Source of the DNA: an uncultured Draconibacterium sp.
Lineage (GTDB): Bacteria > Bacteroidota > Bacteroidia > Bacteroidales > Prolixibacteraceae
DNA length: 64,000 bases
Direction: 5' to 3'
Assembly: GCF_963675585.1 (NCBI RefSeq)
Contig: NZ_OY776414.1
Span: forward strand, 289,001 to 353,000
The notes beneath the pieces were generated by a model, which was given only the letters and a program-made list of their open reading frames with translations, did no database searches and was not told the DNA's origin. Position numbers and translations under genes: made by a program. Position 1 is the stretch's first letter, and every line of letters starts with the position of its first letter. Positions 1 through 64,000 of this stretch are shown in pieces.

Positions 1-5
1 GAGAA

Positions 6-815
6 TTAAAACAGATCAGTTCTGCTTTCGTTTTCTTTTGGAAATTCATTCTGTAATTCAGAACCCTTTTGTGATTGTTCTGAAAACGGCGACAGCAACT
101 GATTACTGTGACTTTCTTCCTCTTCTTGTTCTTCAACCGGTAACTGCGACTGATTACTGTGACTTTCTTCCTCCTCCTCTTCTTCAGTTTCCCAATCGAA
201 TTTCTCGCGGCGGATGAGGTACTTTCGATAATAAAATGCGAGTACCACTCCCGAAACAGCTCCCCACAAATGTCCTTCCCACGAAATGTCCGGATTTATT
301 GGAAACATTCCCCATATCATGCCGCCATAAAGAAAAACAACAACTGTGGATAGAGTGAGCAAGCGCACATCATTTCGAATTATTCCGCTTACAAAATGAA
401 AAGCGGCCATGGCATAAACTACACCGCTGGCTCCTATGTGCCAGGCTTCTCGTCCAACCAGCCAAACACAAATGCCGGCCCAAAAATACATCTGAAAAAA
501 TATACGGTACGAAATACGCCGGTAAAAATATACGAGCATAAAGAGCAAAATAAAAAACGGAAGCGAATTGGAAATCAGGTGGTTAAAGTTGGAGTGGATA
601 AATGGAGAAAAGAGAACACCCTGTAAACCATTTATATGACGTGGATAAACGCCAAATTTCACAAAACTTAAATCAGTTGTTTGCTCAATAATTTCAACTA
701 TCCAAAACGCAAGCACAAAAACAAGCGAAAACAGAAGGCTGTGGATAAAAATCCGCTTCTCCATTTCCGGATCAAGTTTTTTTGGATTGCTTGGATAGTA
801 TTTAAACAGGCTCAT
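6..815 (-). CDS. Rhomboid family intramembrane serine protease
   Basis: A 269-residue polytopic membrane protein with the rhomboid fold. It has an HSNFNHL segment after the first loop, the catalytic-serine motif GASG near residue 130, and the partner histidine in SWEGHLWG near residue 182. Rhomboids cleave transmembrane substrates inside the membrane; the substrate is unknown here. After the last membrane segment comes a hydrophilic tail of about 65 residues, rich in Glu, Ser, Asn and Gln, containing two copies of a 17-residue unit (EEEESHSNQ core). The tail is not part of the rhomboid core and is probably cytosolic and disordered. The gene reads out of the left edge with its stop at the window start, so downstream partners cannot be seen. 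Confidence 0.9.
   Translation of the reverse strand: MSLFKYYPSNPKKLDPEMEKRIFIHSLLFSLVFVLAFWIVEIIEQTTDLSFVKFGVYPRHINGLQGVLFSPFIHSNFNHLISNSLPFFILLFMLVYFYRRISYRIFFQMYFWAGICVWLVGREAWHIGASGVVYAMAAFHFVSGIIRNDVRLLTLSTVVVFLYGGMIWGMFPINPDISWEGHLWGAVSGVVLAFYYRKYLIRREKFDWETEEEEEEESHSNQSQLPVEEQEEEESHSNQLLSPFSEQSQKGSELQNEFPKENESRTDLF
98..173. repeat. 51-bp tandem duplication in the rhomboid tail
   Basis: A 25-base identical block occurs at 98-122 and again at 149-173, a period of 51 bases (17 codons). It duplicates the acidic SHSNQ segment of the rhomboid C-terminal tail and keeps the frame, so copy number could vary without breaking the gene. Confidence 0.8.
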
Positions 816-1037
816 AATTTATGTACTTTATTAATTGTTGAAGCCAAGTTACAAATATGTGGCAATAAACAAATCGCAAATATTTAATGAATGGAGCGTT
901 AACGAGAATAATTCCAAATAATGAATAACTATTTGATTTCATGGTTTTCCGTGAATTGTGCAAAAAATATTTATGTCAAATTGCACTAGATAAAAACAAA
1001 GGTAATCTCAAATTTTATAATAATAAAAAGCTGAGTT

Positions 1038-1190
1038 ATGAGAAATTACATGTTAATCCTGATAACACTACCACTAAGCTCGTGTGAAAATTCGAATGCC
1101 CCAGAAAAGTTAGTAGAACAATACAACAATAGTTTTATTAATGAAAATACAGAGCAGGATGAGTATTTCGCTGTTCAACATGCAATATAA
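1038..1190 (+). CDS. Small putative lipoprotein, possibly the 5' part of a broken gene
   Basis: A 50-codon frame starting MRNYMLILI with a lipoprotein-like signal (LPLSSC, Cys16). It ends at a TAA at 1188-1190. The same frame stays open after that stop, through a Cys-Gly-Ala-Cys stretch, directly into the PH-like gene downstream (ATG at 1263 and 1293). So a single stop codon separates the lipoprotein signal from the next frame. It may be a genuine tiny lipoprotein or the remnant of a longer one. I do not recognise a family. Confidence 0.35.
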   Translation: MRNYMLILITLPLSSCENSNAPEKLVEQYNNSFINENTEQDEYFAVQHAI

Positions 1191-1292
1191 GATAATTTAA
1201 TATATCAAATACAATGTGGAGCCTGCACCACAGTAATAAACGGGGCGATACCGAAAGGCCATATGAGTAGGAGAATAAAAAAAAACAAAAAC

Positions 1293-1745
1293 ATGAGTAC
1301 TATTCTAGGGAAAGACGAGCAAAAGATTAAAGAGGCGACATTTACAGCAAACCTTATTTTATTTTGGCTAAAGGCTGATTATATGTTAACCAATAAAAGA
1401 GTAACAGGTCATACTCCCAACACTCTATTGGGGATAATTCCATTAGGAAAAGCACAAATTGCTCAGCCGTTAAAAACAATTGCATCAGTATCAAGTTCAA
1501 CCAAATTTTCATTTATGAGATTATTAATTGGTTTGGTACTTGTTATTGCTGGGTTTGCACTTATAACATCATTTGGTATTTTTCTTTTACTTTTTGGTGC
1601 CATTAATGTTCTTAACTGTTATACAGCGACTTTTGTGATTACTAATAATGCGGGACAAAGTGTTGGATATGAAATTTCAATTCTCGAAAAATCGAAAGTA
1701 GTAGAATTTGTAAATGAAGTAAATACTGTGATTGCAGATTTGTAA
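1293..1745 (+). CDS. PH-like domain membrane protein (hypothetical)
   Basis: About 150 residues from the ATG at 1293 (an in-frame ATG also exists at 1263). The N-terminal half has the pattern of bacterial PH-like domains (LTNKRVTGHTPN, then IPLGKAQIAQPLKTIASV). Two adjacent hydrophobic segments (about residues 70-105) form a membrane hairpin, and the last part, ITNNAGQSVGYEIS, looks like the closing PH strand and helix. I prefer the 1293 start because the AGGAGA upstream could serve as ribosome binding site and the residues between the two ATGs are Lys/Arg-rich and unconvincing as coding. The function is unknown; the gene stands alone. Confidence 0.55.
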   Translation: MSTILGKDEQKIKEATFTANLILFWLKADYMLTNKRVTGHTPNTLLGIIPLGKAQIAQPLKTIASVSSSTKFSFMRLLIGLVLVIAGFALITSFGIFLLLFGAINVLNCYTATFVITNNAGQSVGYEISILEKSKVVEFVNEVNTVIADL

Positions 1746-2150
1746 TCTTCTCTATTTTGGAATTGATTTTCATAATGATTGTTAATGTTTCAGTGGTGCA
1801 TAGTATATCTTGATCAGTTTTAATTGTATTGAAGGATTTATAAATATTTGAAACGATTAAAATGTGAGTTTTCGAAGGATGAAATTGCTGATGAGGAAAT
1901 AATAAGAATTTATCGAAATCATTACAGTAACCGGATAATTTTTAAGTAAACCTCCATTCATTTCGTATTTAAAGTTTTAAAGCCCTGAATTGTCAGGGCT
2001 TTTTTACCGCACTAGATATCAAATAGAATAATTAAAAGGTTAAGCTAGATGTTTCTTTTGATTTTAATTATGGGAAAAGAGCAGGAGCTATGATATCGAA
2101 AAAAAATATTTATTTTAGTAAACATATGTATATTTAACCAGACACTAACC
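1746..2150. other. Intergenic stretch with one terminator and a gene-like scrap
   Basis: This 405-base gap holds a terminator near 1978-2006 and an open stretch at about 1849-1949 that reads KRLKCEFSKDEIADEE and ends in TAA but has no ATG. The scrap may be a decayed gene end. The rest is AT-rich with no recognised feature. Confidence 0.4.
1978..2006 (+). terminator. Intrinsic terminator
   Basis: Stem AGCCCTGA (1981-1988), loop ATTG, stem TCAGGGCT (1993-2000), followed by a run of Ts to 2006. It is placed to end transcripts from the PH-like gene or the scrap after it. Confidence 0.75.
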
Positions 2151-2780
2151 ATGAATAGCATTTTAATAGCAGATGACCATCCGTTAATTGTAAAGTCAAT
2201 ATTCAGTTTAATTCGAGAAGTTTTTCCTAAAGTAACCATTTACACTGCTTCCAATTGGAAAGAAGTGCAATTGACCTTTATCGAAAAAATTGATGTTTTT
2301 ATTCTTGATTTGGAAATGCCATGTGGCGATGCTGCAGATACAATTGAACATATTAATTGCAAATTCCCAAAGGCAAAAGTTCTGATATTAACTTCACATA
2401 CGCAATCATGGGTTTTTCAGGGTTTGAGTGAGCTCAAAATTGATGCATTTGTTTCAAAACTATCTGAACCATCTGAAATTATTGAGGCTTTGGTTCAACT
2501 GAACAAGAATCAGTTGTTTATGTGCACAGAGTTTAAACGTGTTTATTCGTATATCAAAAAGGAAATTACGGGTTTCGAACAATTAACGAAACGCGAAAAG
2601 GAAGTTTTAACTCTTATTCTTGATGCGAAATCAACCAAAGAAATTGCATTAGATTTATCTGTTTCTGAAAATACAATTGAAACGCACCGAAAGAATTTGT
2701 TTCTTAAATATGAGGTTAAAAATGTGGTTGGCTTAGTAAATAAAGCCATGGGGTACGGAAATTTAAAACGAGTGTTTTAA
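2151..2780 (+). CDS. LuxR/NarL-type response regulator
   Basis: A 209-residue regulator. The receiver domain covers about residues 1-120, with the acidic pair D8/D9 (ADDHP), phospho-acceptor Asp53 in FILDLEMP, and the switch Thr/Ser in ILTS. The receiver's usual conserved lysine lies in SKLSEP. The C-terminal LuxR helix-turn-helix (about 143-205) is typical: LTKREKEVLTLI, then SENTIETHRKNLFLKY. It should bind DNA when phosphorylated. The probable partner is the histidine kinase encoded tail-to-tail 8 bases away, a NarX-like type that usually pairs with this regulator class. Target genes are not evident. Confidence 0.92.
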   Translation: MNSILIADDHPLIVKSIFSLIREVFPKVTIYTASNWKEVQLTFIEKIDVFILDLEMPCGDAADTIEHINCKFPKAKVLILTSHTQSWVFQGLSELKIDAFVSKLSEPSEIIEALVQLNKNQLFMCTEFKRVYSYIKKEITGFEQLTKREKEVLTLILDAKSTKEIALDLSVSENTIETHRKNLFLKYEVKNVVGLVNKAMGYGNLKRVF

Positions 2781-2788
2781 GACACTTT

Positions 2789-4849
2789 TTAAGCCGTAAT
2801 TCTGTACAATAGCGAAATTTGTGTACCACTTTTTTTTCGCGACTTAATCTTCAGATTACCTCCAATCATTTCAGCCCGTTCTTTCATGTTTTTTAATCCA
2901 AAACCACTTTTATCGTGCATCCCAATTCCGTTATCTGAAATGTGAATAGTAATTTTATTAACGGAATGTATTGTTTCTATCGTAATATTATTTGCGTTAG
3001 AGTGTTTTAGCGCGTTGCTAATTGCTTCTTGCACAATTCGATACATTTCATTTTGATCTTGATCGGGTACCTTTTCCCAGTTGATTTCTGGATCGAAAAC
3101 AAAATTGAAGTCAATTTTTTCATTGTTTGACCAATATTTTTGTTCTTGAATTAGTCTGGGTAAATCAATTTTTGAATACTGAGGTTTTGCCAGTTGATGA
3201 GAAATATTGCGAACATATTTTTGTATACCTTTCAACTCTGTTTTTAACAATAGCTCGTCATCATCCTTAAAAATCCCTTTTTTCGAAGCAACAAAATAAC
3301 TCAGGGCCGTTAGCCTGCTTCCCAAATCGTCGTGTAGTTCTTTCGCCAGGCGCGTTCGTTCTTTTTCCTGACCCTGTAGGTTTGAGTTTAAAATGCTGCT
3401 TTTGCTTTGTTCTAATATACGTTGAATTTCATGATCTTTGCTTTCTTTTTCAGCTTGTAAGCTAACAACCTTCATTTTTTGTCTGTTGCGGAAATATAAT
3501 CCGGTAACCATTAATATTATAAAAATAGAAAGTGTAATTATCAAACTATTTCTGAATCGCGATTGTGAAATTTCAGAATTGAGTTTTTCTGTTTCAACCT
3601 GGCTGTTTAATTTTGCTATTTCAGCTTCTTTTTTTGTCGCTTCAAATTGCTCCTGCAATAGTGCAATTTTGTTGAGTATTCTTGAGTTTTTTAATGAGTC
3701 ATCCAGTGCTTTATAGTGTTGGTAATAGTTAAGTGATATTTTGTATTTTTTTTGTTTTTCTGTCGCCTGCGCCAACCAATAATAATAATCTGCTGTTAAT
3801 GATGACGCATCCAGATTTTCAATAGAGCTTAAATTTTGCATCATTATTTTTTCCGCTTTGTCTGGCTGGTTGTAATAAATGTAGATTTCAGCTTGGAGGA
3901 TTTCTGTTGAGGGATTTCTTTCGTTTTGTAATAAATGTTTGGTTTTTAATATAAAATCATCTCCCAGTTCTTTATGGTAGGGTTTATTAAGTAATGTACT
4001 GCATTTCCAGTAATGTAAATAGCTGTTAATTGGAATATAGTAGTTGGTTAATATATTTTTTGATTTAGCAATAGAGACTGCTTTCTTAAAATTAGAATAG
4101 GCTTTTTCAAACTCTTTTTCACTAAAATAACACATTCCAAGCCCGTAATATGCATCAATATAAGCCACGTTGATTTCTTTCGAAAATTTTAGCGATGATT
4201 GGTAATAGTGAATAGCATTGTAAGTTATACCAATATCTAAGTATAACATACCAATTTTTGAGTCTATTCCCATTAAGGTTTTTTTGTCAGAAGGAGCAGT
4301 ATAATCTCTGGCTTTTAATTTGTTTTGTAGCGATGTTTCATAATATCCCGCATTAAATTCTACACTACTAAGAAAATCATAGATAAGGTTGAGTTTATAA
4401 TTTCCATTTTTCTCGCTTCTTTTAATGTTTTCGTGAGAAATTTTGATCGATTCATCAACCATTCCTTTAAAACTTATAAACCACGCATAATATAGATAAT
4501 AATCAATTACAATTTGTTCGTTTTTTATCTCTTTCAATTCAATGGCAAGCTTATCAAAAGCTTTTTCGCTCTCCTCCAACTTATTTTGATATAAATAAGA
4601 AAGGGCAATAAGTAGTTTTGATTTAAATTTAAGATGGGCATTCTCTAGTTCAAGTGATAGCTGAAATGCATTTTGAGAAATCTGAAAAAAACTGTCAGGC
4701 TGGTATCTTATTTCATAGGCTCTTGTTAGTTCTGTTTCAATTTTCAGACTGTCAATATTTATTTGTTGTTCTTTTTTTTGAGTAGAATAACATTTAACTG
4801 AAAGAAAAAGTACGACTAACACGATTGTAAATGGAGGGTAAATTCTCAT
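2789..4849 (-). CDS. TPR-containing sensor histidine kinase (NarX/HisKA_3 type)
   Basis: 686 residues. An N-terminal hydrophobic segment, followed by an exported region of TPR-like helical repeats (about 40-400), a coiled coil, one membrane helix (about 440-458, IITLSIFIILMVTGLYF), then the kinase core. The HisKA_3 box is RTRLAKELHDDLGSRL with the phospho-accepting His near residue 501. The ATPase has the N box EAISNALKHS and G boxes DNGIGM and GFGLKNM. TPR-sensor kinases of this layout are common in Bacteroidota. The convergent response regulator at 2151-2780 is the likely partner. The 3' ends are only 8 bases apart with no terminator between, so read-through would produce antisense RNA. Confidence 0.9.
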   Translation of the reverse strand: MRIYPPFTIVLVVLFLSVKCYSTQKKEQQINIDSLKIETELTRAYEIRYQPDSFFQISQNAFQLSLELENAHLKFKSKLLIALSYLYQNKLEESEKAFDKLAIELKEIKNEQIVIDYYLYYAWFISFKGMVDESIKISHENIKRSEKNGNYKLNLIYDFLSSVEFNAGYYETSLQNKLKARDYTAPSDKKTLMGIDSKIGMLYLDIGITYNAIHYYQSSLKFSKEINVAYIDAYYGLGMCYFSEKEFEKAYSNFKKAVSIAKSKNILTNYYIPINSYLHYWKCSTLLNKPYHKELGDDFILKTKHLLQNERNPSTEILQAEIYIYYNQPDKAEKIMMQNLSSIENLDASSLTADYYYWLAQATEKQKKYKISLNYYQHYKALDDSLKNSRILNKIALLQEQFEATKKEAEIAKLNSQVETEKLNSEISQSRFRNSLIITLSIFIILMVTGLYFRNRQKMKVVSLQAEKESKDHEIQRILEQSKSSILNSNLQGQEKERTRLAKELHDDLGSRLTALSYFVASKKGIFKDDDELLLKTELKGIQKYVRNISHQLAKPQYSKIDLPRLIQEQKYWSNNEKIDFNFVFDPEINWEKVPDQDQNEMYRIVQEAISNALKHSNANNITIETIHSVNKITIHISDNGIGMHDKSGFGLKNMKERAEMIGGNLKIKSRKKSGTQISLLYRITA

Positions 4850-4874
4850 TTTGGAAGATTAAGGAGATTTTGGT

Positions 4875-5909
4875 TTAAGATAGTAGTTCCTTTATTGATA
4901 TTACAAATTCCAAAATTTCTTCTTCAGTTGTGTCAAACGAAGTCATCCAGCGCACTTCGGGTTTTAAATCGTCCCAAATGTAAAAGAAGAAACGTTTCTG
5001 CAAAGGCTCTATAATTTTTCGGGGAACCACAGCAAAAACCCCGTTAGCGACTACCGGTTGTGTAATTTGTATCTCAGGTATTTTTTCAACTTCAGTTTTT
5101 AAAAGTTGTGCCATTTTATTGGCGTGCCCTGCCGCTTCTTTCCATAAATCGTTTTCGAAATAGGCCAAAAACTGGGCACCCACAAAACGCATTTTTGAGT
5201 ACAGCTGCATACTTTGTTTACGTATGTATTTCGTCATTCCGGTAAGCTCCGGATTAAAAAACAGAACTGCTTCACCCATCATCATTCCGTTTTTTGTTCC
5301 ACCAAACGAAAGAATATCAACTCCGCAGTCAAGGGTAAATTCACGGAAATCCATGTTGAGAGCAACTGCAGCATTGGCAATTCGGGCGCCATCCATGTGT
5401 AAAAACATATTGTTACTGTGAGCCAAGTCGGCAAGTGCCTTTATTTCTTCGGGCCGGTAAACGGTGCCCATTTCGGTTACCTGCGAAATAGAAATAACTT
5501 TTGGCTGCGAGTGATGTTCGAAATCAAATCCTTTTAAGTGCGGGCGAATTGAATCTGGTGATATTTTTCCATTTTCAGGTTCTATTGGTAAAAGCTTACA
5601 TCCTGTAAATTTCTCAGGCGCTCCACACTCGTCTTCCTGAATGTGAGCTGTTTCGGCACAGATTATCGAATTAAAACTTTGTGTAACCGTCGATAAACTA
5701 AGTACATTGGCTCCGGTGCCGTTAAAAACAAAAAACACCTCGGTGTTCTGTCCAAACTTTTCTTTAAACAGCGAAATGGCTTTTTGCGTGTATTTGTCGT
5801 CTCCGTATCCTACAACATGCCCTATATTGGCGGCTTCCATTGATTTAAGAACAGATGGGTGCACTCCTGAGTTGTTGTCGCTGGCAAACCCTTTTTTAAT
5901 TGTTGTCAT
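4875..5909 (-). CDS. ltaE: Low-specificity L-threonine aldolase
   Basis: 344 residues, PLP fold type I. It cleaves L-threonine or L-allo-threonine to glycine and acetaldehyde. Visible family features are the N-terminal FASDNNSGVHPSVL, the aspartate and arginine in HMDGARIAN that contact PLP, and the PLP-binding lysine in SFGGTKNGMM (near residue 205). Full length for the family. It lies 25 bases upstream of the kinase gene on the same strand, but a functional link is not obvious. Confidence 0.93.
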   Translation of the reverse strand: MTTIKKGFASDNNSGVHPSVLKSMEAANIGHVVGYGDDKYTQKAISLFKEKFGQNTEVFFVFNGTGANVLSLSTVTQSFNSIICAETAHIQEDECGAPEKFTGCKLLPIEPENGKISPDSIRPHLKGFDFEHHSQPKVISISQVTEMGTVYRPEEIKALADLAHSNNMFLHMDGARIANAAVALNMDFREFTLDCGVDILSFGGTKNGMMMGEAVLFFNPELTGMTKYIRKQSMQLYSKMRFVGAQFLAYFENDLWKEAAGHANKMAQLLKTEVEKIPEIQITQPVVANGVFAVVPRKIIEPLQKRFFFYIWDDLKPEVRWMTSFDTTEEEILEFVISIKELLS

Positions 5910-6003
5910 TGTTGAATATTGTTAGTCGATTTTCTGTATTCTTTGTAACTTGTGTGCCACTTTAAGTACCTATAAAGAAAGAAAAAATCAAAGTCATTAA
6001 AAA

Positions 6004-6672
6004 ATGGAAAATACAATTCCTTTGTCGCAGAAACTTTATTTGTTGGGTGTTCATCCTGAAAAGGGAGGAATAGTATCGTCGTCGTATTCGGCAATGAATT
6101 TTTTATTGTCTGGTGCCATGTTACTTGAGCTCTTCAAAAACGGAAATATTAAATTTAAAGACAAACGGGTAGTTCTCATTCATACAAAAACGAACAATGC
6201 TACGCATAAGTTTTTGCTCGATAAAATAAGTGCTGCCAAATCGCCCCGGCGAATTTCATCCTGGATTAATCGCTTTAATATGTCGAATAAAAAAATCAGG
6301 GAAGGAGTACAAAAAGAATTAAGTGAAAAGCGGATTATTCGGATGCAAGCCAAACAGTTTTTATTTTTTAAATGGGAATCGCCTGCAATTCTGAATAAAT
6401 CGCTTGTTTATCATTTGATAGATAATGTTAAGGAACAAATTTTTAGAGGTACTTCGGTTGAAGAGGAATTGATATTATTATCGTTTATACGACCTGGAAA
6501 ATTGCTTTACCGTTTGTATCCCGACCGGCAAAAACGACATGAAGCCGATAAAAAACTGAAAAATCTTTTGGTTGACAATCCGGTGTCAAAATCAGTAGAA
6601 GAAGCCATTCAGGCAGCTCAGGTTGTTGCTGCTTCTATTGCTGTAAATACAGCTGTATCGGCAACACATTAA
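6004..6672 (+). CDS. GPP34/GOLPH3-family protein
   Basis: 222 residues matching the GPP34 (GOLPH3/Vps74) pattern: PLSQKLYLLGVHPEKGG near the N terminus, a helical core, and GAMLLELFKNGNIKFKD. In eukaryotes this family binds phosphatidylinositol-4-phosphate on Golgi membranes. Bacterial homologues exist but their role is not established, so no function is assigned. The stop is one base before the photolyase start, so the two are almost certainly co-transcribed. The C-terminal tail is Ala/Val-rich (EAIQAAQVVAASIAVNTA). Confidence 0.75.
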   Translation: MENTIPLSQKLYLLGVHPEKGGIVSSSYSAMNFLLSGAMLLELFKNGNIKFKDKRVVLIHTKTNNATHKFLLDKISAAKSPRRISSWINRFNMSNKKIREGVQKELSEKRIIRMQAKQFLFFKWESPAILNKSLVYHLIDNVKEQIFRGTSVEEELILLSFIRPGKLLYRLYPDRQKRHEADKKLKNLLVDNPVSKSVEEAIQAAQVVAASIAVNTAVSATH

Positions 6673-6673
6673 A

Positions 6674-7975
6674 ATGAAAACTACAATTAATATTTTTTGG
6701 TTTCGCCGCGATTTGCGTTTAATTGACAATCATGGTTTGTTTAAAGCGCTTCAATCAGGAGTGCCGGTATTGCCTGTATTTATTTTCGATACGGCAATAT
6801 TGAATAAACTGAATGTAAAAACAGATAGCAGAGTAACATTTATCTATCAACAAATTGTTGAACTGAAAACACAACTGGAGAAACTGGGATCTTCCTTACA
6901 AGTTTTTTACTCGACTCCGGAACAGGCTTTTCAAAAGCTTTTGGAGGACTACGATATCGATTCTGTTTTTTCTAACAAAGATTATGAGCCTTACGGAATA
7001 GACCGGGACAAAAAGGTTGGCGCACTTTTGCAAAAATCAGGAATTCGTTTTCAGAGTTTTAACGACCATGTTGTTTTTGAGCCAAATACGATTGTAAAAG
7101 ACAATGGCGAGCCTTATACTGTATATACGCCTTACTCAAAAAAATGGCTGGCAGCCTATGAAAAAAGGTTGGATGTAGCTTATCCTTCGCAAGATTTTCA
7201 GGAAAAGTTTTTGCAAACAGTAGTTTTGGGAATGCCTACACTAAAGGATATTGGCTTTTTGGAATCGGATTTAGAGGTGCCGGCATTAAGGATTGACCAA
7301 AAGCTGATTGAAGACTATGAGAAATACAGAGACATTCCTTCGCTGCATGGAACATCCAGACTTGGTATTCATCTTCGTTTTGGTACAGTTAGTATTCGCG
7401 AACTCACAAAAATAGCCAGCCGCTTGTCGATTACATTTTTAAAAGAACTTATCTGGCGAAATTTTTTTATCGATATTTTATGGCATTTCCCGGAAGTTGA
7501 GAATAGTTCGTTTAAACCCCGGTATGATTTTATTGAATGGCGTAATAACGAAGCTGAATTTGATCTTTGGTGCAAGGGTGAAACAGGTTTTCCGATGGTT
7601 GATGCAGGAATGCGCGAACTGAATGCGACCGGTTTTATGCACAATAGGGTAAGAATGGTTGTTGCCAGTTTTTTAACCAAACATTTATTGATTGACTGGC
7701 GTTGGGGAGAAGCTTATTTTGCAGAAAAGTTACTTGATTATGAGCTGGCTTCGAACAATGGTAACTGGCAATGGGCAGCGGGTTGTGGATGCGATGCTGC
7801 TCCGTATTTCAGGGTATTTAATCCCGAAGCACAACAAAAAAAGTTCGATTCGAAAAGTGAATATCTTTTAAAATGGATTCCCGAACTGGGGACTAGTGCC
7901 TATCCCAAACCCATTACAGATCATAAAATGGCACGCGAACGGGCACTTTCTACTTATAGAAAGGCACTAAAATAA
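6674..7975 (+). CDS. phrB: Deoxyribodipyrimidine photolyase
   Basis: 433 residues. Light-driven repair of cyclobutane pyrimidine dimers using FAD and an antenna chromophore. The N-terminal Rossmann-like domain begins NIFWFRRDLRLIDNHGLF. The FAD-binding C-terminal half carries TSRLGIHLRFGTVSIREL, WCKGETGFPMVDAGMREL, FMHNRVRMVVASFL and DAAPYFRVFNP. Length and motifs fit class I photolyases rather than a DASH cryptochrome, though that distinction is not certain by eye. Second gene of a tight GPP34-photolyase-small membrane protein operon. Confidence 0.93.
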   Translation: MKTTINIFWFRRDLRLIDNHGLFKALQSGVPVLPVFIFDTAILNKLNVKTDSRVTFIYQQIVELKTQLEKLGSSLQVFYSTPEQAFQKLLEDYDIDSVFSNKDYEPYGIDRDKKVGALLQKSGIRFQSFNDHVVFEPNTIVKDNGEPYTVYTPYSKKWLAAYEKRLDVAYPSQDFQEKFLQTVVLGMPTLKDIGFLESDLEVPALRIDQKLIEDYEKYRDIPSLHGTSRLGIHLRFGTVSIRELTKIASRLSITFLKELIWRNFFIDILWHFPEVENSSFKPRYDFIEWRNNEAEFDLWCKGETGFPMVDAGMRELNATGFMHNRVRMVVASFLTKHLLIDWRWGEAYFAEKLLDYELASNNGNWQWAAGCGCDAAPYFRVFNPEAQQKKFDSKSEYLLKWIPELGTSAYPKPITDHKMARERALSTYRKALK

Positions 7976-7980
7976 AAGTG

Positions 7981-8292
7981 ATGGAAAAGCTTAAAAAAAC
8001 AGTTTTAATGATAACCGGACCTGGTGTTATTTTACTCGAGGCTGTGGCTTTATTTGTGCATTTTTTTACTACGTTAAATGCAAAGCCATGGATTATTGCG
8101 GGCTTGTTTGTTTTCTTTCTAGTGTTTATTCCGCTTTATGCATTTGAGTATTTTAAGCAGGAATTCAGGGAGGATACGAGCAAAAAAGTTGAATTCAAAA
8201 AGAGAAAGACGCGTACCGAGTGGCGCGGTGGTAATATACATGGGAAAATACCAACCCAGCAAAAACGCCCGGGTAAAATGTTCAATAATTAA
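7981..8292 (+). CDS. Small two-helix membrane protein (hypothetical)
   Basis: 103 residues from the ATG at 7981; a GTG lies just before it. Two hydrophobic helices (about residues 8-28 and 38-58) are followed by a basic, charged cytosolic tail ending KKRKTRTEWRGG and QQKRPGKMFNN. It begins 5 bases after phrB and is probably translated from the same message. No family recognised. Its stop codon abuts the stop of the convergent glutathione peroxidase. Confidence 0.65.
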   Translation: MEKLKKTVLMITGPGVILLEAVALFVHFFTTLNAKPWIIAGLFVFFLVFIPLYAFEYFKQEFREDTSKKVEFKKRKTRTEWRGGNIHGKIPTQQKRPGKMFNN

Positions 8293-8838
8293 TTATTGTT
8301 CCCTTTCGTTGAGCCAATCAATAATGCGGTCGGTTTTCGGACTTTTTATTGGAGGAACAAAGTCAACAATTTCACCCTTTTCGTCGATTAAAAATTTTTG
8401 AAAATTCCAGGCTACTTTGGCATCGAGCACACCATTCTCTTCGCTGTTGGTAAGCCATTTATAAAGAGGGTGAGCATTTTCTCCTTTTATTTCAATTTTT
8501 TCCATCATTGTAAAAGTGACTTCGTACTTTTTTGTACAGAAATCGTAGATTACATCATTTTCAGCCGGATCTTGCGAACCAAAATCGTTGCAGGGAAATC
8601 CAATAATTTCAAAATCGTCACCTCCGTATTCTTCATAAAGTTCCTGTAGCTTTTTAAACTGAGGAGTTAACATACATTCCGATGCGGTATTAACAATCAG
8701 TACTTTTTTCCCTTCGAGTTGTGAAAAATCATAAGGCTCTCCAATGATTGTGGTTGCAGTAAAATAGTACAAGCTTTTAGTTTGTCCCGAAATTTGAGTG
8801 GATAAAACCAGCACAAAAAGAATGATTATGATTCTCAT
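8293..8838 (-). CDS. Exported glutathione peroxidase
   Basis: 181 residues with a signal peptide (MRIIIILFVLVLSTQISGQ), so it acts outside the cytoplasm. The peroxidatic cysteine is Cys55 in NTASEC, where selenoenzymes have Sec. The tetrad Gln follows in LTPQFKKLQ, and Trp/Asn appear in VAWNFQKFLID. The second Cys in IYDFCTKKY could be the resolving Cys, making it thioredoxin-dependent as in most bacterial members. It reduces H2O2 or lipid hydroperoxides. Single gene, convergent with the phrB operon. Confidence 0.9.
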   Translation of the reverse strand: MRIIIILFVLVLSTQISGQTKSLYYFTATTIIGEPYDFSQLEGKKVLIVNTASECMLTPQFKKLQELYEEYGGDDFEIIGFPCNDFGSQDPAENDVIYDFCTKKYEVTFTMMEKIEIKGENAHPLYKWLTNSEENGVLDAKVAWNFQKFLIDEKGEIVDFVPPIKSPKTDRIIDWLNEREQ

Positions 8839-8924
8839 TTTACTAAGCGTTTAATTGTCAATACTTTTTAAAAGTACCACAATTGTTGTTAATAAAAAAA
8901 CCTAGTAAACATAGCATATTTAAT

Positions 8925-8932
8925 TATCTTTG
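8925..8932 (+). promoter_or_regulatory. Probable -7 element of dnaX promoter
   Basis: TATCTTTG matches the Bacteroidota -7 consensus TAnnTTTG, 25 bases before the dnaX start. I did not find a clean TTTG at the -33 position. Confidence 0.5.
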
Positions 8933-8956
8933 AACGACCGAAAGGTGTTTTAGACT

Positions 8957-10060
8957 ATGGAAAATTTTATTGTATCAGCACGAAAATACAGACCCGATTC
9001 GTTTGAGACGGTTGTTGCCCAGGCATCGATTACAGGAACTTTAAAAAATGCCATTAAAAGCAGCCAGCTTGCTCATGCGTATTTGTTTTGCGGGCCCCGC
9101 GGAGTTGGGAAAACTACTTGTGCCCGTATTTTTGCCAAAACAATAAACTGTACCAATCTTACTGCTGAAACCGAAGCGTGTAATACCTGCGAATCATGCA
9201 CATCGTTTAACACCAACCGTTCGTTTAACATTCACGAACTGGATGCGGCTTCAAATAATTCGGTTGACGATATTCGAAACTTAACGGATCAGGTGCGCGT
9301 TCCCCCGCAAATGGGAAAATACAGCGTGTATATTATCGATGAGGTTCACATGTTATCGTCGCAGGCTTTTAATGCTTTCCTAAAAACACTGGAAGAGCCG
9401 CCAAAGCATGCCATCTTTATTTTGGCAACAACCGAAAAACACAAAATTATTCCAACCATTTTGTCGCGCTGTCAAATTTTCGATTTTAACCGAATTGGAA
9501 TTTCCGACATTTCGGAACACCTGGAATATGTAGCCAAAAGCGAAGGTGTTGAGGTAGAAAGTGAAGGTTTAAATGTAATAGCGCAAAAAGCCGATGGTGC
9601 CATGCGTGATGCACTTTCTATTTTTGATCAGATTGTAAGCTTTTCGGGAAAGAAAATCACATATCAGAATGTAATTGGTAATCTGAATGTGTTGGATTAC
9701 GATTACTATTTCCGTTTGGTTGACGAATTCTTAAAGAACAATGTAACAGAAGTGTTGCTGATTTTTAATGAAATTTTGAGCCATGGTTTCGACGGACATC
9801 ATTTTATTACAGGCTTAAGCAGTCATTTCCGCGATATTTTGGTTTGTAAAGATACCGTAACTATTCAGTTGCTGGAAGTAGGTGGCGATATTAAAGAACG
9901 ATACAAAACGCAGGCATTGGCTGCTGACAGTGCATTTTTGCTCGATGCCTTACAAATAAGCAACGATTGCGACATAAAATACAAAACAAGTCAAAATAAA
10001 CGCCTGCTCATTGAACTGGCTTTGATTCGGATAGCGCAGCTAACCTTAAAAAAAAAATAG
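8957..10060 (+). CDS. dnaX: DNA polymerase III gamma/tau subunit, zero-frame (short) product
   Basis: 367 residues. Clamp-loader ATPase: Walker A GPRGVGKTT (near residue 46), the four-cysteine zinc module (CTNLTAETEACNTCESC), Walker B IIDEVHML, and the SRC arginine-finger motif in TILSRCQIFDF. Domains I-III are complete. The frame then ends at a TAG directly after a run of ten As (10048-10057). A -1 shift there joins it to the frame that follows and gives a tau-length protein of about 578 residues. The zero-frame product therefore resembles gamma. A homopolymer sequencing error could also explain the split. Confidence 0.93.
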   Translation: MENFIVSARKYRPDSFETVVAQASITGTLKNAIKSSQLAHAYLFCGPRGVGKTTCARIFAKTINCTNLTAETEACNTCESCTSFNTNRSFNIHELDAASNNSVDDIRNLTDQVRVPPQMGKYSVYIIDEVHMLSSQAFNAFLKTLEEPPKHAIFILATTEKHKIIPTILSRCQIFDFNRIGISDISEHLEYVAKSEGVEVESEGLNVIAQKADGAMRDALSIFDQIVSFSGKKITYQNVIGNLNVLDYDYYFRLVDEFLKNNVTEVLLIFNEILSHGFDGHHFITGLSSHFRDILVCKDTVTIQLLEVGGDIKERYKTQALAADSAFLLDALQISNDCDIKYKTSQNKRLLIELALIRIAQLTLKKK

Positions 10061-10104
10061 CTGAAGGTGACGATGACATTCTCGAACCTATTTTTTCGGG
10101 AATA
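10048..10104 (+). promoter_or_regulatory. dnaX frameshift/slippage site: A10 run plus downstream hairpin
   Basis: Ten consecutive As at 10048-10057 are followed immediately by the zero-frame TAG stop. Slipping back one base (or transcripts with one extra A) opens the -1 frame to 10695. About 20 bases further on, ATTCTCGA (10078-10085) can pair with TCGGGAAT (10096-10103) around a 10-base loop, with one G-U pair. This hairpin is rather far from the slip site for a classical stimulator, so RNA polymerase slippage on the A-run is at least as likely. Confidence 0.7.
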
Positions 10105-10695
10105 GAAATAGCCGATGAACCAAGTTCTCCGGTGGTTTCAAAACCGGTAACTCAAGAAAAATCAAAAGAACAAGTAGTTCCTAAAACTCCAAAAATAGAA
10201 CCAGTGGCAAGGCCAAAACGTATTGTGCGTAAGGTTGGAACCCCATCGGTTAAAATGGCTTTAAAAGGAGAATTTAAAGGCGACGAACAGCAACTGTCGG
10301 CAAAAGAACAACATGAAATGTTTTCGAAAGCCGATGAAAATGAGCCTTTTACTGAAGAGCAGTTAATTGAAAAGTGGAAGGAGTTTTTGCCACGCTTGGA
10401 TGATCGTCCGAGTTTGAAAGCCACATTGGGAACTTTTCCAAAACTGGAAGAGGACTTTTCACTTACTTTGGAAATTGACAGCCGTATTCAGGATGAATTG
10501 TTGGCGAATATAAAACCTGAACTGGTTTCGTGGTTGCGAAAGGAATTGCGCAATTCGAATATTAATTTGAAAACGGTAGTCACTGATGTAGTACACGAAA
10601 AAGTAGCGTATTCAGATATTGAAAGATACACCGAAATGGCCAATAAAAATCCAAATTTGGCGCTACTCAAACGTACATTAAACCTCGATTTTTAA
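10057..10695 (+). CDS. dnaX: DNA polymerase III tau C-terminal part, -1 frame
   Basis: About 212 codons continuous in the -1 frame from the A10 run; a GTG at 10132 is the only early start-like codon. It opens with an acidic linker (AEGDDDILEP), then a Pro/Lys-rich flexible segment, then a folded region (about 10350-10695) with FTEEQLIEKWKEFLPRL and a C-terminal KNPNLALLKRTLNLDF. This end is typical of Bacteroidota tau proteins, where it would hold the polymerase and helicase contacts. I read it as the tau-specific part of dnaX, not as a separate gene. Confidence 0.8.
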   Translation: MAEGDDDILEPIFSGIEIADEPSSPVVSKPVTQEKSKEQVVPKTPKIEPVARPKRIVRKVGTPSVKMALKGEFKGDEQQLSAKEQHEMFSKADENEPFTEEQLIEKWKEFLPRLDDRPSLKATLGTFPKLEEDFSLTLEIDSRIQDELLANIKPELVSWLRKELRNSNINLKTVVTDVVHEKVAYSDIERYTEMANKNPNLALLKRTLNLDF

Positions 10696-10702
10696 AGCCT
10701 TA

Positions 10703-10752
10703 CTTACTTAATTACTCACTTCCTCACTCACTCATTCACTCACTCACTTTCT
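10703..10752. repeat. ACTC/TCAC short tandem repeat
   Basis: The gap between dnaX and pdxH is made mostly of imperfect 4-base repeats (ACTT, then CTCA/ACTC units) running up to 10750. It is non-coding and may vary in length between strains. Confidence 0.6.
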
Positions 10753-10754
10753 AG

Positions 10755-11390
10755 TCAGGGAGCCAATCTTTTAATTTGCCAATCGTTTTCACTTTTTTCA
10801 AATACAATTCTATCGTGTAAACGACTTTCGCGACCTTGCCAAAACTCAAATTTTATAGGTTTAACCAGGTAGCCTCCCCAGTTTTTTGGATATTCCGGAT
10901 CATTGCCTTTCAGTTCAGCAATAAGTTTATTAAAATTATTGTCGAGAGAATCGCGTGACGGAATAACTGAACTTTGATTGAATAATACTGCGGCAATCTG
11001 GCTTTTGTGTGGACGTGAATGGAAATAACTTTTAGATACTTCTTCCGTAGTTTTGATGGCGGTGCCTGTAATTCTTATTTGGCGTTCCAGGTCGGCCCAG
11101 AAAAAATGCAAGCCTACCTTTGGATTAAAATCAATGGCTTGTCCTTTGTCGCTGTTGTAATTCGTAAAAAAGGTAAAACCATTTTCTGAAAAATCCTTGA
11201 GTAAAACAATTCTCGATTGAGGAAATCCATCTCTTCCTATACTGATAAGCGACATTGCAGTAACATCAGCAATATTTAGAGCGATTGCTTCATTTATCCA
11301 TGTTTTAAACTGTTTGAAAGGATTTTTATCAATTGTACTCTCATCGAGTTCAGCCTTTTTATAGTCGCGCCGTATGTGATCTAATTGCAT
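10755..11390 (-). CDS. pdxH: Pyridoxamine 5'-phosphate oxidase
   Basis: 211 residues. FMN-dependent oxidation of pyridoxine or pyridoxamine 5'-phosphate to PLP. Typical features: DPFKQF-like NPFKQFKTWINEA, FPQSRIVLLKDF (FMN and substrate contacts), FFTNYNSDKGQ, FFWADLERQIRI, SYFHSRPHKSQIAA, and the C-terminal EFWQGRESRLHDRIVF. Full length. pdxJ lies about 46 kb away, so the PLP genes are dispersed. Confidence 0.95.
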   Translation of the reverse strand: MQLDHIRRDYKKAELDESTIDKNPFKQFKTWINEAIALNIADVTAMSLISIGRDGFPQSRIVLLKDFSENGFTFFTNYNSDKGQAIDFNPKVGLHFFWADLERQIRITGTAIKTTEEVSKSYFHSRPHKSQIAAVLFNQSSVIPSRDSLDNNFNKLIAELKGNDPEYPKNWGGYLVKPIKFEFWQGRESRLHDRIVFEKSENDWQIKRLAP

Positions 11391-11606
11391 ACTGTAATTT
11401 TGTTAGTGATAACCCACATCACGCTCTTTTGTTTAAAAACAAGCTCTGGTATTTCATTCTTGATAGCTGTATTTTACAACCTAAAATTCCAGGTTGTTTT
11501 GATATACATGTGGTGAGTTGTTAATTCATTCAGTTAGAGCGACTAAACTTTTTTATTCAGAATGTTGTTATTTAAAGACAAACAGGTATTAAATAAACAA
11601 TCAGCT

Positions 11607-12215
11607 ATGAAAAGATTAGTATTCATTTTTGCAATTTTTTTGTCGGTAAGTAGTTTTTCTGCCGACAACGTTAAGAAACTGGAAGTAGGGGAGAAAGCGG
11701 TTTTAACCGAGGTTAAAATGAAAGATGTTTCAGGAGATCTTGTTTCTTTAAGTGATGCACTGAAAGAAAATGGTTTGCTTGTATTGTTTTCGTGCAACCA
11801 GTGTCCTTTTGTTTTACGTTGGGAAAGCAGATACAATGGGATTAAAGAGTGGGCCGATAAAAACAAGGTGGGAATGATTGTTCTGAATTCGAATTATCAA
11901 AAACGAAACAGCGACGATTCGTATGAAGCCATGCAGGCCAAAGCCAAAGAAAAAGCTTACAGGTTTAATTATGTTGTTGATAAAGAGAGTGTTTTGGCCA
12001 ATGCATTTGGTGGACAAACCACACCACATGCCTTTTTATTTGACGGAGACTTGAAACTTGCTTATAAAGGTGCCATCGACGATAGTTATGAGAGCGCTGA
12101 AGGAGTTAAAGAAGCCTATCTGAAAAATGCCATTGCAAATTTAGGCGCTGGCGAACAGGTTGCCGTTACCGAAACGAAACCGGTTGGATGTGGTATAAAA
12201 AGAAAAGTGGATTAG
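11607..12215 (+). CDS. Exported thioredoxin-like (redoxin) protein
   Basis: 202 residues from the ATG at 11607. An in-frame ATG at 11562 would put 15 polar residues ahead of the signal peptide (KRLVFIFAIFLSVSSFSA), so the later start is preferred. The domain is of the AhpC/TSA-redoxin type with a CNQC active site (Cys63, Cys66) after LLVLFS, and the cis-Pro loop TTPHAFLF. It likely acts as a thiol-disulfide or peroxide reductase outside the cytoplasm. The C terminus carries an extra Cys (PVGCGIKRKVD). Single gene with its own terminator. Confidence 0.85.
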   Translation: MKRLVFIFAIFLSVSSFSADNVKKLEVGEKAVLTEVKMKDVSGDLVSLSDALKENGLLVLFSCNQCPFVLRWESRYNGIKEWADKNKVGMIVLNSNYQKRNSDDSYEAMQAKAKEKAYRFNYVVDKESVLANAFGGQTTPHAFLFDGDLKLAYKGAIDDSYESAEGVKEAYLKNAIANLGAGEQVAVTETKPVGCGIKRKVD

Positions 12216-12235
12216 ATAACTATAGACCTTTTATT

Positions 12236-12268
12236 AAAAGCTTTTGCCTGGTGGTGAAAGCTTTTTTT
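12236..12268 (+). terminator. Intrinsic terminator
   Basis: Stem AAGCTTTTGCC (12238-12248), loop TGGT, stem GGTGAAAGCTT (12253-12263) with two G-U pairs, then a T run to 12268. It ends the redoxin transcript and overlaps the end of the convergent rsmD. Confidence 0.8.
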
Positions 12269-12800
12269 ATTTCTCAAAAAAGCTAAAGTTTACTTTACCG
12301 TATTTTCGTACCTCCTTAAAATTTGGATGAGTTACAAACGTAACTTCTTTTGCATGTTCTACAATCAGCAAACCGTCAGGAGCTAAAATATCGGCATCTA
12401 AAATGGCATCAGGAACTGTCATAAAATTGGACAAATCAAACGGAGGATCAGCAAAAATAATGTTATAGGTATCGGGCGATTTTTTTACGTACTTAAAAAC
12501 ATCGGCTTTAAAAACCCGCACATTCTCTACTCCCAGAGTTTTAATAACATCGAGAATAAATTTATAGTGGTTAAACTGATTTTCAACCAGGGTAACTCTT
12601 TCGCTCCCACGGCTTAAAAACTCATAGCCCATACTGCCTGTGCCCGAAAAAAGGTCGAGCACATCTTTGTTTGAGAAATCGTAACGGTTTTCAAGAATAT
12701 TAAACAAACCTTCCTTTGCAATATCAGTTGTTGGTCGGGCTTTGAATGATTTATTCGGTCTGAAAATTCTCCCTTTGTATTTTCCTCCTACAATTCTCAT
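12267..12800 (-). CDS. rsmD: 16S rRNA (guanine(966)-N2)-methyltransferase
   Basis: 177 residues. SAM-binding motif LDLFSGTGSMGYE (near residues 48-60) and the N6/N2-methyltransferase motif DPPF at 118-121 (IIFADPPFDL). The N terminus MRIVGGKYKGR and ARPTTDIAKEGLFNIL are family signatures. It methylates G966 of 16S rRNA during 30S assembly. Last gene of a three-gene minus-strand unit, 3 bases after the DUF3822 gene. Confidence 0.93.
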   Translation of the reverse strand: MRIVGGKYKGRIFRPNKSFKARPTTDIAKEGLFNILENRYDFSNKDVLDLFSGTGSMGYEFLSRGSERVTLVENQFNHYKFILDVIKTLGVENVRVFKADVFKYVKKSPDTYNIIFADPPFDLSNFMTVPDAILDADILAPDGLLIVEHAKEVTFVTHPNFKEVRKYGKVNFSFFEK

Positions 12801-12803
12801 AAC

Positions 12804-13619
12804 TTATAAAAATAATGAAATGTTTTCTGTAATTACCTCGTTCGAAATCTGCTTGTTCGACTCGGGTTCCGCTGGATTAAATAGCGAAGTAGACGCAAAG
12901 AATTTTTTTAGGTTTGCATTTGTTTCAGCTAAATAATCCGATTTGCCTGCATAATACATTTGCGTACCTTTTGCCGGAATTTCCAATTGTTTAAGTGTTG
13001 TAAGGACAAAATACACCACATCGTTGCTGTGATTTATTTTAAAGCTGTTGGCAAACAAGAGCCTTTCGCCTTTCCCGATAACAACAAATAAATGTCGCAT
13101 GTTAAAAAGTAAAATCAAACTGTGTCTGTCGGCAACTTCCGGTAACCGATTAATAAGCAGTTTTAATGGATGGTTGATCTCGCACTCACCAATCATTTCC
13201 GAAATTACTTCATTAAAACCATCAGGCAGAGGAAATATCAGTTTGGCCTTTGCCTTGTCAACAAGGTTCTCCGCAAATTTTAGTTTGCTTCCATCTTTAA
13301 AAAGCAGATGAGCCAGTTCTTCATTGACTTCGTTTTTATGAAGAGATTTGGGAACGAGCGTAAACTTATCGGTGAAAATAGTTACACGAACCTTCTGATA
13401 CGTTTTTTGCAACAACTCTTCAGACTGAATCCACTCCTTTAATCTTCGGGCCAATAAATTCTCGGTGCTAATTTTTAATGGCGTGTTCTTAAAAACAAGA
13501 ACTTTATTCGAAGATGGCTGATATACAGAAAAAGAAAATCCATTCAGGCTAACCTGAATGGATAATATATATTCAAATGTATCTTCTATATTAAAAGATT
13601 CTTCTACAAATTCATGCAT
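12804..13619 (-). CDS. DUF3822 family protein
   Basis: 271 residues, recognised as DUF3822 from its overall pattern (YILSIQVSLNGFSFSVYQPSSN near the N terminus, LLFNMRHLFVVIGKGERLLFANSF in the second half) and its conserved position before rsmD in Bacteroidota. The two-lobed beta-rich layout may resemble actin/ASKHA-type folds, but this is only an impression. No signal peptide, so probably cytosolic. Function unknown. Confidence 0.75.
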   Translation of the reverse strand: MHEFVEESFNIEDTFEYILSIQVSLNGFSFSVYQPSSNKVLVFKNTPLKISTENLLARRLKEWIQSEELLQKTYQKVRVTIFTDKFTLVPKSLHKNEVNEELAHLLFKDGSKLKFAENLVDKAKAKLIFPLPDGFNEVISEMIGECEINHPLKLLINRLPEVADRHSLILLFNMRHLFVVIGKGERLLFANSFKINHSNDVVYFVLTTLKQLEIPAKGTQMYYAGKSDYLAETNANLKKFFASTSLFNPAEPESNKQISNEVITENISLFL

Positions 13620-13624
13620 GAGGT

Positions 13625-14257
13625 TTACTCCCAGTTACCTGCATTGTTTGTTGTCTCTGTTAACGATCCCACACGTAATCCTGGGTATTTATCGTTCGTT
13701 CTTCTAGAGTCGTTAAGATTAATAATCAACTGCTCGTCAAGACCTCTAAGAATTACATTGTTGTGCGCTTTTGCCTCAAAAACAGGAACTTTAATTCCCG
13801 AACCGGTAGTAATTATTGTTTGTCCTAAATGAAATTCAGTAGGTTCACCCGGAACCGGAACATAACGTAAACTGTTTGCATCATAACTACCACCGAACAA
13901 AGCATCAATAACACTTTCACGCACGGTGTCACGAATAATCAATCCCATTTCAATTGCTTTCTTTTCAGAAATTTTAGCTTCAATCATACTATCAGTAAGC
14001 TCACCAATTGCTTTTACGTTACGAACAGAGTCAGTACTCACAAAATGAATAAGTGTATCCCAGCTGCCTGTAAATTGTCCGTGAATATCTTTGTAAGCCA
14101 GTTGTGCTTTTCTAATATCTTTCAATTTAGCAACGGTAGCTTCGTATCGAACATCTTTTGCCTTGTCAAACTCAATAGGACGTTGAATACTTTGATAGAT
14201 AAAGTAAGTTAGAACAACTGCTGCGATGAATAGTAAAATTTGAATTACGGTTCTCAT
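13625..14257 (-). CDS. Membrane-anchored hypothetical protein
   Basis: 210 residues. One N-terminal membrane helix (VIQILLFIAAVVLTYFIYQS), then a periplasmic-type region with a predicted helix (FDKAKDVRYEATVAKLKDIRKAQLAY) followed by beta-rich sequence. The layout, a membrane anchor followed by a helix with KAQLAYKDIHGQFTGSWDTL, is loosely like a pilin or pseudopilin, but no prepilin cleavage site is visible. First gene of the unit with DUF3822 and rsmD (gaps of 5 and 3 bases). Function unknown. Confidence 0.7.
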   Translation of the reverse strand: MRTVIQILLFIAAVVLTYFIYQSIQRPIEFDKAKDVRYEATVAKLKDIRKAQLAYKDIHGQFTGSWDTLIHFVSTDSVRNVKAIGELTDSMIEAKISEKKAIEMGLIIRDTVRESVIDALFGGSYDANSLRYVPVPGEPTEFHLGQTIITTGSGIKVPVFEAKAHNNVILRGLDEQLIINLNDSRRTNDKYPGLRVGSLTETTNNAGNWE

Positions 14258-14349
14258 TTTTATTTATTTATAAGTTTTTTTTTCGTTTGCCTGCAAATTT
14301 AAAAAAAAAAATAAATTAGCTTCCTTTACAGAAAGTTATTTTAGCCTGT

Positions 14350-15783
14350 ATGATCAAAAATCATTTAAAAGTCGTATTAACCGAAAAATTGCCTTTCAAA
14401 CCAACCAATTGTCAGGCTCATCTAATCAATGTTTTATCTGAGTATATAACATCTCAAGAGCCTGATGAGATAATGTTAATTAAAGGCTACGCAGGTACTG
14501 GTAAAACTACCATGATTTTTTCTCTTACACAAGTTTTATTATCGCTCAAAATTCGTTCCGTTTTAATGGCTCCAACCGGAAGAGCTGCAAAAGTGATGTC
14601 GGGGTACTCCGGAATACCTGCTTTTACCATTCATAAAAAGATATACAGGCAAAAAACTTCATCGGATGGAATGGGGAAATTTGTATTGAATAAAAACCTC
14701 TATAAAAACACCTATTTTATTGTAGATGAGGCTTCAATGATCTCGAATGAACTAAGTGAGAATTCAGTTTTTGGAAGTGGTCGGGTACTCGATGATTTGC
14801 TTGAATTTGTATATTCCGGTGAAAACTGTCGTTTGGTTTTGGTTGGCGATACTGCCCAGTTGCCTCCGGTAGGACTGAGTATTAGTCCGGCATTGGAAGC
14901 ACTTACGCTTGAAAGTTATGGGTTTAGTGTAAAAGAAGTGGAATTAAAGGAGGTGGTTCGTCAGGCCAAAGGTTCGGGTATTTTAACAAATGTCACTGAA
15001 ATTCGAAATCTGATTGGTGAAGATTTTGGGAATACCGGCTTTTTCCCGATCGATTGTGTAAATTTTGACGATGTGGAGCGAATTTCGGGTGCCGATCTAA
15101 TTGAGAATTTGTCATCGTGTTACGATAAACATGGTTTTTTTGATACAACAATTGTAACACGTTCGAACAAAAGGGCCAATATTTACAATAAAGGTATCAG
15201 AGGTTCCATTCTTTACAAGGAAAATGAGATTGAGCGCGGCGATCTTTTAATGGTAGTAAAGAACAATTATTTCTGGGCTGAAGGTGAAGCTGATTTAGAG
15301 CTCGATTTTATTGCCAATGGCGATATTGCAGAAATAATATCAATTTATGGTTACGAAGAGTTGTATGGTTTCCGATTTGCAAATGTGAGTTTACGGTTTG
15401 TCGATTATGAAAATGTAGAACTTGATTGTAAAATATTTCTTGAAACCTTAAGCATTGAAACCGCTTCGTTTCCCTATGAGAAAAACACAGAATTATTTTA
15501 TGCTGTTTCGGAAGATTATGCCGATGAAAGGAACAAAAAGAAACGTTGGGAAAAGATTAAATCGAATCCGTATTTTAATGCGTTGCAGGTGAAATATGCA
15601 TATGCCTTAACTTGCCATAAAGCACAAGGCGGACAGTGGAAAGCGGTTTTTGTTGACCATGGATATTTAACCGAAGACATGCTCGATACTGAATATTACA
15701 GATGGTTGTACACAGCATTTACCCGGCCAACTGAAAAATTGTATCTGGTAAACTTTGACAAGGGGTTTTTTGAAGATGAGTAA
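14350..15783 (+). CDS. RecD-like ATP-dependent DNA helicase (SF1)
   Basis: 477 residues. Walker A GYAGTGKTT at residues 46-54, Walker B FIVDEASMI, LVLVGDTAQLPPVG (motif III), and the C-terminal UvrD_C_2-type block YAYALTCHKAQGGQWKAVFVD with YTAFTRPTEKLYLV. It lacks the N-terminal domains of RecD2, so it is a compact RecD/Pif1-like helicase. It probably works in DNA repair or replication restart. The gene is transcribed away from the minus-strand unit at 12.3-14.3 kb and ends 12 bases from the convergent rnz. Confidence 0.88.
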   Translation: MIKNHLKVVLTEKLPFKPTNCQAHLINVLSEYITSQEPDEIMLIKGYAGTGKTTMIFSLTQVLLSLKIRSVLMAPTGRAAKVMSGYSGIPAFTIHKKIYRQKTSSDGMGKFVLNKNLYKNTYFIVDEASMISNELSENSVFGSGRVLDDLLEFVYSGENCRLVLVGDTAQLPPVGLSISPALEALTLESYGFSVKEVELKEVVRQAKGSGILTNVTEIRNLIGEDFGNTGFFPIDCVNFDDVERISGADLIENLSSCYDKHGFFDTTIVTRSNKRANIYNKGIRGSILYKENEIERGDLLMVVKNNYFWAEGEADLELDFIANGDIAEIISIYGYEELYGFRFANVSLRFVDYENVELDCKIFLETLSIETASFPYEKNTELFYAVSEDYADERNKKKRWEKIKSNPYFNALQVKYAYALTCHKAQGGQWKAVFVDHGYLTEDMLDTEYYRWLYTAFTRPTEKLYLVNFDKGFFEDE

Positions 15784-15794
15784 AATTCTGAATG

Positions 15795-16706
15795 TCAAAA
15801 TTTGATTGTTTTTCCTTCTACCGCGGCCTCTGTTTCGGGAAAGACTTCTTTTGCTTCAGCTACAAAGTCATCTGTGTTTTTAAATCGTGCCGAAAAGTGG
15901 CCGATAAGCAATTTTTTTGCATTGGCGAGCCGTGCCATTTCTGCGGCTTGTTTCGCTGTCGAATGCAAAGTTTTTTCTGCTAAATCTTTTAGTTTTTCAA
16001 GAAAAGTAGCTTCGTGATAAAGCAAGTCAACACCGTTTATAAATTCTGAAATAGGAGGGTGAAAAGCGGTGTCGGTACAAAAAGCGTAAGACCTTGTTTT
16101 TGCAAGGGGTGTGGTTAAATGCTCGTTCGAAATAAGTTGCCCATCCTCAGTGGTGAAATCGGCATCGGCTTTTATATCCTTAATAGCGGCAATAGGGATA
16201 TTGTATGCTTTAATCAATTCTTTTTTAATGTTGGCAGGTTTTGGTTTTTCTTTAAAAAGAAAGCCCGAAGTTGGGATGCTGTGTTTAACAGGAAAAGAAA
16301 ATACTTCGATGGTTTTGTTTTCAAAAATTCGTTGTGGTTTTTTGAAATTTAAAGGGTGAAATATGGGCTTAACTGTCATTTCTCCCCTGATATGGTTGAG
16401 TTGTGGCTGGATTAAATCCTTCAGTTCTGATGGGGCATAAATGTGAAGGTCGGACTTAATTCTCATTAAGTTCATGGTCGAAATTAATCCGATTAATCCA
16501 TAAAAGTGATCGCCGTGCAGGTGAGAAATAAATATGTGGCGGATTTTGCTAAAACTAATCTTATTGCGGCGAATCTGGATTTGTGTTCCTTCTCCGCAAT
16601 CGATCAAAAAACAAAGCCCAGGTACTTCAAGTACCTGGGCTGTTGGATATCTGTTCGAAGTCGGTAATGCTGAATTACTTCCTAGTATGGTTAATTCAAA
16701 AGACAT
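15795..16706 (-). CDS. rnz: Ribonuclease Z
   Basis: 303 residues, metallo-beta-lactamase fold. Zinc ligands in SHLHGDHFYG (residues 61-70), with later His/Asp in FCTDTAFHP, YHEATF and IGHFSARF. It removes 3' trailers from tRNA precursors. Third gene of an apparent rpsA-STAS-rnz transcription unit, 7 bases after the STAS gene. A 27-base palindrome lies inside the 5' coding region (16615-16641). Confidence 0.93.
   Translation of the reverse strand: MSFELTILGSNSALPTSNRYPTAQVLEVPGLCFLIDCGEGTQIQIRRNKISFSKIRHIFISHLHGDHFYGLIGLISTMNLMRIKSDLHIYAPSELKDLIQPQLNHIRGEMTVKPIFHPLNFKKPQRIFENKTIEVFSFPVKHSIPTSGFLFKEKPKPANIKKELIKAYNIPIAAIKDIKADADFTTEDGQLISNEHLTTPLAKTRSYAFCTDTAFHPPISEFINGVDLLYHEATFLEKLKDLAEKTLHSTAKQAAEMARLANAKKLLIGHFSARFKNTDDFVAEAKEVFPETEAAVEGKTIKF
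16615..16641. repeat. 27-base palindrome inside rnz
   Basis: Perfect 13-base inverted arms (AGCCCAGGTACTT and its complement) around a single C, within codons 23-32 of rnz. It is long for chance in coding sequence and would form a stable RNA hairpin early in the message. Confidence 0.7.
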
Positions 16707-16713
16707 ATCTGAT

Positions 16714-17067
16714 TTACAGATTTTCTTTCTTTGCCAGTAATTCCTCTGCTTCTTCAGCCGTTTTTGTAATTAACAAAACAGTATGAAGCATCGAAATCTT
16801 TACCAGGTTTTCTACATCCGGTTGTAAGCCGCACAGAACAAAAGCTCCAATTGCGTCTTCACAAATTCTGTTGGCTACCAAAACTGCTCTTAATCCCGAC
16901 GAATCGCAGTAGTTGACACTACTTAGATCAAGAACAATGTTTTTTTCGCCTTCGTTGTTTATAACAACCAGTTCCGATTTCAGATCGGGTGCGTTGTTTG
17001 TATCTAATCTATCGGTGTTTACCTTAACCAAGGTATACTTTCCGTTCTTTCGAATTTCGAATGCCAT
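16714..17067 (-). CDS. STAS-domain protein (anti-sigma-factor-antagonist-like)
   Basis: 117 residues, a single STAS domain of the SpoIIAA type. The phosphorylatable serine region is VLDLSSVNYCDSSGLRAVL (Ser56/Ser57). In other bacteria such proteins bind anti-sigma kinases; no kinase or phosphatase partner is encoded nearby. It sits between rpsA and rnz on the same strand. A role in signalling is inferred from the domain only. Confidence 0.85.
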   Translation of the reverse strand: MAFEIRKNGKYTLVKVNTDRLDTNNAPDLKSELVVINNEGEKNIVLDLSSVNYCDSSGLRAVLVANRICEDAIGAFVLCGLQPDVENLVKISMLHTVLLITKTAEEAEELLAKKENL

Positions 17068-17107
17068 GCTTCAATTTACGAAATTCAGTTTAAATACGCC
17101 AACTGAT

Positions 17108-19057
17108 TTATTTATCTTTTTTCTCGTTCTTCTCCATTTGCGACTTTAATGCAGCCAATTCGCTGATGTCGCCAAGAGTTGTTTTCTCGATGTTGTCGGT
17201 AACTGTTTTCATCGAACGTTTTGTAGAACGAGTTTGCGTTTTACGTTTTTCGGTGTCTTCAGCACGTTTTACATCTTCGTAAATTCTTGAATGAGAAACG
17301 ATGATACGTTTTGCCGATTTGTTGAACTCGATTACTTTGAAATCAAGTTTTTCGTCTTGCTTAACAGATGTACCATCTTCTTTTACTAAATGGCGTGGAG
17401 TCGCGAAACCTTCAACTCCGTATGGAAGTGCAATAACAGCACCTTTGTCCATCAATTCAACCACAGTTCCTTCGTGGATAGAATCTGAAGTAAAGATAGT
17501 TTCGAAAACATCCCATGGGTTTTCTTCCAATTGTTTGTGTCCTAAACTTAAACGACGGTTTTCTTTGTCGATGTCAAGAACTACAACTTCGATTGGCTCG
17601 CCAATTGCAGTAAATTCTGATGGGTGTTTGATTTTTTTCGTCCAGCTCAGGTCTGAAATGTGAATTAAACCGTCAACTCCTTCAGCAATTTCTACAAATA
17701 CTCCGAAGTTAGTGAAGTTACGAACTTTTGCAGTGTGCTTAGTTCCAACACCAAATTCAGTATCGATATTTGCCCATGGATCTTCTTTCAATTGTTTGAT
17801 ACCCAACGACATTTTGCGCTCGTCGCGGTCTAAAGTAAGAATTGAAGCTTCTACTTCGTCGCCTACGCTCAAGAAATCCTGTGCGCTGCGTAAGTGCTGG
17901 CTCCAGCTCATTTCTGAAACGTGGATCAAACCTTCAACTCCGGTTGCAATTTCAACAAATGCACCGTAGTCGGCAATAACAACAACTTTACCTTTAACTT
18001 TATCACCAACTTTCAACTCAGCATCAAGGTTATCCCATGGGTGAGGAGTCAATTGTTTCAAGCCAAGAGCAATACGTTTTTTGTCATCATCGAAATCAAG
18101 AATTACAACATTCAATTTCTGATCTAATTCTACAATTTCGCTTGGGTGAGAAATACGTCCCCAGGAAAGGTCAGTAATGTGGATCAATCCGTCAACACCA
18201 CCAAGGTCCATGAATACACCGTAAGAAGTAACGTTCTTAACAGTTCCTTCAAGAACTTGTCCTTTTTCAAGTTTACCAATAATTTCTTTTTTCTGTTGTT
18301 CCAGTTCAGCCTCAATAAGTGCTTTGTGCGAAACAACAACGTTACGGTATTCGTGGTTAATTTTAACAACTTTGAATTCCATTGTTTTACCAACAAATAC
18401 ATCGTAATCGCGAATAGGCTTAACATCAATTTGCGAACCTGGCAAGAATGCTTCAATACCAAATACGTCTACAATCATACCACCTTTAGTACGACATTTG
18501 ATGTATCCTTTGATGATTTCGTCGTTTTCAAGCGATTCGTTAACACGCTCCCAAGAACGAGTAGCACGTGCTTTTTTGTGCGAAAGGATCATCTGTCCTT
18601 TTTTATCCTCCAGACTTTCAATGTAAACATCTACTGCGTCGCCTACTTTTAATTCAGGGTTGTAGCGGAACTCGTTTAAACTAACAATACCATCTGATTT
18701 GTAACCGATGTCAACAACTACTTCGCGTTTGTTTAACGAAATAACTTTTCCTTCAAGTACTTCTTTTTCAGATACAGTGTTTAATGTACCGTTGTAAAGG
18801 TCTTCCAGATTTCCTCTTTCTTTTTCAGAATAAGCATCTGTACCCGATTCAAGGCTTGCCCAGTCAAATTCAGCTTCTTCAGCTTTTGTTTCAACTGCTT
18901 CTTCTTTAACTTCTGCTACTGGAGCTTCAGCTTTTTCTTCTGCTACAACTTCTTCAGCCGGAGCTTCAGTAGTTTCTGCAACTACTTCTTGTTTTTCATC
19001 CTGAACTGGTGTTTCTACCACCTCTTGTTCAAGATTTTCTTTTTTCTCTTCTGTCAT
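17108..19057 (-). CDS. rpsA: 30S ribosomal protein S1
   Basis: About 649 residues from the ATG at 19057 (an upstream TTG at 19066 is in frame but less likely). The first 70 residues are a low-complexity Glu/Ala/Val tail, followed by six S1 RNA-binding domains; the repeats are visible as GVFMDLGGVDGLIHITDLSW, GAFVEIATGVEGLIHVSEMSW and GVFVEIAEGVDGLIHISDLSW. It brings mRNA to the 30S subunit, important in Bacteroidota where Shine-Dalgarno sequences are weak. A strong promoter lies upstream. Confidence 0.96.
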   Translation of the reverse strand: MTEEKKENLEQEVVETPVQDEKQEVVAETTEAPAEEVVAEEKAEAPVAEVKEEAVETKAEEAEFDWASLESGTDAYSEKERGNLEDLYNGTLNTVSEKEVLEGKVISLNKREVVVDIGYKSDGIVSLNEFRYNPELKVGDAVDVYIESLEDKKGQMILSHKKARATRSWERVNESLENDEIIKGYIKCRTKGGMIVDVFGIEAFLPGSQIDVKPIRDYDVFVGKTMEFKVVKINHEYRNVVVSHKALIEAELEQQKKEIIGKLEKGQVLEGTVKNVTSYGVFMDLGGVDGLIHITDLSWGRISHPSEIVELDQKLNVVILDFDDDKKRIALGLKQLTPHPWDNLDAELKVGDKVKGKVVVIADYGAFVEIATGVEGLIHVSEMSWSQHLRSAQDFLSVGDEVEASILTLDRDERKMSLGIKQLKEDPWANIDTEFGVGTKHTAKVRNFTNFGVFVEIAEGVDGLIHISDLSWTKKIKHPSEFTAIGEPIEVVVLDIDKENRRLSLGHKQLEENPWDVFETIFTSDSIHEGTVVELMDKGAVIALPYGVEGFATPRHLVKEDGTSVKQDEKLDFKVIEFNKSAKRIIVSHSRIYEDVKRAEDTEKRKTQTRSTKRSMKTVTDNIEKTTLGDISELAALKSQMEKNEKKDK

Positions 19058-19112
19058 GTAATTCAATTTAAATTAATGAGTTAGACTTTATATTTGTTTT
19101 AAAATGCGCGCG

Positions 19113-19143
19113 CAAAATTATAACTTAATTCAAATAAAACAAA
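19113..19143 (-). promoter_or_regulatory. rpsA promoter (Bacteroidota type)
   Basis: On the minus strand, TTTG (19140-19143), a 19-base spacer and TAATTTTG (19113-19120) match the consensus TTTG-N19-21-TAnnTTTG exactly. A GCGCGC run follows just downstream, near the expected start of transcription. Confidence 0.8.
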
Positions 19144-19236
19144 GGATTTACTGTATTTTATTGAATGTTAGTGGGATTGAAGTAATTTAATAACATTTTA
19201 GCGCCACCCGGGAGCAAGTTTTGTTTAACGCGATTA

Positions 19237-19267
19237 ATTGCAGACTATCTATTTTCTATTAATTTTG
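19237..19267 (+). promoter_or_regulatory. rmlA operon promoter
   Basis: ATTG (19237-19240), a 19-base spacer and TAATTTTG (19260-19267) fit the Bacteroidota promoter pattern. It leaves a leader of about 95 bases containing two small hairpins (ATCTCT/AGAGAT at 19294-19312, TCCGG/CCGGA at 19316-19330). Confidence 0.65.
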
Positions 19268-19367
19268 AGGCTTGAAAACAATTTCAATACGTTATCTCTG
19301 TTAGTAAGAGATCGATCCGGTTTGCCCGGACACCAATAAAAACTAAAACCCGGTAAAAACATTTACT

Positions 19368-20249
19368 ATGAAAGGAATTATTTTAGCAGGAGGATCAGGA
19401 ACACGTTTGTATCCTATAACACGTTCAATTTCAAAACAAATTATTCCGGTTTACGATAAACCTATGATTTATTATCCGCTTTCGGTATTAATGCTGGCGG
19501 GTATTCGCGAAATCCTGATTATTTCGACGCCAACCGATATTGGTTTGTACGAAAATTTACTGGGTGATGGATCGCAACTTGGTTTACGACTGGAATACAA
19601 AATACAACCATCGCCCGACGGACTTGCACAGGCATTTATTTTAGGTGAAGAATTTATCGGCGATGACAATGTTTGTATGGTTTTAGGCGATAACATTTTT
19701 TATGGATATAAATTTCGCGGAATTCTTGAAAAGGCTGCCGCTTTGGAAGACGGAGCAGTTGTGTTTGGGTATTACGTAAACGATCCGGAACGCTATGGAG
19801 TAGTCGAGTTTAACGAAGCAGGAAAAGTAATCAGCATTGAAGAAAAACCGGAAGTTCCGAAATCAAACTATGCTGTTACAGGGCTTTATTTTTACTCGAA
19901 TGACGTGGTTGAAAAGGCAAAAAACTTAAAACCATCAAAGCGAGGTGAGCTGGAAATTACGGATTTGAATCGTTTGTATCTGGAAGAAAACAGGCTACGA
20001 GTTAAATTATTGAGTCGTGGTTTTGCCTGGTTGGATACAGGTACGCACGACAGTTTGTTGCAGGCTTCCAATTTTATTGCCACCATTGAGCAGCGCCAGG
20101 GATTAAAAGTTTCGTGTATCGAAGAAATTGCTTTTAAAAAGGGATTTATTTCAAAAGAGCAATTGCTTGCGTTGGCCGAGCCTTTGAGCAAAAACCAATA
20201 CGGGCAATATCTTGTAAACACGGCAAACAAACAAATATTTACTTTTTAA
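19368..20249 (+). CDS. rmlA: Glucose-1-phosphate thymidylyltransferase
   Basis: 293 residues. Makes dTDP-glucose from dTTP and glucose-1-phosphate, the first step of dTDP-L-rhamnose synthesis. Signature [18 protein letters not shown], then [27 protein letters not shown] and [10 protein letters not shown]. Full length. It begins the rmlA-rmlC-rmlD-phosphomutase-DUF1080 run, with an 82-base gap before rmlC. Confidence 0.97.
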
Positions 20250-20331
20250 TTTTGTTTTATAAGATTATAGTGAATTAGGGGGGAACAACAGCCTTTAAAA
20301 CACAGTTATATTAAGCTATTTTGTTAATTAA

Positions 20332-20886
20332 ATGAAGGTTATTGAAACGGGATTGCCCGGGTTACTTGTAATAGAACCCCGGGTTTTTGAAGACGACAGA
20401 GGTTATTTTTTTGAAACATACCAAAATCAAAGGTATCAGGAAGCCGGTATTGTTAATCCATTTATTCAGGACAATGAATCGAAATCGGTGGTAGGAGTAG
20501 TACGTGGATTGCATTATCAGTTGGGTGAATTTTCGCAGGCCAAGCTGGTAAGGGTTGTTTTAGGAAAAGTATTCGATGTTGCAGTTGATTTACGGAAAGG
20601 ATCGCCCACTTTTGGAAAATGGTTTGGCCTCGAATTGGATGAGTATAATAAAAAACAGTTATATGTTCCCCGTGGATTTGCTCATGGCTTTTCGGTATTG
20701 AGCGAAACCGCTATTTTTGCCTACAAATGCGATAACGTTTATCATCGCGAAGCTGAACGTTCTATAAATCCGTTCGATCCAAAGCTAGGAATCGACTGGA
20801 AATTAAATGGTAAGCAGCAAATTGTTTCGGAGAAAGATAAAAATGCTCCGCTATTTGATGGGGCTGAGATGAATTTTAACTTTTAG
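20332..20886 (+). CDS. rmlC: dTDP-4-dehydrorhamnose 3,5-epimerase
   Basis: 184 residues, RmlC cupin. Features: IEPRVFEDDRGYFFETY, the catalytic histidine in VRGLHYQ, VFDVAVDLRKGSPTFGKW, and VPRGFAHGFSVLSETA. It epimerises C3 and C5 of dTDP-4-keto-6-deoxyglucose. rmlD follows after 1 base, so translation is probably coupled. The substrate-making rmlB (4,6-dehydratase) is not in this window. Confidence 0.96.
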   Translation: MKVIETGLPGLLVIEPRVFEDDRGYFFETYQNQRYQEAGIVNPFIQDNESKSVVGVVRGLHYQLGEFSQAKLVRVVLGKVFDVAVDLRKGSPTFGKWFGLELDEYNKKQLYVPRGFAHGFSVLSETAIFAYKCDNVYHREAERSINPFDPKLGIDWKLNGKQQIVSEKDKNAPLFDGAEMNFNF

Positions 20887-20887
20887 A

Positions 20888-21757
20888 ATGAAAATACTGG
20901 TAACCGGTGCCTACGGTCAATTGGGAAATGAAATAAATGAATTAAAGGTAAATTATCCTGACTGGAATTTTATTTTTACCGATGTTGATTCATTGGATAT
21001 TACCGACGAAAGTGCCGTTGAAAAAAGTTTTGTGCAAAATAATTTCGATTTTGCAATTAATTGTGCTGCTTATACTGCTGTTGACAAAGCTGAAACAGAC
21101 GGAGAAACCGCCGCTAAAGTGAATACGCTGGCACCCGAATTAATGGGACGATATTCAGCACAGTTTAATACAAAATTAATTCAGGTATCTACCGATTATG
21201 TTTTTGCCGGCAATTCATATCTTCCTTATTCTGAGGATCACCCGGTAAATCCTCAGGGAGTTTACGGAAAAACAAAATTGGAAGGCGAAATCCGTTGTAT
21301 TCATGAAAATCCGCAAGCCATAATAATTCGAACATCGTGGTTGTATTCAAGCTTTGGGAATAATTTTGTTAAAACCATGTTGCGTCTGGCAAAAGAACGA
21401 GGTGAGCTCGGAGTGGTTTTCGATCAGGTAGGTACACCAACTTATGCTGCTGATTTGGCTGCTTCAATTCTAAAAATCATTGAAAATTCAGTAAAAGATT
21501 CGAGTAATTTTGTTCCCGGAATATACCATTACTCAAACGAAGGAGTGGCAAGTTGGTACGATTTTGCAAAAGCAATTTTTGAAATCTCGGGTGTAACTTG
21601 CAAAGTAAATCCTGTTTTATCCGATCAATTTCCAACACCTGCCAAACGTCCGCATTTTAGTGTTTTGAATAAATCAAAAATTCGAAATACATTTGGTATT
21701 GAAATTCCTTACTGGAAAGAGAGTTTAAAAATTTGTTTAGATAGATTAGAAAAATAA
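20888..21757 (+). CDS. rmlD: dTDP-4-dehydrorhamnose reductase
   Basis: 289 residues, short-chain dehydrogenase fold. NAD(P)-binding TGAYGQLGNEI at the N terminus, NCAAYTAVDKAE, STDYVFAG, and the catalytic Tyr-x3-Lys in VYGKTKLEGE. It reduces the 4-keto sugar to dTDP-L-rhamnose. Tight spacing on both sides (1 and 6 bases) supports one operon. Confidence 0.96.
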   Translation: MKILVTGAYGQLGNEINELKVNYPDWNFIFTDVDSLDITDESAVEKSFVQNNFDFAINCAAYTAVDKAETDGETAAKVNTLAPELMGRYSAQFNTKLIQVSTDYVFAGNSYLPYSEDHPVNPQGVYGKTKLEGEIRCIHENPQAIIIRTSWLYSSFGNNFVKTMLRLAKERGELGVVFDQVGTPTYAADLAASILKIIENSVKDSSNFVPGIYHYSNEGVASWYDFAKAIFEISGVTCKVNPVLSDQFPTPAKRPHFSVLNKSKIRNTFGIEIPYWKESLKICLDRLEK

Positions 21758-21763
21758 TAAAAG

Positions 21764-23506
21764 ATGGAAAATCAAGAATTACAAGAAGTAAGGGCGAAAG
21801 CACAAGAGTGGCTTTCCGAAACTTACGATGAACAAACAAGAGCGCAGGTTCAGGCACTTTTGGATAACGAAGATACTACAGAGTTGGTTGACTCTTTTTA
21901 CCGAAGTTTGGAATTTGGTACCGGTGGTTTACGCGGAATTATGGGCGTAGGAACCAACCGAATGAATATATATACCGTGGGTGCAGCTACCCAGGGTTTA
22001 AGTAATTATTTAAAAAAGAACTTTGCCGATCTTGATGAGATCAAGGTTGCCATTGGTTACGACTGTCGTAACAACAGCCGTTTGTTTTCCGATACCAGTG
22101 CTAAAATTTTTGCCGCAAACGGAATTAAAGCCTATATTTTCGACGATCTTCGTCCAACGCCCGAGCTCTCTTATGCCATTCGCGAATTGGGCTGCCAGAG
22201 TGGTATTATTCTAACTGCCTCGCACAATCCTAAAGAGTACAACGGTTACAAAGCTTATTGGGAAGACGGATCTCAAATTGTGGGACCACACGATGTGAAT
22301 ATCGTAAACGAGGTGGCTAAAATTAAACCGGAAGACATTAAGTTTGACGGGCCGGATGAGTTGATTGAAATTTTAGGCGAAGAAATGGACAACAAATTTT
22401 TAGCCGAGGTTAAAAAAGTTTCTATTTCTCCCGATGTGGTTGAACGTCACAAAGACATTAAAATAGTTTATACGCCAATTCACGGAACAGGTGTGAAATT
22501 AATTCCTGCTGCATTACGCGAATTTGGTTTTACAAACATTATTAATATTCCTGAGCAGGATGTGGTTAGCGGCGATTTTCCAACCGTTGTTTCTCCAAAC
22601 CCGGAAGAAACTGCTGCAATGGAAATGGCAACTAAAAAAGCTGCCGAAATTGATGCCGATGTTGTTATGGCTTCCGATCCCGATGCCGACAGAATTGGGG
22701 TAGCAGTAAAAAATGACAAAGGCGAATATGTAATTGTAAACGGTAATCAAACTGCTTTGCTGTTTATTTATTACATCATTGTAAAAATGAAGGAAGCTGG
22801 CAAATTGAAAGGCAACGAGTTTATCGTAAAAACCATCGTTTCAACTGAAATGATTGCTGAAATTGCCCGTAAAAACGACATCGAGTTTTTTGATGTATAC
22901 ACCGGATTTAAATTTATCGCCGAAATCATTCGTGATTTGGAAGGCCAGAAAAAATACATCGGTGGTGGTGAAGAAAGTTTTGGTTTTATGCCATCTGATT
23001 TTGTTCGCGATAAAGACGCCGTTTCGTCGTGTGCTTTAATGGCTGAAATTGCTGCCTGGGCCATCGACCAGGGAAAATCATTGTACCAGCTATTACAGGA
23101 TATTTATCTGGAGTACGGTTTCTCGCGCGAAAAAATGAAATACGTTGTTCGTAAAGGAAAAACCGGTGCCGAAGAAATTCAGCAAATTATGGCAGATTTC
23201 CGCCAGACTCCTCCAAGCGAATTAGGTGGCTCAAAAATGGAATGGGTAAAAGATTACTCTACATTAATTGCTAAAAACCTGATTACCGGCGAAGAGAAAA
23301 AAATCGACCAGAAAATAACTTCAAATGTGCTTCAGTTTTTTACGCAGGACGGAACAAAAATTTCTGTTCGTCCATCGGGAACTGAACCAAAAATTAAATT
23401 CTATTTTGAAGTGGCAGGCGAGCTAAAATCGCGTGACGATTTTGATGCAGCAGAGCAAAAAGCTGATGCTAAAATCGATGCCATTATGGAAGAACTTGGA
23501 CTTTAA
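21764..23506 (+). CDS. Alpha-D-phosphohexomutase (phosphoglucomutase/phosphomannomutase)
   Basis: 580 residues. Catalytic phosphoserine loop TASHNPKEYNGYK (near residue 150), metal loop DPDADRIGV, sugar-specificity loop GGGEESFG, and phosphate-binding RPSGTEPKIKFY. Length fits the large phosphoglucomutase type found in Bacteroidota. Placed after rmlD, it could supply glucose-1-phosphate to RmlA, which is inference from the operon. Confidence 0.94.
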   Translation: MENQELQEVRAKAQEWLSETYDEQTRAQVQALLDNEDTTELVDSFYRSLEFGTGGLRGIMGVGTNRMNIYTVGAATQGLSNYLKKNFADLDEIKVAIGYDCRNNSRLFSDTSAKIFAANGIKAYIFDDLRPTPELSYAIRELGCQSGIILTASHNPKEYNGYKAYWEDGSQIVGPHDVNIVNEVAKIKPEDIKFDGPDELIEILGEEMDNKFLAEVKKVSISPDVVERHKDIKIVYTPIHGTGVKLIPAALREFGFTNIINIPEQDVVSGDFPTVVSPNPEETAAMEMATKKAAEIDADVVMASDPDADRIGVAVKNDKGEYVIVNGNQTALLFIYYIIVKMKEAGKLKGNEFIVKTIVSTEMIAEIARKNDIEFFDVYTGFKFIAEIIRDLEGQKKYIGGGEESFGFMPSDFVRDKDAVSSCALMAEIAAWAIDQGKSLYQLLQDIYLEYGFSREKMKYVVRKGKTGAEEIQQIMADFRQTPPSELGGSKMEWVKDYSTLIAKNLITGEEKKIDQKITSNVLQFFTQDGTKISVRPSGTEPKIKFYFEVAGELKSRDDFDAAEQKADAKIDAIMEELGL

Positions 23507-23531
23507 TTGTAAAACCTAAATCAATAAAAAG

Positions 23532-24290
23532 ATGAAAATCAAATTTTTAACCTTTGCACTGCTTTTTGTTGCAGTGTTTGCTTTTGCACAAGAAGAAGAA
23601 TCGGTACAAATGGTACCTGGAATGACAGAAATCTGGGATCCTGAAGTGGCCATTATTACTCCCGGAGAAAAACCAAGTGACGCCCCGAGTGATGCTATTG
23701 TATTGTTTGATGGCGTTGATATTAACCGCGAATGGACCAACCAGGATGGCGGTCCGGTTGAGTGGGAAGTTGCAGATGGCTGTGTTACTGTAAAAAGAGG
23801 AACGGGTATTATTAAAACAAAACGCGTTTTTGAAGATTTCCAGTTGCACATTGAGTGGAGATCTCCCGCCGAAGTGATTGGTGAAAGCCAGGGACGCGGA
23901 AACAGTGGCGTTTTTCTGCAGGGACGTTACGAAGTGCAGGTGTTGGATAATTACAACAACCGGACTTACCGAAATGGTCAGGCAGGAAGTTTGTACAAAC
24001 AATATCCGCCGCTTGTGAATGCTTGTAAAGGTCCGGGCGAGTGGCAAGTGTACGATATTATTTATACTGCACCTCGTTTTAACGACGACGGCATTACTTT
24101 CTTTACTCCACCAACAGTTACTGTGTTGCACAATGGAGTTTTGGTGCAAAACCATTCAAAATTACGTGGCCCTACAGAATACATTGGTATTCCTGAGTAC
24201 ACCGTAAAAAAACATGGTCCCGACGGAATTCAGTTGCAAGACCACGGCAATCCTGTGAGTTACCGTAACATTTGGATTCGCGAATTGTAA
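23532..24290 (+). CDS. DUF1080 (3-keto-disaccharide hydrolase-type) exported protein
   Basis: 252 residues with a signal peptide (KIKFLTFALLFVAVFAFAQ). The DUF1080 fold, a concanavalin-like beta-sandwich, is recognised by AIVLFDGVDINREWTNQDGG, the acidic FQLHIEWRSP, GRGNSGVFLQGRYEVQVLDNY and GPIQLQDHGN-like DGIQLQDHGNPVSYRNIWIREL. Members bind or cleave sugars outside the cell; the substrate here is unknown. Last gene before a strong terminator, 25 bases after the mutase. Confidence 0.9.
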   Translation: MKIKFLTFALLFVAVFAFAQEEESVQMVPGMTEIWDPEVAIITPGEKPSDAPSDAIVLFDGVDINREWTNQDGGPVEWEVADGCVTVKRGTGIIKTKRVFEDFQLHIEWRSPAEVIGESQGRGNSGVFLQGRYEVQVLDNYNNRTYRNGQAGSLYKQYPPLVNACKGPGEWQVYDIIYTAPRFNDDGITFFTPPTVTVLHNGVLVQNHSKLRGPTEYIGIPEYTVKKHGPDGIQLQDHGNPVSYRNIWIREL

Positions 24291-24313
24291 TCAATAAAAA
24301 TTTGCATACATTT

Positions 24314-24344
24314 AAGGCCTGAAGAATTTCTTCAGGCCTTTTTT
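24314..24344 (+). terminator. Intrinsic terminator of the rml operon
   Basis: Stem AAGGCCTGAAG (24314-24324), loop AATTT, stem CTTCAGGCCTT (24330-24340), then Ts to 24344. Perfect 11-bp stem, 24 bases after the DUF1080 stop. Confidence 0.9.
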
Positions 24345-24355
24345 ATTAAACTAAC

Positions 24356-25960
24356 ATGAACCTAAAACTGTATTTCGTCTTTCTGGCGTTATTTGTTTAT
24401 GCATTAAACGGAAACGCACAATACTCCAACTTTTCATCAAAATTGCCACTTGTCTATTTAAATACCGGTGGAGAAGAAATCCGGGATGAACCCAAAATCC
24501 AGGCTGAAATGGGAATTATCTGGAACGGTACCGGAGAACTAAATCAAACTTCAAGCAAATTCAATCATTTTCAGGGAAATATTGGAATAGAAATACGTGG
24601 ATCATCGTCACAAATGTTTCCTAAAAAATCGTACGGTTTCGAGTTGCACGATGAAAACGGGGAAGACATGGATTTCCCATTGTTAGAGATGCCCGAAGAA
24701 GAAGACTGGATTTTATATGCACCATATTCCGATAAATCGCTAATTCGAAATGTTTTAACCTTTACTCTTGCTGAAAAATTAGGGGCTTATTCGCCACGTT
24801 GTCGTTTGGTTGAGCTGTTTATAAACGATAAATACGAAGGCATTTATGTGTTAATGGAAAAAATAAAGCGCGATAAAAACCGGGTTGATATAGCCAAATT
24901 AAAACCGGAAGATTTGGCCGGTGAAGAGTTAACCGGTGGTTACATCGTAAAAATTGATAAAACCACCGGGAGTGGCGGAAGTGGCTGGCAATCGGATTAT
25001 GTGAACAAAATGCAGCGACGTACTTTTTATCAGTACGAATATCCGGCAGCAGATGAAATACACCAGACACAAGCTGATTACATCAGAAATTACATCAGCG
25101 ATTTTGAAGAGGCGGTTTACAAGCACGAATTTGATTTGGAGAATGGATATCAGCAATATATTGATATTAACTCCTTTATCGATTACATGATCATCAACGA
25201 ACTTTCGAAAAATATTGACGGTTACCGGCTGAGTACGTTTATGTATAAAGACAAAAATGAAAAACTAAACATTGGGCCTGTTTGGGACTTTAACCTGGCG
25301 TATGGAAATGCCAATTATGGGAATGCCTGGGAAACTTTTGGCCTTGAAATTTATGTTGATCTGGGCGATGACCAGTGGCAGAACCCGTTTTGGTGGAGCG
25401 TATTTATGGGCGACCGCAACTTTACAAAAGCCCTGCGTTGCCGTTGGGATGACGTCTATTTCGATGTTTTAGCTACTGAGCAGGTAATAAATACCATTGA
25501 CAGTCTTGTTGTATTGCTGGATGAACCATCGGAACGAAATTTTGCACGTTGGCCGGTTTTAGGCGAATGGATTTGGCCAAATTATTATGTGGCGCCTGAT
25601 TATTCTTCAGAAATTACATGGCTGAAAAACTGGATTTATGAACGGATGCGATACCTGAATTTATCCATTCCGGGCGATTGTGATTCTGATCCTACACAGC
25701 CTTTGGATTTTGCATTGTCGACTTTTCCAAATCCTTTTACCCACAAGTTGACCATTCAGGTTACCAGCGATAAAAATTTGTCTTTGGGCATTCAGTTGTT
25801 TTCGGTTAACGGTAACCGGGTACACGAGCAACGTACCCCGGTAAGCGAAGGATTAACAACAATTGAAATCAATACTGCATCGCTCCAGCGCGGGCTGTAC
25901 ATTTATCGGGTGTTAAAGGGTGAGGTAGAAGTTGAGGTTGGCAAAGTGGTTAAAATGTAG
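24356..25960 (+). CDS. CotH-family protein with T9SS sorting domain
   Basis: 534 residues. Signal peptide (NLKLYFVFLALFVYALNGNAQ), then a CotH domain (about 30-430) with GIEIRGSSSQMFPKKSYGFEL, LYAPYSDKSLIRN, YEGIYVLMEKIKRDKNRV, MIINELSKNIDGYRLSTFMYKDK and GPVWDFNLAYGN. CotH proteins are atypical protein kinases or surface adhesins; these kinase-like motifs are what I see. The last 85 residues (from LSTFPNPFTHKLTIQV) are a type A T9SS C-terminal domain, so it is exported and attached to the cell surface. Single gene. Confidence 0.88.
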   Translation: MNLKLYFVFLALFVYALNGNAQYSNFSSKLPLVYLNTGGEEIRDEPKIQAEMGIIWNGTGELNQTSSKFNHFQGNIGIEIRGSSSQMFPKKSYGFELHDENGEDMDFPLLEMPEEEDWILYAPYSDKSLIRNVLTFTLAEKLGAYSPRCRLVELFINDKYEGIYVLMEKIKRDKNRVDIAKLKPEDLAGEELTGGYIVKIDKTTGSGGSGWQSDYVNKMQRRTFYQYEYPAADEIHQTQADYIRNYISDFEEAVYKHEFDLENGYQQYIDINSFIDYMIINELSKNIDGYRLSTFMYKDKNEKLNIGPVWDFNLAYGNANYGNAWETFGLEIYVDLGDDQWQNPFWWSVFMGDRNFTKALRCRWDDVYFDVLATEQVINTIDSLVVLLDEPSERNFARWPVLGEWIWPNYYVAPDYSSEITWLKNWIYERMRYLNLSIPGDCDSDPTQPLDFALSTFPNPFTHKLTIQVTSDKNLSLGIQLFSVNGNRVHEQRTPVSEGLTTIEINTASLQRGLYIYRVLKGEVEVEVGKVVKM

Positions 25961-27268
25961 TTATAAGGATTCAAAATCTTCCGAAAAAAGCAGTATAGGG
26001 ATTGTATCGTACAATTGCGCATAATCAACAGAACCGCTGCCGGCAAACCGGTACGAAACACCTTTTATCGAACCATTTGAGTTTTGGTACGAGGTTTTGT
26101 ATATTTCTTCACCATTCAGAAAAACAGAAACCATTTTATTTTTGAATACCATTTTTACATCATTCCAATGGTTTAAATCTGTTCCAAAAACTGAAAGGTC
26201 GTTGTTTTTACCCGAGGTATATTCATCACCGAATTTCAAGTATAAGCTGCCAATACAGCCCGGATCGCAAAATTGCAGAAAGTGTCGTCCGAATTCGCCA
26301 AAAATTGAAATTTCACAAAACTGGCAGGTACGGCCTCCTTCATCCAGGCTGTTTTTTATTCGGGTTTCGAATGTGAAATTATCGCTGTCGCCATTAAAAT
26401 CGTCGTTTACATAGTAAAACGAAGTAAAGTGGTTGTTGTCTGCCAGGTCAACATTGTTGTTTTTTACCGTTTCAGGAGAAATGTACAAACGCCCTTCTGA
26501 ATTTTCATTGCCCTGAACATAAATCGGGATTAAATCGTTCATCGGATTATGGATAAGTTGCAACCAGCCGGAAGTGGTAATGTAAACCGGAATTTCTTTA
26601 ACCAGCTGATCGTTTATGAGTAGTTTTGCACGATGATAACCCGGGAAATAATACACCGAAGTAGAATATTTTTCGCCTTTTTTTATTTCTGCCCTGCGCC
26701 GCATATCCCACGATTGCTGAATAAATGCACTGTCGATGTCGTACATCGAAATGTCATAGTCAAATATTACCGTGTTTGGCACACCCTCGCTTACATTTTT
26801 TCGGCTCGAAAACCGGGCTTCGGAGTAACTCTGCGCCGTTTCACTATTTAAAATCAGAATTACAATAAGCAATGCAACCGCTCCGAAAATGGGTAAAAAC
26901 ACAAACTTTCTATTCAGTTTAAGTTCCTTTTTTAATCGTTTTGTACCAACTTCCTTCTCTTCCAAAAGCGGATTTTGTAATTTAAAATCGTACCAGTCTT
27001 TGTAATCTATTAGTTGAGCCAGCGCGTTTAGGGTGTTTTTTTGAGGAATATGCTGAAATTGTCTTTTCGAGATCCGTTTTAATGTGGAAACACTCAAACT
27101 AATCCCGGATTTCTCTTCAATCTGATTACTCAGATTTTCAAAGTCGCGTTGTTGCCAATATTCCGGATTTTTTAATTGCAACTGGGACGAGATTTGTTCG
27201 AGAATAATTCTGATGTACTCTTTTTCCTGACCGGTTTCGTTTTGCATGGTTTTTATTTTCTGAACCAT
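25961..27268 (-). CDS. Membrane-spanning protein with DNA-binding-like N terminus and lectin-like ectodomain
   Basis: 435 residues, or 428 from the second Met. The N-terminal ~100 residues resemble a recurrent Bacteroidota domain predicted to be helix-turn-helix-like (LSVSTLKRISKRQ, then TLNALAQLIDYKDWYDF). A basic linker (KRLKKELKLNRK) leads into one membrane helix (FVFLPIFGAVALLIVILIL, about 124-142). The outer part is beta-rich and ends in a concanavalin/LamG-like domain (NFTFETRIKNSLDEGG, LNHWNDVKMVFKNKMVSVFLNGEEI). It could be a membrane-tethered regulator that senses an external ligand, but that is inference. It is divergent from the lectin-fold gene at 27396. Confidence 0.6.
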   Translation of the reverse strand: MVQKIKTMQNETGQEKEYIRIILEQISSQLQLKNPEYWQQRDFENLSNQIEEKSGISLSVSTLKRISKRQFQHIPQKNTLNALAQLIDYKDWYDFKLQNPLLEEKEVGTKRLKKELKLNRKFVFLPIFGAVALLIVILILNSETAQSYSEARFSSRKNVSEGVPNTVIFDYDISMYDIDSAFIQQSWDMRRRAEIKKGEKYSTSVYYFPGYHRAKLLINDQLVKEIPVYITTSGWLQLIHNPMNDLIPIYVQGNENSEGRLYISPETVKNNNVDLADNNHFTSFYYVNDDFNGDSDNFTFETRIKNSLDEGGRTCQFCEISIFGEFGRHFLQFCDPGCIGSLYLKFGDEYTSGKNNDLSVFGTDLNHWNDVKMVFKNKMVSVFLNGEEIYKTSYQNSNGSIKGVSYRFAGSGSVDYAQLYDTIPILLFSEDFESL

Positions 27269-27395
27269 AAAAATAATAAGATCAACCGAAATTTACAGCC
27301 TGAATTCATTTTGACTTCATTTTGACCGCGTTTTGATCGCTGATATTCAGCAATATTACGGAAATTTGAAGGAGAAAATCAAAAATCAAAGAATC

Positions 27396-28484
27396 ATGAA
27401 AACAATATTCTTACTGTTTTTTTGCGGCTTTAGTATATCTGTTTGGGCTCAATCAACCACTAATTTGTCAGGTATCGAATGGCAATTGCAGGGAAAAGTC
27501 AAAAGCGAAAACTACAAAGGTCGCGAATGTCTGCGAACCGATGAAGGTGTTGCCATTGCACAAGATGTAAATTTTAAAAACGGAATTATTCAGTTTAATA
27601 TGTGCATACAAACGGGGCGTGGTTTTGCCGGAATAAGATTCAGGGGAGATGGGGCAGGGAATACCGAAGAGTTTTACATTCGGAAACATCAAAGCGGAAA
27701 TCCCGATGCGATGCAATACACACCGGTTTACAACGGGAATGCCGGTTGGCAACTGTATTACGGCGACGGTTATGGCGCGGTAAAAAAGCATGTTTTTGAT
27801 GAATGGTTCAGTGTAAAACTAGTGATATCAGGCAAAAAAGGAGAAGTTTACATTACCGATATGGAAAAACCTGTGCTTGTAATTCATGAACTTAAAATGA
27901 ATGAGAAAGCAGGAAAAGTAGCCTTTTACGGACCGGCACGTTTTGCCGATATTAAAGTAACTCCAATGAATTCGCCGGAATTGAGAGGAGCATTCAACGA
28001 AATTGTAAAAGCTGGCGAAGAGGTGATACAGAGTTACCAGGTTTCGGAGGTATTTGATGCCGAAAAGCTGCTGAATGAAAACCTGATGCCGGCAAATTTT
28101 TCCAATAAACTTGAATATAAAAAATGGGAGACAGAAGCCGATGGATTAATGAATATTTCCAGAACCGGGGTTTTGGGTGAGAAAAGGAATGCGGTGTTGT
28201 TGAAAATCACCATAGAGTCGGAAACCGATCTGGTTAAAATGATGAATTTTGGATTTAGCGATGTGGCCAAAATCTTCGTTAACGGAAAAGCGGTTTGGCT
28301 GGGCAACGATGTGTATCGAAGCCGCGATTACCGCTTTTTGGGAACCATGGGCTATTTCGATTCGGTGTATCTGGATCTGAAAAGCGGGAAAAATGAAGTG
28401 GTGGTAATGGTGGCTGAAAATTTTGGCGGTTGGGGATTTAAAGCCCGCTTCGAAAATATGAATGGCATTAAAGTAAATCAATAA
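27396..28484 (+). CDS. Exported lectin-fold (LamG/DUF1080-like) protein
   Basis: About 362 residues from the ATG at 27396; the earlier ATG at 27333 would bury the signal peptide MKTIFLLFFCGFSISVWAQ. The first half is a concanavalin-like domain (IIQFNMCIQTGRGFAGIRFRG, FYIRKHQSGNPDAMQYTP, YGPARFADIKV). The second half is beta-rich and ends FGGWGFKARFEN, resembling galactose-binding/jelly-roll domains. No enzyme motif seen. It is first in a run with a nitroreductase and a DsrE-like protein and divergent from the membrane-spanning gene at 25961-27268. Confidence 0.7.
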   Translation: MKTIFLLFFCGFSISVWAQSTTNLSGIEWQLQGKVKSENYKGRECLRTDEGVAIAQDVNFKNGIIQFNMCIQTGRGFAGIRFRGDGAGNTEEFYIRKHQSGNPDAMQYTPVYNGNAGWQLYYGDGYGAVKKHVFDEWFSVKLVISGKKGEVYITDMEKPVLVIHELKMNEKAGKVAFYGPARFADIKVTPMNSPELRGAFNEIVKAGEEVIQSYQVSEVFDAEKLLNENLMPANFSNKLEYKKWETEADGLMNISRTGVLGEKRNAVLLKITIESETDLVKMMNFGFSDVAKIFVNGKAVWLGNDVYRSRDYRFLGTMGYFDSVYLDLKSGKNEVVVMVAENFGGWGFKARFENMNGIKVNQ

Positions 28485-28518
28485 ATCATCCACAAAATAA
28501 CCTTTAAAATTTTAAACA

Positions 28519-29202
28519 ATGAACAGAAGAAACAGTTTGAAAACCGGTGCTGCTTTGGTTACCGGGTTAACACTCATTCCGGTATTGAATTCAGCCGGAA
28601 AAAGTTTGGCCAATCCCGAAGAGTCGTTTTGGGAAGTAATTAAAACCCGGCGTTCGGTGAGAGCATTTCAACCCGATCCGGTTCCGGAAGAAGACATTCG
28701 TAAAATTATTGATGCCGCCCGAATGGCTCCAACATCCGGAAATCAGCAACCCTGGAAATTTCTGGTAATTACCGATCCTAAAAAAATTGAGGCTTTAAAA
28801 ACTGAGAAACTCAAAGAAACGGAAGTTTACTTTCGGGATACAAAGAAATTAGAAGGAGAAGAGTTGAAGACGCAAATGAAACAAGCTGACGAACGTTTAG
28901 GCAAGGGCTATTTGTCGGCACCTGCATTAATCGTGGTTTTAACCGATAACAACAGTGCTTATCCCGGCTACAATCATTGGGACGGGCCACTGGCTGCAGG
29001 CTATCTGATGTTGGCCGCGCGGGCACTTGGTTATGGCACCGTTCATATTACCGATTCATTTTCTGAAGAACTGACAAAACGTGTATTTGAAATTCCCGAC
29101 CGATACTCACGGGTTTGTATTACTCCGCTTGGCGTGCCAAAAGAGTGGCCCGAAAAGGAGAAAAAAGCATTGGACGAATTTATTGTAAACGAAAAATTTT
29201 AA
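28519..29202 (+). CDS. Exported nitroreductase-family protein (Tat signal)
   Basis: 227 residues. The N terminus MNRRNSLKTGAALVTGLTL resembles a twin-arginine signal, so the enzyme may be folded with its FMN before export. The nitroreductase domain follows: TRRSVRAFQPDPVPEE, ARMAPTSGNQQPWKF (FMN phosphate site), and HWDGPLAAGYLMLAARALGYGT. The natural substrate is unknown. It lies 34 bases after the lectin-fold gene and 20 bases before the DsrE-like gene. Confidence 0.85.
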   Translation: MNRRNSLKTGAALVTGLTLIPVLNSAGKSLANPEESFWEVIKTRRSVRAFQPDPVPEEDIRKIIDAARMAPTSGNQQPWKFLVITDPKKIEALKTEKLKETEVYFRDTKKLEGEELKTQMKQADERLGKGYLSAPALIVVLTDNNSAYPGYNHWDGPLAAGYLMLAARALGYGTVHITDSFSEELTKRVFEIPDRYSRVCITPLGVPKEWPEKEKKALDEFIVNEKF

Positions 29203-29222
29203 TCATTCTAAAATTCAAAAAC

Positions 29223-29669
29223 ATGAAATCAAAAATCTTAATTTTAATTGTGATGATCATCGGATTTGGCATCATCTCTGAACGTGGATCAGCACAAATG
29301 GAACCGGCGATGCCAGCGAGTGAAGAAATTTCTGCATCAGAAAAACTGGTAGTACTTTGGACCAGCGGTGACAAAGAAGTGGCTGAAAAAATGGTACTGA
29401 TGTACACCTTCAATTCAAAACGTTTCGATTGGTGGAAAGACATTACTCTGGTGGTGTGGGGGCCTTCGCAAAAAGTGCTGGTCGAAAACAAAGACATGCA
29501 GGATTATGTGAAAAAAATTATGGAGCAGGGGACTGCCGTAAAAGCCTGCAAGGGCTGTTCCGATATGTACGGTGTTTCAGATAAGCTGGAACAACTGGGC
29601 GTTGAAGTAAAATACATGGGCGAACTAACCGATTATTTAAAGGAAGGACGGCATGTTTTAACCTTATAA
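29223..29669 (+). CDS. Exported DsrE-like protein
   Basis: 148 residues from the ATG at 29223 (longer in-frame starts overlap the nitroreductase gene). Signal peptide KSKILILIVMIIGFGIISERGSAQ, then a DsrE/DsrF-like domain: KLVVLWTSGDKEVAEKMVLMY, ITLVVWGPSQKVLVEN, and the cysteine pair in KACKGCSDMYG. Proteins of this fold handle sulfur or persulfide; here it is outside the cytoplasm and partners a Tat nitroreductase, suggesting an extracytoplasmic redox role. That role is inference. Confidence 0.75.
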   Translation: MKSKILILIVMIIGFGIISERGSAQMEPAMPASEEISASEKLVVLWTSGDKEVAEKMVLMYTFNSKRFDWWKDITLVVWGPSQKVLVENKDMQDYVKKIMEQGTAVKACKGCSDMYGVSDKLEQLGVEVKYMGELTDYLKEGRHVLTL

Positions 29670-29697
29670 TCGATTTTAACAATACAATATTTGAATA

Positions 29698-29738
29698 GAC
29701 CTTTAAGGATTTTGGAACCTTGAAGGTCTTTTCATTTT
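29698..29738 (+). terminator. Probable terminator
   Basis: GACCTTTAAGG and CCTTGAAGGTC form an 11-bp stem (one G-U pair) around a 9-base loop, followed by TTTTCATTTTG. It closes the lectin-nitroreductase-DsrE unit. Confidence 0.7.
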
Positions 29739-30177
29739 GTTTAATATACAGTAATTTTAACTCTTGTAAAATTTTAGTTCACACACGGTTGTATCGTATG
29801 TTTTTATAATAGGCAGCAAACTTTGCTTAGACCAAATGCGTCTACAAATACTCCTAATTAATCCTGTTACTAAACATTAGCCCAAATAATTGCTTTTTGT
29901 ACAACCCTTTTTTACCTTTAAACAGCTTTTATAATAATCTTAAAACCAAAAATGAATACCTCATAATACGCAAAGATCTAAATAAACAGTTTGGACAATT
30001 ACCTCAAAACAGTCGCAAATCCTAATTTGGTTAGCAACAGGATCCGATCTTTTTAAGGTGCTTTTGCATAATACTTTTTAAAGTACTCCACTTTAATAAT
30101 TCTGTTACTGAATAAAACTTAGTACTACAGTATTACTTTTTATATTGAATGAAGCTTAAAGTGAAAACGAAGTGTAA
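29739..30177. other. Gene-free gap of about 440 bases
   Basis: AT-rich, stop-dense in all frames. It contains a few short inverted repeats such as TACTTT/AAAGTA near 30070 but nothing I can name. No tRNA-like cloverleaf or clear promoter. Confidence 0.5.
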
Positions 30178-30198
30178 ATGACAAGGAAAATTCTAAAA

Positions 30199-30888
30199 AT
30201 GACAAGTTTAAAAATTCTATTTGTTTTAATGCTTTGTGTATTAAGTAGTTTTGCACAGAAAGCAGTTGGTTCAGGATTTGAAAATGTGCCACGGAGTGAT
30301 GAAAGTTACAAGGCCGAAAAATCTTTATCAATAGCACTAAATTTGGCCCATTATTTCCCGACAGAGGAGGCAGAACAGTTAAACTTAAAAAGTTCGTTGT
30401 TTAATCTAGGAATAGAATCATTATTCTCTGTTGGTTTGAAAGCTAATTTGATTTTCTCAACCGGGCTAAATCTTCAATCCGGTAAAATTAGCCGTTCCAA
30501 TCAGTACAAAGAGCGAATTAAATTCACTGAATTGAGCATTCCGTTTTTAATCACAAAACCTGTTTTTGAAAACACAGTGGATGGCATTTTTATTTCGTCA
30601 GGAGTTTATCTTGGACAATATGTACAGTCAATATTGGAAACTAAAAGTGTTATGATAGATCAGAACTCTGAGTGGCACGAATTATCCCCTGAATATATTG
30701 ACAGCTATACCGATAACAATTTACTAGCTGACTTTTATTTGGGAATTGCATACCAGAATAAAGCTGTGAGAACAAACCATTTCCGATTCGAATTATTTAC
30801 AAAATATAAATTGAAAGAGCATTGGATTAACGAAAACATTTCGCGATGGGTACTTGGTGCCAAAATCGTATATTCTTTAAAAATATAA
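30199..30888 (+). CDS. Outer-membrane beta-barrel-like protein (hypothetical)
   Basis: About 229 residues from the ATG at 30199 (an in-frame ATG at 30178 adds seven residues). Signal peptide SLKILFVLMLCVLSSFAQ, then alternating beta-strand patterns (IALNLAHYF, SLFSVGLKANLIFSTGLNLQSG, ISSGVYLGQY, FRFELFTKYKL) and a final strand ending VLGAKIVYSLKI. This fits a small barrel of the PorT or OmpW-like kind. Single gene between two gaps. Function unknown. Confidence 0.6.
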   Translation: MTSLKILFVLMLCVLSSFAQKAVGSGFENVPRSDESYKAEKSLSIALNLAHYFPTEEAEQLNLKSSLFNLGIESLFSVGLKANLIFSTGLNLQSGKISRSNQYKERIKFTELSIPFLITKPVFENTVDGIFISSGVYLGQYVQSILETKSVMIDQNSEWHELSPEYIDSYTDNNLLADFYLGIAYQNKAVRTNHFRFELFTKYKLKEHWINENISRWVLGAKIVYSLKI

Positions 30889-31028
30889 AGGGGTATTACT
30901 TTTAATACTGGCTTTTACAAATTTGTAAAGCAAGGTTTAATAAAAAGGAATGTGCTAGAATCGCGGACTAGTCAAAGGATTTCATTTATGTTCGTTTAAA
31001 CGTGTAATAATCTACGATTATTAACTAA

Positions 31029-31069
31029 AAAAGACTGCATTGCTATTCCAATGCAGTCTTTCTTTTTTT
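31029..31069. terminator. Bidirectional terminator
   Basis: AAAGACTGCATTG (31030-31042) pairs with CAATGCAGTCTTT (31049-31061) around CTATTC, with As before and Ts after. It can stop the barrel gene on plus and the nitroreductase on minus. Confidence 0.88.
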
Positions 31070-31083
31070 GCGAATCACTTTGT

Positions 31084-31716
31084 TTAGTATTCCAGAACAA
31101 ATTCTTCTTTTGGATTACGTACTTTTTTCATGGGCGCTAACCAGTCGCCGCTGTCATCGCGATAACCCAATGGAAGCATGGTAACACTTCTTAACCCTTT
31201 CGATTTTAAATCAAGCAACTCGTCCAACTCATCGGTTGAGAATCCTTCCATTGGAGTACAGTCTACCTTTTGTTCGGCTGCCTGCGCTATGGCCAATCCA
31301 AAGCCAATGTAAGCCTGACGGGCCGTGTGTACAAAATTTTGTTCCGAAGTTTGTGGTAGATACATTGCTTTTAGTTTATCGGTGTACGAAGCAAAACGGC
31401 CACGAGGCAATCCGCGTTCATCAGTAGTTAAATTATAAATCTGATCAATTCGTTCTTCGGTGTACCTGTCCCAGGCAGCAAAAACCAACAGATGCGAACA
31501 ATCTGCAACTATTTCCTGTCCCCAGGCAATCGGAACTATTTTCTTTTTTAAATCCTGATTGCTTATAACAATTACGCGAAATTGCTGCAAGCCTGATGAG
31601 GTTGGTGCCAGTCGTGCTGCCTCTACAATTTTATCTACATCTTCCTGCGCCACTTTTCGGGTAGGATCGTACTTTTTTGTGGCATAGCGCCAATTTAGAT
31701 TTTCCAGTAATGACAT
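31084..31716 (-). CDS. NAD(P)H-dependent nitroreductase
   Basis: 210 residues, cytosolic, NfsB-like. FMN-contacting NWRYATKKYDPTRKV at the N terminus, ARLAPTSSGLQQFRV, TARQAYIGFGLAIAQAAEQKVDCTPMEGF, and PLGYRDDSGDWLAPMKKVR. It likely reduces quinones or nitro compounds. The MarR-type regulator gene lies 34 bases upstream on the same strand, so the pair is probably one unit under the regulator's control. Confidence 0.92.
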   Translation of the reverse strand: MSLLENLNWRYATKKYDPTRKVAQEDVDKIVEAARLAPTSSGLQQFRVIVISNQDLKKKIVPIAWGQEIVADCSHLLVFAAWDRYTEERIDQIYNLTTDERGLPRGRFASYTDKLKAMYLPQTSEQNFVHTARQAYIGFGLAIAQAAEQKVDCTPMEGFSTDELDELLDLKSKGLRSVTMLPLGYRDDSGDWLAPMKKVRNPKEEFVLEY

Positions 31717-31750
31717 TGTTTCTATTTTTATGACTTTAATATTTTGAACC

Positions 31751-32176
31751 TTATTTGGTTCGATCTAGTATTTTTAAAACGATTGCTTTTAGCTGCGCCA
31801 GGTCTTCAGGTGTTACTCCCATCGACTCTACAACTTTTTGCGGTACTTTTTCAGCCTGATGTTTTAGTTGTTTTCCGCTTTCTGTTAACGAGATTTCCAC
31901 AACACGTTCGTCGCAACTTTTTCGTTTGCGCGAAATAAAACCTTTGGCTGCCAAACGTTTCAATAATGGAGTTGTGGTTCCGTTGTCCAGATTTAGTTTA
32001 TCACCAATTTGATTTACCGTTTGTGGCTCTTCTTCCCACAAAACCATCATAGCAAGGTATTGCGGATAGGTAATGTCAATTTCATCCAGAAAAGGGCGGT
32101 AATGTTTTACAATTTCTCTCGATAAAGCATAGATCGGAAAACATACCTGACTTTTTAATTTTAACTCATCATCCAT
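31751..32176 (-). CDS. MarR-family regulator, OhrR-like
   Basis: 141 residues. MarR winged-helix domain with NQIGDKLNLDNGTTTPLLKRLAAKGFISRKRK as recognition helix and wing. The N terminus VCFPIYALSRE places Cys12 where peroxide-sensing OhrR proteins have their reactive cysteine, so a redox sensor is likely. The neighbouring nitroreductase is the evident target. No Ohr peroxidase is in the window. Confidence 0.88.
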   Translation of the reverse strand: MDDELKLKSQVCFPIYALSREIVKHYRPFLDEIDITYPQYLAMMVLWEEEPQTVNQIGDKLNLDNGTTTPLLKRLAAKGFISRKRKSCDERVVEISLTESGKQLKHQAEKVPQKVVESMGVTPEDLAQLKAIVLKILDRTK

Positions 32177-32200
32177 ATCGAAATTTTTACTTTACAAAAG

Positions 32201-32243
32201 TAGTGCAAAATTATATTGTGGACGATATAGTAGTGTAAAATGT
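32201..32243 (-). promoter_or_regulatory. marR promoter and candidate operator
   Basis: CAAAATTA at 32206-32213 is TAATTTTG on the minus strand, the -7 element. The palindrome TATAT-N8-ATATA (32212-32229) overlaps the spacer and is a candidate MarR operator for autoregulation. A TAGTGYAAAAT unit also occurs twice, 30 bases apart (32201 and 32231). Confidence 0.5.
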
Positions 32244-32326
32244 AAAAAAGTAGCTTATTTTTAACTTTAACGAAAGATTTGTAATGATTTTATGGTGTAT
32301 GAATTTGGTTTGGGTTGAGTCTGGTC

Positions 32327-32728
32327 TTATTTTATGATTGTTCCTTTGGCTCCCCACCAATAAAAGGCATTCATTTTTAATCGGTTTGTTTTTACGCTCG
32401 GATCTTCGCCCTCCAGTTTTAATGCGTCTTCTACAGTCTCCACATCAAAAATCAGCAAGCCCCGGTGTTCTCCTCCGCCTTCAAATGGACCGGCAACAAT
32501 CAGTTTTCCACTCTCTGCCAATTTGTTTAAGTGTGCAAGATGCATTTCCTGAAAATGCGCTGCTTCTGTTGAATCTTTACTTTTTGTTGTTCCACTCTCG
32601 AGCAGCATAAATACATATCGTTTCATGGTGTAAGTGGTGTCTCCTTCGGTATATGAAAATTCGCGTTGGTCTTGTGCCGAAACGGAAAAGGCAAAAGCTA
32701 AAAACAAAAAGGCAAAAACAAGTTTCAT
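32327..32728 (-). CDS. Exported YciI-like protein
   Basis: 133 residues. Signal peptide KLVFAFLFLAFAFSVSAQ, then a YCII domain: RYVFMLLESG, HLAHLNKLAESGKLIVAGPFEGGGEHRGLLIFD, EDALKLEGEDPSVKTNRLKM. YCII domains are ferredoxin-like and usually cytosolic; export is a Bacteroidota variant. Enzymatic activity is unproven. Confidence 0.85.
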   Translation of the reverse strand: MKLVFAFLFLAFAFSVSAQDQREFSYTEGDTTYTMKRYVFMLLESGTTKSKDSTEAAHFQEMHLAHLNKLAESGKLIVAGPFEGGGEHRGLLIFDVETVEDALKLEGEDPSVKTNRLKMNAFYWWGAKGTIIK

Positions 32729-32732
32729 AATA

Positions 32733-32847
32733 AATTGATAAATGGTTAAACTGTTAAATTGTTAAATGGTCAAATTAATAAATTGATAAATTGTATTGTT
32801 TACTATACTAACCAAACCCTGAACCCTGAACTCTGAACTCTCTGACA
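32733..32847. repeat. Short AT-rich and 7-base CTGAACT repeats
   Basis: An AT-rich part with TTAAAT/TGATAAAT units (32733-32794) and then CTGAACC, CTGAACT, CTGAACT in tandem (32819-32839). The 7-base unit recurs inverted at 56726-56752. Confidence 0.65.
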
Positions 32848-32849
32848 GA

Positions 32850-33446
32850 CTAGTCTTTCAACTGGTCTTTAAATATCTTTCTAAACTTCTCCACTTTTGG
32901 AGCCACCACAAACTGGCAGTAACCCTGCGATTTGTTTCGTGCAAAATAGTTGATGTGATAATCTTCAGCAACATAAAATTTATCGAAAGCGGTTACTTCG
33001 GTAACAATCGGATCGTCATACACTTTTTCTTCACTAAACAGCCGGATTACATTTTTAGCTACTTCTTTTTGTTTTTCTGAGTGATAGAAAATGGCCGAAC
33101 GGTATTGTGTCCCAACATCGTTTCCCTGGCGGTTTAGCGTTGTCGGATCATGTGTCATAAAAAATACTTCAAGTATCTGGCTGAAACTTACCACTTCCGG
33201 ATCGAAGGTGATTTGCACTACTTCGGCATGCCCTGTTGTTCCGGTACAAACAGCTTTGTAATCCGGATTTTCAACATAACCGCCACTGTAACCGGGTTTA
33301 ACATCAACTACTCCTTTAAGTTCCAGGTACACCGCTTCGGTACACCAAAAGCATCCACCGCCAAGTGTTGCTTTTTCCAAATCTTTACTCATAATTGTGT
33401 TCGAATAAATTAGAAATAGGATTAATGCCAGCGTTTTTGTTTTCAT
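32850..33446 (-). CDS. msrA: Exported peptide methionine sulfoxide reductase A
   Basis: 198 residues. N-terminal hydrophobic signal (KTKTLALILFLIYSNTIM), then the MsrA core GGGCFWCTEAVY with catalytic Cys32, GYSGGYVENPDY, TGHAEVVQITFDP, and DPTTLNRQGNDVGTQYRSAIF. It repairs S-methionine sulfoxide in exported proteins. The start overlaps the end of the upstream small membrane gene by 4 bases (ATGA), which indicates translational coupling. Confidence 0.95.
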   Translation of the reverse strand: MKTKTLALILFLIYSNTIMSKDLEKATLGGGCFWCTEAVYLELKGVVDVKPGYSGGYVENPDYKAVCTGTTGHAEVVQITFDPEVVSFSQILEVFFMTHDPTTLNRQGNDVGTQYRSAIFYHSEKQKEVAKNVIRLFSEEKVYDDPIVTEVTAFDKFYVAEDYHINYFARNKSQGYCQFVVAPKVEKFRKIFKDQLKD

Positions 33447-33739
33447 GATCTTTTGAATTTAAACCTGCTCAACATTTTCTTTTCGAAGGCTAAAGCAAAT
33501 TTGTACTGTCCAAACAAGGTGCCTACAATCATAAAAAGGATTTGGTAGGCCGGAACAACAATTAAAATGTACAATGGCACTTTAATCCAATAGCTTGTGT
33601 CGGCATTTATGTCTAAAAGGTAAAACACACCTTTTCGAACATAAAGGGCAGTTCTGCCTGTAACTGAAAAAATGATCAGAATGATTACCAGTTGAAAGTT
33701 ACTTTTTATGTCCCATTTTTCTTTAAAACGCTCCAGCAT
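33443..33739 (-). CDS. Small membrane protein (DUF6787-like)
   Basis: 98 residues with two membrane helices (FQLVIILIIFSVTGRTALYV and VPLYILIVVPAYQILFMIVGTLFG) and a basic C terminus (FEKKMLSRFKFKRS). It resembles the Bacteroidota DUF6787 family as I remember it, an assignment I cannot verify here. Coupled to msrA by a 4-base overlap. Confidence 0.65.
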   Translation of the reverse strand: MLERFKEKWDIKSNFQLVIILIIFSVTGRTALYVRKGVFYLLDINADTSYWIKVPLYILIVVPAYQILFMIVGTLFGQYKFALAFEKKMLSRFKFKRS

Positions 33740-33794
33740 ATTATTTGCTTTTTATAGAAGTAACAAAAGAGTGTAAAGTATGTTTTCAGGAAAA

Positions 33795-34370
33795 TTAAAA
33801 TGCGTGGGTTTGGTAAATTATGTATCCGTAAACTGCAAACCGAAGGAGGCGAAACAGCGCGTATTTTAAGTAGCGTTTGGATGGGTATCCGGCCGAACCA
33901 ACCAGTAAACTAACTGCCGACCACGGAACGGGAGTTAAGGCGGCAACAATTATTAAAAACAATCCGTACTTTTTTAGCTGGGGCCACCATTCTTTCAGCA
34001 TCGTTTTTCGGAAATACCGAAACGATGAACGTTTGTGTATAAAACCGCCAATTAAAAAAGTAAGATAACCCATTGCATACGAAACGGCAGCAAAAAAAGC
34101 AAGGTTCAGAAAATAATGGGAAAGTGTATCTTTATTTATGGCCCAAATCATAAACATTTCGGGAGGGAAAATCCCAAAGAAAAATTCGGATAAACAATAT
34201 ACGAGGTACACCCAAAACGGGCGGGCGTAAATTTTTTCAATCCAGGCATCAGGCGCACGTGACAATATAAGCTCCTTAAACAGAAAATAAGCAGCCAGCA
34301 TAAGTAAAAGCCAGGCCATTCCCTTGAGGCCGTTTTTTACTAAAAATTGCATGCGTGGACTAAGTTTCAT
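33795..34370 (-). CDS. VTT/DedA-like membrane protein
   Basis: About 191 residues from the ATG at 34370 (an upstream in-frame ATG at 34406 adds 12). Several membrane helices, with the SNARE-assoc/VTT-type re-entrant patterns FFFGIFPPEMFMIWA and AALTPVPWSAVSLLVGSAGYPSKRYLKYAL. DedA-like proteins help translocate lipid carriers or influence proton gradients; whether this divergent member does so is not known. Confidence 0.65.
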   Translation of the reverse strand: MKLSPRMQFLVKNGLKGMAWLLLMLAAYFLFKELILSRAPDAWIEKIYARPFWVYLVYCLSEFFFGIFPPEMFMIWAINKDTLSHYFLNLAFFAAVSYAMGYLTFLIGGFIHKRSSFRYFRKTMLKEWWPQLKKYGLFLIIVAALTPVPWSAVSLLVGSAGYPSKRYLKYALFRLLRFAVYGYIIYQTHAF

Positions 34371-34474
34371 AACTGTTTTCTGATTGAAAAATTGAAAATA
34401 CAACAAATTTTGAGATAGAGGATTGCTTCGGAGAAAAATAGCAAAATATACACAGTAACAACTGCCTAAAAAGC

Positions 34475-35206
34475 TTAATCTTCGGAGGCTTCCATGGTTT
34501 TGCTAGAGTCGGCAACCAAACGATTCACTTCGTTTAATTCATCTTTTGTAAAGTGCCGGTATTCTCCTTTTTTGAGTTTGCCCAATTTAATGTTCATAAT
34601 GCGAACGCGTTTTAATCGTGAAACTTCGTAACCGAGATACGAACACATTCGCCTGATCTGGCGGTTTAAACCTTGTGTAAGTACAATGTTAAACGTATAG
34701 TCGTCGATTCTTTCAACCTTGCATTTTTTTGTAATGGTATCAAGTATCGGAACGCCGTTGCTCATTTGCCGGATAAACGCCTGTGTAATTTTCCGGTTAA
34801 CCGAAACAATGTATTCTTTTTCGTGATTGTTTTTCGAACGTAGAATTTTATTTACAATATCGCCGTCGTTGGTCATAAAAATTAATCCTTCGCTTGGTTT
34901 GTCGAGTCGGCCTATTGGGAAAATACGTTCTGGATAATTTATAAAATCAACAATGTTATTTTTAATACTGGTGTCGGTTGTGCAGGTAATACCAACCGGT
35001 TTATGAAATGCCAGGTAAACATTCTCAACCTCTTTGGTAATTATTTTTCCGTCAACTTCTATTTTGTCCTTTGGGCTAACCTGAACACCTAAACCGGCAA
35101 CTACGTCGTTCACTTTTACTTTCCCGGCCTCAATCAGGCGGTCGGCTTCACGGCGCGAACAAAATCCTGTTTCCGAAATCGCTTTATTTAATCGCTTGCT
35201 TTCCAT
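34475..35206 (-). CDS. rluF: 23S rRNA pseudouridine(2604) synthase
   Basis: 243 residues. S4 domain at the N terminus (RLNKAISETGFCSRREADRLIEAGKVKVN), then the RsuA/RluF catalytic domain: GRLDKPSEGLIFMTNDGD with catalytic Asp near residue 102, KEYIVSV, and TQGLNRQIRRMCSYLGYEVSRLKRVRI. The NH...HEKEYIVSV region fits RluF. The acidic tail (SSKTMEASED) is extra. The gene lies 21 bases after the porin gene. Confidence 0.9.
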   Translation of the reverse strand: MESKRLNKAISETGFCSRREADRLIEAGKVKVNDVVAGLGVQVSPKDKIEVDGKIITKEVENVYLAFHKPVGITCTTDTSIKNNIVDFINYPERIFPIGRLDKPSEGLIFMTNDGDIVNKILRSKNNHEKEYIVSVNRKITQAFIRQMSNGVPILDTITKKCKVERIDDYTFNIVLTQGLNRQIRRMCSYLGYEVSRLKRVRIMNIKLGKLKKGEYRHFTKDELNEVNRLVADSSKTMEASED

Positions 35207-35227
35207 TGTGGCGTAAAAGTAGAAAAT

Positions 35228-36664
35228 CTACAGCCACCATTCTGCTTTTACTCCTAAATAATGTCCCCAGCGTTGTTTGCCCACATACTGCAAATAGGGC
35301 GAATACAAACTTTCTGAAGCATTTTTGTTGTAATGCGAAACCGAAAGAATAAAACGGAAATGAGGCCGAACGCCTGTGCTTTTTTCACCGGTTGGAGCAA
35401 AAGTTGGTGCCAGACTGAATTTCTGATAGCGATATACCGGTTCTTCACCGTCGGTGCGTTGCGAGTAATGGAACTCGCTTAAAAGATGAAATTTATCGCT
35501 TACGTATTGTACATCTCTAAAGCCTAAAGTGAGGTCTTGTTTGTAATTGTATATTTCTCTGCCGAGATAAGTTTTGGCCATTCCTTTTGTATCGGCGGCA
35601 CCTTTGCTTTGCGTAAAGATCAGGTAAGCATTAAAATTGTTATTTTCAGTAATATCAAACTTTATTTCATCAACAATCGACAAAGAATAGGCGCCTTCAA
35701 AACTTAATTTATCCAAGTCGGGGGCACCGTATGTTACCCAGGTTTTTGAATGACCACCGTCGCCGCCATTTGCAATCCGGGTGCCATAACGAATTGCAAA
35801 TGTGTTATAAGCACCGGCACCGAGTTTTGGTAAGTTTGTATTTAATTTTAGTCCAAAAACAAAACCATGATCTGCCGGATAATTCAGAATGGTATCAGCG
35901 TCTTGAAGTGGAGTAGGAGTGGGCATATCATACCTTGTATCTCCCATTTTCTGGTATTCGAATAAACCGGTTAGCAAATGGTTGGCCGACAAATTAAGGT
36001 CGTGTTCCACAATAAAAACATTACGTTGGCGCAAAGCCAGGTTTGCAACACCATCGCCAATATTCAAATAGAAATAAGGAGGTACATCGGCTGTTGTATC
36101 GGTTGACGAAACAAAAATAGAGCTAAAACGTGTGTTTTTGTATTCAATCCCGAAGCCTTGTCCCGAATGATCGTCGAAATAAAAATGGTCGGCAATGTGT
36201 ACTTCGCCTCTCCTGTACAATCGGGCACCTATCCAGATATTTAAGTCTTTGCCATTTATATTGCTAGCTTCGGCGTAAATTTCAGGTAATGCAACGGTAA
36301 GTCCACCAAGACTGCTGGTAGATGAGTTTCCGAAAAGTGATAAACTATTTGAATAAACAGCAAATCGGGTTTGAACTTTAATTTTTGTGAGGTCGTTTTC
36401 GTTAAATGGTTTAAACTGAAATGAAGGTACCAATTCCAGGTAGTCCTGTTCTTCGAGACGTCCTCCTATACTTCCCATATTGTTCAGGTTAAGCCGCCTT
36501 CCAATCGAACCTCCATTATCATAATTCCAGTCAACACCTACTCTTCCGTAGGTATCCATATTAAACCCATTTTTATCGTTTTGGTCGATGTAATTGAGTT
36601 GAGCCATGGATGAGAATTGGATGAGGCACAAAATGCCGATAAGTAAGCTTGAGTATGTTTTCAT
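35228..36664 (-). CDS. Maltoporin-like carbohydrate porin
   Basis: 478 residues. Signal peptide KTYSSLLIGILCLIQFSSMAQ, then an 18-strand-type barrel. LamB-like signatures: GARLYRRGEVHIADHFYFDDHSGQGFGIEY, FSLAPTFAPTG, and a C terminus GHYLGVKAEWWL ending in an aromatic residue region typical of outer-membrane proteins. It would admit maltodextrins or other glycans; malQ lies about 18 kb away. The upstream gap holds no clear consensus promoter. Confidence 0.82.
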   Translation of the reverse strand: MKTYSSLLIGILCLIQFSSMAQLNYIDQNDKNGFNMDTYGRVGVDWNYDNGGSIGRRLNLNNMGSIGGRLEEQDYLELVPSFQFKPFNENDLTKIKVQTRFAVYSNSLSLFGNSSTSSLGGLTVALPEIYAEASNINGKDLNIWIGARLYRRGEVHIADHFYFDDHSGQGFGIEYKNTRFSSIFVSSTDTTADVPPYFYLNIGDGVANLALRQRNVFIVEHDLNLSANHLLTGLFEYQKMGDTRYDMPTPTPLQDADTILNYPADHGFVFGLKLNTNLPKLGAGAYNTFAIRYGTRIANGGDGGHSKTWVTYGAPDLDKLSFEGAYSLSIVDEIKFDITENNNFNAYLIFTQSKGAADTKGMAKTYLGREIYNYKQDLTLGFRDVQYVSDKFHLLSEFHYSQRTDGEEPVYRYQKFSLAPTFAPTGEKSTGVRPHFRFILSVSHYNKNASESLYSPYLQYVGKQRWGHYLGVKAEWWL

Positions 36665-36873
36665 GTTTTGGTTTTTGATTATTCGCTAGAGCTATAATTT
36701 ATTTAAGTAAAATAATTTACTAAAATTAATATGTTGATTCGAAAGATTCAAACAAACTTTTGTTTTTTTCATTTCGATTAAAGCCATGTTTGATTGGGTT
36801 CTACAAAGTGTTTAGGTAAAATACCCAAAAATTCAGAGTGGCAAGTAAAAGGGGTATGAAGGATTGAATATCC

Positions 36874-37269
36874 TTATTCTTCCATATTACTTAAATGGAG
36901 TTCAAGTGCTTTTACCGATATCTGAATTTCCCAGATCGACATTGCCAGCGAAGCACAAAGCAAAAGCAGGGCTGCACCAAAAATATAAGCGGCAATTAAT
37001 CCCTGGTTAACAAATATCAAAAACATGGTTATTACACATAAAAACAAACTGCTGACACCCAGAATTTGCATGGTTCTGATAAGATATAATCGTTTTCGAA
37101 GGTTTTCTATTTGCCCCTTTAATACGGTTGTAGGACTTTCGATGTACTGTTTGTGTAAATTACGAACAACACTTGTGTATGCTACAAATCGGTTTGTAAA
37201 AGCCAGTAAAATTAATGAGATGGCGGAGAATAAAAGAGCCGGAGTTGTTAATGTAAATGCTTCGTGCAT
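36874..37269 (-). CDS. DUF2721 family membrane protein
   Basis: 131 residues from the ATG at 37269 (M10 of a longer frame). Three membrane helices (TTPALLFSAISLILLAFTNRF, MQILGVSSLFLCVITMFLIF, LIAAYIFGAALLLLCASLAMSIW) with TNRFVAYTSVVRNLH between them, as in DUF2721. Function unknown. Single gene facing the large nuclease gene. Confidence 0.8.
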   Translation of the reverse strand: MHEAFTLTTPALLFSAISLILLAFTNRFVAYTSVVRNLHKQYIESPTTVLKGQIENLRKRLYLIRTMQILGVSSLFLCVITMFLIFVNQGLIAAYIFGAALLLLCASLAMSIWEIQISVKALELHLSNMEE

Positions 37270-37560
37270 GTTGATTATTTTTATACGAAAGTACATAATT
37301 CTTAAAAAGTAGCAAGCTGCTATATTTTAAATGTAATGCTAAAACAACTTATGGCTTTTTGTGTTTATTGAAGAGGGCATGTTTTATAGAATTGAAATAT
37401 AAAATAGTAAAATAATTGTATAAAACTATGAATTATTTCAGGGATTTTATTTACATAAAGTTAACGAGAGCTTTAAAATTTATTAATACCTTTTATGCCT
37501 GTTTTTATTGAAAGAATGTGTGATTTGTATTCAATTATTAATTCCTAAAATTTACATAAT

Positions 37561-40500
37561 ATGGGTAAATATTTACGCTTATTACCGATTGCCGTATTTT
37601 TCTTTCTGGCAGTCGCGTCTGTTAACGGACAATCAGTTTTTATAAATGAAGTGCACTACGATAACACGGGCACTGATACAGGGGAGGCCATTGAAATTGC
37701 CGCACCGGCAGGTACCGATTTAACCGGATGGAGCGTATTGCTTTATAATGGAAGTAATGGTGCTGTATATGGTACAGAAGTTTTATCGGGTCTTGTTTCT
37801 GATCAGTCGGGGGGATATGGTTTTGTAACCGTAAATTATCCAACAAACGGACTTCAGAACGGCGCTCCCGACGGTATTGCACTGGTAGATGCTTCGAACA
37901 CGGCTATCCAGTTTTTAAGCTACGAAGGGAGTTTTACTGCAGTTGGTGGCCCTGCTGATGGGCAAACCAGTGTTGATATTGGTGTATCTGAACCAGGTGT
38001 ACCGGTAGGTGAATCGTTGCAGTTAACTGGCAATGGAGCCGATTATACCGATTTTACATGGCAGGTTTCAACAGCAAATACTTTCGGAGCTGTAAATGTG
38101 GGTCAAACATTTACGGGGGGCAGTATTCCCATAAAAATTAATGAAATAAGAATTGACCAGACGAGCACAGATAATGACGAATATTTCGAATTATTGGGAG
38201 CCGCCGGTCAGGATTTAAGCGGGTTAACCTATCTTGTTATTGGTGATGGCACCGGAGGAAGTGGTGTTATTGAAGCCGTGGTCGATCTTTCAGGAACTCA
38301 AATTGCAGCGAATGGCTTATTCCTTGCCGGAGAGGCAACTATGACAATCGCAACTCCTGATTTTTTAACCGATTTGAATTTTGAAAACAGTGACAATGTA
38401 ACGCATTTGCTGGTTTCCGGTTTTAGCGGGTCAAATGGATTAGATCTCGACACTGACGATGATGGAGTACTTGACATTATTCCTTGGGATGAAATTGTTG
38501 ATGATGTTGCATTTATTGAAACAGTAGGTAGTGGAGATCTTGTTTATAGTTCATTTCAGGTGGGGCCTGATGGAGCTTTCGTTCCCGGACATATCTACCG
38601 GGATTGTGATGGCGTTTGGCAAATGGGAACATTTGAAATTACACTCGATACTCCCGGGGCCACTAATTGTGATGATACACCTGCGGCAACCATGGTAATC
38701 AACGAGCTCGATGCAGATACTGAAGGTACCGATGCATTGGAGTTTGTTGAATTGTACGATGGTGGAGTTGGAAATACTCCTTTGGATGGTTATGTGTTGG
38801 TGTTTTTTAATGGTTCAAGCGATTTAAGCTATTCTGCTTACGATTTGGATGGTTACGCTACCGATGCCAATGGTTATTTTGTAATTGGAAATGCAGCTGT
38901 ACCTGGTGTAGGGTTAACTTTTGCCAACAACAGCCTCCAAAATGGTGCCGATGCTGTAGCTTTATACAAGGGAGATGCTTCAGAATTTCCTGCAAACACA
39001 GTTCTAACAACCGATAATTTGGAAGATGCAATAATATATGATACAAACGATGCGGATGACAGTGGTTTGTTAACGCTTTTAAATGCCGATGAACCTCAGT
39101 TGAATGAAGATGAAAATGGAGATAAAGATTTCCATTCACTACAACGTTATCCCAATGGATCAGGCGGTAGCAGAAATACTTCATCGTACGTAGCAGCATT
39201 ACCTACGCCCGGAGCCGCTAACAGCAACTTAACAGCGCCTGTAACACTTGTGATTAACGAAGTAGATGCAGACACTGAAGGTACTGATGTACTCGAGTTT
39301 GTTGAGTTATTCGACGGAGGTGTTGGAAATACCTCATTAAGTGGTTTTGTGCTGGTATTTTACAATGGATCGGACGATGCAAGTTATGCAGCCTACGATT
39401 TGGATGGTTACGCCACCGATGCCAATGGTTATTTTGTGATTGGCAACAGTGCAGTTGCCGGAGTTGGTCTGACTTTCCCGAATAATGGTTTGCAAAATGG
39501 TGCCGATGCTGTGGCGCTTTACACAGGTGATGCCACCGACTTTGTAAATGATACGCCGGTTACAACAGAAAATTTAATAGACGCATTTGTATACGATACC
39601 AATGATTCTGATGATACCGGTTTATTGGTTTTGCTGAATGCTGGTGAGGCTCAGGTAAATGAAGCGGGTGAAGGCAACGGAGCTGCCTATTCTTCTCAAA
39701 GAATACCCAATGGTTCGGGAGGTGCACGAAATACATCAACTTATGCTCAGGCGGTACCAACGCCCGGAGCCGAGAATGGTGCAGTTGTACCGCCAGCTGA
39801 GCCGCTTACAATTCAACAGGCCCGCGATGCAGCTGAAGGTACAACTATTACAATTACTGGTGTTTTAACGGTTTCTGATCAGTTTTTAGGTTCGGCATTT
39901 ATGCAGGATTCAACTGCCGGAATTGCTGTTTTCGATGCACAGGTGCATGGTGCGGGTATTTTTAACATTGGCGACTCAATTAAAATAACCGGTTCAAGGT
40001 CTGTTTTTAATGACATGGTTCAAATTTCAGGTGTTACAGCCGTTGAATTTCTGGGACATGCAACAAATCCGGTTCAGGCAAAAACTGTAACACTGGCCGA
40101 GTTGTCTGCTTATCCTGGTCAGTTGGTAAAAGTGGAAGGAGCTGGTTTCCCCGAGCCGGGAGGTTTGCTGTTTGGAAATACCAACTTTGAATTAAGCGAT
40201 GCATCGGGAAGTGGAGAAATGCGTTTGGATGCCGATGTGCAAGAATTAGTTGGTTTGGCTCAACCTGAAAGTTGTGAAGTAACCGGAGTAGTTGGCCGAT
40301 TCACCGATATTTACCAGTTAATGCCGCGTATTAAAGCAGACTTGCCATGTGCTACCGAATACAGTTCCGAAGATGGTTTGGGTATTTCAAAAGATGAAAC
40401 ACTAGACATTGTTGCCTGGAACATTGAGTGGTTTGGTGATGAAGGTAATTCTCCTGCAGGTACCAATGCCGATCTGATTCAAAAAGACAGTGTAAAAGCC

Positions 40501-42162
40501 GTAATTATGGCGTTAAATGCCGATATAATTGGTGTTGAAGAGATTTCTGACGATCTAACTTTTGCGCAAATGATTTCTGAAATACCGGGTTATGCATTTG
40601 TTTTATCAGAAGCAACTTCATATCCGAATGATACAGGTGTAAAACAAAAAGTTGGATTTATTTACAATACGGCAACTGTTTCACCGGTATCAACAAAAGT
40701 ATTGTTGGCTGCGGCTCATCCGTACTATAATGGTGGCGACGAATCAATGCTTGCCGACTATCCCGATGCCGATAAAACACGCTTTTTTGCCAGCGGGCGA
40801 TTGCCATTTATGCTTACTGCCGATGTAACGATTAGTGGCATTACTGAACAGATTTCAGTAATTGATCTTCATGCGCGTGCCAACACAGGCGATTATCAAT
40901 CGAAATACGACATGCGCCGTTACGATGTTGAAGCCTTAAAAGATACCCTGGATACGTATTATGCCGATGCAAAAATTGTAATGGTGGGCGACTACAACGA
41001 TGATATTGACGAGACAGTTGCAGAAGTAAACACTACTGAATCGTCGTTTAAAGCGTATGTTGACGATGCAGCCTATTTGTTCCCAACAATGGAATTAAGT
41101 GAAGCAAATTACCGTTCGTATGTGTTTTATCCGAATATGATTGACCATATTATGATTTCGGATGAATTAAGCGCCAATTATATCTCTGGTTCAGCTCGAG
41201 TTCATTACGAATTTTATGACAGTGATTATACCTACACAACTTCTGACCATTTCCCGGTTTCGGCACGCCTGCAAATTCAAACGCTCCAATTGGTTTCTAT
41301 TTCAGCAACAGATGTTGATTGCAACGGTGGATCAAACGGTTCTGCAGTTGTGGAGGTTGACGGAGGTATTCAGCCATACGAATATTTATGGAGTAACGGA
41401 GAGACTAATTCAACGCTTGAAAATTTGGCGGCAGGTACCTATTCGGTTGTTGTTAAGGATTATCTTGGGGCTGAAGTTACAGCTTCGGTATCACTTACAG
41501 AACCAGATCCTGTTGAATTTTCAATTTCAGGTTATACCCTTGTTTATCCGGCTTATCCCGATTCGTCGTGTACAACTTTATTTGTTGAGAATGTAACAGG
41601 TGGAACCGGAAGTTATTCAATTGAATGGAGTACCGGTGAAACCACTGAATCAATTGAAGTTTGTCCAGGCGAAGAAACCACTTACGAAGCGTCGGTAACC
41701 GATGAGAATGGTTGCACCGATACAATGGCCGTAACGGTTTTCACCACTGATGTTGATTGTAGTAACAATTCATTCGGAGCTCCAAAGATTCAGATATGTT
41801 ACAAAGGACATACGCAGTGTGTCTCAATTAATGCTGTTGATGAGCATTTGAAAAATGGTGCCACACTGGGGACTTGTTCGGTAGAAGAAGAAACAGTGTC
41901 GGTAGAATTAGAGGACGTATTGGTTTATCCAAATCCGTTTAAAAACAATTTTACAGTTGGTTTTACCAGCGAAAGTAAAGTTGATGCGCAACTTGTAGTT
42001 ACAACAAGCGAAGGTACCTTGGTGTATTCCGAAGATATTTCCATTCACAAAGGATACAATAATGTGAATGTAAAAGTGAAAGATCTGGCAACCGGCACTT
42101 ACTTTGTTTCAATAGTTGGAGCTGGAGTTACAACCGTATCGGAAACGATCATTAAACAGTAA
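37561..42162 (+). CDS. Large T9SS-exported multidomain nuclease with lamin-tail domains
   Basis: 1533 residues. Signal peptide (KYLRLLPIAVFFFLAVASVNGQ). Four lamin-tail-type beta domains (about 24-190, 195-370, 378-560, 563-745), the last two near-identical. Next an OB-like domain (about 755-935, ITGVLTVSDQFLGSAFMQDSTAG) and an endonuclease/exonuclease/phosphatase domain from LDIVAWNIEWFG (948), with ADIIGVEEI, IDLHARA, MVGDYNDD and SDHFPVSARL (about 1228). A SprB repeat (from 1251), an Ig-like stretch and a T9SS domain from VLVYPNPFKNNF (about 1453) follow. It resembles extracellular DNases; metal and catalytic Asp/His residues are present. A role in extracellular-DNA use is inference. Confidence 0.88.
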   Translation: MGKYLRLLPIAVFFFLAVASVNGQSVFINEVHYDNTGTDTGEAIEIAAPAGTDLTGWSVLLYNGSNGAVYGTEVLSGLVSDQSGGYGFVTVNYPTNGLQNGAPDGIALVDASNTAIQFLSYEGSFTAVGGPADGQTSVDIGVSEPGVPVGESLQLTGNGADYTDFTWQVSTANTFGAVNVGQTFTGGSIPIKINEIRIDQTSTDNDEYFELLGAAGQDLSGLTYLVIGDGTGGSGVIEAVVDLSGTQIAANGLFLAGEATMTIATPDFLTDLNFENSDNVTHLLVSGFSGSNGLDLDTDDDGVLDIIPWDEIVDDVAFIETVGSGDLVYSSFQVGPDGAFVPGHIYRDCDGVWQMGTFEITLDTPGATNCDDTPAATMVINELDADTEGTDALEFVELYDGGVGNTPLDGYVLVFFNGSSDLSYSAYDLDGYATDANGYFVIGNAAVPGVGLTFANNSLQNGADAVALYKGDASEFPANTVLTTDNLEDAIIYDTNDADDSGLLTLLNADEPQLNEDENGDKDFHSLQRYPNGSGGSRNTSSYVAALPTPGAANSNLTAPVTLVINEVDADTEGTDVLEFVELFDGGVGNTSLSGFVLVFYNGSDDASYAAYDLDGYATDANGYFVIGNSAVAGVGLTFPNNGLQNGADAVALYTGDATDFVNDTPVTTENLIDAFVYDTNDSDDTGLLVLLNAGEAQVNEAGEGNGAAYSSQRIPNGSGGARNTSTYAQAVPTPGAENGAVVPPAEPLTIQQARDAAEGTTITITGVLTVSDQFLGSAFMQDSTAGIAVFDAQVHGAGIFNIGDSIKITGSRSVFNDMVQISGVTAVEFLGHATNPVQAKTVTLAELSAYPGQLVKVEGAGFPEPGGLLFGNTNFELSDASGSGEMRLDADVQELVGLAQPESCEVTGVVGRFTDIYQLMPRIKADLPCATEYSSEDGLGISKDETLDIVAWNIEWFGDEGNSPAGTNADLIQKDSVKAVIMALNADIIGVEEISDDLTFAQMISEIPGYAFVLSEATSYPNDTGVKQKVGFIYNTATVSPVSTKVLLAAAHPYYNGGDESMLADYPDADKTRFFASGRLPFMLTADVTISGITEQISVIDLHARANTGDYQSKYDMRRYDVEALKDTLDTYYADAKIVMVGDYNDDIDETVAEVNTTESSFKAYVDDAAYLFPTMELSEANYRSYVFYPNMIDHIMISDELSANYISGSARVHYEFYDSDYTYTTSDHFPVSARLQIQTLQLVSISATDVDCNGGSNGSAVVEVDGGIQPYEYLWSNGETNSTLENLAAGTYSVVVKDYLGAEVTASVSLTEPDPVEFSISGYTLVYPAYPDSSCTTLFVENVTGGTGSYSIEWSTGETTESIEVCPGEETTYEASVTDENGCTDTMAVTVFTTDVDCSNNSFGAPKIQICYKGHTQCVSINAVDEHLKNGATLGTCSVEEETVSVELEDVLVYPNPFKNNFTVGFTSESKVDAQLVVTTSEGTLVYSEDISIHKGYNNVNVKVKDLATGTYFVSIVGAGVTTVSETIIKQ
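38692..39790 (+). repeat. Tandem 555-bp internal duplication in the nuclease gene
   Basis: The third and fourth lamin-tail domains repeat with a 555-base (185-codon) period: INELDADTEGTDALEFVEL at 38695 and INEVDADTEGTDVLEFVEL at 39250, with matching DLDGYATDANGYFVIGN blocks. The protein-level identity is high, so this looks like a recent in-frame duplication. Confidence 0.85.
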
Positions 42163-42178
42163 CAAGAAGATCATATAA

Positions 42179-42216
42179 AAAAATCCGGTGCTTGTTTTAA
42201 GTACCGGATTTTTTAT
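42179..42216. terminator. Bidirectional terminator
   Basis: AATCCGGTGCTT (from 42182) pairs with AAGTACCGGATT around GTTT, flanked by As on the left and Ts on the right. It serves the nuclease gene and the convergent fRMsr gene. Confidence 0.88.
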
Positions 42217-42681
42217 TTATTCTATCCAAATCAGCTCCAGAATTTTCTCAAGCCATCTGGCATCAACTTCCGTAAAGGCAGCTTTTTGTGAGCTGTCGAC
42301 ATCTAAAACGCCAATAATTTCGCCACTTTTATTTTTTAAAGGAACAACAATTTCTGAGTTTGATCGTCCGTCGCAGGCAATATGATCCGGGAAAGTATGT
42401 ACATCCTCAACAACAACAGTTTCCTGCCTGTTAAATGCAGCCCAGCAAACACCCTTGTTTTTGGCCAGTATCTGGCAGGCAACCGGCCCCTGATAGGAGT
42501 TTACCGTCATTTCACCATCTTCGATAAGATAGTAACCGGTCCAGAAAAAGTAGTCCATTTTATGATGAAGAACGGCAACGATTGTAGCCATTCGGGCCTG
42601 GGCGTTGTTACTCTTAACAACCAAATCGCTCAACTGCTTGTAAATCCTGCCGTAACGTCCTTCTTTTTTGTGATCTTCCAT
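42217..42681 (-). CDS. msrC: Free methionine-(R)-sulfoxide reductase (GAF domain)
   Basis: 154 residues from the ATG at 42681 (an upstream in-frame ATG adds five). GAF fold of the fRMsr type with three cysteines: GPVACQILAKNKGVCWAAF and FPDHIACDGRSNSEIVVPL. It reduces free Met-R-sulfoxide in the cytosol using thioredoxin. Together with exported MsrA it suggests active methionine-oxide repair. Convergent with the nuclease gene. Confidence 0.92.
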   Translation of the reverse strand: MEDHKKEGRYGRIYKQLSDLVVKSNNAQARMATIVAVLHHKMDYFFWTGYYLIEDGEMTVNSYQGPVACQILAKNKGVCWAAFNRQETVVVEDVHTFPDHIACDGRSNSEIVVPLKNKSGEIIGVLDVDSSQKAAFTEVDARWLEKILELIWIE

Positions 42682-42753
42682 TGTAATTCTGTTCAATATT
42701 CAACTGCGAATAAACAAAAAATCATTAGTTTAGTTGAATAAATTTCAAAAATT

Positions 42754-43110
42754 ATGGAACGAATTGTAGACGACCCGCAAGAAAAACAATGGGGAATGTT
42801 CACACATTTAGCTGCTTTGGCAACATTTGTTCTTCCGGTTGCAGGTAATATTATTGGGCCACTTATTATTTATTTAATCAAAAAAGACGAGTACGAATTT
42901 GTGAACGACCAGGGGAAAGAAGTGCTGAATTTTCAGATTTCATGGTCGATTATTTTTGCAATTTCGATTGTGCTGATTTTTGTCGGAATTGGTGTAATAA
43001 TGTTGGTTGGATTTGGAATTGCCTGGCTGGTTTTGGTAATTGTAGGTTCGGTGGCAGCAAGCAACGGACAATATTACCGATATCCGTTAACCTATAATTT
43101 TTTTCAGTAG
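42754..43110 (+). CDS. DUF4870 membrane protein
   Basis: 118 residues, three or four membrane helices, with the DUF4870 signature QWGMFTHLAALATFVLPVAGNIIGPLIIYLIKKDEYEFVNDQGKEVLNFQ. Function unknown; some members affect envelope stress. Its stop is one base before the WbuC gene, so the two are co-transcribed. Confidence 0.88.
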   Translation: MERIVDDPQEKQWGMFTHLAALATFVLPVAGNIIGPLIIYLIKKDEYEFVNDQGKEVLNFQISWSIIFAISIVLIFVGIGVIMLVGFGIAWLVLVIVGSVAASNGQYYRYPLTYNFFQ

Positions 43111-43111
43111 A

Positions 43112-43594
43112 ATGCCGGAATTTATTACTGCCAAAGTGCTGAATGCTTTGTGTAACGAAGCCAAAGAGTCGGCGCGTTTACGAAAAAACCACAATTACCA
43201 CAACTCGTTTAACGATCCGATAAACCGGATGCTTAATGCCATTGAACCCGATTCGTATGTGCAGCCTCACAAACACGAAAATCCGGACAAACGAGAAGTG
43301 TTTTTACTTTTAAAAGGCAAACTGGCAGTGGTATTTTTCGATAACGAAGGACAAATTACAGAGCACGTTGTTTTGGATAAAGAAGAAAACTTTGGAGTGG
43401 AAATTCCACCTTCGGTTTGGCACACCATAATTGCACTGGAGCCCGAAACAGTGGTTTACGAAATAAAAGACGGACCATATTCTCCGGCAGACGACAAAAA
43501 TTTTGCAGCCTGGGCACCAAAAGAAGGCGACAAAAATTGTTCTGATTATCTGGTTTCACTTATTCATGAACTTCGTTTGTTACCTTCATCCTAA
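43112..43594 (+). CDS. WbuC-family cupin protein
   Basis: 160 residues. Cupin metal site in YVQPHKHENPDKREVFLLLKGKLAVVFFD (two His and Glu) and PPSVWHTIIAL. WbuC proteins are linked to cell-surface polysaccharide loci, but their reaction is not known to me. The C-terminal part, AAWAPKEGDKNCSDYLVSLI, is family-like. It starts 1 base after DUF4870. Confidence 0.85.
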   Translation: MPEFITAKVLNALCNEAKESARLRKNHNYHNSFNDPINRMLNAIEPDSYVQPHKHENPDKREVFLLLKGKLAVVFFDNEGQITEHVVLDKEENFGVEIPPSVWHTIIALEPETVVYEIKDGPYSPADDKNFAAWAPKEGDKNCSDYLVSLIHELRLLPSS

Positions 43595-43653
43595 AATACG
43601 AATGCCTTTTCGGTTTACTGCCTGTTCAACCTTCAATTCTAATTATAAATTTA

Positions 43654-43661
43654 TACTTTTG
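43654..43661 (+). promoter_or_regulatory. hisS promoter -7 element
   Basis: TACTTTTG fits TAnnTTTG, 24 bases before the hisS ATG. The -33 element is not clear. Confidence 0.5.
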
Positions 43662-43684
43662 CAGCCTGATAAAATTTTTTGACA

Positions 43685-45046
43685 ATGGCACAAAAACCTT
43701 CGATACCAAAAGGTACCCGCGATTTTTCACCTGCCGAGATGGTGAGAAGAAATTATATTTTCAACACAATTAAAGATGTTTTTCGTTTGTACGGATTTCA
43801 ACCGATTGAAACACCTGCAATGGAAAACCTTTCTACTTTAATGGGAAAATATGGCGAAGAAGGAGATAAGTTGTTGTTTAAAATTCTGAATTCCGGCGAC
43901 TTTATTTCAAAGGTTCCGCAGGATTTGCTCGACGAAAAAAACTCGAACAAACTCACTACAAAACTTTCGGAAAAAGGTTTGCGTTACGATTTAACGGTAC
44001 CATTTGCACGTTACGTTGTACAACATCAGAATGAAATTGCTTTCCCTTTTAAACGCTACCAGATTCAGCCGGTTTGGCGCGCCGACCGTCCGCAAAAAGG
44101 GCGTTATCGCGAGTTTTATCAGTGCGACGTTGATGTAATTGGAAGCAACAGTTTGTTAAACGAGGTGGAGCTGGTTCAAATTATCGATGATGTATTTAAA
44201 CGTTTGCAAATAAATACCGTTGTTAAAATTAACAACCGAAAAATTCTGGCTGGTATCGCCGAGGCCATTGGCGAAGCCGAACGAATTATCGACATTACGG
44301 TTGCCATCGACAAATTGGACAAAATTGGTTTGGAAAAGGTGAACGACGAAATGTTGGCCAAAGGTATTTCTGCAGAGGCGGTTGATAAATTGCAACCTAT
44401 TTTACAGTTGGAGGGAACGACACAGGAAAAACTCGACCAGATTGAAAAAGTGATTGGTGAAACCGGGGTAGGAGCAAAAGGAATTGCTGAAATGCGTAGC
44501 ATGTTTGCTTATCTGGAAAATATTGATTTACAAACCGAAGTAGAATTGGATTTAACATTGGCGCGCGGCTTAAATTATTATACCGGGGCCATTTTTGAAG
44601 TGAAGTCGAAAGATGTTCAGATTGGTAGTATTTGCGGTGGTGGTCGCTACGACGATCTTACCGGAATTTTCGGAATGCCCGATGTTTCAGGCGTTGGTGT
44701 ATCGTTTGGAGCCGAGCGTATTTACGATGTTTTGGTAGCACAGGATGCGTTCCCGGCAGAGTCGCTCGAAACCACAAAAGTGTTGTTTGTTAACTTTGGC
44801 GAAAAGGAAGAAGCCTACTGTTTGCCTGTTTTGGCTCAATTGCGAAAAGCAGGAATCAATGCCGAAATATTTCCTGAAAGTGCCAAAATGAAAAAGCAGA
44901 TGACTTACGCCAACCGCAAACAAATTGCCTTTGTTGTGCTGGCCGGCGACAATGAGATTGAAACCAAGAAATTTACTTTAAAGAATATGGAAACAGGAGA
45001 GCAACAGTTGGTCAGCGCCGAAGAACTGATAAAAATCCTGTCTTAG
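43685..45046 (+). CDS. hisS: Histidine--tRNA ligase
   Basis: 453 residues from the ATG at 43685; a TTG at 43679 is in frame but less likely. Class II synthetase: PKGTRDFSP at the N terminus, motif 2 [35 protein letters not shown]-like region ([11 protein letters not shown]), histidine A motif [14 protein letters not shown], and motif 3 GGGRYDDL with [10 protein letters not shown]-terminal anticodon domain is present. It charges tRNA-His. Confidence 0.96.
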
Positions 45047-45289
45047 CAACTTGTTTTATCCGATATTGCCCGCAAAATTGTGAGGCAATGAAACAATCCA
45101 TTCCAAATCGCCCCATTAAAACGCTTGGCGGAGACGTACGTTTTCCGTGAGTAGGTACGAAATGCTTACCTGTTATTCTGAATTGATTCAGAAGCTGTTT
45201 CGTTGGATAGAATTCATCCGACTTTTGAGAGCATTACATTCCAACAATTTTTACACTTTAACAATTAATTATTTTCACCATTTAATAGT
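45047..45289. other. hisS-hutH intergenic region with two palindromes
   Basis: TTCTGAATTGATTCAGAA (45175-45192) is a perfect hyphenated palindrome, and GTTGGAT...ATCCGAC follows within 40 bases around GAATTC. The first resembles the dispersed TTCTGAA-type hairpin repeats of Bacteroidota. Whether they regulate hutH is unknown. No ORF is supported here. Confidence 0.55.
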
Positions 45290-46801
45290 ATGGCAAAACG
45301 TGTATTCGAATTAAGTCCAAATCACCTGACTTTCGAAATAATTCAGGATATTCTGGAGAACAATATAAAACTCGAACTTTCTGAAATCTCAGTTCAACTT
45401 ATTCATAAAAGTAAAAAGTACCTCGATCAGAAACTGGAGCGCTCAGAAAAACCACTTTATGGAATTAATACCGGTTTTGGTGCGCTTTGCGACATTGAGA
45501 TTTCAAAAGATGATTTGAGTAAATTGCAGGAAAACCTTGTGATTTCTCATGCCTGTAACATTGGTCCCGAAATTCCGGCTGATGTGGTTAAACTAATGCT
45601 GCTTTTAAAAGCACATGCCCTTTCAAAAGGAAATTCTGCCGTGCAGCTGATAACCGTGCAACGAATTCTTGATTTGTTTAACAACGATGTTCTGCCGGTG
45701 GTTTGTGAGCAGGGATCGCTTGGCGCCAGCGGTGATTTGGCGCCATTGGCAAAATTGTTTTTGCCCTTGCTTGGTTTGGGCGAAGTTAACTTTGAAGGCC
45801 AAAAAGTTCCTTCAGCAGAAGTTCTGGAAAAATTTGGTTGGGAGCCTGTAAAACTGGAAGCCAAAGAAGGACTGGCGCTTTTAAACGGAACACAGTTTAT
45901 GAGTGCTCATGGAGTTTATACCTTGCTAAAAACCTTCCGGATAATCGATCAGGGAGACATTATTGGTGCACTTTCGCTGGATGCTTTTGATGGTTTGCTT
46001 GAGCCGTTCTCTGAGAACATACAACGCATAAGGCCACATAAAGGACAAGCCGATACAGCGCGGAATTTTAGAAATGTACTTGCCGGCAGCGAAATGCAGG
46101 CAAAATCGAAAGAACACATTCAGGATCCTTATTCGTTTCGTTGTATTCCGCAGGTTCACGGAGCAGTAAAAGACGCGGTAAATTATGTGGCCGGAGTTAT
46201 GGAGACTGAAATTAATTCGGTAACCGACAATCCTACCGTTTTCCCCGATGAAGACCTGATCATTTCGGGTGGTAATTTTCATGGTGAACCACTGGCTCTG
46301 GCACTCGATTTTTTAGCCATGGCTTTAAGCGAGTTGGGGAGTATTTCGGAGCGTAGAACGTATCGTTTGATTTCGGGAGAACGGGGACTGCCCGAATTTC
46401 TGGTTGCCAATCCCGGATTAAACTCAGGTTTTATGATACCGCAGTATGCAGCTGCTTCCATTGTAAGTCAGAACAAACAACTTTGTACTCCTTCATCGGT
46501 TGATTCAATTCCTTCGTCGAACGAGCAGGAAGACCATGTTAGTATGGGTGGAAATGGTGCGACCAAAGCCTTAAAAGTCGCTTTGAATACCGAAAAAATT
46601 CTAGCCATTGAATTGTATAATGCGGCACAGGCTATGGATTTTCGCAGGCCCATTCAGTCGTCGCCTTTTATCGAAAACTTTTTAAGAGACTATCGTAAAA
46701 AGGTAAAATTTGTACAACAGGATGTGGTAATGTACGAAGGGATAAATAAAACAATCGAGTTTTTAAATGCTACAAAAACAAAACGGCTGGCACGAAAATA
46801 A
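45290..46801 (+). CDS. hutH: Histidine ammonia-lyase
   Basis: 503 residues. The MIO prosthetic group forms from the triad Ala-Ser-Gly in GSLGASGDLAPLAK (near 145-148). Other family blocks: YGINTGFG, NGTQFMSAHG, SVTDNPTVFPDED and GNFHGEPLAL. It deaminates L-histidine to urocanate. No other hut genes (hutU, hutI) are in the window, although hisS lies just upstream. The strict gene order hisS-hutH is unusual and may be only proximity. Confidence 0.96.
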   Translation: MAKRVFELSPNHLTFEIIQDILENNIKLELSEISVQLIHKSKKYLDQKLERSEKPLYGINTGFGALCDIEISKDDLSKLQENLVISHACNIGPEIPADVVKLMLLLKAHALSKGNSAVQLITVQRILDLFNNDVLPVVCEQGSLGASGDLAPLAKLFLPLLGLGEVNFEGQKVPSAEVLEKFGWEPVKLEAKEGLALLNGTQFMSAHGVYTLLKTFRIIDQGDIIGALSLDAFDGLLEPFSENIQRIRPHKGQADTARNFRNVLAGSEMQAKSKEHIQDPYSFRCIPQVHGAVKDAVNYVAGVMETEINSVTDNPTVFPDEDLIISGGNFHGEPLALALDFLAMALSELGSISERRTYRLISGERGLPEFLVANPGLNSGFMIPQYAAASIVSQNKQLCTPSSVDSIPSSNEQEDHVSMGGNGATKALKVALNTEKILAIELYNAAQAMDFRRPIQSSPFIENFLRDYRKKVKFVQQDVVMYEGINKTIEFLNATKTKRLARK

Positions 46802-46822
46802 GCTGCAAAAAATATAGAAAGC

Positions 46823-46857
46823 AAAAGGCTGGAAGAAATACATCTTCCAGCCTTTTT
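46823..46857. terminator. Terminator between hutH and groES-like gene
   Basis: AAAGGCTGGAAGA and TCTTCCAGCCTTT pair around AATACA with a T run. It ends hutH and can act in both directions. Confidence 0.88.
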
Positions 46858-46910
46858 GGTGTCAATTAAAAATAAATGTCTTGGCAGAATGGTAAAATTC
46901 TGAATCCAGC

Positions 46911-47198
46911 TTAAATCGATTCGGTTTCTACAACTTTCGACAAGATCTCAGTATAAGGCAACAACAGGTATTTTTTACCGTCGAAGTCTATTTCTGTTCC
47001 AGCGTACTTTTTGTAGAGAACCACATCACCAGGTGCTATTTCTGCATTTTCGATTGTACTAATTGCAACTACTTTTGCAACTTCTTGTTTTTCTATTGCA
47101 GAATCTGGAATAATAATTCCGGAAGCGGTTGTTTGTGGAGCATTATCTTCGGTAATCTCCAACAAAACGTTTTGGTTAATAGGCTGTAACTCTTTCAT
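46911..47198 (-). CDS. GroES-like co-chaperonin, without groEL
   Basis: 95 residues from the ATG at 47198. Cpn10 fold with the mobile loop TTASGIIIPDSAIEKQ and VLYKKYAGTEIDFDGKKYLLLPYTEIL. It differs from typical GroES at the N terminus (PINQNVLLEI rather than PLADRVLV). It is the last gene of a glutaredoxin-thioredoxin-GroES minus-strand run (29 bases after the thioredoxin), with no groEL nearby. Confidence 0.85.
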   Translation of the reverse strand: MKELQPINQNVLLEITEDNAPQTTASGIIIPDSAIEKQEVAKVVAISTIENAEIAPGDVVLYKKYAGTEIDFDGKKYLLLPYTEILSKVVETESI

Positions 47199-47227
47199 TT
47201 TTACATTCAATTTTAAAATTTATAAAA

Positions 47228-47713
47228 TTATTTTTTTGCCAAAAGCAATTTATTAATATTCTCTGTAAACATCTTTTTTGTGTCTTCTTTGGTACGTGCA
47301 ATTCCCGAAGTCATTGTGGGTCTGCCTTCCATAGGAATGTAGAGAAATGCCGGAATACCCGATACACCAAAAACTCCTGCCAATTCGCGTTCTACCTGCG
47401 TATCTATTTTGTAAATCGTAAGCTGATCTTTCATCTCTTCGGCAACTTCTTCTAAAATAGGAGCAGCTGTACGACATGGGCCGCACCAGTCAGCGTAAAA
47501 ATCGATTAGTGCCGGTTTGTCACCTTTGTACTTCCATTCCTTTGGTGAGCTTTCGTAGTCCCACACTTTTTCTAAAAACATGGCTTTTGTAAGTTTAACG
47601 GTGGAGGTACCTGCTTGCGAAACCGATTCTGCCGGATTGTTGCCGGCCTGACTGTTATTGAAGCCCAGCAATATCGATGCAGCAACAACCAATATAAATA
47701 GTGACTTTTTCAT
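47228..47713 (-). CDS. Exported thioredoxin
   Basis: 161 residues. Signal peptide KKSLFILVVAASILLGF, then a thioredoxin domain with the standard active site WCGPC (Cys77, Cys80) after LIDFYAD and cis-Pro in VSGIPAFLYI. It likely reduces or isomerises disulfides in the periplasm. 12 bases after the glutaredoxin-like gene. Confidence 0.92.
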   Translation of the reverse strand: MKKSLFILVVAASILLGFNNSQAGNNPAESVSQAGTSTVKLTKAMFLEKVWDYESSPKEWKYKGDKPALIDFYADWCGPCRTAAPILEEVAEEMKDQLTIYKIDTQVERELAGVFGVSGIPAFLYIPMEGRPTMTSGIARTKEDTKKMFTENINKLLLAKK

Positions 47714-47725
47714 ATGATTTAAATT

Positions 47726-48304
47726 TTAATTAATTCCCAATAAACTGTTTATTCTTGTTTTATCAAAACCAACTATAACCTGACCATTGATTTCGGTTTG
47801 TGGCACACCTTGTTGCCCGCTTTTTTTCACCATCGCCTCAGCCGCTTTTTGGTCGGCAGCAACATTCACTTCGCGATACTGTATTCCATTTTCCTGCAAA
47901 TGCCTTTTTACTACTGTGCACCAGCTGCATGTAGGAGTGGTATACACTGTCACATTTTTTCGTGGTTTTTGCTTATCCTTACCCGCTACTTCAACAATCG
48001 ATTTTTCAAAAATAGCATTAAACTGTTCAACTGTATGACATCCGCGAACAATATTTTTTAGCTCTGTCTTTTGAAAATGCAACAACGACGGTGCGCTGGT
48101 AATTTCATATTTAGTATGTATGTCTCTTACTTTAGTTACATCCGAAAAAAACAAAACACTGTTTTCTAAATTGGATTTTATTTTTTCATAATTACTAAAT
48201 GCACATTCGCTTTGTTCCGATCCTTTTTTATACAACAACAACCAAATGTTTTTATTTGTTTGAAGTTCGTTTTGAAGCTCTTTTAAGGATAATATTTCTA
48301 TCAT
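47726..48304 (-). CDS. Thioredoxin-like/glutaredoxin fusion protein
   Basis: 192 residues, cytosolic. The first ~105 residues are thioredoxin-like but the active-site pair is degenerate (LYKKGSEQSECAFS has only Cys34). The C-terminal glutaredoxin domain (about 115-192) has CSWC (Cys126, Cys129) in TVYTTPTCSWCTVVK, then GVPQTEINGQVIVGFD. The N half may be a binding module and the C half the catalytic one. First gene of the trx-groES run. Confidence 0.85.
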   Translation of the reverse strand: MIEILSLKELQNELQTNKNIWLLLYKKGSEQSECAFSNYEKIKSNLENSVLFFSDVTKVRDIHTKYEITSAPSLLHFQKTELKNIVRGCHTVEQFNAIFEKSIVEVAGKDKQKPRKNVTVYTTPTCSWCTVVKRHLQENGIQYREVNVAADQKAAEAMVKKSGQQGVPQTEINGQVIVGFDKTRINSLLGIN

Positions 48305-48472
48305 ATTACAACATATCTATAAATATAGATAAGTGTATAGCAATTGCTGTGCCAAGTTTTCAGCTATTAATTTTGGCAGAATTTCAGAAATTATGGCATT
48401 TAAATATACGGCCACGCAACCTTTTTTTTAGAAAATATGTCTTGCTGATGTGTTATTAAAAATTAAACAGTG

Positions 48473-49180
48473 ATGAGGAAAATTTTATTTGTATTGACAA
48501 TTGCGGTGGTGTTTGTATTTACTTCATGCAACGACGACGACGGTTATTCGTTGGGTAAATATTGGGTAAGTTTTGGAATTTACCAGGGAGAAAACGGAAG
48601 CACGGAACAAATTGTTTTGGATAACAAGGATATTTTGGTGCCGGTAGCAGCAAACTTTCCGGGCTGGGCCAGTGATTTTGAAAACGGCGATCGGATTTTA
48701 GTGAATTATACCATTTTAGACGAAGTATTAAATACGGATGGTAGTGTGAATTCTTACTATGTAAAAGTGAACGAAGTGGACAATGTTCTTATGAAAGGAA
48801 TAATGGATATTACCGAAGAGAATGCCGATAGCATTGGGAATGATCCGATAATTGTAAGTGAGTACTGGATGAGTGACAGTTTATTAAATGTAAAACTAAA
48901 GTATTGGGGATATAACGAAATTCATTACCTGAACCTGGTGAAACATCCCGGCGATTTAACTGCCGATGACCAACCTATTCAGTTGGAGTTGCGACACAAT
49001 GCAAACGAAGACAGCCAATCGATTCCATACACCGCATTTGTATCGTTTAGTTTAAACAGTTTGCGAATTGCAGGACTGGATTCGGTTAGTTTCCAGATTA
49101 CATCAACCGATTACGATGGGGAAGTGTACACAGAGGATGGTGTATTTAATTACAGCGATTTGGAATTACCAATGCCATAA
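48473..49180 (+). CDS. NigD-like lipoprotein
   Basis: 235 residues. Lipoprotein signal MRKILFVLTIAVVFVFTSC with acylated Cys19, then an acidic stretch (NDDDG), a NigD-type N-terminal OB-fold region (GKYWVSFGIYQGENGS) and a C-terminal Ig-like part. NigD proteins are Bacteroidota lipoproteins of unknown role. The gene end plus its terminator was copied when the neighbouring IS inserted (49132-49228 and 50869-50966), but the gene itself is intact. Confidence 0.8.
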   Translation: MRKILFVLTIAVVFVFTSCNDDDGYSLGKYWVSFGIYQGENGSTEQIVLDNKDILVPVAANFPGWASDFENGDRILVNYTILDEVLNTDGSVNSYYVKVNEVDNVLMKGIMDITEENADSIGNDPIIVSEYWMSDSLLNVKLKYWGYNEIHYLNLVKHPGDLTADDQPIQLELRHNANEDSQSIPYTAFVSFSLNSLRIAGLDSVSFQITSTDYDGEVYTEDGVFNYSDLELPMP

Positions 49181-49228
49181 AAAAGAGTTAAACTTTGATG
49201 TAAAGGTGTCCTTAAAGGGCACCTTTTT
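49132..49228. repeat. Long target-site duplication, left copy
   Basis: 97 bases identical (apart from one C) to the sequence right of the IS. It covers the last 16 codons of the NigD-like gene, its stop and its terminator. Confidence 0.9.
49203..49228 (+). terminator. Terminator of the NigD-like gene
   Basis: AAAGGTGTCC pairs with GGGCACCTTT around TTAAA, with a short T run. A second copy lies right of the IS. Confidence 0.8.
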
Positions 49229-50868
49229 CCTGTTTTCGACACTGGGTCACCCAAAATTGAAAAGCTGTGCTAATTTCTTCTGTTGATCGTTAATCAGTAA
49301 AATTTGAGCCACAGATTTGCCTTTTACAGTTGCTTTTATCTGATAAATTGTTTTGGCAATTTCGATGGCTTTTTCGGGGCTTAATTTTGAGTTCAGACTT
49401 TTCAATTGCCTTTCCAATTCTTTGTAGATTTTATAGGCTACAAACGAGATACAAATGTGTGCTTCAATCCTTCGTTGTGCCCGGTGGTAAATTGGCCTGA
49501 TTTTTAAATCAGTTTTTGATATGCGGAAAGCTTTTTCGATTTGCCACAAATGTCCATAGTTTTCAATTATTTCATCTTTTCCCAGAAAGGCATTTGAAAT
49601 GTACCCTTTTAAACCATCCCAGGCTGCATCGGCATTATATTTTGTATAGTCGATTTCAATATTTATCTCACCATCCATTTTGAGGTATTTGTTATATCCA
49701 CGGTTGTTGATACTTGACTTGGTCAGCTTTCCTGTCTTTATCCGCTTTTCTAACTTTTGGAGTCCCTTTTCCCGGTTTTGGCTGTCTTTCTTAGCCCTGC
49801 TGTCAGAATAAGTTACAATTAGTTTTAACCCATCTTTTTCGATAACCGCGCTTTCCCCATTTTTCAAACTTAAAGCCAGTATCTGTTCCTGGATTTGCTT
49901 CTTTTCATTTTTGATTCGGGCACCAAGGATAAATTCATAACCTTTTTCCTGTAATTCTTCAATATTGGCATTGGACAGAAGGCCAGAATCGGCAATGATA
50001 ACCAGTTGGTCCAACCTGTATTTTTCTTTGAATGCGTCCAGCACAGGTAGCATGGTGTGTCCTTCAAATTTGTTCCCCTCAAAAATGTCATAGGCAAGCG
50101 GATAGCCGTTGCGGCTCACTAAAAGCCCCAATACGATTTGCGGGTTCTGGTGTTTGCCCTCTTTGGAAAAACCTGTTTTTCTGAGAGTATCTTCATGGTC
50201 TATTTCAAAATATAAAGTAGTTACATCATAAAATACGATGGTTACCTGCCCTCCCAGTACATGTTTTGTATGCTCATAACTAATCTGCTGCACAAGTTCC
50301 TTTTGGGTGGAATGCAGTTTGTCCATGTAACGGTAGATTTGTTGCACCGGATATTCGAGGTCATGGTATTTTTCAAGATAATCGCTTGTTTTAAGCTTGC
50401 TTACCGGGTAGGTTAAACGCGAAAGGACAAGCTGCCTGAAAATCTGGTCGTCAATAACATTAAAGCCAATATCATCGAAAATCTTACCCAATAGCAGTTC
50501 TGTGCCAACTTCAGTGTGTGAATCGATTTGCTGAAAAACAGATTGAATCAAATTTGTTTCATCAGAAAAATCAAGTGCAGTTTGACCGCTAAAAGTTGCA
50601 ATGTAATGATGGCCTTTTTCTGTTAATTCTTTAATGGTCTTTTCATCACGGGAACTACCTATTGTTTTTATCAACTTTGGTTTCCCATTTATTTTGGCAA
50701 TAACCTGCACGCTGATAACACCACTTTTATTTGGCTTTTTCCGGACAAACATGCCATAAAGGTATAAAAACAGCTCCTGGGTCACCCAAAAATCGCCTCG
50801 AAAAACACTTAACTAACAGACGGAATGAGAGTTATGAAATCGAAATATTTAGTTGTGTCGAAAACAGG
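49229..50868 (-). mobile_element. IS1634-family insertion sequence
   Basis: 1640 bp. Terminal inverted repeats CCTGTTTTCGACAC (49229-49242) and its complement (50855-50868), 14 of 14 matching. Just inside, a TGGGTCACCCA palindrome occurs at each end. It carries one intact transposase gene on minus and is bounded by the 97-bp direct repeat. IS1634-type elements are known for long, variable target duplications, which fits. Confidence 0.9.
49247..50752 (-). CDS. IS1634-type (IS4-like DDE) transposase
   Basis: About 501 residues from the ATG at 50752 (MFVRKKPNKSG); an upstream GTG at 50785 would add 11. Blocks: FYDVTTLYFEIDHEDTLRKTGFSKEGKHQNPQIVLGLL with the first Asp, IADSGLLSNANIEEL with the second, and the C-terminal IENYGHLWQIEKAFRISKTDL with the Glu of the catalytic triad. 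The frame is open, so the element may be active. The stop codon uses the TGGGTCACCCA repeat. Confidence 0.92.
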   Translation of the reverse strand: MFVRKKPNKSGVISVQVIAKINGKPKLIKTIGSSRDEKTIKELTEKGHHYIATFSGQTALDFSDETNLIQSVFQQIDSHTEVGTELLLGKIFDDIGFNVIDDQIFRQLVLSRLTYPVSKLKTSDYLEKYHDLEYPVQQIYRYMDKLHSTQKELVQQISYEHTKHVLGGQVTIVFYDVTTLYFEIDHEDTLRKTGFSKEGKHQNPQIVLGLLVSRNGYPLAYDIFEGNKFEGHTMLPVLDAFKEKYRLDQLVIIADSGLLSNANIEELQEKGYEFILGARIKNEKKQIQEQILALSLKNGESAVIEKDGLKLIVTYSDSRAKKDSQNREKGLQKLEKRIKTGKLTKSSINNRGYNKYLKMDGEINIEIDYTKYNADAAWDGLKGYISNAFLGKDEIIENYGHLWQIEKAFRISKTDLKIRPIYHRAQRRIEAHICISFVAYKIYKELERQLKSLNSKLSPEKAIEIAKTIYQIKATVKGKSVAQILLINDQQKKLAQLFNFG

Positions 50869-50917
50869 AGAGGATGGTGTATTTAATTACAGCGATTTGG
50901 AATTACCAATGCCATAA
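50869..50917 (+). pseudogene. Orphan C-terminal fragment of the NigD-like gene
   Basis: Copy of the last codons (DGVFNYSDLELPMP and stop) made by the IS target duplication, with no start. Confidence 0.85.
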
Positions 50918-50966
50918 AAAAGAGTTAAACTTTGATGTAAAGGTGTCCCTTAAAGGGCACCTTTTT
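50869..50966. repeat. Long target-site duplication, right copy
   Basis: 98 bases, same as 49132-49228 with one extra C in the terminator stem. It makes an orphan copy of the NigD-like gene end. Confidence 0.9.
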
Positions 50967-50968
50967 TT
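50941..50968 (+). terminator. Duplicated terminator copy right of the IS
   Basis: Same stem as 49203-49228, with an extra C that changes pairing (AAAGGTG/CACCTTT plus CCCTT/AAGGG) and a longer T run. It could now shield the S9 peptidase gene from IS-directed transcripts. Confidence 0.7.
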
Positions 50969-51041
50969 GTTGTTAAAAATCATTTGTTCGCTCGCTACCT
51001 TTTGTTTATTTTGAAACAAATTATAATTCAATACTTGAAGA

Positions 51042-53129
51042 ATGAAAAAAATTGCATTGGTTTTTCTTGCAGCTCTGTTTTTAGCCAGCTGCACTCAGAA
51101 ACAAACAAGTGTACAAACTGCATCGAATTATGTTCCTGAAACACCACAGTTAAATTCGGACATTATGACACCTGAAGTGTTGTGGTCATTCGGAAGATTA
51201 GGCGGAGCGCAGGTTTCGCCCGATGGAAATACAGTTTTGTATACGGTAAGCTATTATAACATTGAAGAGAACAAATCGTATCGCGATATTTATACGATAC
51301 CGAGTGCAGGAGGAGAAGCAACTAACATTACCAATTCGGCGACGAACGAGTTTAATGCACTTTGGCGCCCCGATGGTAAAAAAATCGGTTATTTGTCGGG
51401 CAAATCGGGCAGTGTTCAACTTTGGGAAATGAATCCTGATGGAAGTGCCGACAAACAAGTTTCGGAGATTGAAGGTGGGCTTTCAGGATTTAGTTATTCT
51501 CCCGATCAATCGAAAATTTACTACTTGCAAGCTGTAAAACTTGATGATGATATTCATGATCTGTTTCCTGATTTGCCAAAAGCAAACGCGCGGATTGAAA
51601 ACGACATCATGTATCGCCACTGGGATACCTGGCACGATTATACCTACAACCATATTTTTGTAACTGATTATGTAAAAGGAAAAGTATCGGCAGGTACCGA
51701 TATTCTGGAAGGGGAGCGTTTTGATTCGCCGATGAAACCGTTTGGTGGTACCGAGCAAATTGTATGGAGTCCGAATGGAAAAACACTGGCGTATACCTGC
51801 AAAAAGAAAGTGGGTAAAGAATACGCTGTTTCTACCAATTCTGAAATTTATTTGTACAATCTTGAAACCGGTAAAACCATCAACTTTACATCGGGTATGA
51901 TGGGATACGATCAGAATCCGGTTTTCTCGCCCGATGGAAAATTACTGGCATGGGAAAGCATGGAACGCGATGGTTACGAAGCCGATAAAAACCGTTTGTT
52001 CGTTGCCGATCTGGAAACAGGTGAAAAGAAAGATTACACCGAGAAGTTCGATCAGAATGTGGCCGGCATAAGCTGGAGTGCCGATGGTAAATCAATTTAT
52101 TTTATCAGCGATATTCATGCAACCGACGAAATTTACCGTTTGGATTTGGCCGACAATTCAATTGTGAGGTTAACCGATGGCGTGCACAACTACCAGAGCG
52201 CAACGCCGGCTGGTGATAAATTACTGGCTCAAAAAGTATCGATGTCGCAGCCTGCCGAATTGTATTTGGTTGATCCAATTACCGGAAAAGATGAGGCATT
52301 AACTTCGGTAAACAAAGGGATTCTCGACCAGCTTACAATGGGAAAAGTAGAAAAACGCTGGATGAAAACCAGGGATAATAAAGATATGGCAGTTTGGGTA
52401 ATTTACCCGCCACATTTCGATCCGAATAAAAAATACCCCACTTTACTTTACAACCAGGGCGGGCCTCAGGGAACGGTAAGTCAGTTTTGGTCGTACCGCT
52501 GGAATTTCCAGATGATGGCTGCCAACGATTATATCATCGTAGCTCCAAACCGCCGTGGATTGCCGGGATTCGGACAAGAGTGGAACGAGCAGATTTCAAA
52601 AGATTATGGCGGACAGAATATTCAGGACTTGTTGACTTCCATTGATGAAATGGCCAAAGAACCTTTTGTGGATGAAACAAAACTGGGTGCGGTTGGTGCA
52701 AGTTACGGAGGTTTTTCGGTGTTGTACCTGGCCGGAAATCATGAAAAACGTTTTAAAGCATTTATTGCACACGATGGTATTTTTAACTTCGAACACATGT
52801 ACACTTCAACCGAAGAAATGTGGTTTGTAAATTTCGATTACGGTGGTGCTTACTGGGATAAAACAAATGCTGCTGCACAACGTTCGTACTCGTTTTCTCC
52901 GCATAAATACGTACAAAACTGGGATACCCCAATTTTAATCGTTCAGGGGGAAAAGGATTACCGCGTTCCGTCGGAGCAGGGGATGGCCGCATTTAATGCT
53001 GCTGTTTTGCGCGGAGTACCTGCACAAATGTTGTACTTGCCCGAAGAAAATCATTGGGTGTTACAACCTCAGAATGGAATATTGTGGCAGCGGGTTTTCT
53101 TTAACTGGTTGGATAAATATTTGAAATAA
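51042..53129 (+). CDS. S9-family (prolyl oligopeptidase-type) peptidase lipoprotein
   Basis: 695 residues. Lipoprotein signal MKKIALVFLAALFLASC (Cys17). A beta-propeller region (about 40-420, WD-like SPDG repeats such as VSPDGNTVLY and FSPDGKLLAW) is followed by an alpha/beta-hydrolase peptidase domain with nucleophile GASYGGFS (Ser near 554), Asp in GEKDYRVP and His in EENHWV. It likely trims peptides at the cell surface or periplasm. The preceding IS scar does not enter the gene. Confidence 0.93.
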   Translation: MKKIALVFLAALFLASCTQKQTSVQTASNYVPETPQLNSDIMTPEVLWSFGRLGGAQVSPDGNTVLYTVSYYNIEENKSYRDIYTIPSAGGEATNITNSATNEFNALWRPDGKKIGYLSGKSGSVQLWEMNPDGSADKQVSEIEGGLSGFSYSPDQSKIYYLQAVKLDDDIHDLFPDLPKANARIENDIMYRHWDTWHDYTYNHIFVTDYVKGKVSAGTDILEGERFDSPMKPFGGTEQIVWSPNGKTLAYTCKKKVGKEYAVSTNSEIYLYNLETGKTINFTSGMMGYDQNPVFSPDGKLLAWESMERDGYEADKNRLFVADLETGEKKDYTEKFDQNVAGISWSADGKSIYFISDIHATDEIYRLDLADNSIVRLTDGVHNYQSATPAGDKLLAQKVSMSQPAELYLVDPITGKDEALTSVNKGILDQLTMGKVEKRWMKTRDNKDMAVWVIYPPHFDPNKKYPTLLYNQGGPQGTVSQFWSYRWNFQMMAANDYIIVAPNRRGLPGFGQEWNEQISKDYGGQNIQDLLTSIDEMAKEPFVDETKLGAVGASYGGFSVLYLAGNHEKRFKAFIAHDGIFNFEHMYTSTEEMWFVNFDYGGAYWDKTNAAAQRSYSFSPHKYVQNWDTPILIVQGEKDYRVPSEQGMAAFNAAVLRGVPAQMLYLPEENHWVLQPQNGILWQRVFFNWLDKYLK

Positions 53130-53157
53130 GACTTACTCATTTAAATTATGGCAATTG

Positions 53158-53193
53158 AGGGTTTCACTTTGAGTGGAGCCCTTAACTGTTTTT
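53158..53193 (+). terminator. Probable terminator after the S9 peptidase
   Basis: AGGGTTTCACT pairs with AGTGGAGCCCT (two G-U pairs) around TTG, followed by TAACTGTTTTT. Confidence 0.55.
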
Positions 53194-53209
53194 AACATTC
53201 ATTTTTTAT

Positions 53210-53217
53210 TATTTTTG
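53210..53217 (+). promoter_or_regulatory. Probable -7 element upstream of the Gfo/Idh gene
   Basis: TATTTTTG fits TAnnTTTG, 23 bases before the ATG. Confidence 0.45.
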
Positions 53218-53240
53218 GACATATTTCGAAAAACAATTTC

Positions 53241-54341
53241 ATGCAAAAGATACACGTTGGATTTTTAGGTGCAGGCGGAATTGCACAAGCTCATGTTTAT
53301 GCTATTCAGGCTTTAAAATTTTACTATAAACAGGTTCCTGAAATAATCTTAGAATCGGTTGCTTCGGCACGTGCCGAAAGCAGAGAAGCATTTGCTGAAA
53401 AATATGGTTTTTCAAGTGCTCAGTCGGTCGAAGAATTTGGCCAAAACGAAAAAGTGGAAGCAGTTTATATTTTGGGCCCAAACAAAGTTCATTTCGAGCA
53501 TTTCGAACTGGCTTTAAAAATGCCGAATGTAAAATACATTTACCTCGAGAAACCGGTTTGTTCGTCGTTGGATGAAGAAAGAAAAATGAAGTTGTTGCTG
53601 GATGAAGCTGGCAGTGATGTGAAAATTCAGGTTGGATTTCAGTATTTGCAAACTTCATCGGTACGCGAAGGTTTAAAATTCTGGAAATCCGGAAAGTTGG
53701 GGAAGCCGGTTCATTTCGACTTAAAATATTACCACGGCGATTATTTGCAGGAAGAATACCGCAAAAAACGTGTTACACGTTTAACACCCGCGCCCGACGG
53801 CGGTGCAATGGCTGATTTGGGATCGCACGGTGTGAGCTTGCTAATGGCATTTATGGGAGAAGATTTACAGATTACCAGTGCTTTACAGGCTGGCAGTTTC
53901 GAAGGTGTTCCGTCCGGATCAGATTTGTTTAGTTCGCTCTCGTTACTCGAGCCGCAAACCGGAGCTGTAGGAAATCTATCTGCCAGCCGGATTAGTTCGG
54001 GTACCGGCGATCTGGTACATTTGGAAATCTATGCCGAAAACGGTGCTTTCCGATATTCTTCAAAAAATCCGGATTTCTTTGAATATTACATCGAGGGAAG
54101 CAATCAGTGGATAAAACAGATGGTTGGAAGCAATTATAGCCCTGTTACAAGTTTTCCTTCTGGACATGTTCCGCCGGGGTGGTTGCGCTCGATGGTGCAT
54201 GCCCATTACCAGTTTTTTACCGGCGATGATGCAGCTTCTTCGGTAGCCGATTTAAACCATGGTTTGGCTGTTCAACGCATTGTGCGCGAAACGGCGGATC
54301 ATTTAAACACATTTAGAAAGAATTTTAAAAATGAAGAATAG
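53241..54341 (+). CDS. Gfo/Idh/MocA-family oxidoreductase
   Basis: 366 residues. N-terminal NAD(P)-binding fold beginning VGFLGAGGIAQAHVYAI, the EKPVCSSLDEE motif (Lys of EKP), then a C-terminal alpha/beta domain including GGAMADLGSHGVSLL with its His. It oxidises or reduces sugar-like substrates; the exact one is unknown. It overlaps the malQ start by 11 bases, so a glycan role is plausible by context. Confidence 0.9.
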   Translation: MQKIHVGFLGAGGIAQAHVYAIQALKFYYKQVPEIILESVASARAESREAFAEKYGFSSAQSVEEFGQNEKVEAVYILGPNKVHFEHFELALKMPNVKYIYLEKPVCSSLDEERKMKLLLDEAGSDVKIQVGFQYLQTSSVREGLKFWKSGKLGKPVHFDLKYYHGDYLQEEYRKKRVTRLTPAPDGGAMADLGSHGVSLLMAFMGEDLQITSALQAGSFEGVPSGSDLFSSLSLLEPQTGAVGNLSASRISSGTGDLVHLEIYAENGAFRYSSKNPDFFEYYIEGSNQWIKQMVGSNYSPVTSFPSGHVPPGWLRSMVHAHYQFFTGDDAASSVADLNHGLAVQRIVRETADHLNTFRKNFKNEE

Positions 54342-55818
54342 AAAAAGTGGAATTTTACTTCATATAACATCATTGCCGGGTAAAGAAGGAATTGGGACTT
54401 TGGGGAAAGAGGCAAAACAATTTATTGACTTTTTAAAGGAAACAGGTCAGAAACTCTGGCAGATTTTGCCGCTTGGGCCGGTTGGTTTCGGAAGTTCTCC
54501 TTATCAGTGTTATTCTGCATTTGCAGGTAATCCGATGTTAATTGACCTGGAATTGCTGGTGGAACAGAATTTACTTGAGGAAGAAGATTTGGCTGAACTA
54601 CCAAAATTCACAAAAAGACAGGTGGATTTTGATAAGGTGGAGGAGTGGAAATACCCGGTTTTACAAAAAGCTTTTGGCAATTTTAAAGACGACGTTTTTG
54701 AAAATTTCAGGAATAGTTATTACTTATTTTTAGATGAACATGGCTGGTGGCTGAATGATTATGCGCTGTTTATGTCGGCGAAACAAAAGTTGGGCGACGA
54801 TGTAATTTGGAGCGACTGGGAAGATGAACTAAAGTTCAGATACGAAGCAGGTTTGAGAAAAGCAGGTGAAGAATTGGCTGCTGCTGTTGATTTTCAAAAG
54901 TTTGTTCAGTTTTTGTTTTTTACGCAGTGGCATAACTTAAAAAGCTACGCCAATCAAAATAACATTCAGATTATTGGAGACGTACCACTTTACGTTTCGG
55001 GCGATAGTTCGGATGTGTGGACCAATACCGATATTTTCCTGCTCGACGATGAGCTAAAACCAACCGAAGTTGGTGGTGTTCCGCCCGATTATTTTTCGGA
55101 AACCGGGCAATTGTGGGGAAATCCTGTTTTCAACTGGCCTCGGTTAAAAGAGCGCAATTACGATTGGTGGATGGCCCGTTTACATTTTAACTTAAACATG
55201 TTCGATGTAATTCGTATCGATCATTTTAGGGGTTTGGAATCATTCTGGTCGGTTCCTGCCAACGAAGATACAGCCATAAACGGAAGATGGGTGCCGGCTT
55301 ACGGGCACGAAATGTTAAGCCTGATCAAAAGCCAACTTGGCTACCTGCCTTTTATTGCTGAGGATTTGGGAATTATAACTCCGGAAGTAGATCGTTTGCG
55401 CGAATTTTTTAGTTTGCCGGGAATGAAAGTACTGCAGTTTGCCTTTACAACCGATGCCGCCAATAAAGATTTGCCGCATAACTACGAAAGAAACTTTGTG
55501 GTTTACACCGGCACGCACGACAATGATACAACACTGGGCTGGCTGACTGCAGCTGAAGGTGAGGAAAAAGAATTTTTAGAAAAGTATGTTTCTTTGAACG
55601 ACAAAACGGCATTGGGGAAAGTGCTTGAAATGGCTGTTGCATCTGTTGCAAATACCGCTATTCTTCCCATGCAGGATATTATTGGATTGGATACAAAATC
55701 GAGAATGAACACTCCGGGAACAGCAAATGGAAACTGGGGATGGCGCTTTGAGTGGAGTCAACTAAAAGTGGGACAAAAAAGGTTTCTAGCGAATTTAACC
55801 GAGAAGTATAATCGATAA
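54331..55818 (+). CDS. malQ: 4-alpha-glucanotransferase
   Basis: 495 residues, GH77. KSGILLHITSLPGKEGIGTLG at the N terminus, GSSPYQCYSAFAGNPMLIDLE, GDVPLYVSGDSSDVWTN, VIRIDHFRGLESFWSVP (nucleophile Asp), IAEDLGIITPEV (acid/base Glu) and YTGTHDNDTTLGW. It transfers maltodextrin segments in glycogen or maltodextrin metabolism. It overlaps the oxidoreductase gene by 11 bases and ends at a strong hairpin. Confidence 0.95.
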   Translation: MKNRKSGILLHITSLPGKEGIGTLGKEAKQFIDFLKETGQKLWQILPLGPVGFGSSPYQCYSAFAGNPMLIDLELLVEQNLLEEEDLAELPKFTKRQVDFDKVEEWKYPVLQKAFGNFKDDVFENFRNSYYLFLDEHGWWLNDYALFMSAKQKLGDDVIWSDWEDELKFRYEAGLRKAGEELAAAVDFQKFVQFLFFTQWHNLKSYANQNNIQIIGDVPLYVSGDSSDVWTNTDIFLLDDELKPTEVGGVPPDYFSETGQLWGNPVFNWPRLKERNYDWWMARLHFNLNMFDVIRIDHFRGLESFWSVPANEDTAINGRWVPAYGHEMLSLIKSQLGYLPFIAEDLGIITPEVDRLREFFSLPGMKVLQFAFTTDAANKDLPHNYERNFVVYTGTHDNDTTLGWLTAAEGEEKEFLEKYVSLNDKTALGKVLEMAVASVANTAILPMQDIIGLDTKSRMNTPGTANGNWGWRFEWSQLKVGQKRFLANLTEKYNR

Positions 55819-55835
55819 TTTAAGTGAGTAAAAGT

Positions 55836-55884
55836 AAGGATGCCATCTGTATGATTTTAATAAATACAGATGGCATCCTTTATT
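55836..55884. terminator. Long hairpin terminator after malQ
   Basis: A 17-bp stem with perfect pairing (55836-55852 with 55864-55880, AAGGATGCCATCTGTAT) and a loop of 11 bases, with T-rich sequence after. It separates malQ from the convergent hydrolase. Confidence 0.85.
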
Positions 55885-55903
55885 ATTTTGTAATTCCAAC
55901 TTC

Positions 55904-56707
55904 TTAACAACACAACATAACTGCTTCCATAAATTTCTGTGGTTGTTCGGCATGCAGCCAGTGTCCTGCCTTTGGAATGTCGACAATTTTGGCATCCGGA
56001 TAAATCTCCTTAATTAATTCTTTATCCGAATCTAAAATGTATTTCGAAAGTAAACCGCGTATAAAAATTATAGGATAGGAGGTAATTGGTGTTCGGTCGT
56101 CGAGCCAGTTCTGATTTACACCACTCACAATTTCGTCTAAATGATCGTACAAAACTTCAGCATTTACTCTCCATTTGTATCTTTTAGTGCTTTTGTCTTT
56201 CTCCACATTTTTTAAAAGAAACTGGCGAATTCGGGCATCGTCAATTTTTTCGGCCATAAAATCATCCACATCTTTTCTTGATTTTACTTGAGTGAAATCT
56301 ATTTCCTGCATGGCAAGTAAAATATTTTGATGCAAATAAAACTGGCTGTCTTCTTTTAGCAATAAATAGTCTTTTGGAGCAATGTCGGCAATTACAAGCT
56401 TTTCTATTTTTTCAGGAAAATCGGCAGCAAACCACATGGCAACTTTTCCGCCCATACTGTGTCCGAGCAAAATTGCTTTTTCTATGTTGTGCTGCTCAAA
56501 AAAATCGGACAAATCATTTCTTAAATCATCGTAAGTATGCGAATTGGCAAATGGCGATCTGCCATGGTTGCGCTGGTCGAGCATGTAAACGGTGTGCTTT
56601 TCAGCCAAAAGTTTTCCAATGTTTATCCAATTATCCGACGATCCGTATAAACCATGAACAACAACAATTGGAGTTCCGCTTCCATCTTTTCTGTAAAATA
56701 ATTCCAT
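55904..56707 (-). CDS. Alpha/beta-fold hydrolase (YbfF-like)
   Basis: 267 residues. Oxyanion region VVVHGLYGSSDNW, nucleophile elbow GHSMGG (Ser84), and late His in AGHWLHAEQPQKF. Closest impression is the YbfF/esterase group that hydrolyses acyl-CoA or esters. The 7-base repeat array lies just upstream, between this gene and pdxJ. Confidence 0.88.
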   Translation of the reverse strand: MELFYRKDGSGTPIVVVHGLYGSSDNWINIGKLLAEKHTVYMLDQRNHGRSPFANSHTYDDLRNDLSDFFEQHNIEKAILLGHSMGGKVAMWFAADFPEKIEKLVIADIAPKDYLLLKEDSQFYLHQNILLAMQEIDFTQVKSRKDVDDFMAEKIDDARIRQFLLKNVEKDKSTKRYKWRVNAEVLYDHLDEIVSGVNQNWLDDRTPITSYPIIFIRGLLSKYILDSDKELIKEIYPDAKIVDIPKAGHWLHAEQPQKFMEAVMLCC

Positions 56708-56725
56708 AAAATTTGTTCCGTGTCT

Positions 56726-56752
56726 AGAGTTCAGAGTTCAGAGTTCAGAGTT
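56726..56752. repeat. AGAGTTC 7-base tandem repeat
   Basis: AGAGTTC occurs three times plus AGAGTT, the reverse complement of the CTGAACT unit near 32819-32839. Both arrays sit between minus-strand genes. Confidence 0.75.
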
Positions 56753-56845
56753 GTCATCTGTACGGTCTTTTTGCAGCAAACTGCGACCGCGACTGGATAC
56801 TTTTTCCCAACTTCCAACTTCGTGCTTCTGTCTTCCAACTTTCTT

Positions 56846-57559
56846 CTACTTCAAACAGTCCAGATATTTATGAATGGTTGTTTCAAGCCCTAAGTATAAG
56901 GCGTCGGCAATTAAGGCATGACCAATTGAAACTTCTTTCAAGTTTGAAATTTTATGGTACATAAAGTTGAGGTTTTCGAGACTCAAATCGTGGCCTGCGT
57001 TCACATCGATCCCCAGATTCTCGGCCAGTTTAGCTGCCTTCACAAATGGTTCGATGGCTTTGTTCCGGTCAATCGGATAAAGTGTTGCGTAGGGTTCGGT
57101 GTATAATTCGATACGATTTGTTTTAATCTCAGCTGCTCCTTCCACCATTCTTTCATCGGGATCAACAAAAATTGAAGTTCTGATTCCATGATCCTGTAAG
57201 CGTGCAATTACCTCTTTTAAAAAACCAAGATGTTTCCAGGTATCCCAGCCATGATCGCTGGTAAGTTGGTCATTCGAGTCGGGTACTAGTGTTACCTGGT
57301 CGGCCTGCACTTCAATTACCATTCTCAAAAAATCTTCGTTTGGATATCCTTCAATGTTGAACTCGGTAGTGATGAGAGGTTTGAGCTCGTAAACATCTTT
57401 TCTTGTAATATGTCTTTCGTCGGGGCGCGGATGTATTGTAATTCCCTGTGCTCCAAAAAGTTGGCAATTTATTGCAGCGTCTTTAACGCTGGGCATTTTA
57501 CCACCGCGTGAGTTTCGCAGTGTTGCTATTTTGTTTATATTTACACTTAGTCTGGTCAT
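56846..57559 (-). CDS. pdxJ: Pyridoxine 5'-phosphate synthase
   Basis: 237 residues, TIM barrel. LSVNINKIATLRNSRGG (substrate-binding), GITIHPRPDERHI, EFNIEGYPNEDFL, VTLVPD, and VNAGHDLSLENL with catalytic residues. It condenses 3-amino-1-hydroxyacetone phosphate with deoxyxylulose phosphate. Divergent from the CBS-nadK genes. Confidence 0.95.
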   Translation of the reverse strand: MTRLSVNINKIATLRNSRGGKMPSVKDAAINCQLFGAQGITIHPRPDERHITRKDVYELKPLITTEFNIEGYPNEDFLRMVIEVQADQVTLVPDSNDQLTSDHGWDTWKHLGFLKEVIARLQDHGIRTSIFVDPDERMVEGAAEIKTNRIELYTEPYATLYPIDRNKAIEPFVKAAKLAENLGIDVNAGHDLSLENLNFMYHKISNLKEVSIGHALIADALYLGLETTIHKYLDCLK

Positions 57560-57625
57560 ACTTGTAAAATTTAGAGACGCAAGTTACAATTTTCAGACTG
57601 AAACATTAATCATAAACAAAAAGTT

Positions 57626-58291
57626 TTGCTGGCAGAAAGATTAATATCAGATGTAATTACCTCGGTTAAAAGTTCGGAACCAGGGAAAAAGGCGTTAAGT
57701 TACATGGATGTGTACAGAGTGTCGCACATTCCGGTGGTTGACGACCTAAAATATTTGGGACTGGTTTCTGATAAATTAATTTACGATTTAAATCTGGTGG
57801 AAGAGCCCATTTCAAACGAACTGGATAAACTGAACACTACGCATGCACACAAAGATCAGCACATATTCGAGTTGGCCATTGTTATGTACAAACTTAAAAT
57901 AAGTGTTCTTCCGGTGCTTGACGACGATCATTATTATCTGGGCGCAATAACTCTTTATGATTTGGCAAGGCGTTTTGCCAACTTGTTTTCCTTGCAGGAA
58001 ATGGGCGGTGTAATGGTGTTGGAAATGAATGTAAATGATTATTCCATCTCGCAAATCAGCCAGATAATTGAAAGTAACGACGTTAAAATTTTGAGTTTCT
58101 TTATTGATCGCAAGCCAGGTACAAATAATATGGATGTAATAATTAAATTAGATAAGGAAGAGCTATCGGGAGTGGTGCAGGCATTAATGCGTTACGATTA
58201 CAATGTAAAGGCAGTGTATCAGGACCGGTCGATGCTCACCGATTTATACCAGGATCGTTACGATCAGTTTATGAAATTCATGAATATTTAA
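57626..58291 (+). CDS. CBS-domain protein, TTG start
   Basis: 221 residues. Two CBS domains (about 10-60, YRVSHIPVVDDLKYLGLVSDKLIYDL; and 70-115, ISVLPVLDDDHYYLGAITLYDL), then an ACT-like tail (GTNNMDVIIKLDKEELSGVVQALMRYDYNVKAVY). The frame starts at TTG; there is no ATG between the upstream stop (57599) and the first CBS strand. CBS domains bind adenosine nucleotides, so it may sense NAD or AMP for the NAD kinase 10 bases downstream. Confidence 0.82.
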   Translation: MLAERLISDVITSVKSSEPGKKALSYMDVYRVSHIPVVDDLKYLGLVSDKLIYDLNLVEEPISNELDKLNTTHAHKDQHIFELAIVMYKLKISVLPVLDDDHYYLGAITLYDLARRFANLFSLQEMGGVMVLEMNVNDYSISQISQIIESNDVKILSFFIDRKPGTNNMDVIIKLDKEELSGVVQALMRYDYNVKAVYQDRSMLTDLYQDRYDQFMKFMNI

Positions 58292-58301
58292 AAGCAAATT
58301 A

Positions 58302-59183
58302 ATGAAGGTTGCAGTTTTTGGTACCCTGGTATCTGATGAATTTGTTCCTGTATTACAGGAATTTTTTCAGTTTTTAAAAAAGAATAAAATAGAAGTACAG
58401 CTTTACAAACCCTTCTATACACATTTAATAGAGGATTTAAAAACTTCCACATATTATACTTCCTTTTTTCATTCGTATTCCGACTTTGATAACAACAACG
58501 ACTTTATTTTTAGTGTTGGTGGAGATGGTACCTTTTTACAGTCGGTATTAACCATTCGAAACTTTTCGATTCCGGTGATCGGTGTAAATGGAGGCCGGCT
58601 TGGTTTTTTGGCCGATATTTCGGAGAACCAGGTACACGATGCGCTGGATAATATTTTCAGAAATGAGTACAAAGTAGTTGAACGGTCGATGCTCGAAGTG
58701 GAGTTTTCCGATCAGGAAAACATTGATTTTAATTTCGCATTGAATGAAATGACTGTTTTAAAAACGGATAACTCATCGATGATTAATGTAACTGCGTACA
58801 TAAATGGCGAATTTTTGAACAACTACTGGGCCGATGGGTTAATTATTGCTACACCAACCGGATCAACAGCCTATTCATTAAGTGTGGGAGGTCCTATTTT
58901 AACTCCAAATTCCGAGAATTTTGTAATCACACCGCTTGCTCCGCACAACCTCACCATCAGGCCAATTGTTGTGCCCGACAACTGCGTTATAAAACTAAAA
59001 GTTGAAGGGCGTGGAACAAATTACCTCACTTCAATTGATTCGCGCTCGGTTGCCGTTGAATTTTCAACCCTGCTTACCGTTAAAAAAGCTGGTTTTAAAT
59101 TAAAGACTTTGCAGCTCCCGGATCAGCCCTTTTTCAACACCCTACGAACTAAATTAATGTGGGGAATCGACCGCAGGAACTGA
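58302..59183 (+). CDS. nadK: NAD kinase
   Basis: 293 residues. VGGDGTFLQSV (GGDG, near 72) and NGGRLGFLADI, NEMTVLKTD, and TPTGSTAYSLSVGGPIL. It phosphorylates NAD to NADP. The preceding CBS gene likely forms an operon with it. Confidence 0.96.
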   Translation: MKVAVFGTLVSDEFVPVLQEFFQFLKKNKIEVQLYKPFYTHLIEDLKTSTYYTSFFHSYSDFDNNNDFIFSVGGDGTFLQSVLTIRNFSIPVIGVNGGRLGFLADISENQVHDALDNIFRNEYKVVERSMLEVEFSDQENIDFNFALNEMTVLKTDNSSMINVTAYINGEFLNNYWADGLIIATPTGSTAYSLSVGGPILTPNSENFVITPLAPHNLTIRPIVVPDNCVIKLKVEGRGTNYLTSIDSRSVAVEFSTLLTVKKAGFKLKTLQLPDQPFFNTLRTKLMWGIDRRN

Positions 59184-59498
59184 ATTTCGTTGGGCTACTT
59201 AACAATTTTTAATCTTTGTTTGGGTTTTATAGTAACAATCGGGTATGTTATTTTTAGAATTATATTACTTTTGTAGCTTTTGAAAGCAAAAGTTATGTCG
59301 TTTTAAAGCGATTAAGTTCATTGATATTCAGTTGGTTATAGAAGAGGGAGTTGTTCCTGCTCAGAGTGAATTTTTAATTGATTTTACAAATAAAAACCAC
59401 TTGAAAATGAGGATTAACTACTCGATATAAAAAATTGATGTAAATGATGTAAATAACATGTCTGAAACGAAGTTAAATAAACGAATTTGAATACCAAG
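59184..59498. other. Intergenic leader before the DUF6089 gene
   Basis: A -7-like TACTTTTG at 59266-59273 lies about 225 bases before the gene, leaving a long leader with a small hairpin (CTTTTG/CAAAAG around 59280). No ORF with support. Confidence 0.45.
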
Positions 59499-60254
59499 AT
59501 GAAAAAAATAGTATTGGTGTTTGTTACAGTTTTGATTACTGTTTCAGGATATGCACAAAAAACAGCTGACATTGGAATTTGGGGAGGTAGTTCAACCGTA
59601 TTTGGCGACTTGGATAGAGCCGAGCCTTTTAAAACGTTCAATTTAAATTATGGGGCCTATTTCAGGTATAATATTAATGCCAGAATCGGAGTAAGGGCAA
59701 TGTTTCTGAATGGAGCTTTTACCGGCGACGGATTGGTTGAAAATTCAGAATGGAAATTTGACAAGAATGTTTCAGATTTATCCTTGCAGGCAGAGATCAA
59801 TTACTTGCGATATATTTTGGGATCGAAAAAAATGAAGTTTAGCCCATATGTGACAATTGGTTTAGGGATGGCTTATTTTAAGTACAATTACCGGCCAACA
59901 GAAATAGAAGTATTCAATCCGGATTATCCGGGTTTGTACGAAGCTGATGGAACTATTTCGGCAAATAGAGAGGAAGCCGTGGCCGTGCCAACTCTTCCTT
60001 TTGGGATTGGACTAAAATATACATTAGGCGATCGATTGGGAATTGGGATTGAGTATCAGATGCGAAAATATATGAGTGATAAGCTTGATGACTTGGATGA
60101 CCCGCTTGCACATGTAAATGGTTTGGAAGAACTAATTACATATAACGAAGGAGGGCACAACAACGATTGGGGAGCTTATTTGGGAGTACATCTCACATAT
60201 AAAATTTATATAGGCAAAAAAGCATGTCCTGCCTACGACAGTAAAAATTGGTAA
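59499..60254 (+). CDS. DUF6089 outer-membrane barrel protein
   Basis: 251 residues from the ATG at 59499 (a TTG at 59487 is in frame). Signal peptide KKIVLVFVTVLITVSGYAQ. Repeated amphipathic strands (NLNYGAYFRYNINARIGVRAMF, LQAEINYLRYI, YVTIGLGMAYFKYNY, GIGIEYQMRKYMSDKLDD) and a final strand region fit a small outer-membrane barrel. In Bacteroidota it usually precedes uppS and bamA. Its stop overlaps the uppS start (TAATG). Confidence 0.85.
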   Translation: MKKIVLVFVTVLITVSGYAQKTADIGIWGGSSTVFGDLDRAEPFKTFNLNYGAYFRYNINARIGVRAMFLNGAFTGDGLVENSEWKFDKNVSDLSLQAEINYLRYILGSKKMKFSPYVTIGLGMAYFKYNYRPTEIEVFNPDYPGLYEADGTISANREEAVAVPTLPFGIGLKYTLGDRLGIGIEYQMRKYMSDKLDDLDDPLAHVNGLEELITYNEGGHNNDWGAYLGVHLTYKIYIGKKACPAYDSKNW

Positions 60255-61000
60255 TGGAATCGTTCAGAAAAAAACTAAATAAAAGCAACATACCAGAACA
60301 TATTGCCATAATTATGGATGGCAATGGCCGCTGGGCTGCCAAACATGGCAAAGCCCGGGTTTTAGGTCACGAAAATGGGGTTGAATCTGTTCGGTCGGTT
60401 GTGGAAGGTGCTGGCGAGATAGGTGTAAAACACCTTACTTTGTATGCTTTTTCAACCGAAAACTGGGATCGCCCAAAAGAAGAGGTTGATGCACTTATGA
60501 GTTTGTTGGTTCATGCCATTGAGGCAGAAACTGAATCGTTAATGAAAAACAACGTTCGTTTAAGTGTTATTGGAAATGTTGATGCAATGCCTGTAAATGT
60601 AAGTGATAAACTTAACGGATGCATCGAACAATTGAACCAGAACACCGGATTAAACCTTGTTTTGGCCTTAAGTTACAGCGGGCAATGGGAAATTGTTGAA
60701 GCTGTTAAACACATGGTGAATGATGCCATAGAGAAGAAAATACTACCAGAAAATATAAATGATAAACTGTTCAAAACTTATTTGTCAACTACCAACATAC
60801 CCGATCCGGAGCTGCTAATACGAACTAGCGGTGAGTATAGGGTAAGCAATTTTTTGCTATGGCAAATAGCCTATTCCGAGCTGTATTTTACTGATAAATT
60901 ATGGCCCGATTTTAGAAAAGATGACCTTTTTGAAGCAATTTTTGATTATCAGAACAGAGAGAGAAGATTTGGAAAAACAAGTGAACAGTTAATGAGCTAA
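60254..61000 (+). CDS. uppS: Isoprenyl (undecaprenyl diphosphate) transferase
   Basis: 248 residues from the ATG at 60254. IPEHIAIIMDGNGRWAAKHGK with catalytic Asp, GHENGVESVRSVVEGAGEIG, TLYAFSTENWDRP, NLVLALSYSGQWEI and PDPELLIRTSGEYRVSNFLLWQIAYSELYF. It makes the C55 lipid carrier for peptidoglycan and surface polymers. Overlaps the DUF6089 stop and precedes bamA by 4 bases. Confidence 0.96.
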   Translation: MESFRKKLNKSNIPEHIAIIMDGNGRWAAKHGKARVLGHENGVESVRSVVEGAGEIGVKHLTLYAFSTENWDRPKEEVDALMSLLVHAIEAETESLMKNNVRLSVIGNVDAMPVNVSDKLNGCIEQLNQNTGLNLVLALSYSGQWEIVEAVKHMVNDAIEKKILPENINDKLFKTYLSTTNIPDPELLIRTSGEYRVSNFLLWQIAYSELYFTDKLWPDFRKDDLFEAIFDYQNRERRFGKTSEQLMS

Positions 61001-61004
61001 TTTT

Positions 61005-63722
61005 ATGAGCAGAATTCAGAAATCGATTATAGCCTTTTTATTGCTATTTATTACGTTGATGCCCCAACTTATGGCGCAGGAAGAGGCTGATAGTACCAAC
61101 TTTTCAATTTACTATTCAAGTGCCCGAAAATACACCATTGCCGATGTGCAGGTTTCAGGTATTCGTTACCTCGATAAAACTGTTTTAATCCAACTTTCGG
61201 GCTTAACTGTTGGTGAAGATATAATGGTTCCGGGCGATGAAATTACAACTGCAATTAAAAAATTATGGCAGCAGGGGCTCTTTTCCGATGTTAAAATAAC
61301 GGCTACAAAGTTAATTGACGATGAAATTTGGTTGGAAATATATTTACAGGAACGACCACGTTTGGCTGATGTAAACTTTTACGGGATTTCAAAATCAGAA
61401 AAAGATGATATTACCGAAAAGGTACTTTTGTTGCGTGGGAGCCAAATTACAGACCATCAGGTGAATAGTGCCGAACGCACCATTAAGAATATTTTTCACG
61501 GTAAAGGCTTTTTAAATACCGAAGTTACCATTGTTCAGCGCGACGATACAACACAAAACAACAGTGTAATTCTGGATATTAATGTCGATAAAAAAGAAAA
61601 AGTTAAAGTAAATAATATTGAGATTTACGGAAACGAAGCCATACCGGATATTACGCTTGAACGCGCAATGAAAAAAACCAACGAAAAGTCGTTGCGTAAC
61701 TTCTTCAAAACCAAAAAATATTTGGAAGAAGAATACAAAAACGATAAAGGGAATTTGATTGACAAATACAACGAAAAAGGATATCGTGATGCAATAATAA
61801 CCAGCGATTCGTTGTATCAGGTAAAACTGGGGAAAAAGGAGAAAACACGCATAAATATCGACCTTCAGGTTGAAGAAGGTAATAAGTATTATTTTGGTGA
61901 TATTCGTTGGGTTGGAAATACAGTATATCCGTCGGATTACCTGGGACAGATTTTAGGTATTAAAAAAGGAGATGTTTTCAACCAGAAAATACTGGATAAG
62001 CGATTGTTTGATAACGATGAAGGGATGAACAATGTGTACCTCGACAAAGGATATCTGTTTTTTAATCTCGATCCTGTTGAAGTAAATATCAATAAAGACA
62101 CCATTGATTACGAAATGCGTATTTTCGAAGGAAAACAGGCTACTATTAATGAAGTGCGAATTGTGGGTAACACCAAAACGCATGAGCATGTTGCCCGCCG
62201 CGAATTGCGTACCTATCCGGGAGATTTATTTAGTAAAACCTTGCTGATGCGTTCGTACCGCGAATTGGCGCAATTGGGGCATTTCGACCCCGAAGCGATT
62301 AATCCTGATGTACAACCTCACCCTGAAGAAGGTACTGTGGATATTGAGTATCAACTGCAGGAAAAGGCAAACGACCAGATCGAACTTTCGGGAGGTTGGG
62401 GTGCCGGAATGTTTGTGGGATCTGTTGGTTTAAAATTTGCCAACTTTTCGGTGCGTAACATTTTTAATAAAGAAGCCTGGAGGCCATTGCCAACAGGAGA
62501 CGGTCAAACACTTAGTTTGCGCTATCAAACCAGTGGAAAATATTACCGTACGGTAAGTTTATCGTTTATTGAACCCTGGTTAGGTGGTAAAAAACCTAAT
62601 TCGTTCTCTGTTTCATTGTCGCATTCCAGAATTAACTACAGTGCCAATAAATATTACCAGTCGGGTTACGGAAGTGGTTACGGTGGTTATGGTGGTTACG
62701 GTGGATACGGTGGTTATGGTAGTAGCTATGGCTACTCGCCATACGGTTACGGATCATCTTATGGTTATGGAGGTTATGGCAGTGGTTATGGTTATCCAAG
62801 CTACCAGTACAACTACGATTCGGAAAATGATGACGAAACCGATGACCAGATTTGGGAAACAACAGCACTGGCTTTGGGATATGGATATCGTTTATCGTGG
62901 CCTGATGATTATTTCACGGTTTACCACGAATTGTCTTTTGAACATTACAACCTGAGAAATATGGGAAGTTATTTCTACTTCCTGGCTGATGAAAACGGAC
63001 AAGTAAACGGAACCTTTGATAACTTTAGTTTTAAAACTGTATTTGGACGTAGCTCAGTTGATAATCCTTTGTATTCAAGAAGAGGATCGAATCTTTCGCT
63101 GGCTTTAAAATTAACACCACCTTATTCGTGGTTTAACAATAAAGATTACTCTGATCCGAACATGCCAAACAGCGAAAAATACAAATGGATTGAATACCAC
63201 AAATGGTTATTTAAAGGCCAGTTGTATACTCCACTTACAAATCCAAACAGCGAACACACTTTGGTGCTCAAGACTGCTTTCGAACTTGGTTTCTTAGGAT
63301 ATTACGACAGTGGAAGAATGTCGCCATTCGAAGGTTTTATCGTTGGAGGTTCGGGTATGTCGGGATATAATATTTACGGTACCGATTATGTTGCATTACG
63401 TGGTTACAAAGATTATGCACTTAGTCCGAACAACGGATCGAATATGTATTCGAAATTTACCACCGAATTGCGTTTCCCAATTACATTAAAACCAAGTGCT
63501 ACTATTTATGCACTTGCATTTCTTGAAGCCGGTAACGCAGGTATGAGTTTCCAAAATTACATTCCTTTTAACCTGCACCGCTCTGCCGGAGTTGGAGTTC
63601 GAATCTTCTTACCAATGTTTGGTTTAATGGGAATCGACTGGGGATATGGATTTGATGAAGTGCCCGGTGTAGCTGATGCTGCCGGAAGCCAGTTCCACTT
63701 TGTAATTGGCCAGCAATTTTAG
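61005..63722 (+). CDS. bamA: Outer-membrane protein assembly factor BamA
   Basis: 905 residues, longer than most BamA proteins. Signal peptide, POTRA repeats (about 35-420, ISGIRYLDKTVLIQLSGLTVGE at the start and VRIVGNTKTHEHVARRELR later), and a C-terminal 16-strand barrel ending in FHFVIGQQF. A Gly/Tyr-rich low-complexity insertion of about 60 residues (about 550-612, YGGYGGYGGYGGYG type) lies in a surface loop of the barrel, ending in an acidic stretch. It inserts proteins into the outer membrane. Part of the uppS-bamA-ompH operon. Confidence 0.95.
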   Translation: MSRIQKSIIAFLLLFITLMPQLMAQEEADSTNFSIYYSSARKYTIADVQVSGIRYLDKTVLIQLSGLTVGEDIMVPGDEITTAIKKLWQQGLFSDVKITATKLIDDEIWLEIYLQERPRLADVNFYGISKSEKDDITEKVLLLRGSQITDHQVNSAERTIKNIFHGKGFLNTEVTIVQRDDTTQNNSVILDINVDKKEKVKVNNIEIYGNEAIPDITLERAMKKTNEKSLRNFFKTKKYLEEEYKNDKGNLIDKYNEKGYRDAIITSDSLYQVKLGKKEKTRINIDLQVEEGNKYYFGDIRWVGNTVYPSDYLGQILGIKKGDVFNQKILDKRLFDNDEGMNNVYLDKGYLFFNLDPVEVNINKDTIDYEMRIFEGKQATINEVRIVGNTKTHEHVARRELRTYPGDLFSKTLLMRSYRELAQLGHFDPEAINPDVQPHPEEGTVDIEYQLQEKANDQIELSGGWGAGMFVGSVGLKFANFSVRNIFNKEAWRPLPTGDGQTLSLRYQTSGKYYRTVSLSFIEPWLGGKKPNSFSVSLSHSRINYSANKYYQSGYGSGYGGYGGYGGYGGYGSSYGYSPYGYGSSYGYGGYGSGYGYPSYQYNYDSENDDETDDQIWETTALALGYGYRLSWPDDYFTVYHELSFEHYNLRNMGSYFYFLADENGQVNGTFDNFSFKTVFGRSSVDNPLYSRRGSNLSLALKLTPPYSWFNNKDYSDPNMPNSEKYKWIEYHKWLFKGQLYTPLTNPNSEHTLVLKTAFELGFLGYYDSGRMSPFEGFIVGGSGMSGYNIYGTDYVALRGYKDYALSPNNGSNMYSKFTTELRFPITLKPSATIYALAFLEAGNAGMSFQNYIPFNLHRSAGVGVRIFLPMFGLMGIDWGYGFDEVPGVADAAGSQFHFVIGQQF
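62660..62815 (+). repeat. Gly/Tyr codon repeat in bamA
   Basis: Tandem GGTTAYGGT-type 9-12 base units encode the YGGYGG segment. The array stays in frame and could change length by slippage. Confidence 0.75.
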
Positions 63723-63785
63723 AAAAATAGTTTTGGCATAAAATATGATAGACAAAAACCAGTTTAACTTAAAAAAGAATTTGCC

Positions 63786-64000
63786 ATGAAGAAAATAATT
63801 TTAACCGTTGCAGTAGTTTTTTCACTTGTTGTTGTTTCAAATGCACAGAAATATGCATTTATCGACTCTGAATATATTATGGAAAACATTCCGGCTTTTA
63901 CTGCAGCCCAGGAACAATTAGACCAGTTGTCGTCGCAATACCAAAAAGAACTGGAATCGATGCACGCAGAGGTGGAACAAATGTATCAGGATTTTCAGGC
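63786..64000 (+). CDS. OmpH/Skp-family periplasmic chaperone (5' part)
   Basis: Starts at the ATG at 63786 and runs off the right edge; 71 codons are visible. Signal peptide MKKIILTVAVVFSLVVVSNAQ, then KYAFIDSEYIMENIPAFTAAQEQL and a coiled-coil helix, as in OmpH proteins. It holds unfolded outer-membrane proteins for BamA, encoded just upstream. Confidence 0.9.
   Translation, partial: MKKIILTVAVVFSLVVVSNAQKYAFIDSEYIMENIPAFTAAQEQLDQLSSQYQKELESMHAEVEQMYQDFQ

Follow-up and report, generated by a model that had tools for sequence, protein, structure and literature searches.

The dnaX locus

The analysed DNA (the window) is a stretch of 64,000 nt from the genome of an uncultured Draconibacterium sp., which was assembled to 6.03 Mb in four contigs. 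The dnaX gene of the window begins with an ATG at position 8957, and its zero frame closes at the boundary between gamma and tau, where a TAG codon lies directly 3' of a run of ten As (A10); the tau C-terminus is encoded in the adjacent frame (Table 1). This arrangement had been proposed in an earlier reading of the sequence without database searches (the sequence-only reading), and both the run and the stop were confirmed at the positions listed. From the run, the -1 frame stays open for 212 further codons, and the length of tau with one extra A is 579 residues. The third frame closes within about two codons of the run.

Table 1. Features of the dnaX locus, in positions of the window.
Feature	Positions	Strand	Basis
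dnaX zero frame, 367-residue gamma-like clamp-loader ATPase (AAA+, lid, domain III)	8957-10060	+	Pfam, NCBIfam, solved relatives
A10 slippery run, TTA AAA AAA AAA TAG	10048-10057	+	sequence
TAG, zero-frame stop of gamma	10058-10060	+	sequence
Tau-specific C-terminal part in the -1 frame, I-A-E-G to the stop at 10693-10695	10057-10695	+	NCBIfam; purifying selection in the -1 frame
Weak downstream hairpin, probably incidental	10078-10103	+	folding
Short inverted repeat CAGCTA...TAGCTG flanking the A-run	10037-10063	+	common in the genus, weaker in the family, background elsewhere

The zero-frame protein matches positions 1-365 of the NCBIfam model PRK14971.1 (DnaX gamma/tau, 614 positions), and the -1-frame part matches positions 426-612 of the same model, in agreement with the tau C-terminus that the sequence-only reading had assigned to this frame. 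Clamp-loader ATPase and lid domains were identified by Pfam in the zero-frame protein, together with domain III (PF12169, 9689-10042), which ends just 5' of the A10 run and is the single match to this domain in the genome. No Pfam domain was found above cut-off in the tau-specific part. The solved gamma/tau clamp-loader chains that match the zero-frame protein include 1jr3 and 3glh, which we take to be from Escherichia coli. It follows from the sequence, as the same reading had stated, that the zero frame specifies gamma and slippage would give tau, the reverse of the E. coli arrangement.

The sequence AAAAAAAAAATAG occurs only once in the genome, in dnaX. The genome contains 26 distinct A/T runs of at least ten nucleotides, and two long frames are joined at dnaX only. 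An A10 run was also observed in coaBC (L345:853-2064, minus strand; C4 of the genome, near 2354229), at residue 185 of 404, between the CoaC (9-182) and CoaB (191-373) domains, with stops two and three codons further on in the other two frames. It has the layout of a slippage site, one that would release CoaC alone. Other A10 runs lie within long, uninterrupted frames that encode a contractile injection system tape-measure protein (L346:737-2266, minus strand), a GH3 glycosidase (L331:407-2821, plus strand) and a protein with an M28 peptidase match (L425:3-1010, minus strand). Neighbouring T9 and A11 runs are found in the window at 14275-14311, beside the open reading frame at 13625-14257.

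Conservation in the genus and family

The exact sequence ACCTTAAAAAAAAAATAG (genus motif ACCTTA10TAG) is present in 31 of the 37 genomes of the genus, own genome included. One of the 37 (G048) gave no dnaX match; an A10 run was found in 33 of the 36 that have dnaX, again with the own genome, two of them (G010 and G041) with an altered flank. The other forms are A11 with a single frame of 578-579 residues (G015 and G020) and A9 (G006). The A10 run and the CCTTA sequence beside it do not vary across an alignment of 27 genus sequences, in which only two of 17 other conserved lysine columns are AAA throughout.

In the family survey, a dnaX match was obtained in 130 of 140 genomes. The open frame is no longer than 421 codons in 125 of these (one of them, G022, truncated where its contig ends), and four have a long single frame of 591-612 codons. 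The dnaX of G127 had an open frame of 550 codons in the survey, yet was split when fetched, with a zero frame of 374 codons (L289). Sunxiuqinia (L040), a member of the Prolixibacteraceae in the NCBI taxonomy, also has a split dnaX, at 80% identity. Both the A-run and the frame break are therefore conserved in the genus and the family, the outcome of a comparison across related genomes that the sequence-only reading had put forward as a check.

The tau-specific part is under purifying selection in the -1 frame: the median dN/dS is 0.12 (160 of 351 pairs of the 27 genus sequences with finite dS) and that of the gamma part is 0.036 (298 of 351 pairs), both for pairs in which synonymous sites are near saturation.

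Distribution of the A-run

A wide survey of fetched genomes yielded 287 distinct dnaX sites, with identical sites counted once and two loci dropped (L036, no match at the cut-off; L026, cut contig); the sample is uneven, the window's family having been sampled densely. A run of at least nine As lies just 3' of domain III in 254 of the 287 sites, as A9 in 18, A10 in 208, A11 in 24, A12 in two and A13 in two. Upstream in dnaX (codons 1 to about 348 of the 287 sequences, 296,772 nt), only one such run was found, and the boundary run therefore exceeds chance. Of the 254 run-bearing sites, 144 have tau in the -1 frame, 103 in the zero frame and four in the +1 frame, and three are undecided. The run starts at all three codon positions, yet it holds its length.

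An even draw of the phylum, to which the own genome was added, gave 105 Bacteroidia genomes with a match and, with G466 left out, 104 sites. The A-run is present in 97 of these (absent in seven) and is A10 in 76; tau is in the -1 frame in 46, in the zero frame in 57 and in the +1 frame in one. With the own genome included, 47 of the 104 dnaX genes are split, so that such genes can look broken to annotation.

One family outside this class (f35) was taken to represent the green sulfur bacteria because the marker gene BChl_A, presumably FMO, was detected in all four genomes tested and was absent from the window's genome (G000) and 14 control genomes. Thirty-one f35 genomes had a match and one was without the locus, which left 30 sites: the run is A10 in 28 and A9 in two, and 20 of the genes are split, at a median gene GC of 57%. 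In another family outside the window's class (f41), A9 or A10 occurs in 14 of 14 genomes, in the same place and with tau in frame in 13. Distant families of the phylum, f41 among them, were scanned in a region that begins 60 nt ahead of the end of the match and reaches 450 nt beyond it. Within this region, no run of at least nine As was found in f30, f31, f32, f34, f36, f38, f50, f53 or f55 (1-4 genomes each), only a C9 was present in f43 (one genome), and an A9 was present in f37 (one genome). The absence of the run from seven of the 104 Bacteroidia sites and from several distant families indicates that gamma is not made by way of an A-run everywhere.

Three Bacteroidaceae loci and several other Bacteroidales (L043, L053 and L072 among them) have a single tau frame without an A-run; L053 carries a G7 near the place that the A-run occupies elsewhere. 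In two metagenome-assembled Bacteroidales genomes (L117 and L093), the zero frame of dnaX ends near the boundary without any A-run, and these genes are either broken, mis-assembled or equipped with another device.

Changes of phase

A tree of the 287 gamma parts was built with FastTree; its root and inner states are uncertain, and only minimum numbers of changes are claimed from it. The tree requires at least 25 phase changes, whereas 200 shuffles of the labels required 82 on average and never fewer than 70, which indicates that the phase is inherited but flips often. The clade that contains the window's family has 91 run-bearing tips, with tau in the -1 frame in 85, the zero frame in four and the +1 frame in two, and this dominance of the -1 phase fits a single old change.

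By the names in the records, in which some titles of metagenome-assembled genomes may be wrong, split genes were found in Flavobacterium (L115) and one Aquimarina (L111), and single-frame genes in another Aquimarina (L106), three Pedobacter and three Hymenobacter. The two Aquimarina sites are both A10 and differ in phase. Seven phase changes occurred among the 30 green sulfur sites, where the runs of the pairs L391/L393 and L397/L398 differ by one A. The four +1 cases are all single tips of the tree, one of them an A9 inside an otherwise mostly A10 genus; some of the +1 cases and some of the A11 forms may be assembly errors. Judging from these comparisons, the run length is under selection, and the templated frame has flipped repeatedly.

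Stop codons in the other frames

Where tau is in the zero frame (n=103), a stop is reached within ten codons in 90% of cases in one of the other two frames and in 99% in the other, compared with 45% and 59% when the codons after the run are shuffled. In the sites with tau in the -1 frame (n=144), the corresponding values are 99-100% and 57-65%, a nearby zero-frame stop being partly true by definition in split sites. The other two frames close within nine codons in all 30 green sulfur sites. Since closing stops are in excess in both phase classes, sites of either phase look built to yield both gamma and tau.

Downstream folding, inverted repeat and tRNA-Lys

The sequence-only reading had noted a weak hairpin about 20 bases downstream of the run. 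The hairpin is present, but it is probably not a needed part of the site. A 93-nt stretch that includes it folds only mildly better than shuffled sequences (z -1.49). Standard pairs occupy 77.8% of the stem cells in the 27 genus sequences, and the hairpin is missing from the RNAalifold consensus of these sequences. Across the wider set, the mean z of downstream 60-nt folds is -0.48 for tau -1 sites, -0.63 for tau zero sites and -0.28 for the control, and 16-17% of folds have z below -2, compared with 8% in the control. The hairpin was rejected as an essential stimulator on the grounds of its incomplete pairing, its absence from the consensus and energies only slightly below control; against this rejection, two-sided changes were seen in six of the nine stem pairs, compared with 3.2 in shuffles, a value matched in only 1 of 500.

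The inverted repeat, which holds the A-run in its loop, forms a Watson-Crick stem of at least five pairs in 83% of 29 genus-like sites (11% in shuffles), in 31% of 75 sites at 68-85% identity (8% in shuffles) and in 10% of 147 sites elsewhere (8% in shuffles). It is regarded as a lead at most.

The 47 tRNA matches in the genome included one tRNA-Lys gene (UUU), and no gene was found in L424. The tRNA-Lys count was set aside as a discriminator between mechanisms, a single UUU gene being compatible with ribosomal slippage too. The in-phase run, TTA AAA AAA AAA, contains the heptamer A AAA AAA and not its AAG form.

Mechanism

The data support the programmed frameshift or transcriptional slippage put forward in the sequence-only reading, and they lean towards RNA polymerase without settling the matter. 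We consider it probable that programmed slippage of RNA polymerase at A10 gives gamma and tau whatever the templated phase. On this model, the whole of dnaX would function as a single gene, and programmed slippage would take place where domain III ends. Transcripts that carry the ten As of the template would be read into the TAG immediately and would give gamma (367 residues). The RNA-DNA hybrid of the polymerase has about the length of the run, and the enzyme would add or drop As; transcripts with eleven or eight As would bring the tau part into frame (579 or 578 residues), and those with other run lengths would reach a stop within a few codons and give gamma-like proteins. We infer RNA polymerase as the slipping agent, along with the efficiency of slippage and the manufacture of both proteins. 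The polymerase is favoured because the length of the run remains close to ten whatever its codon phase and across many different flanks, and because a run of nine As is enough in Thermus.

A ribosomal -1 frameshift, in which the single tRNA-Lys (UUU) would slip on A_AAA_AAA and the transcript would keep ten As, ranks behind RNA-polymerase slippage and is considered unlikely, though it is the strongest of the alternatives. The -1 direction of 144 of the 148 split sites, the one tRNA-Lys gene found and the slight excess of downstream folding are all consistent with it, as is the precedent of E. coli dnaX, where A_AAA_AAG, a stem and an upstream Shine-Dalgarno-like stimulator are employed (PMC3711429). 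However, a shorter run or A6G should do for the ribosome, yet ten As are kept; the runs begin in all codon phases, the hairpin does not appear to be well conserved, and there are four +1 sites, each of them, however, a single tip of the tree. One added A and a ribosomal -1 shift would lead to the same 579-residue tau, so that the proteins alone cannot separate the two mechanisms, whereas the transcripts can.

Gene fission, in which gamma and the tau C-terminal part would be separate proteins and the second would be made by re-initiation, accords with the two adjacent open frames but is very improbable. An ATG in the tau frame lies within 20 codons after the run in only nine of the 144 tau -1 sites and any ATG, GTG or TTG in 38, none of these codons occurs within 100 codons in 17, and relatives have one fused frame. 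Phase variation at the DNA level, with replication slippage at the run toggling cells between gamma-only and tau genotypes, accords with the occurrence of A9, A10 and A11 among relatives; it is similarly improbable, as the assemblies have A10 as the consensus at 208 of the 287 sites and tau, a part of the replisome, is expected to be essential. Finally, a sequencing or assembly error hiding a true A11 and a single frame, the condition under which the sequence-only reading would have failed, has next to no probability: homopolymers are prone to miscalls, and the genus and family do include the two single-frame A11 genomes and the four long single frames described above, but A10 recurs in most of the genus and in other genera of the family, the split is family-wide, and dnaX alone is split among the A/T runs of the genome.

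Comparison with known dnaX genes

A type of dnaX in which tau needs recoding was described by Antonov et al. 2013 (PMC3711429), in the available parts of which 17 genes from 12 genera are reported, nine with ten As and the set including Chloroherpeton and two Chlorobium species; transcriptional realignment was proposed for these genes. That type shares with the dnaX of the window two adjacent ORFs, a -1 frameshift at the DNA level, ten As and a recoding-dependent tau. The end of the zero frame at the boundary, the -1 transition, the poly-A tract kept in relatives and the selection on downstream coding were all found here. The family-wide fixation and the phase flips found in the present analysis were not met in those parts of the paper.

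In Thermus thermophilus, dnaX undergoes transcriptional slippage (Larsen et al. 2000, as cited in the available parts of PMC1088944 and PMC5009743). The two genes have in common an A-run at the gamma/tau boundary, near stops in both other frames and the two products, and the run of at least nine As and the near stops in the non-tau frames were observed in the window as well. The Thermus gene differs in its nine As and in that tau is the zero-frame product. E. coli dnaX is likewise one gene for gamma and tau with a poly-A slip site and a shift in the -1 direction, but its zero frame encodes tau and the shift leads to gamma, at A_AAA_AAG with stem-loop and Shine-Dalgarno-like stimulators (PMC3711429, PMC5009743). 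Shigella mxiE, an unrelated gene with a run of U, also needs transcriptional slippage for its longer product (PMC1088944).

Recoding-dependent tau at A10 and the idea of the reversal are thus already published; what is added here is the spread of the dnaX split and its frame switching. No phylum-wide tract with a flipping phase was recognised in the open-licence literature, judged mostly by title and the start of the abstract.

A further, tentative proposal, which we hold at somewhat less than even confidence, is that A10 disturbs the reading frame to such an extent that the choice of templated phase would be nearly neutral, in which case selection would act on the run length, close to that of the RNA-DNA hybrid of RNA polymerase, and on the stops in two of the three frames, and the phase would drift. 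If so, gamma/tau ratios would be similar for a zero-frame tau and for a tau made by slippage, and the run would be an old device spanning the Bacteroidia, the green sulfur bacteria and, as A9 or A10 with tau in frame, at least one further family (f41). The need for gamma was long disputed in E. coli (PMC5009743). The slippery run and the closing stops, kept in many lineages of the phylum despite the phase flips, argue that the production of both proteins is under selection; natural contrasts for a test of this are offered by Aquimarina L106/L111 and by the green sulfur pairs L391/L393 and L397/L398.
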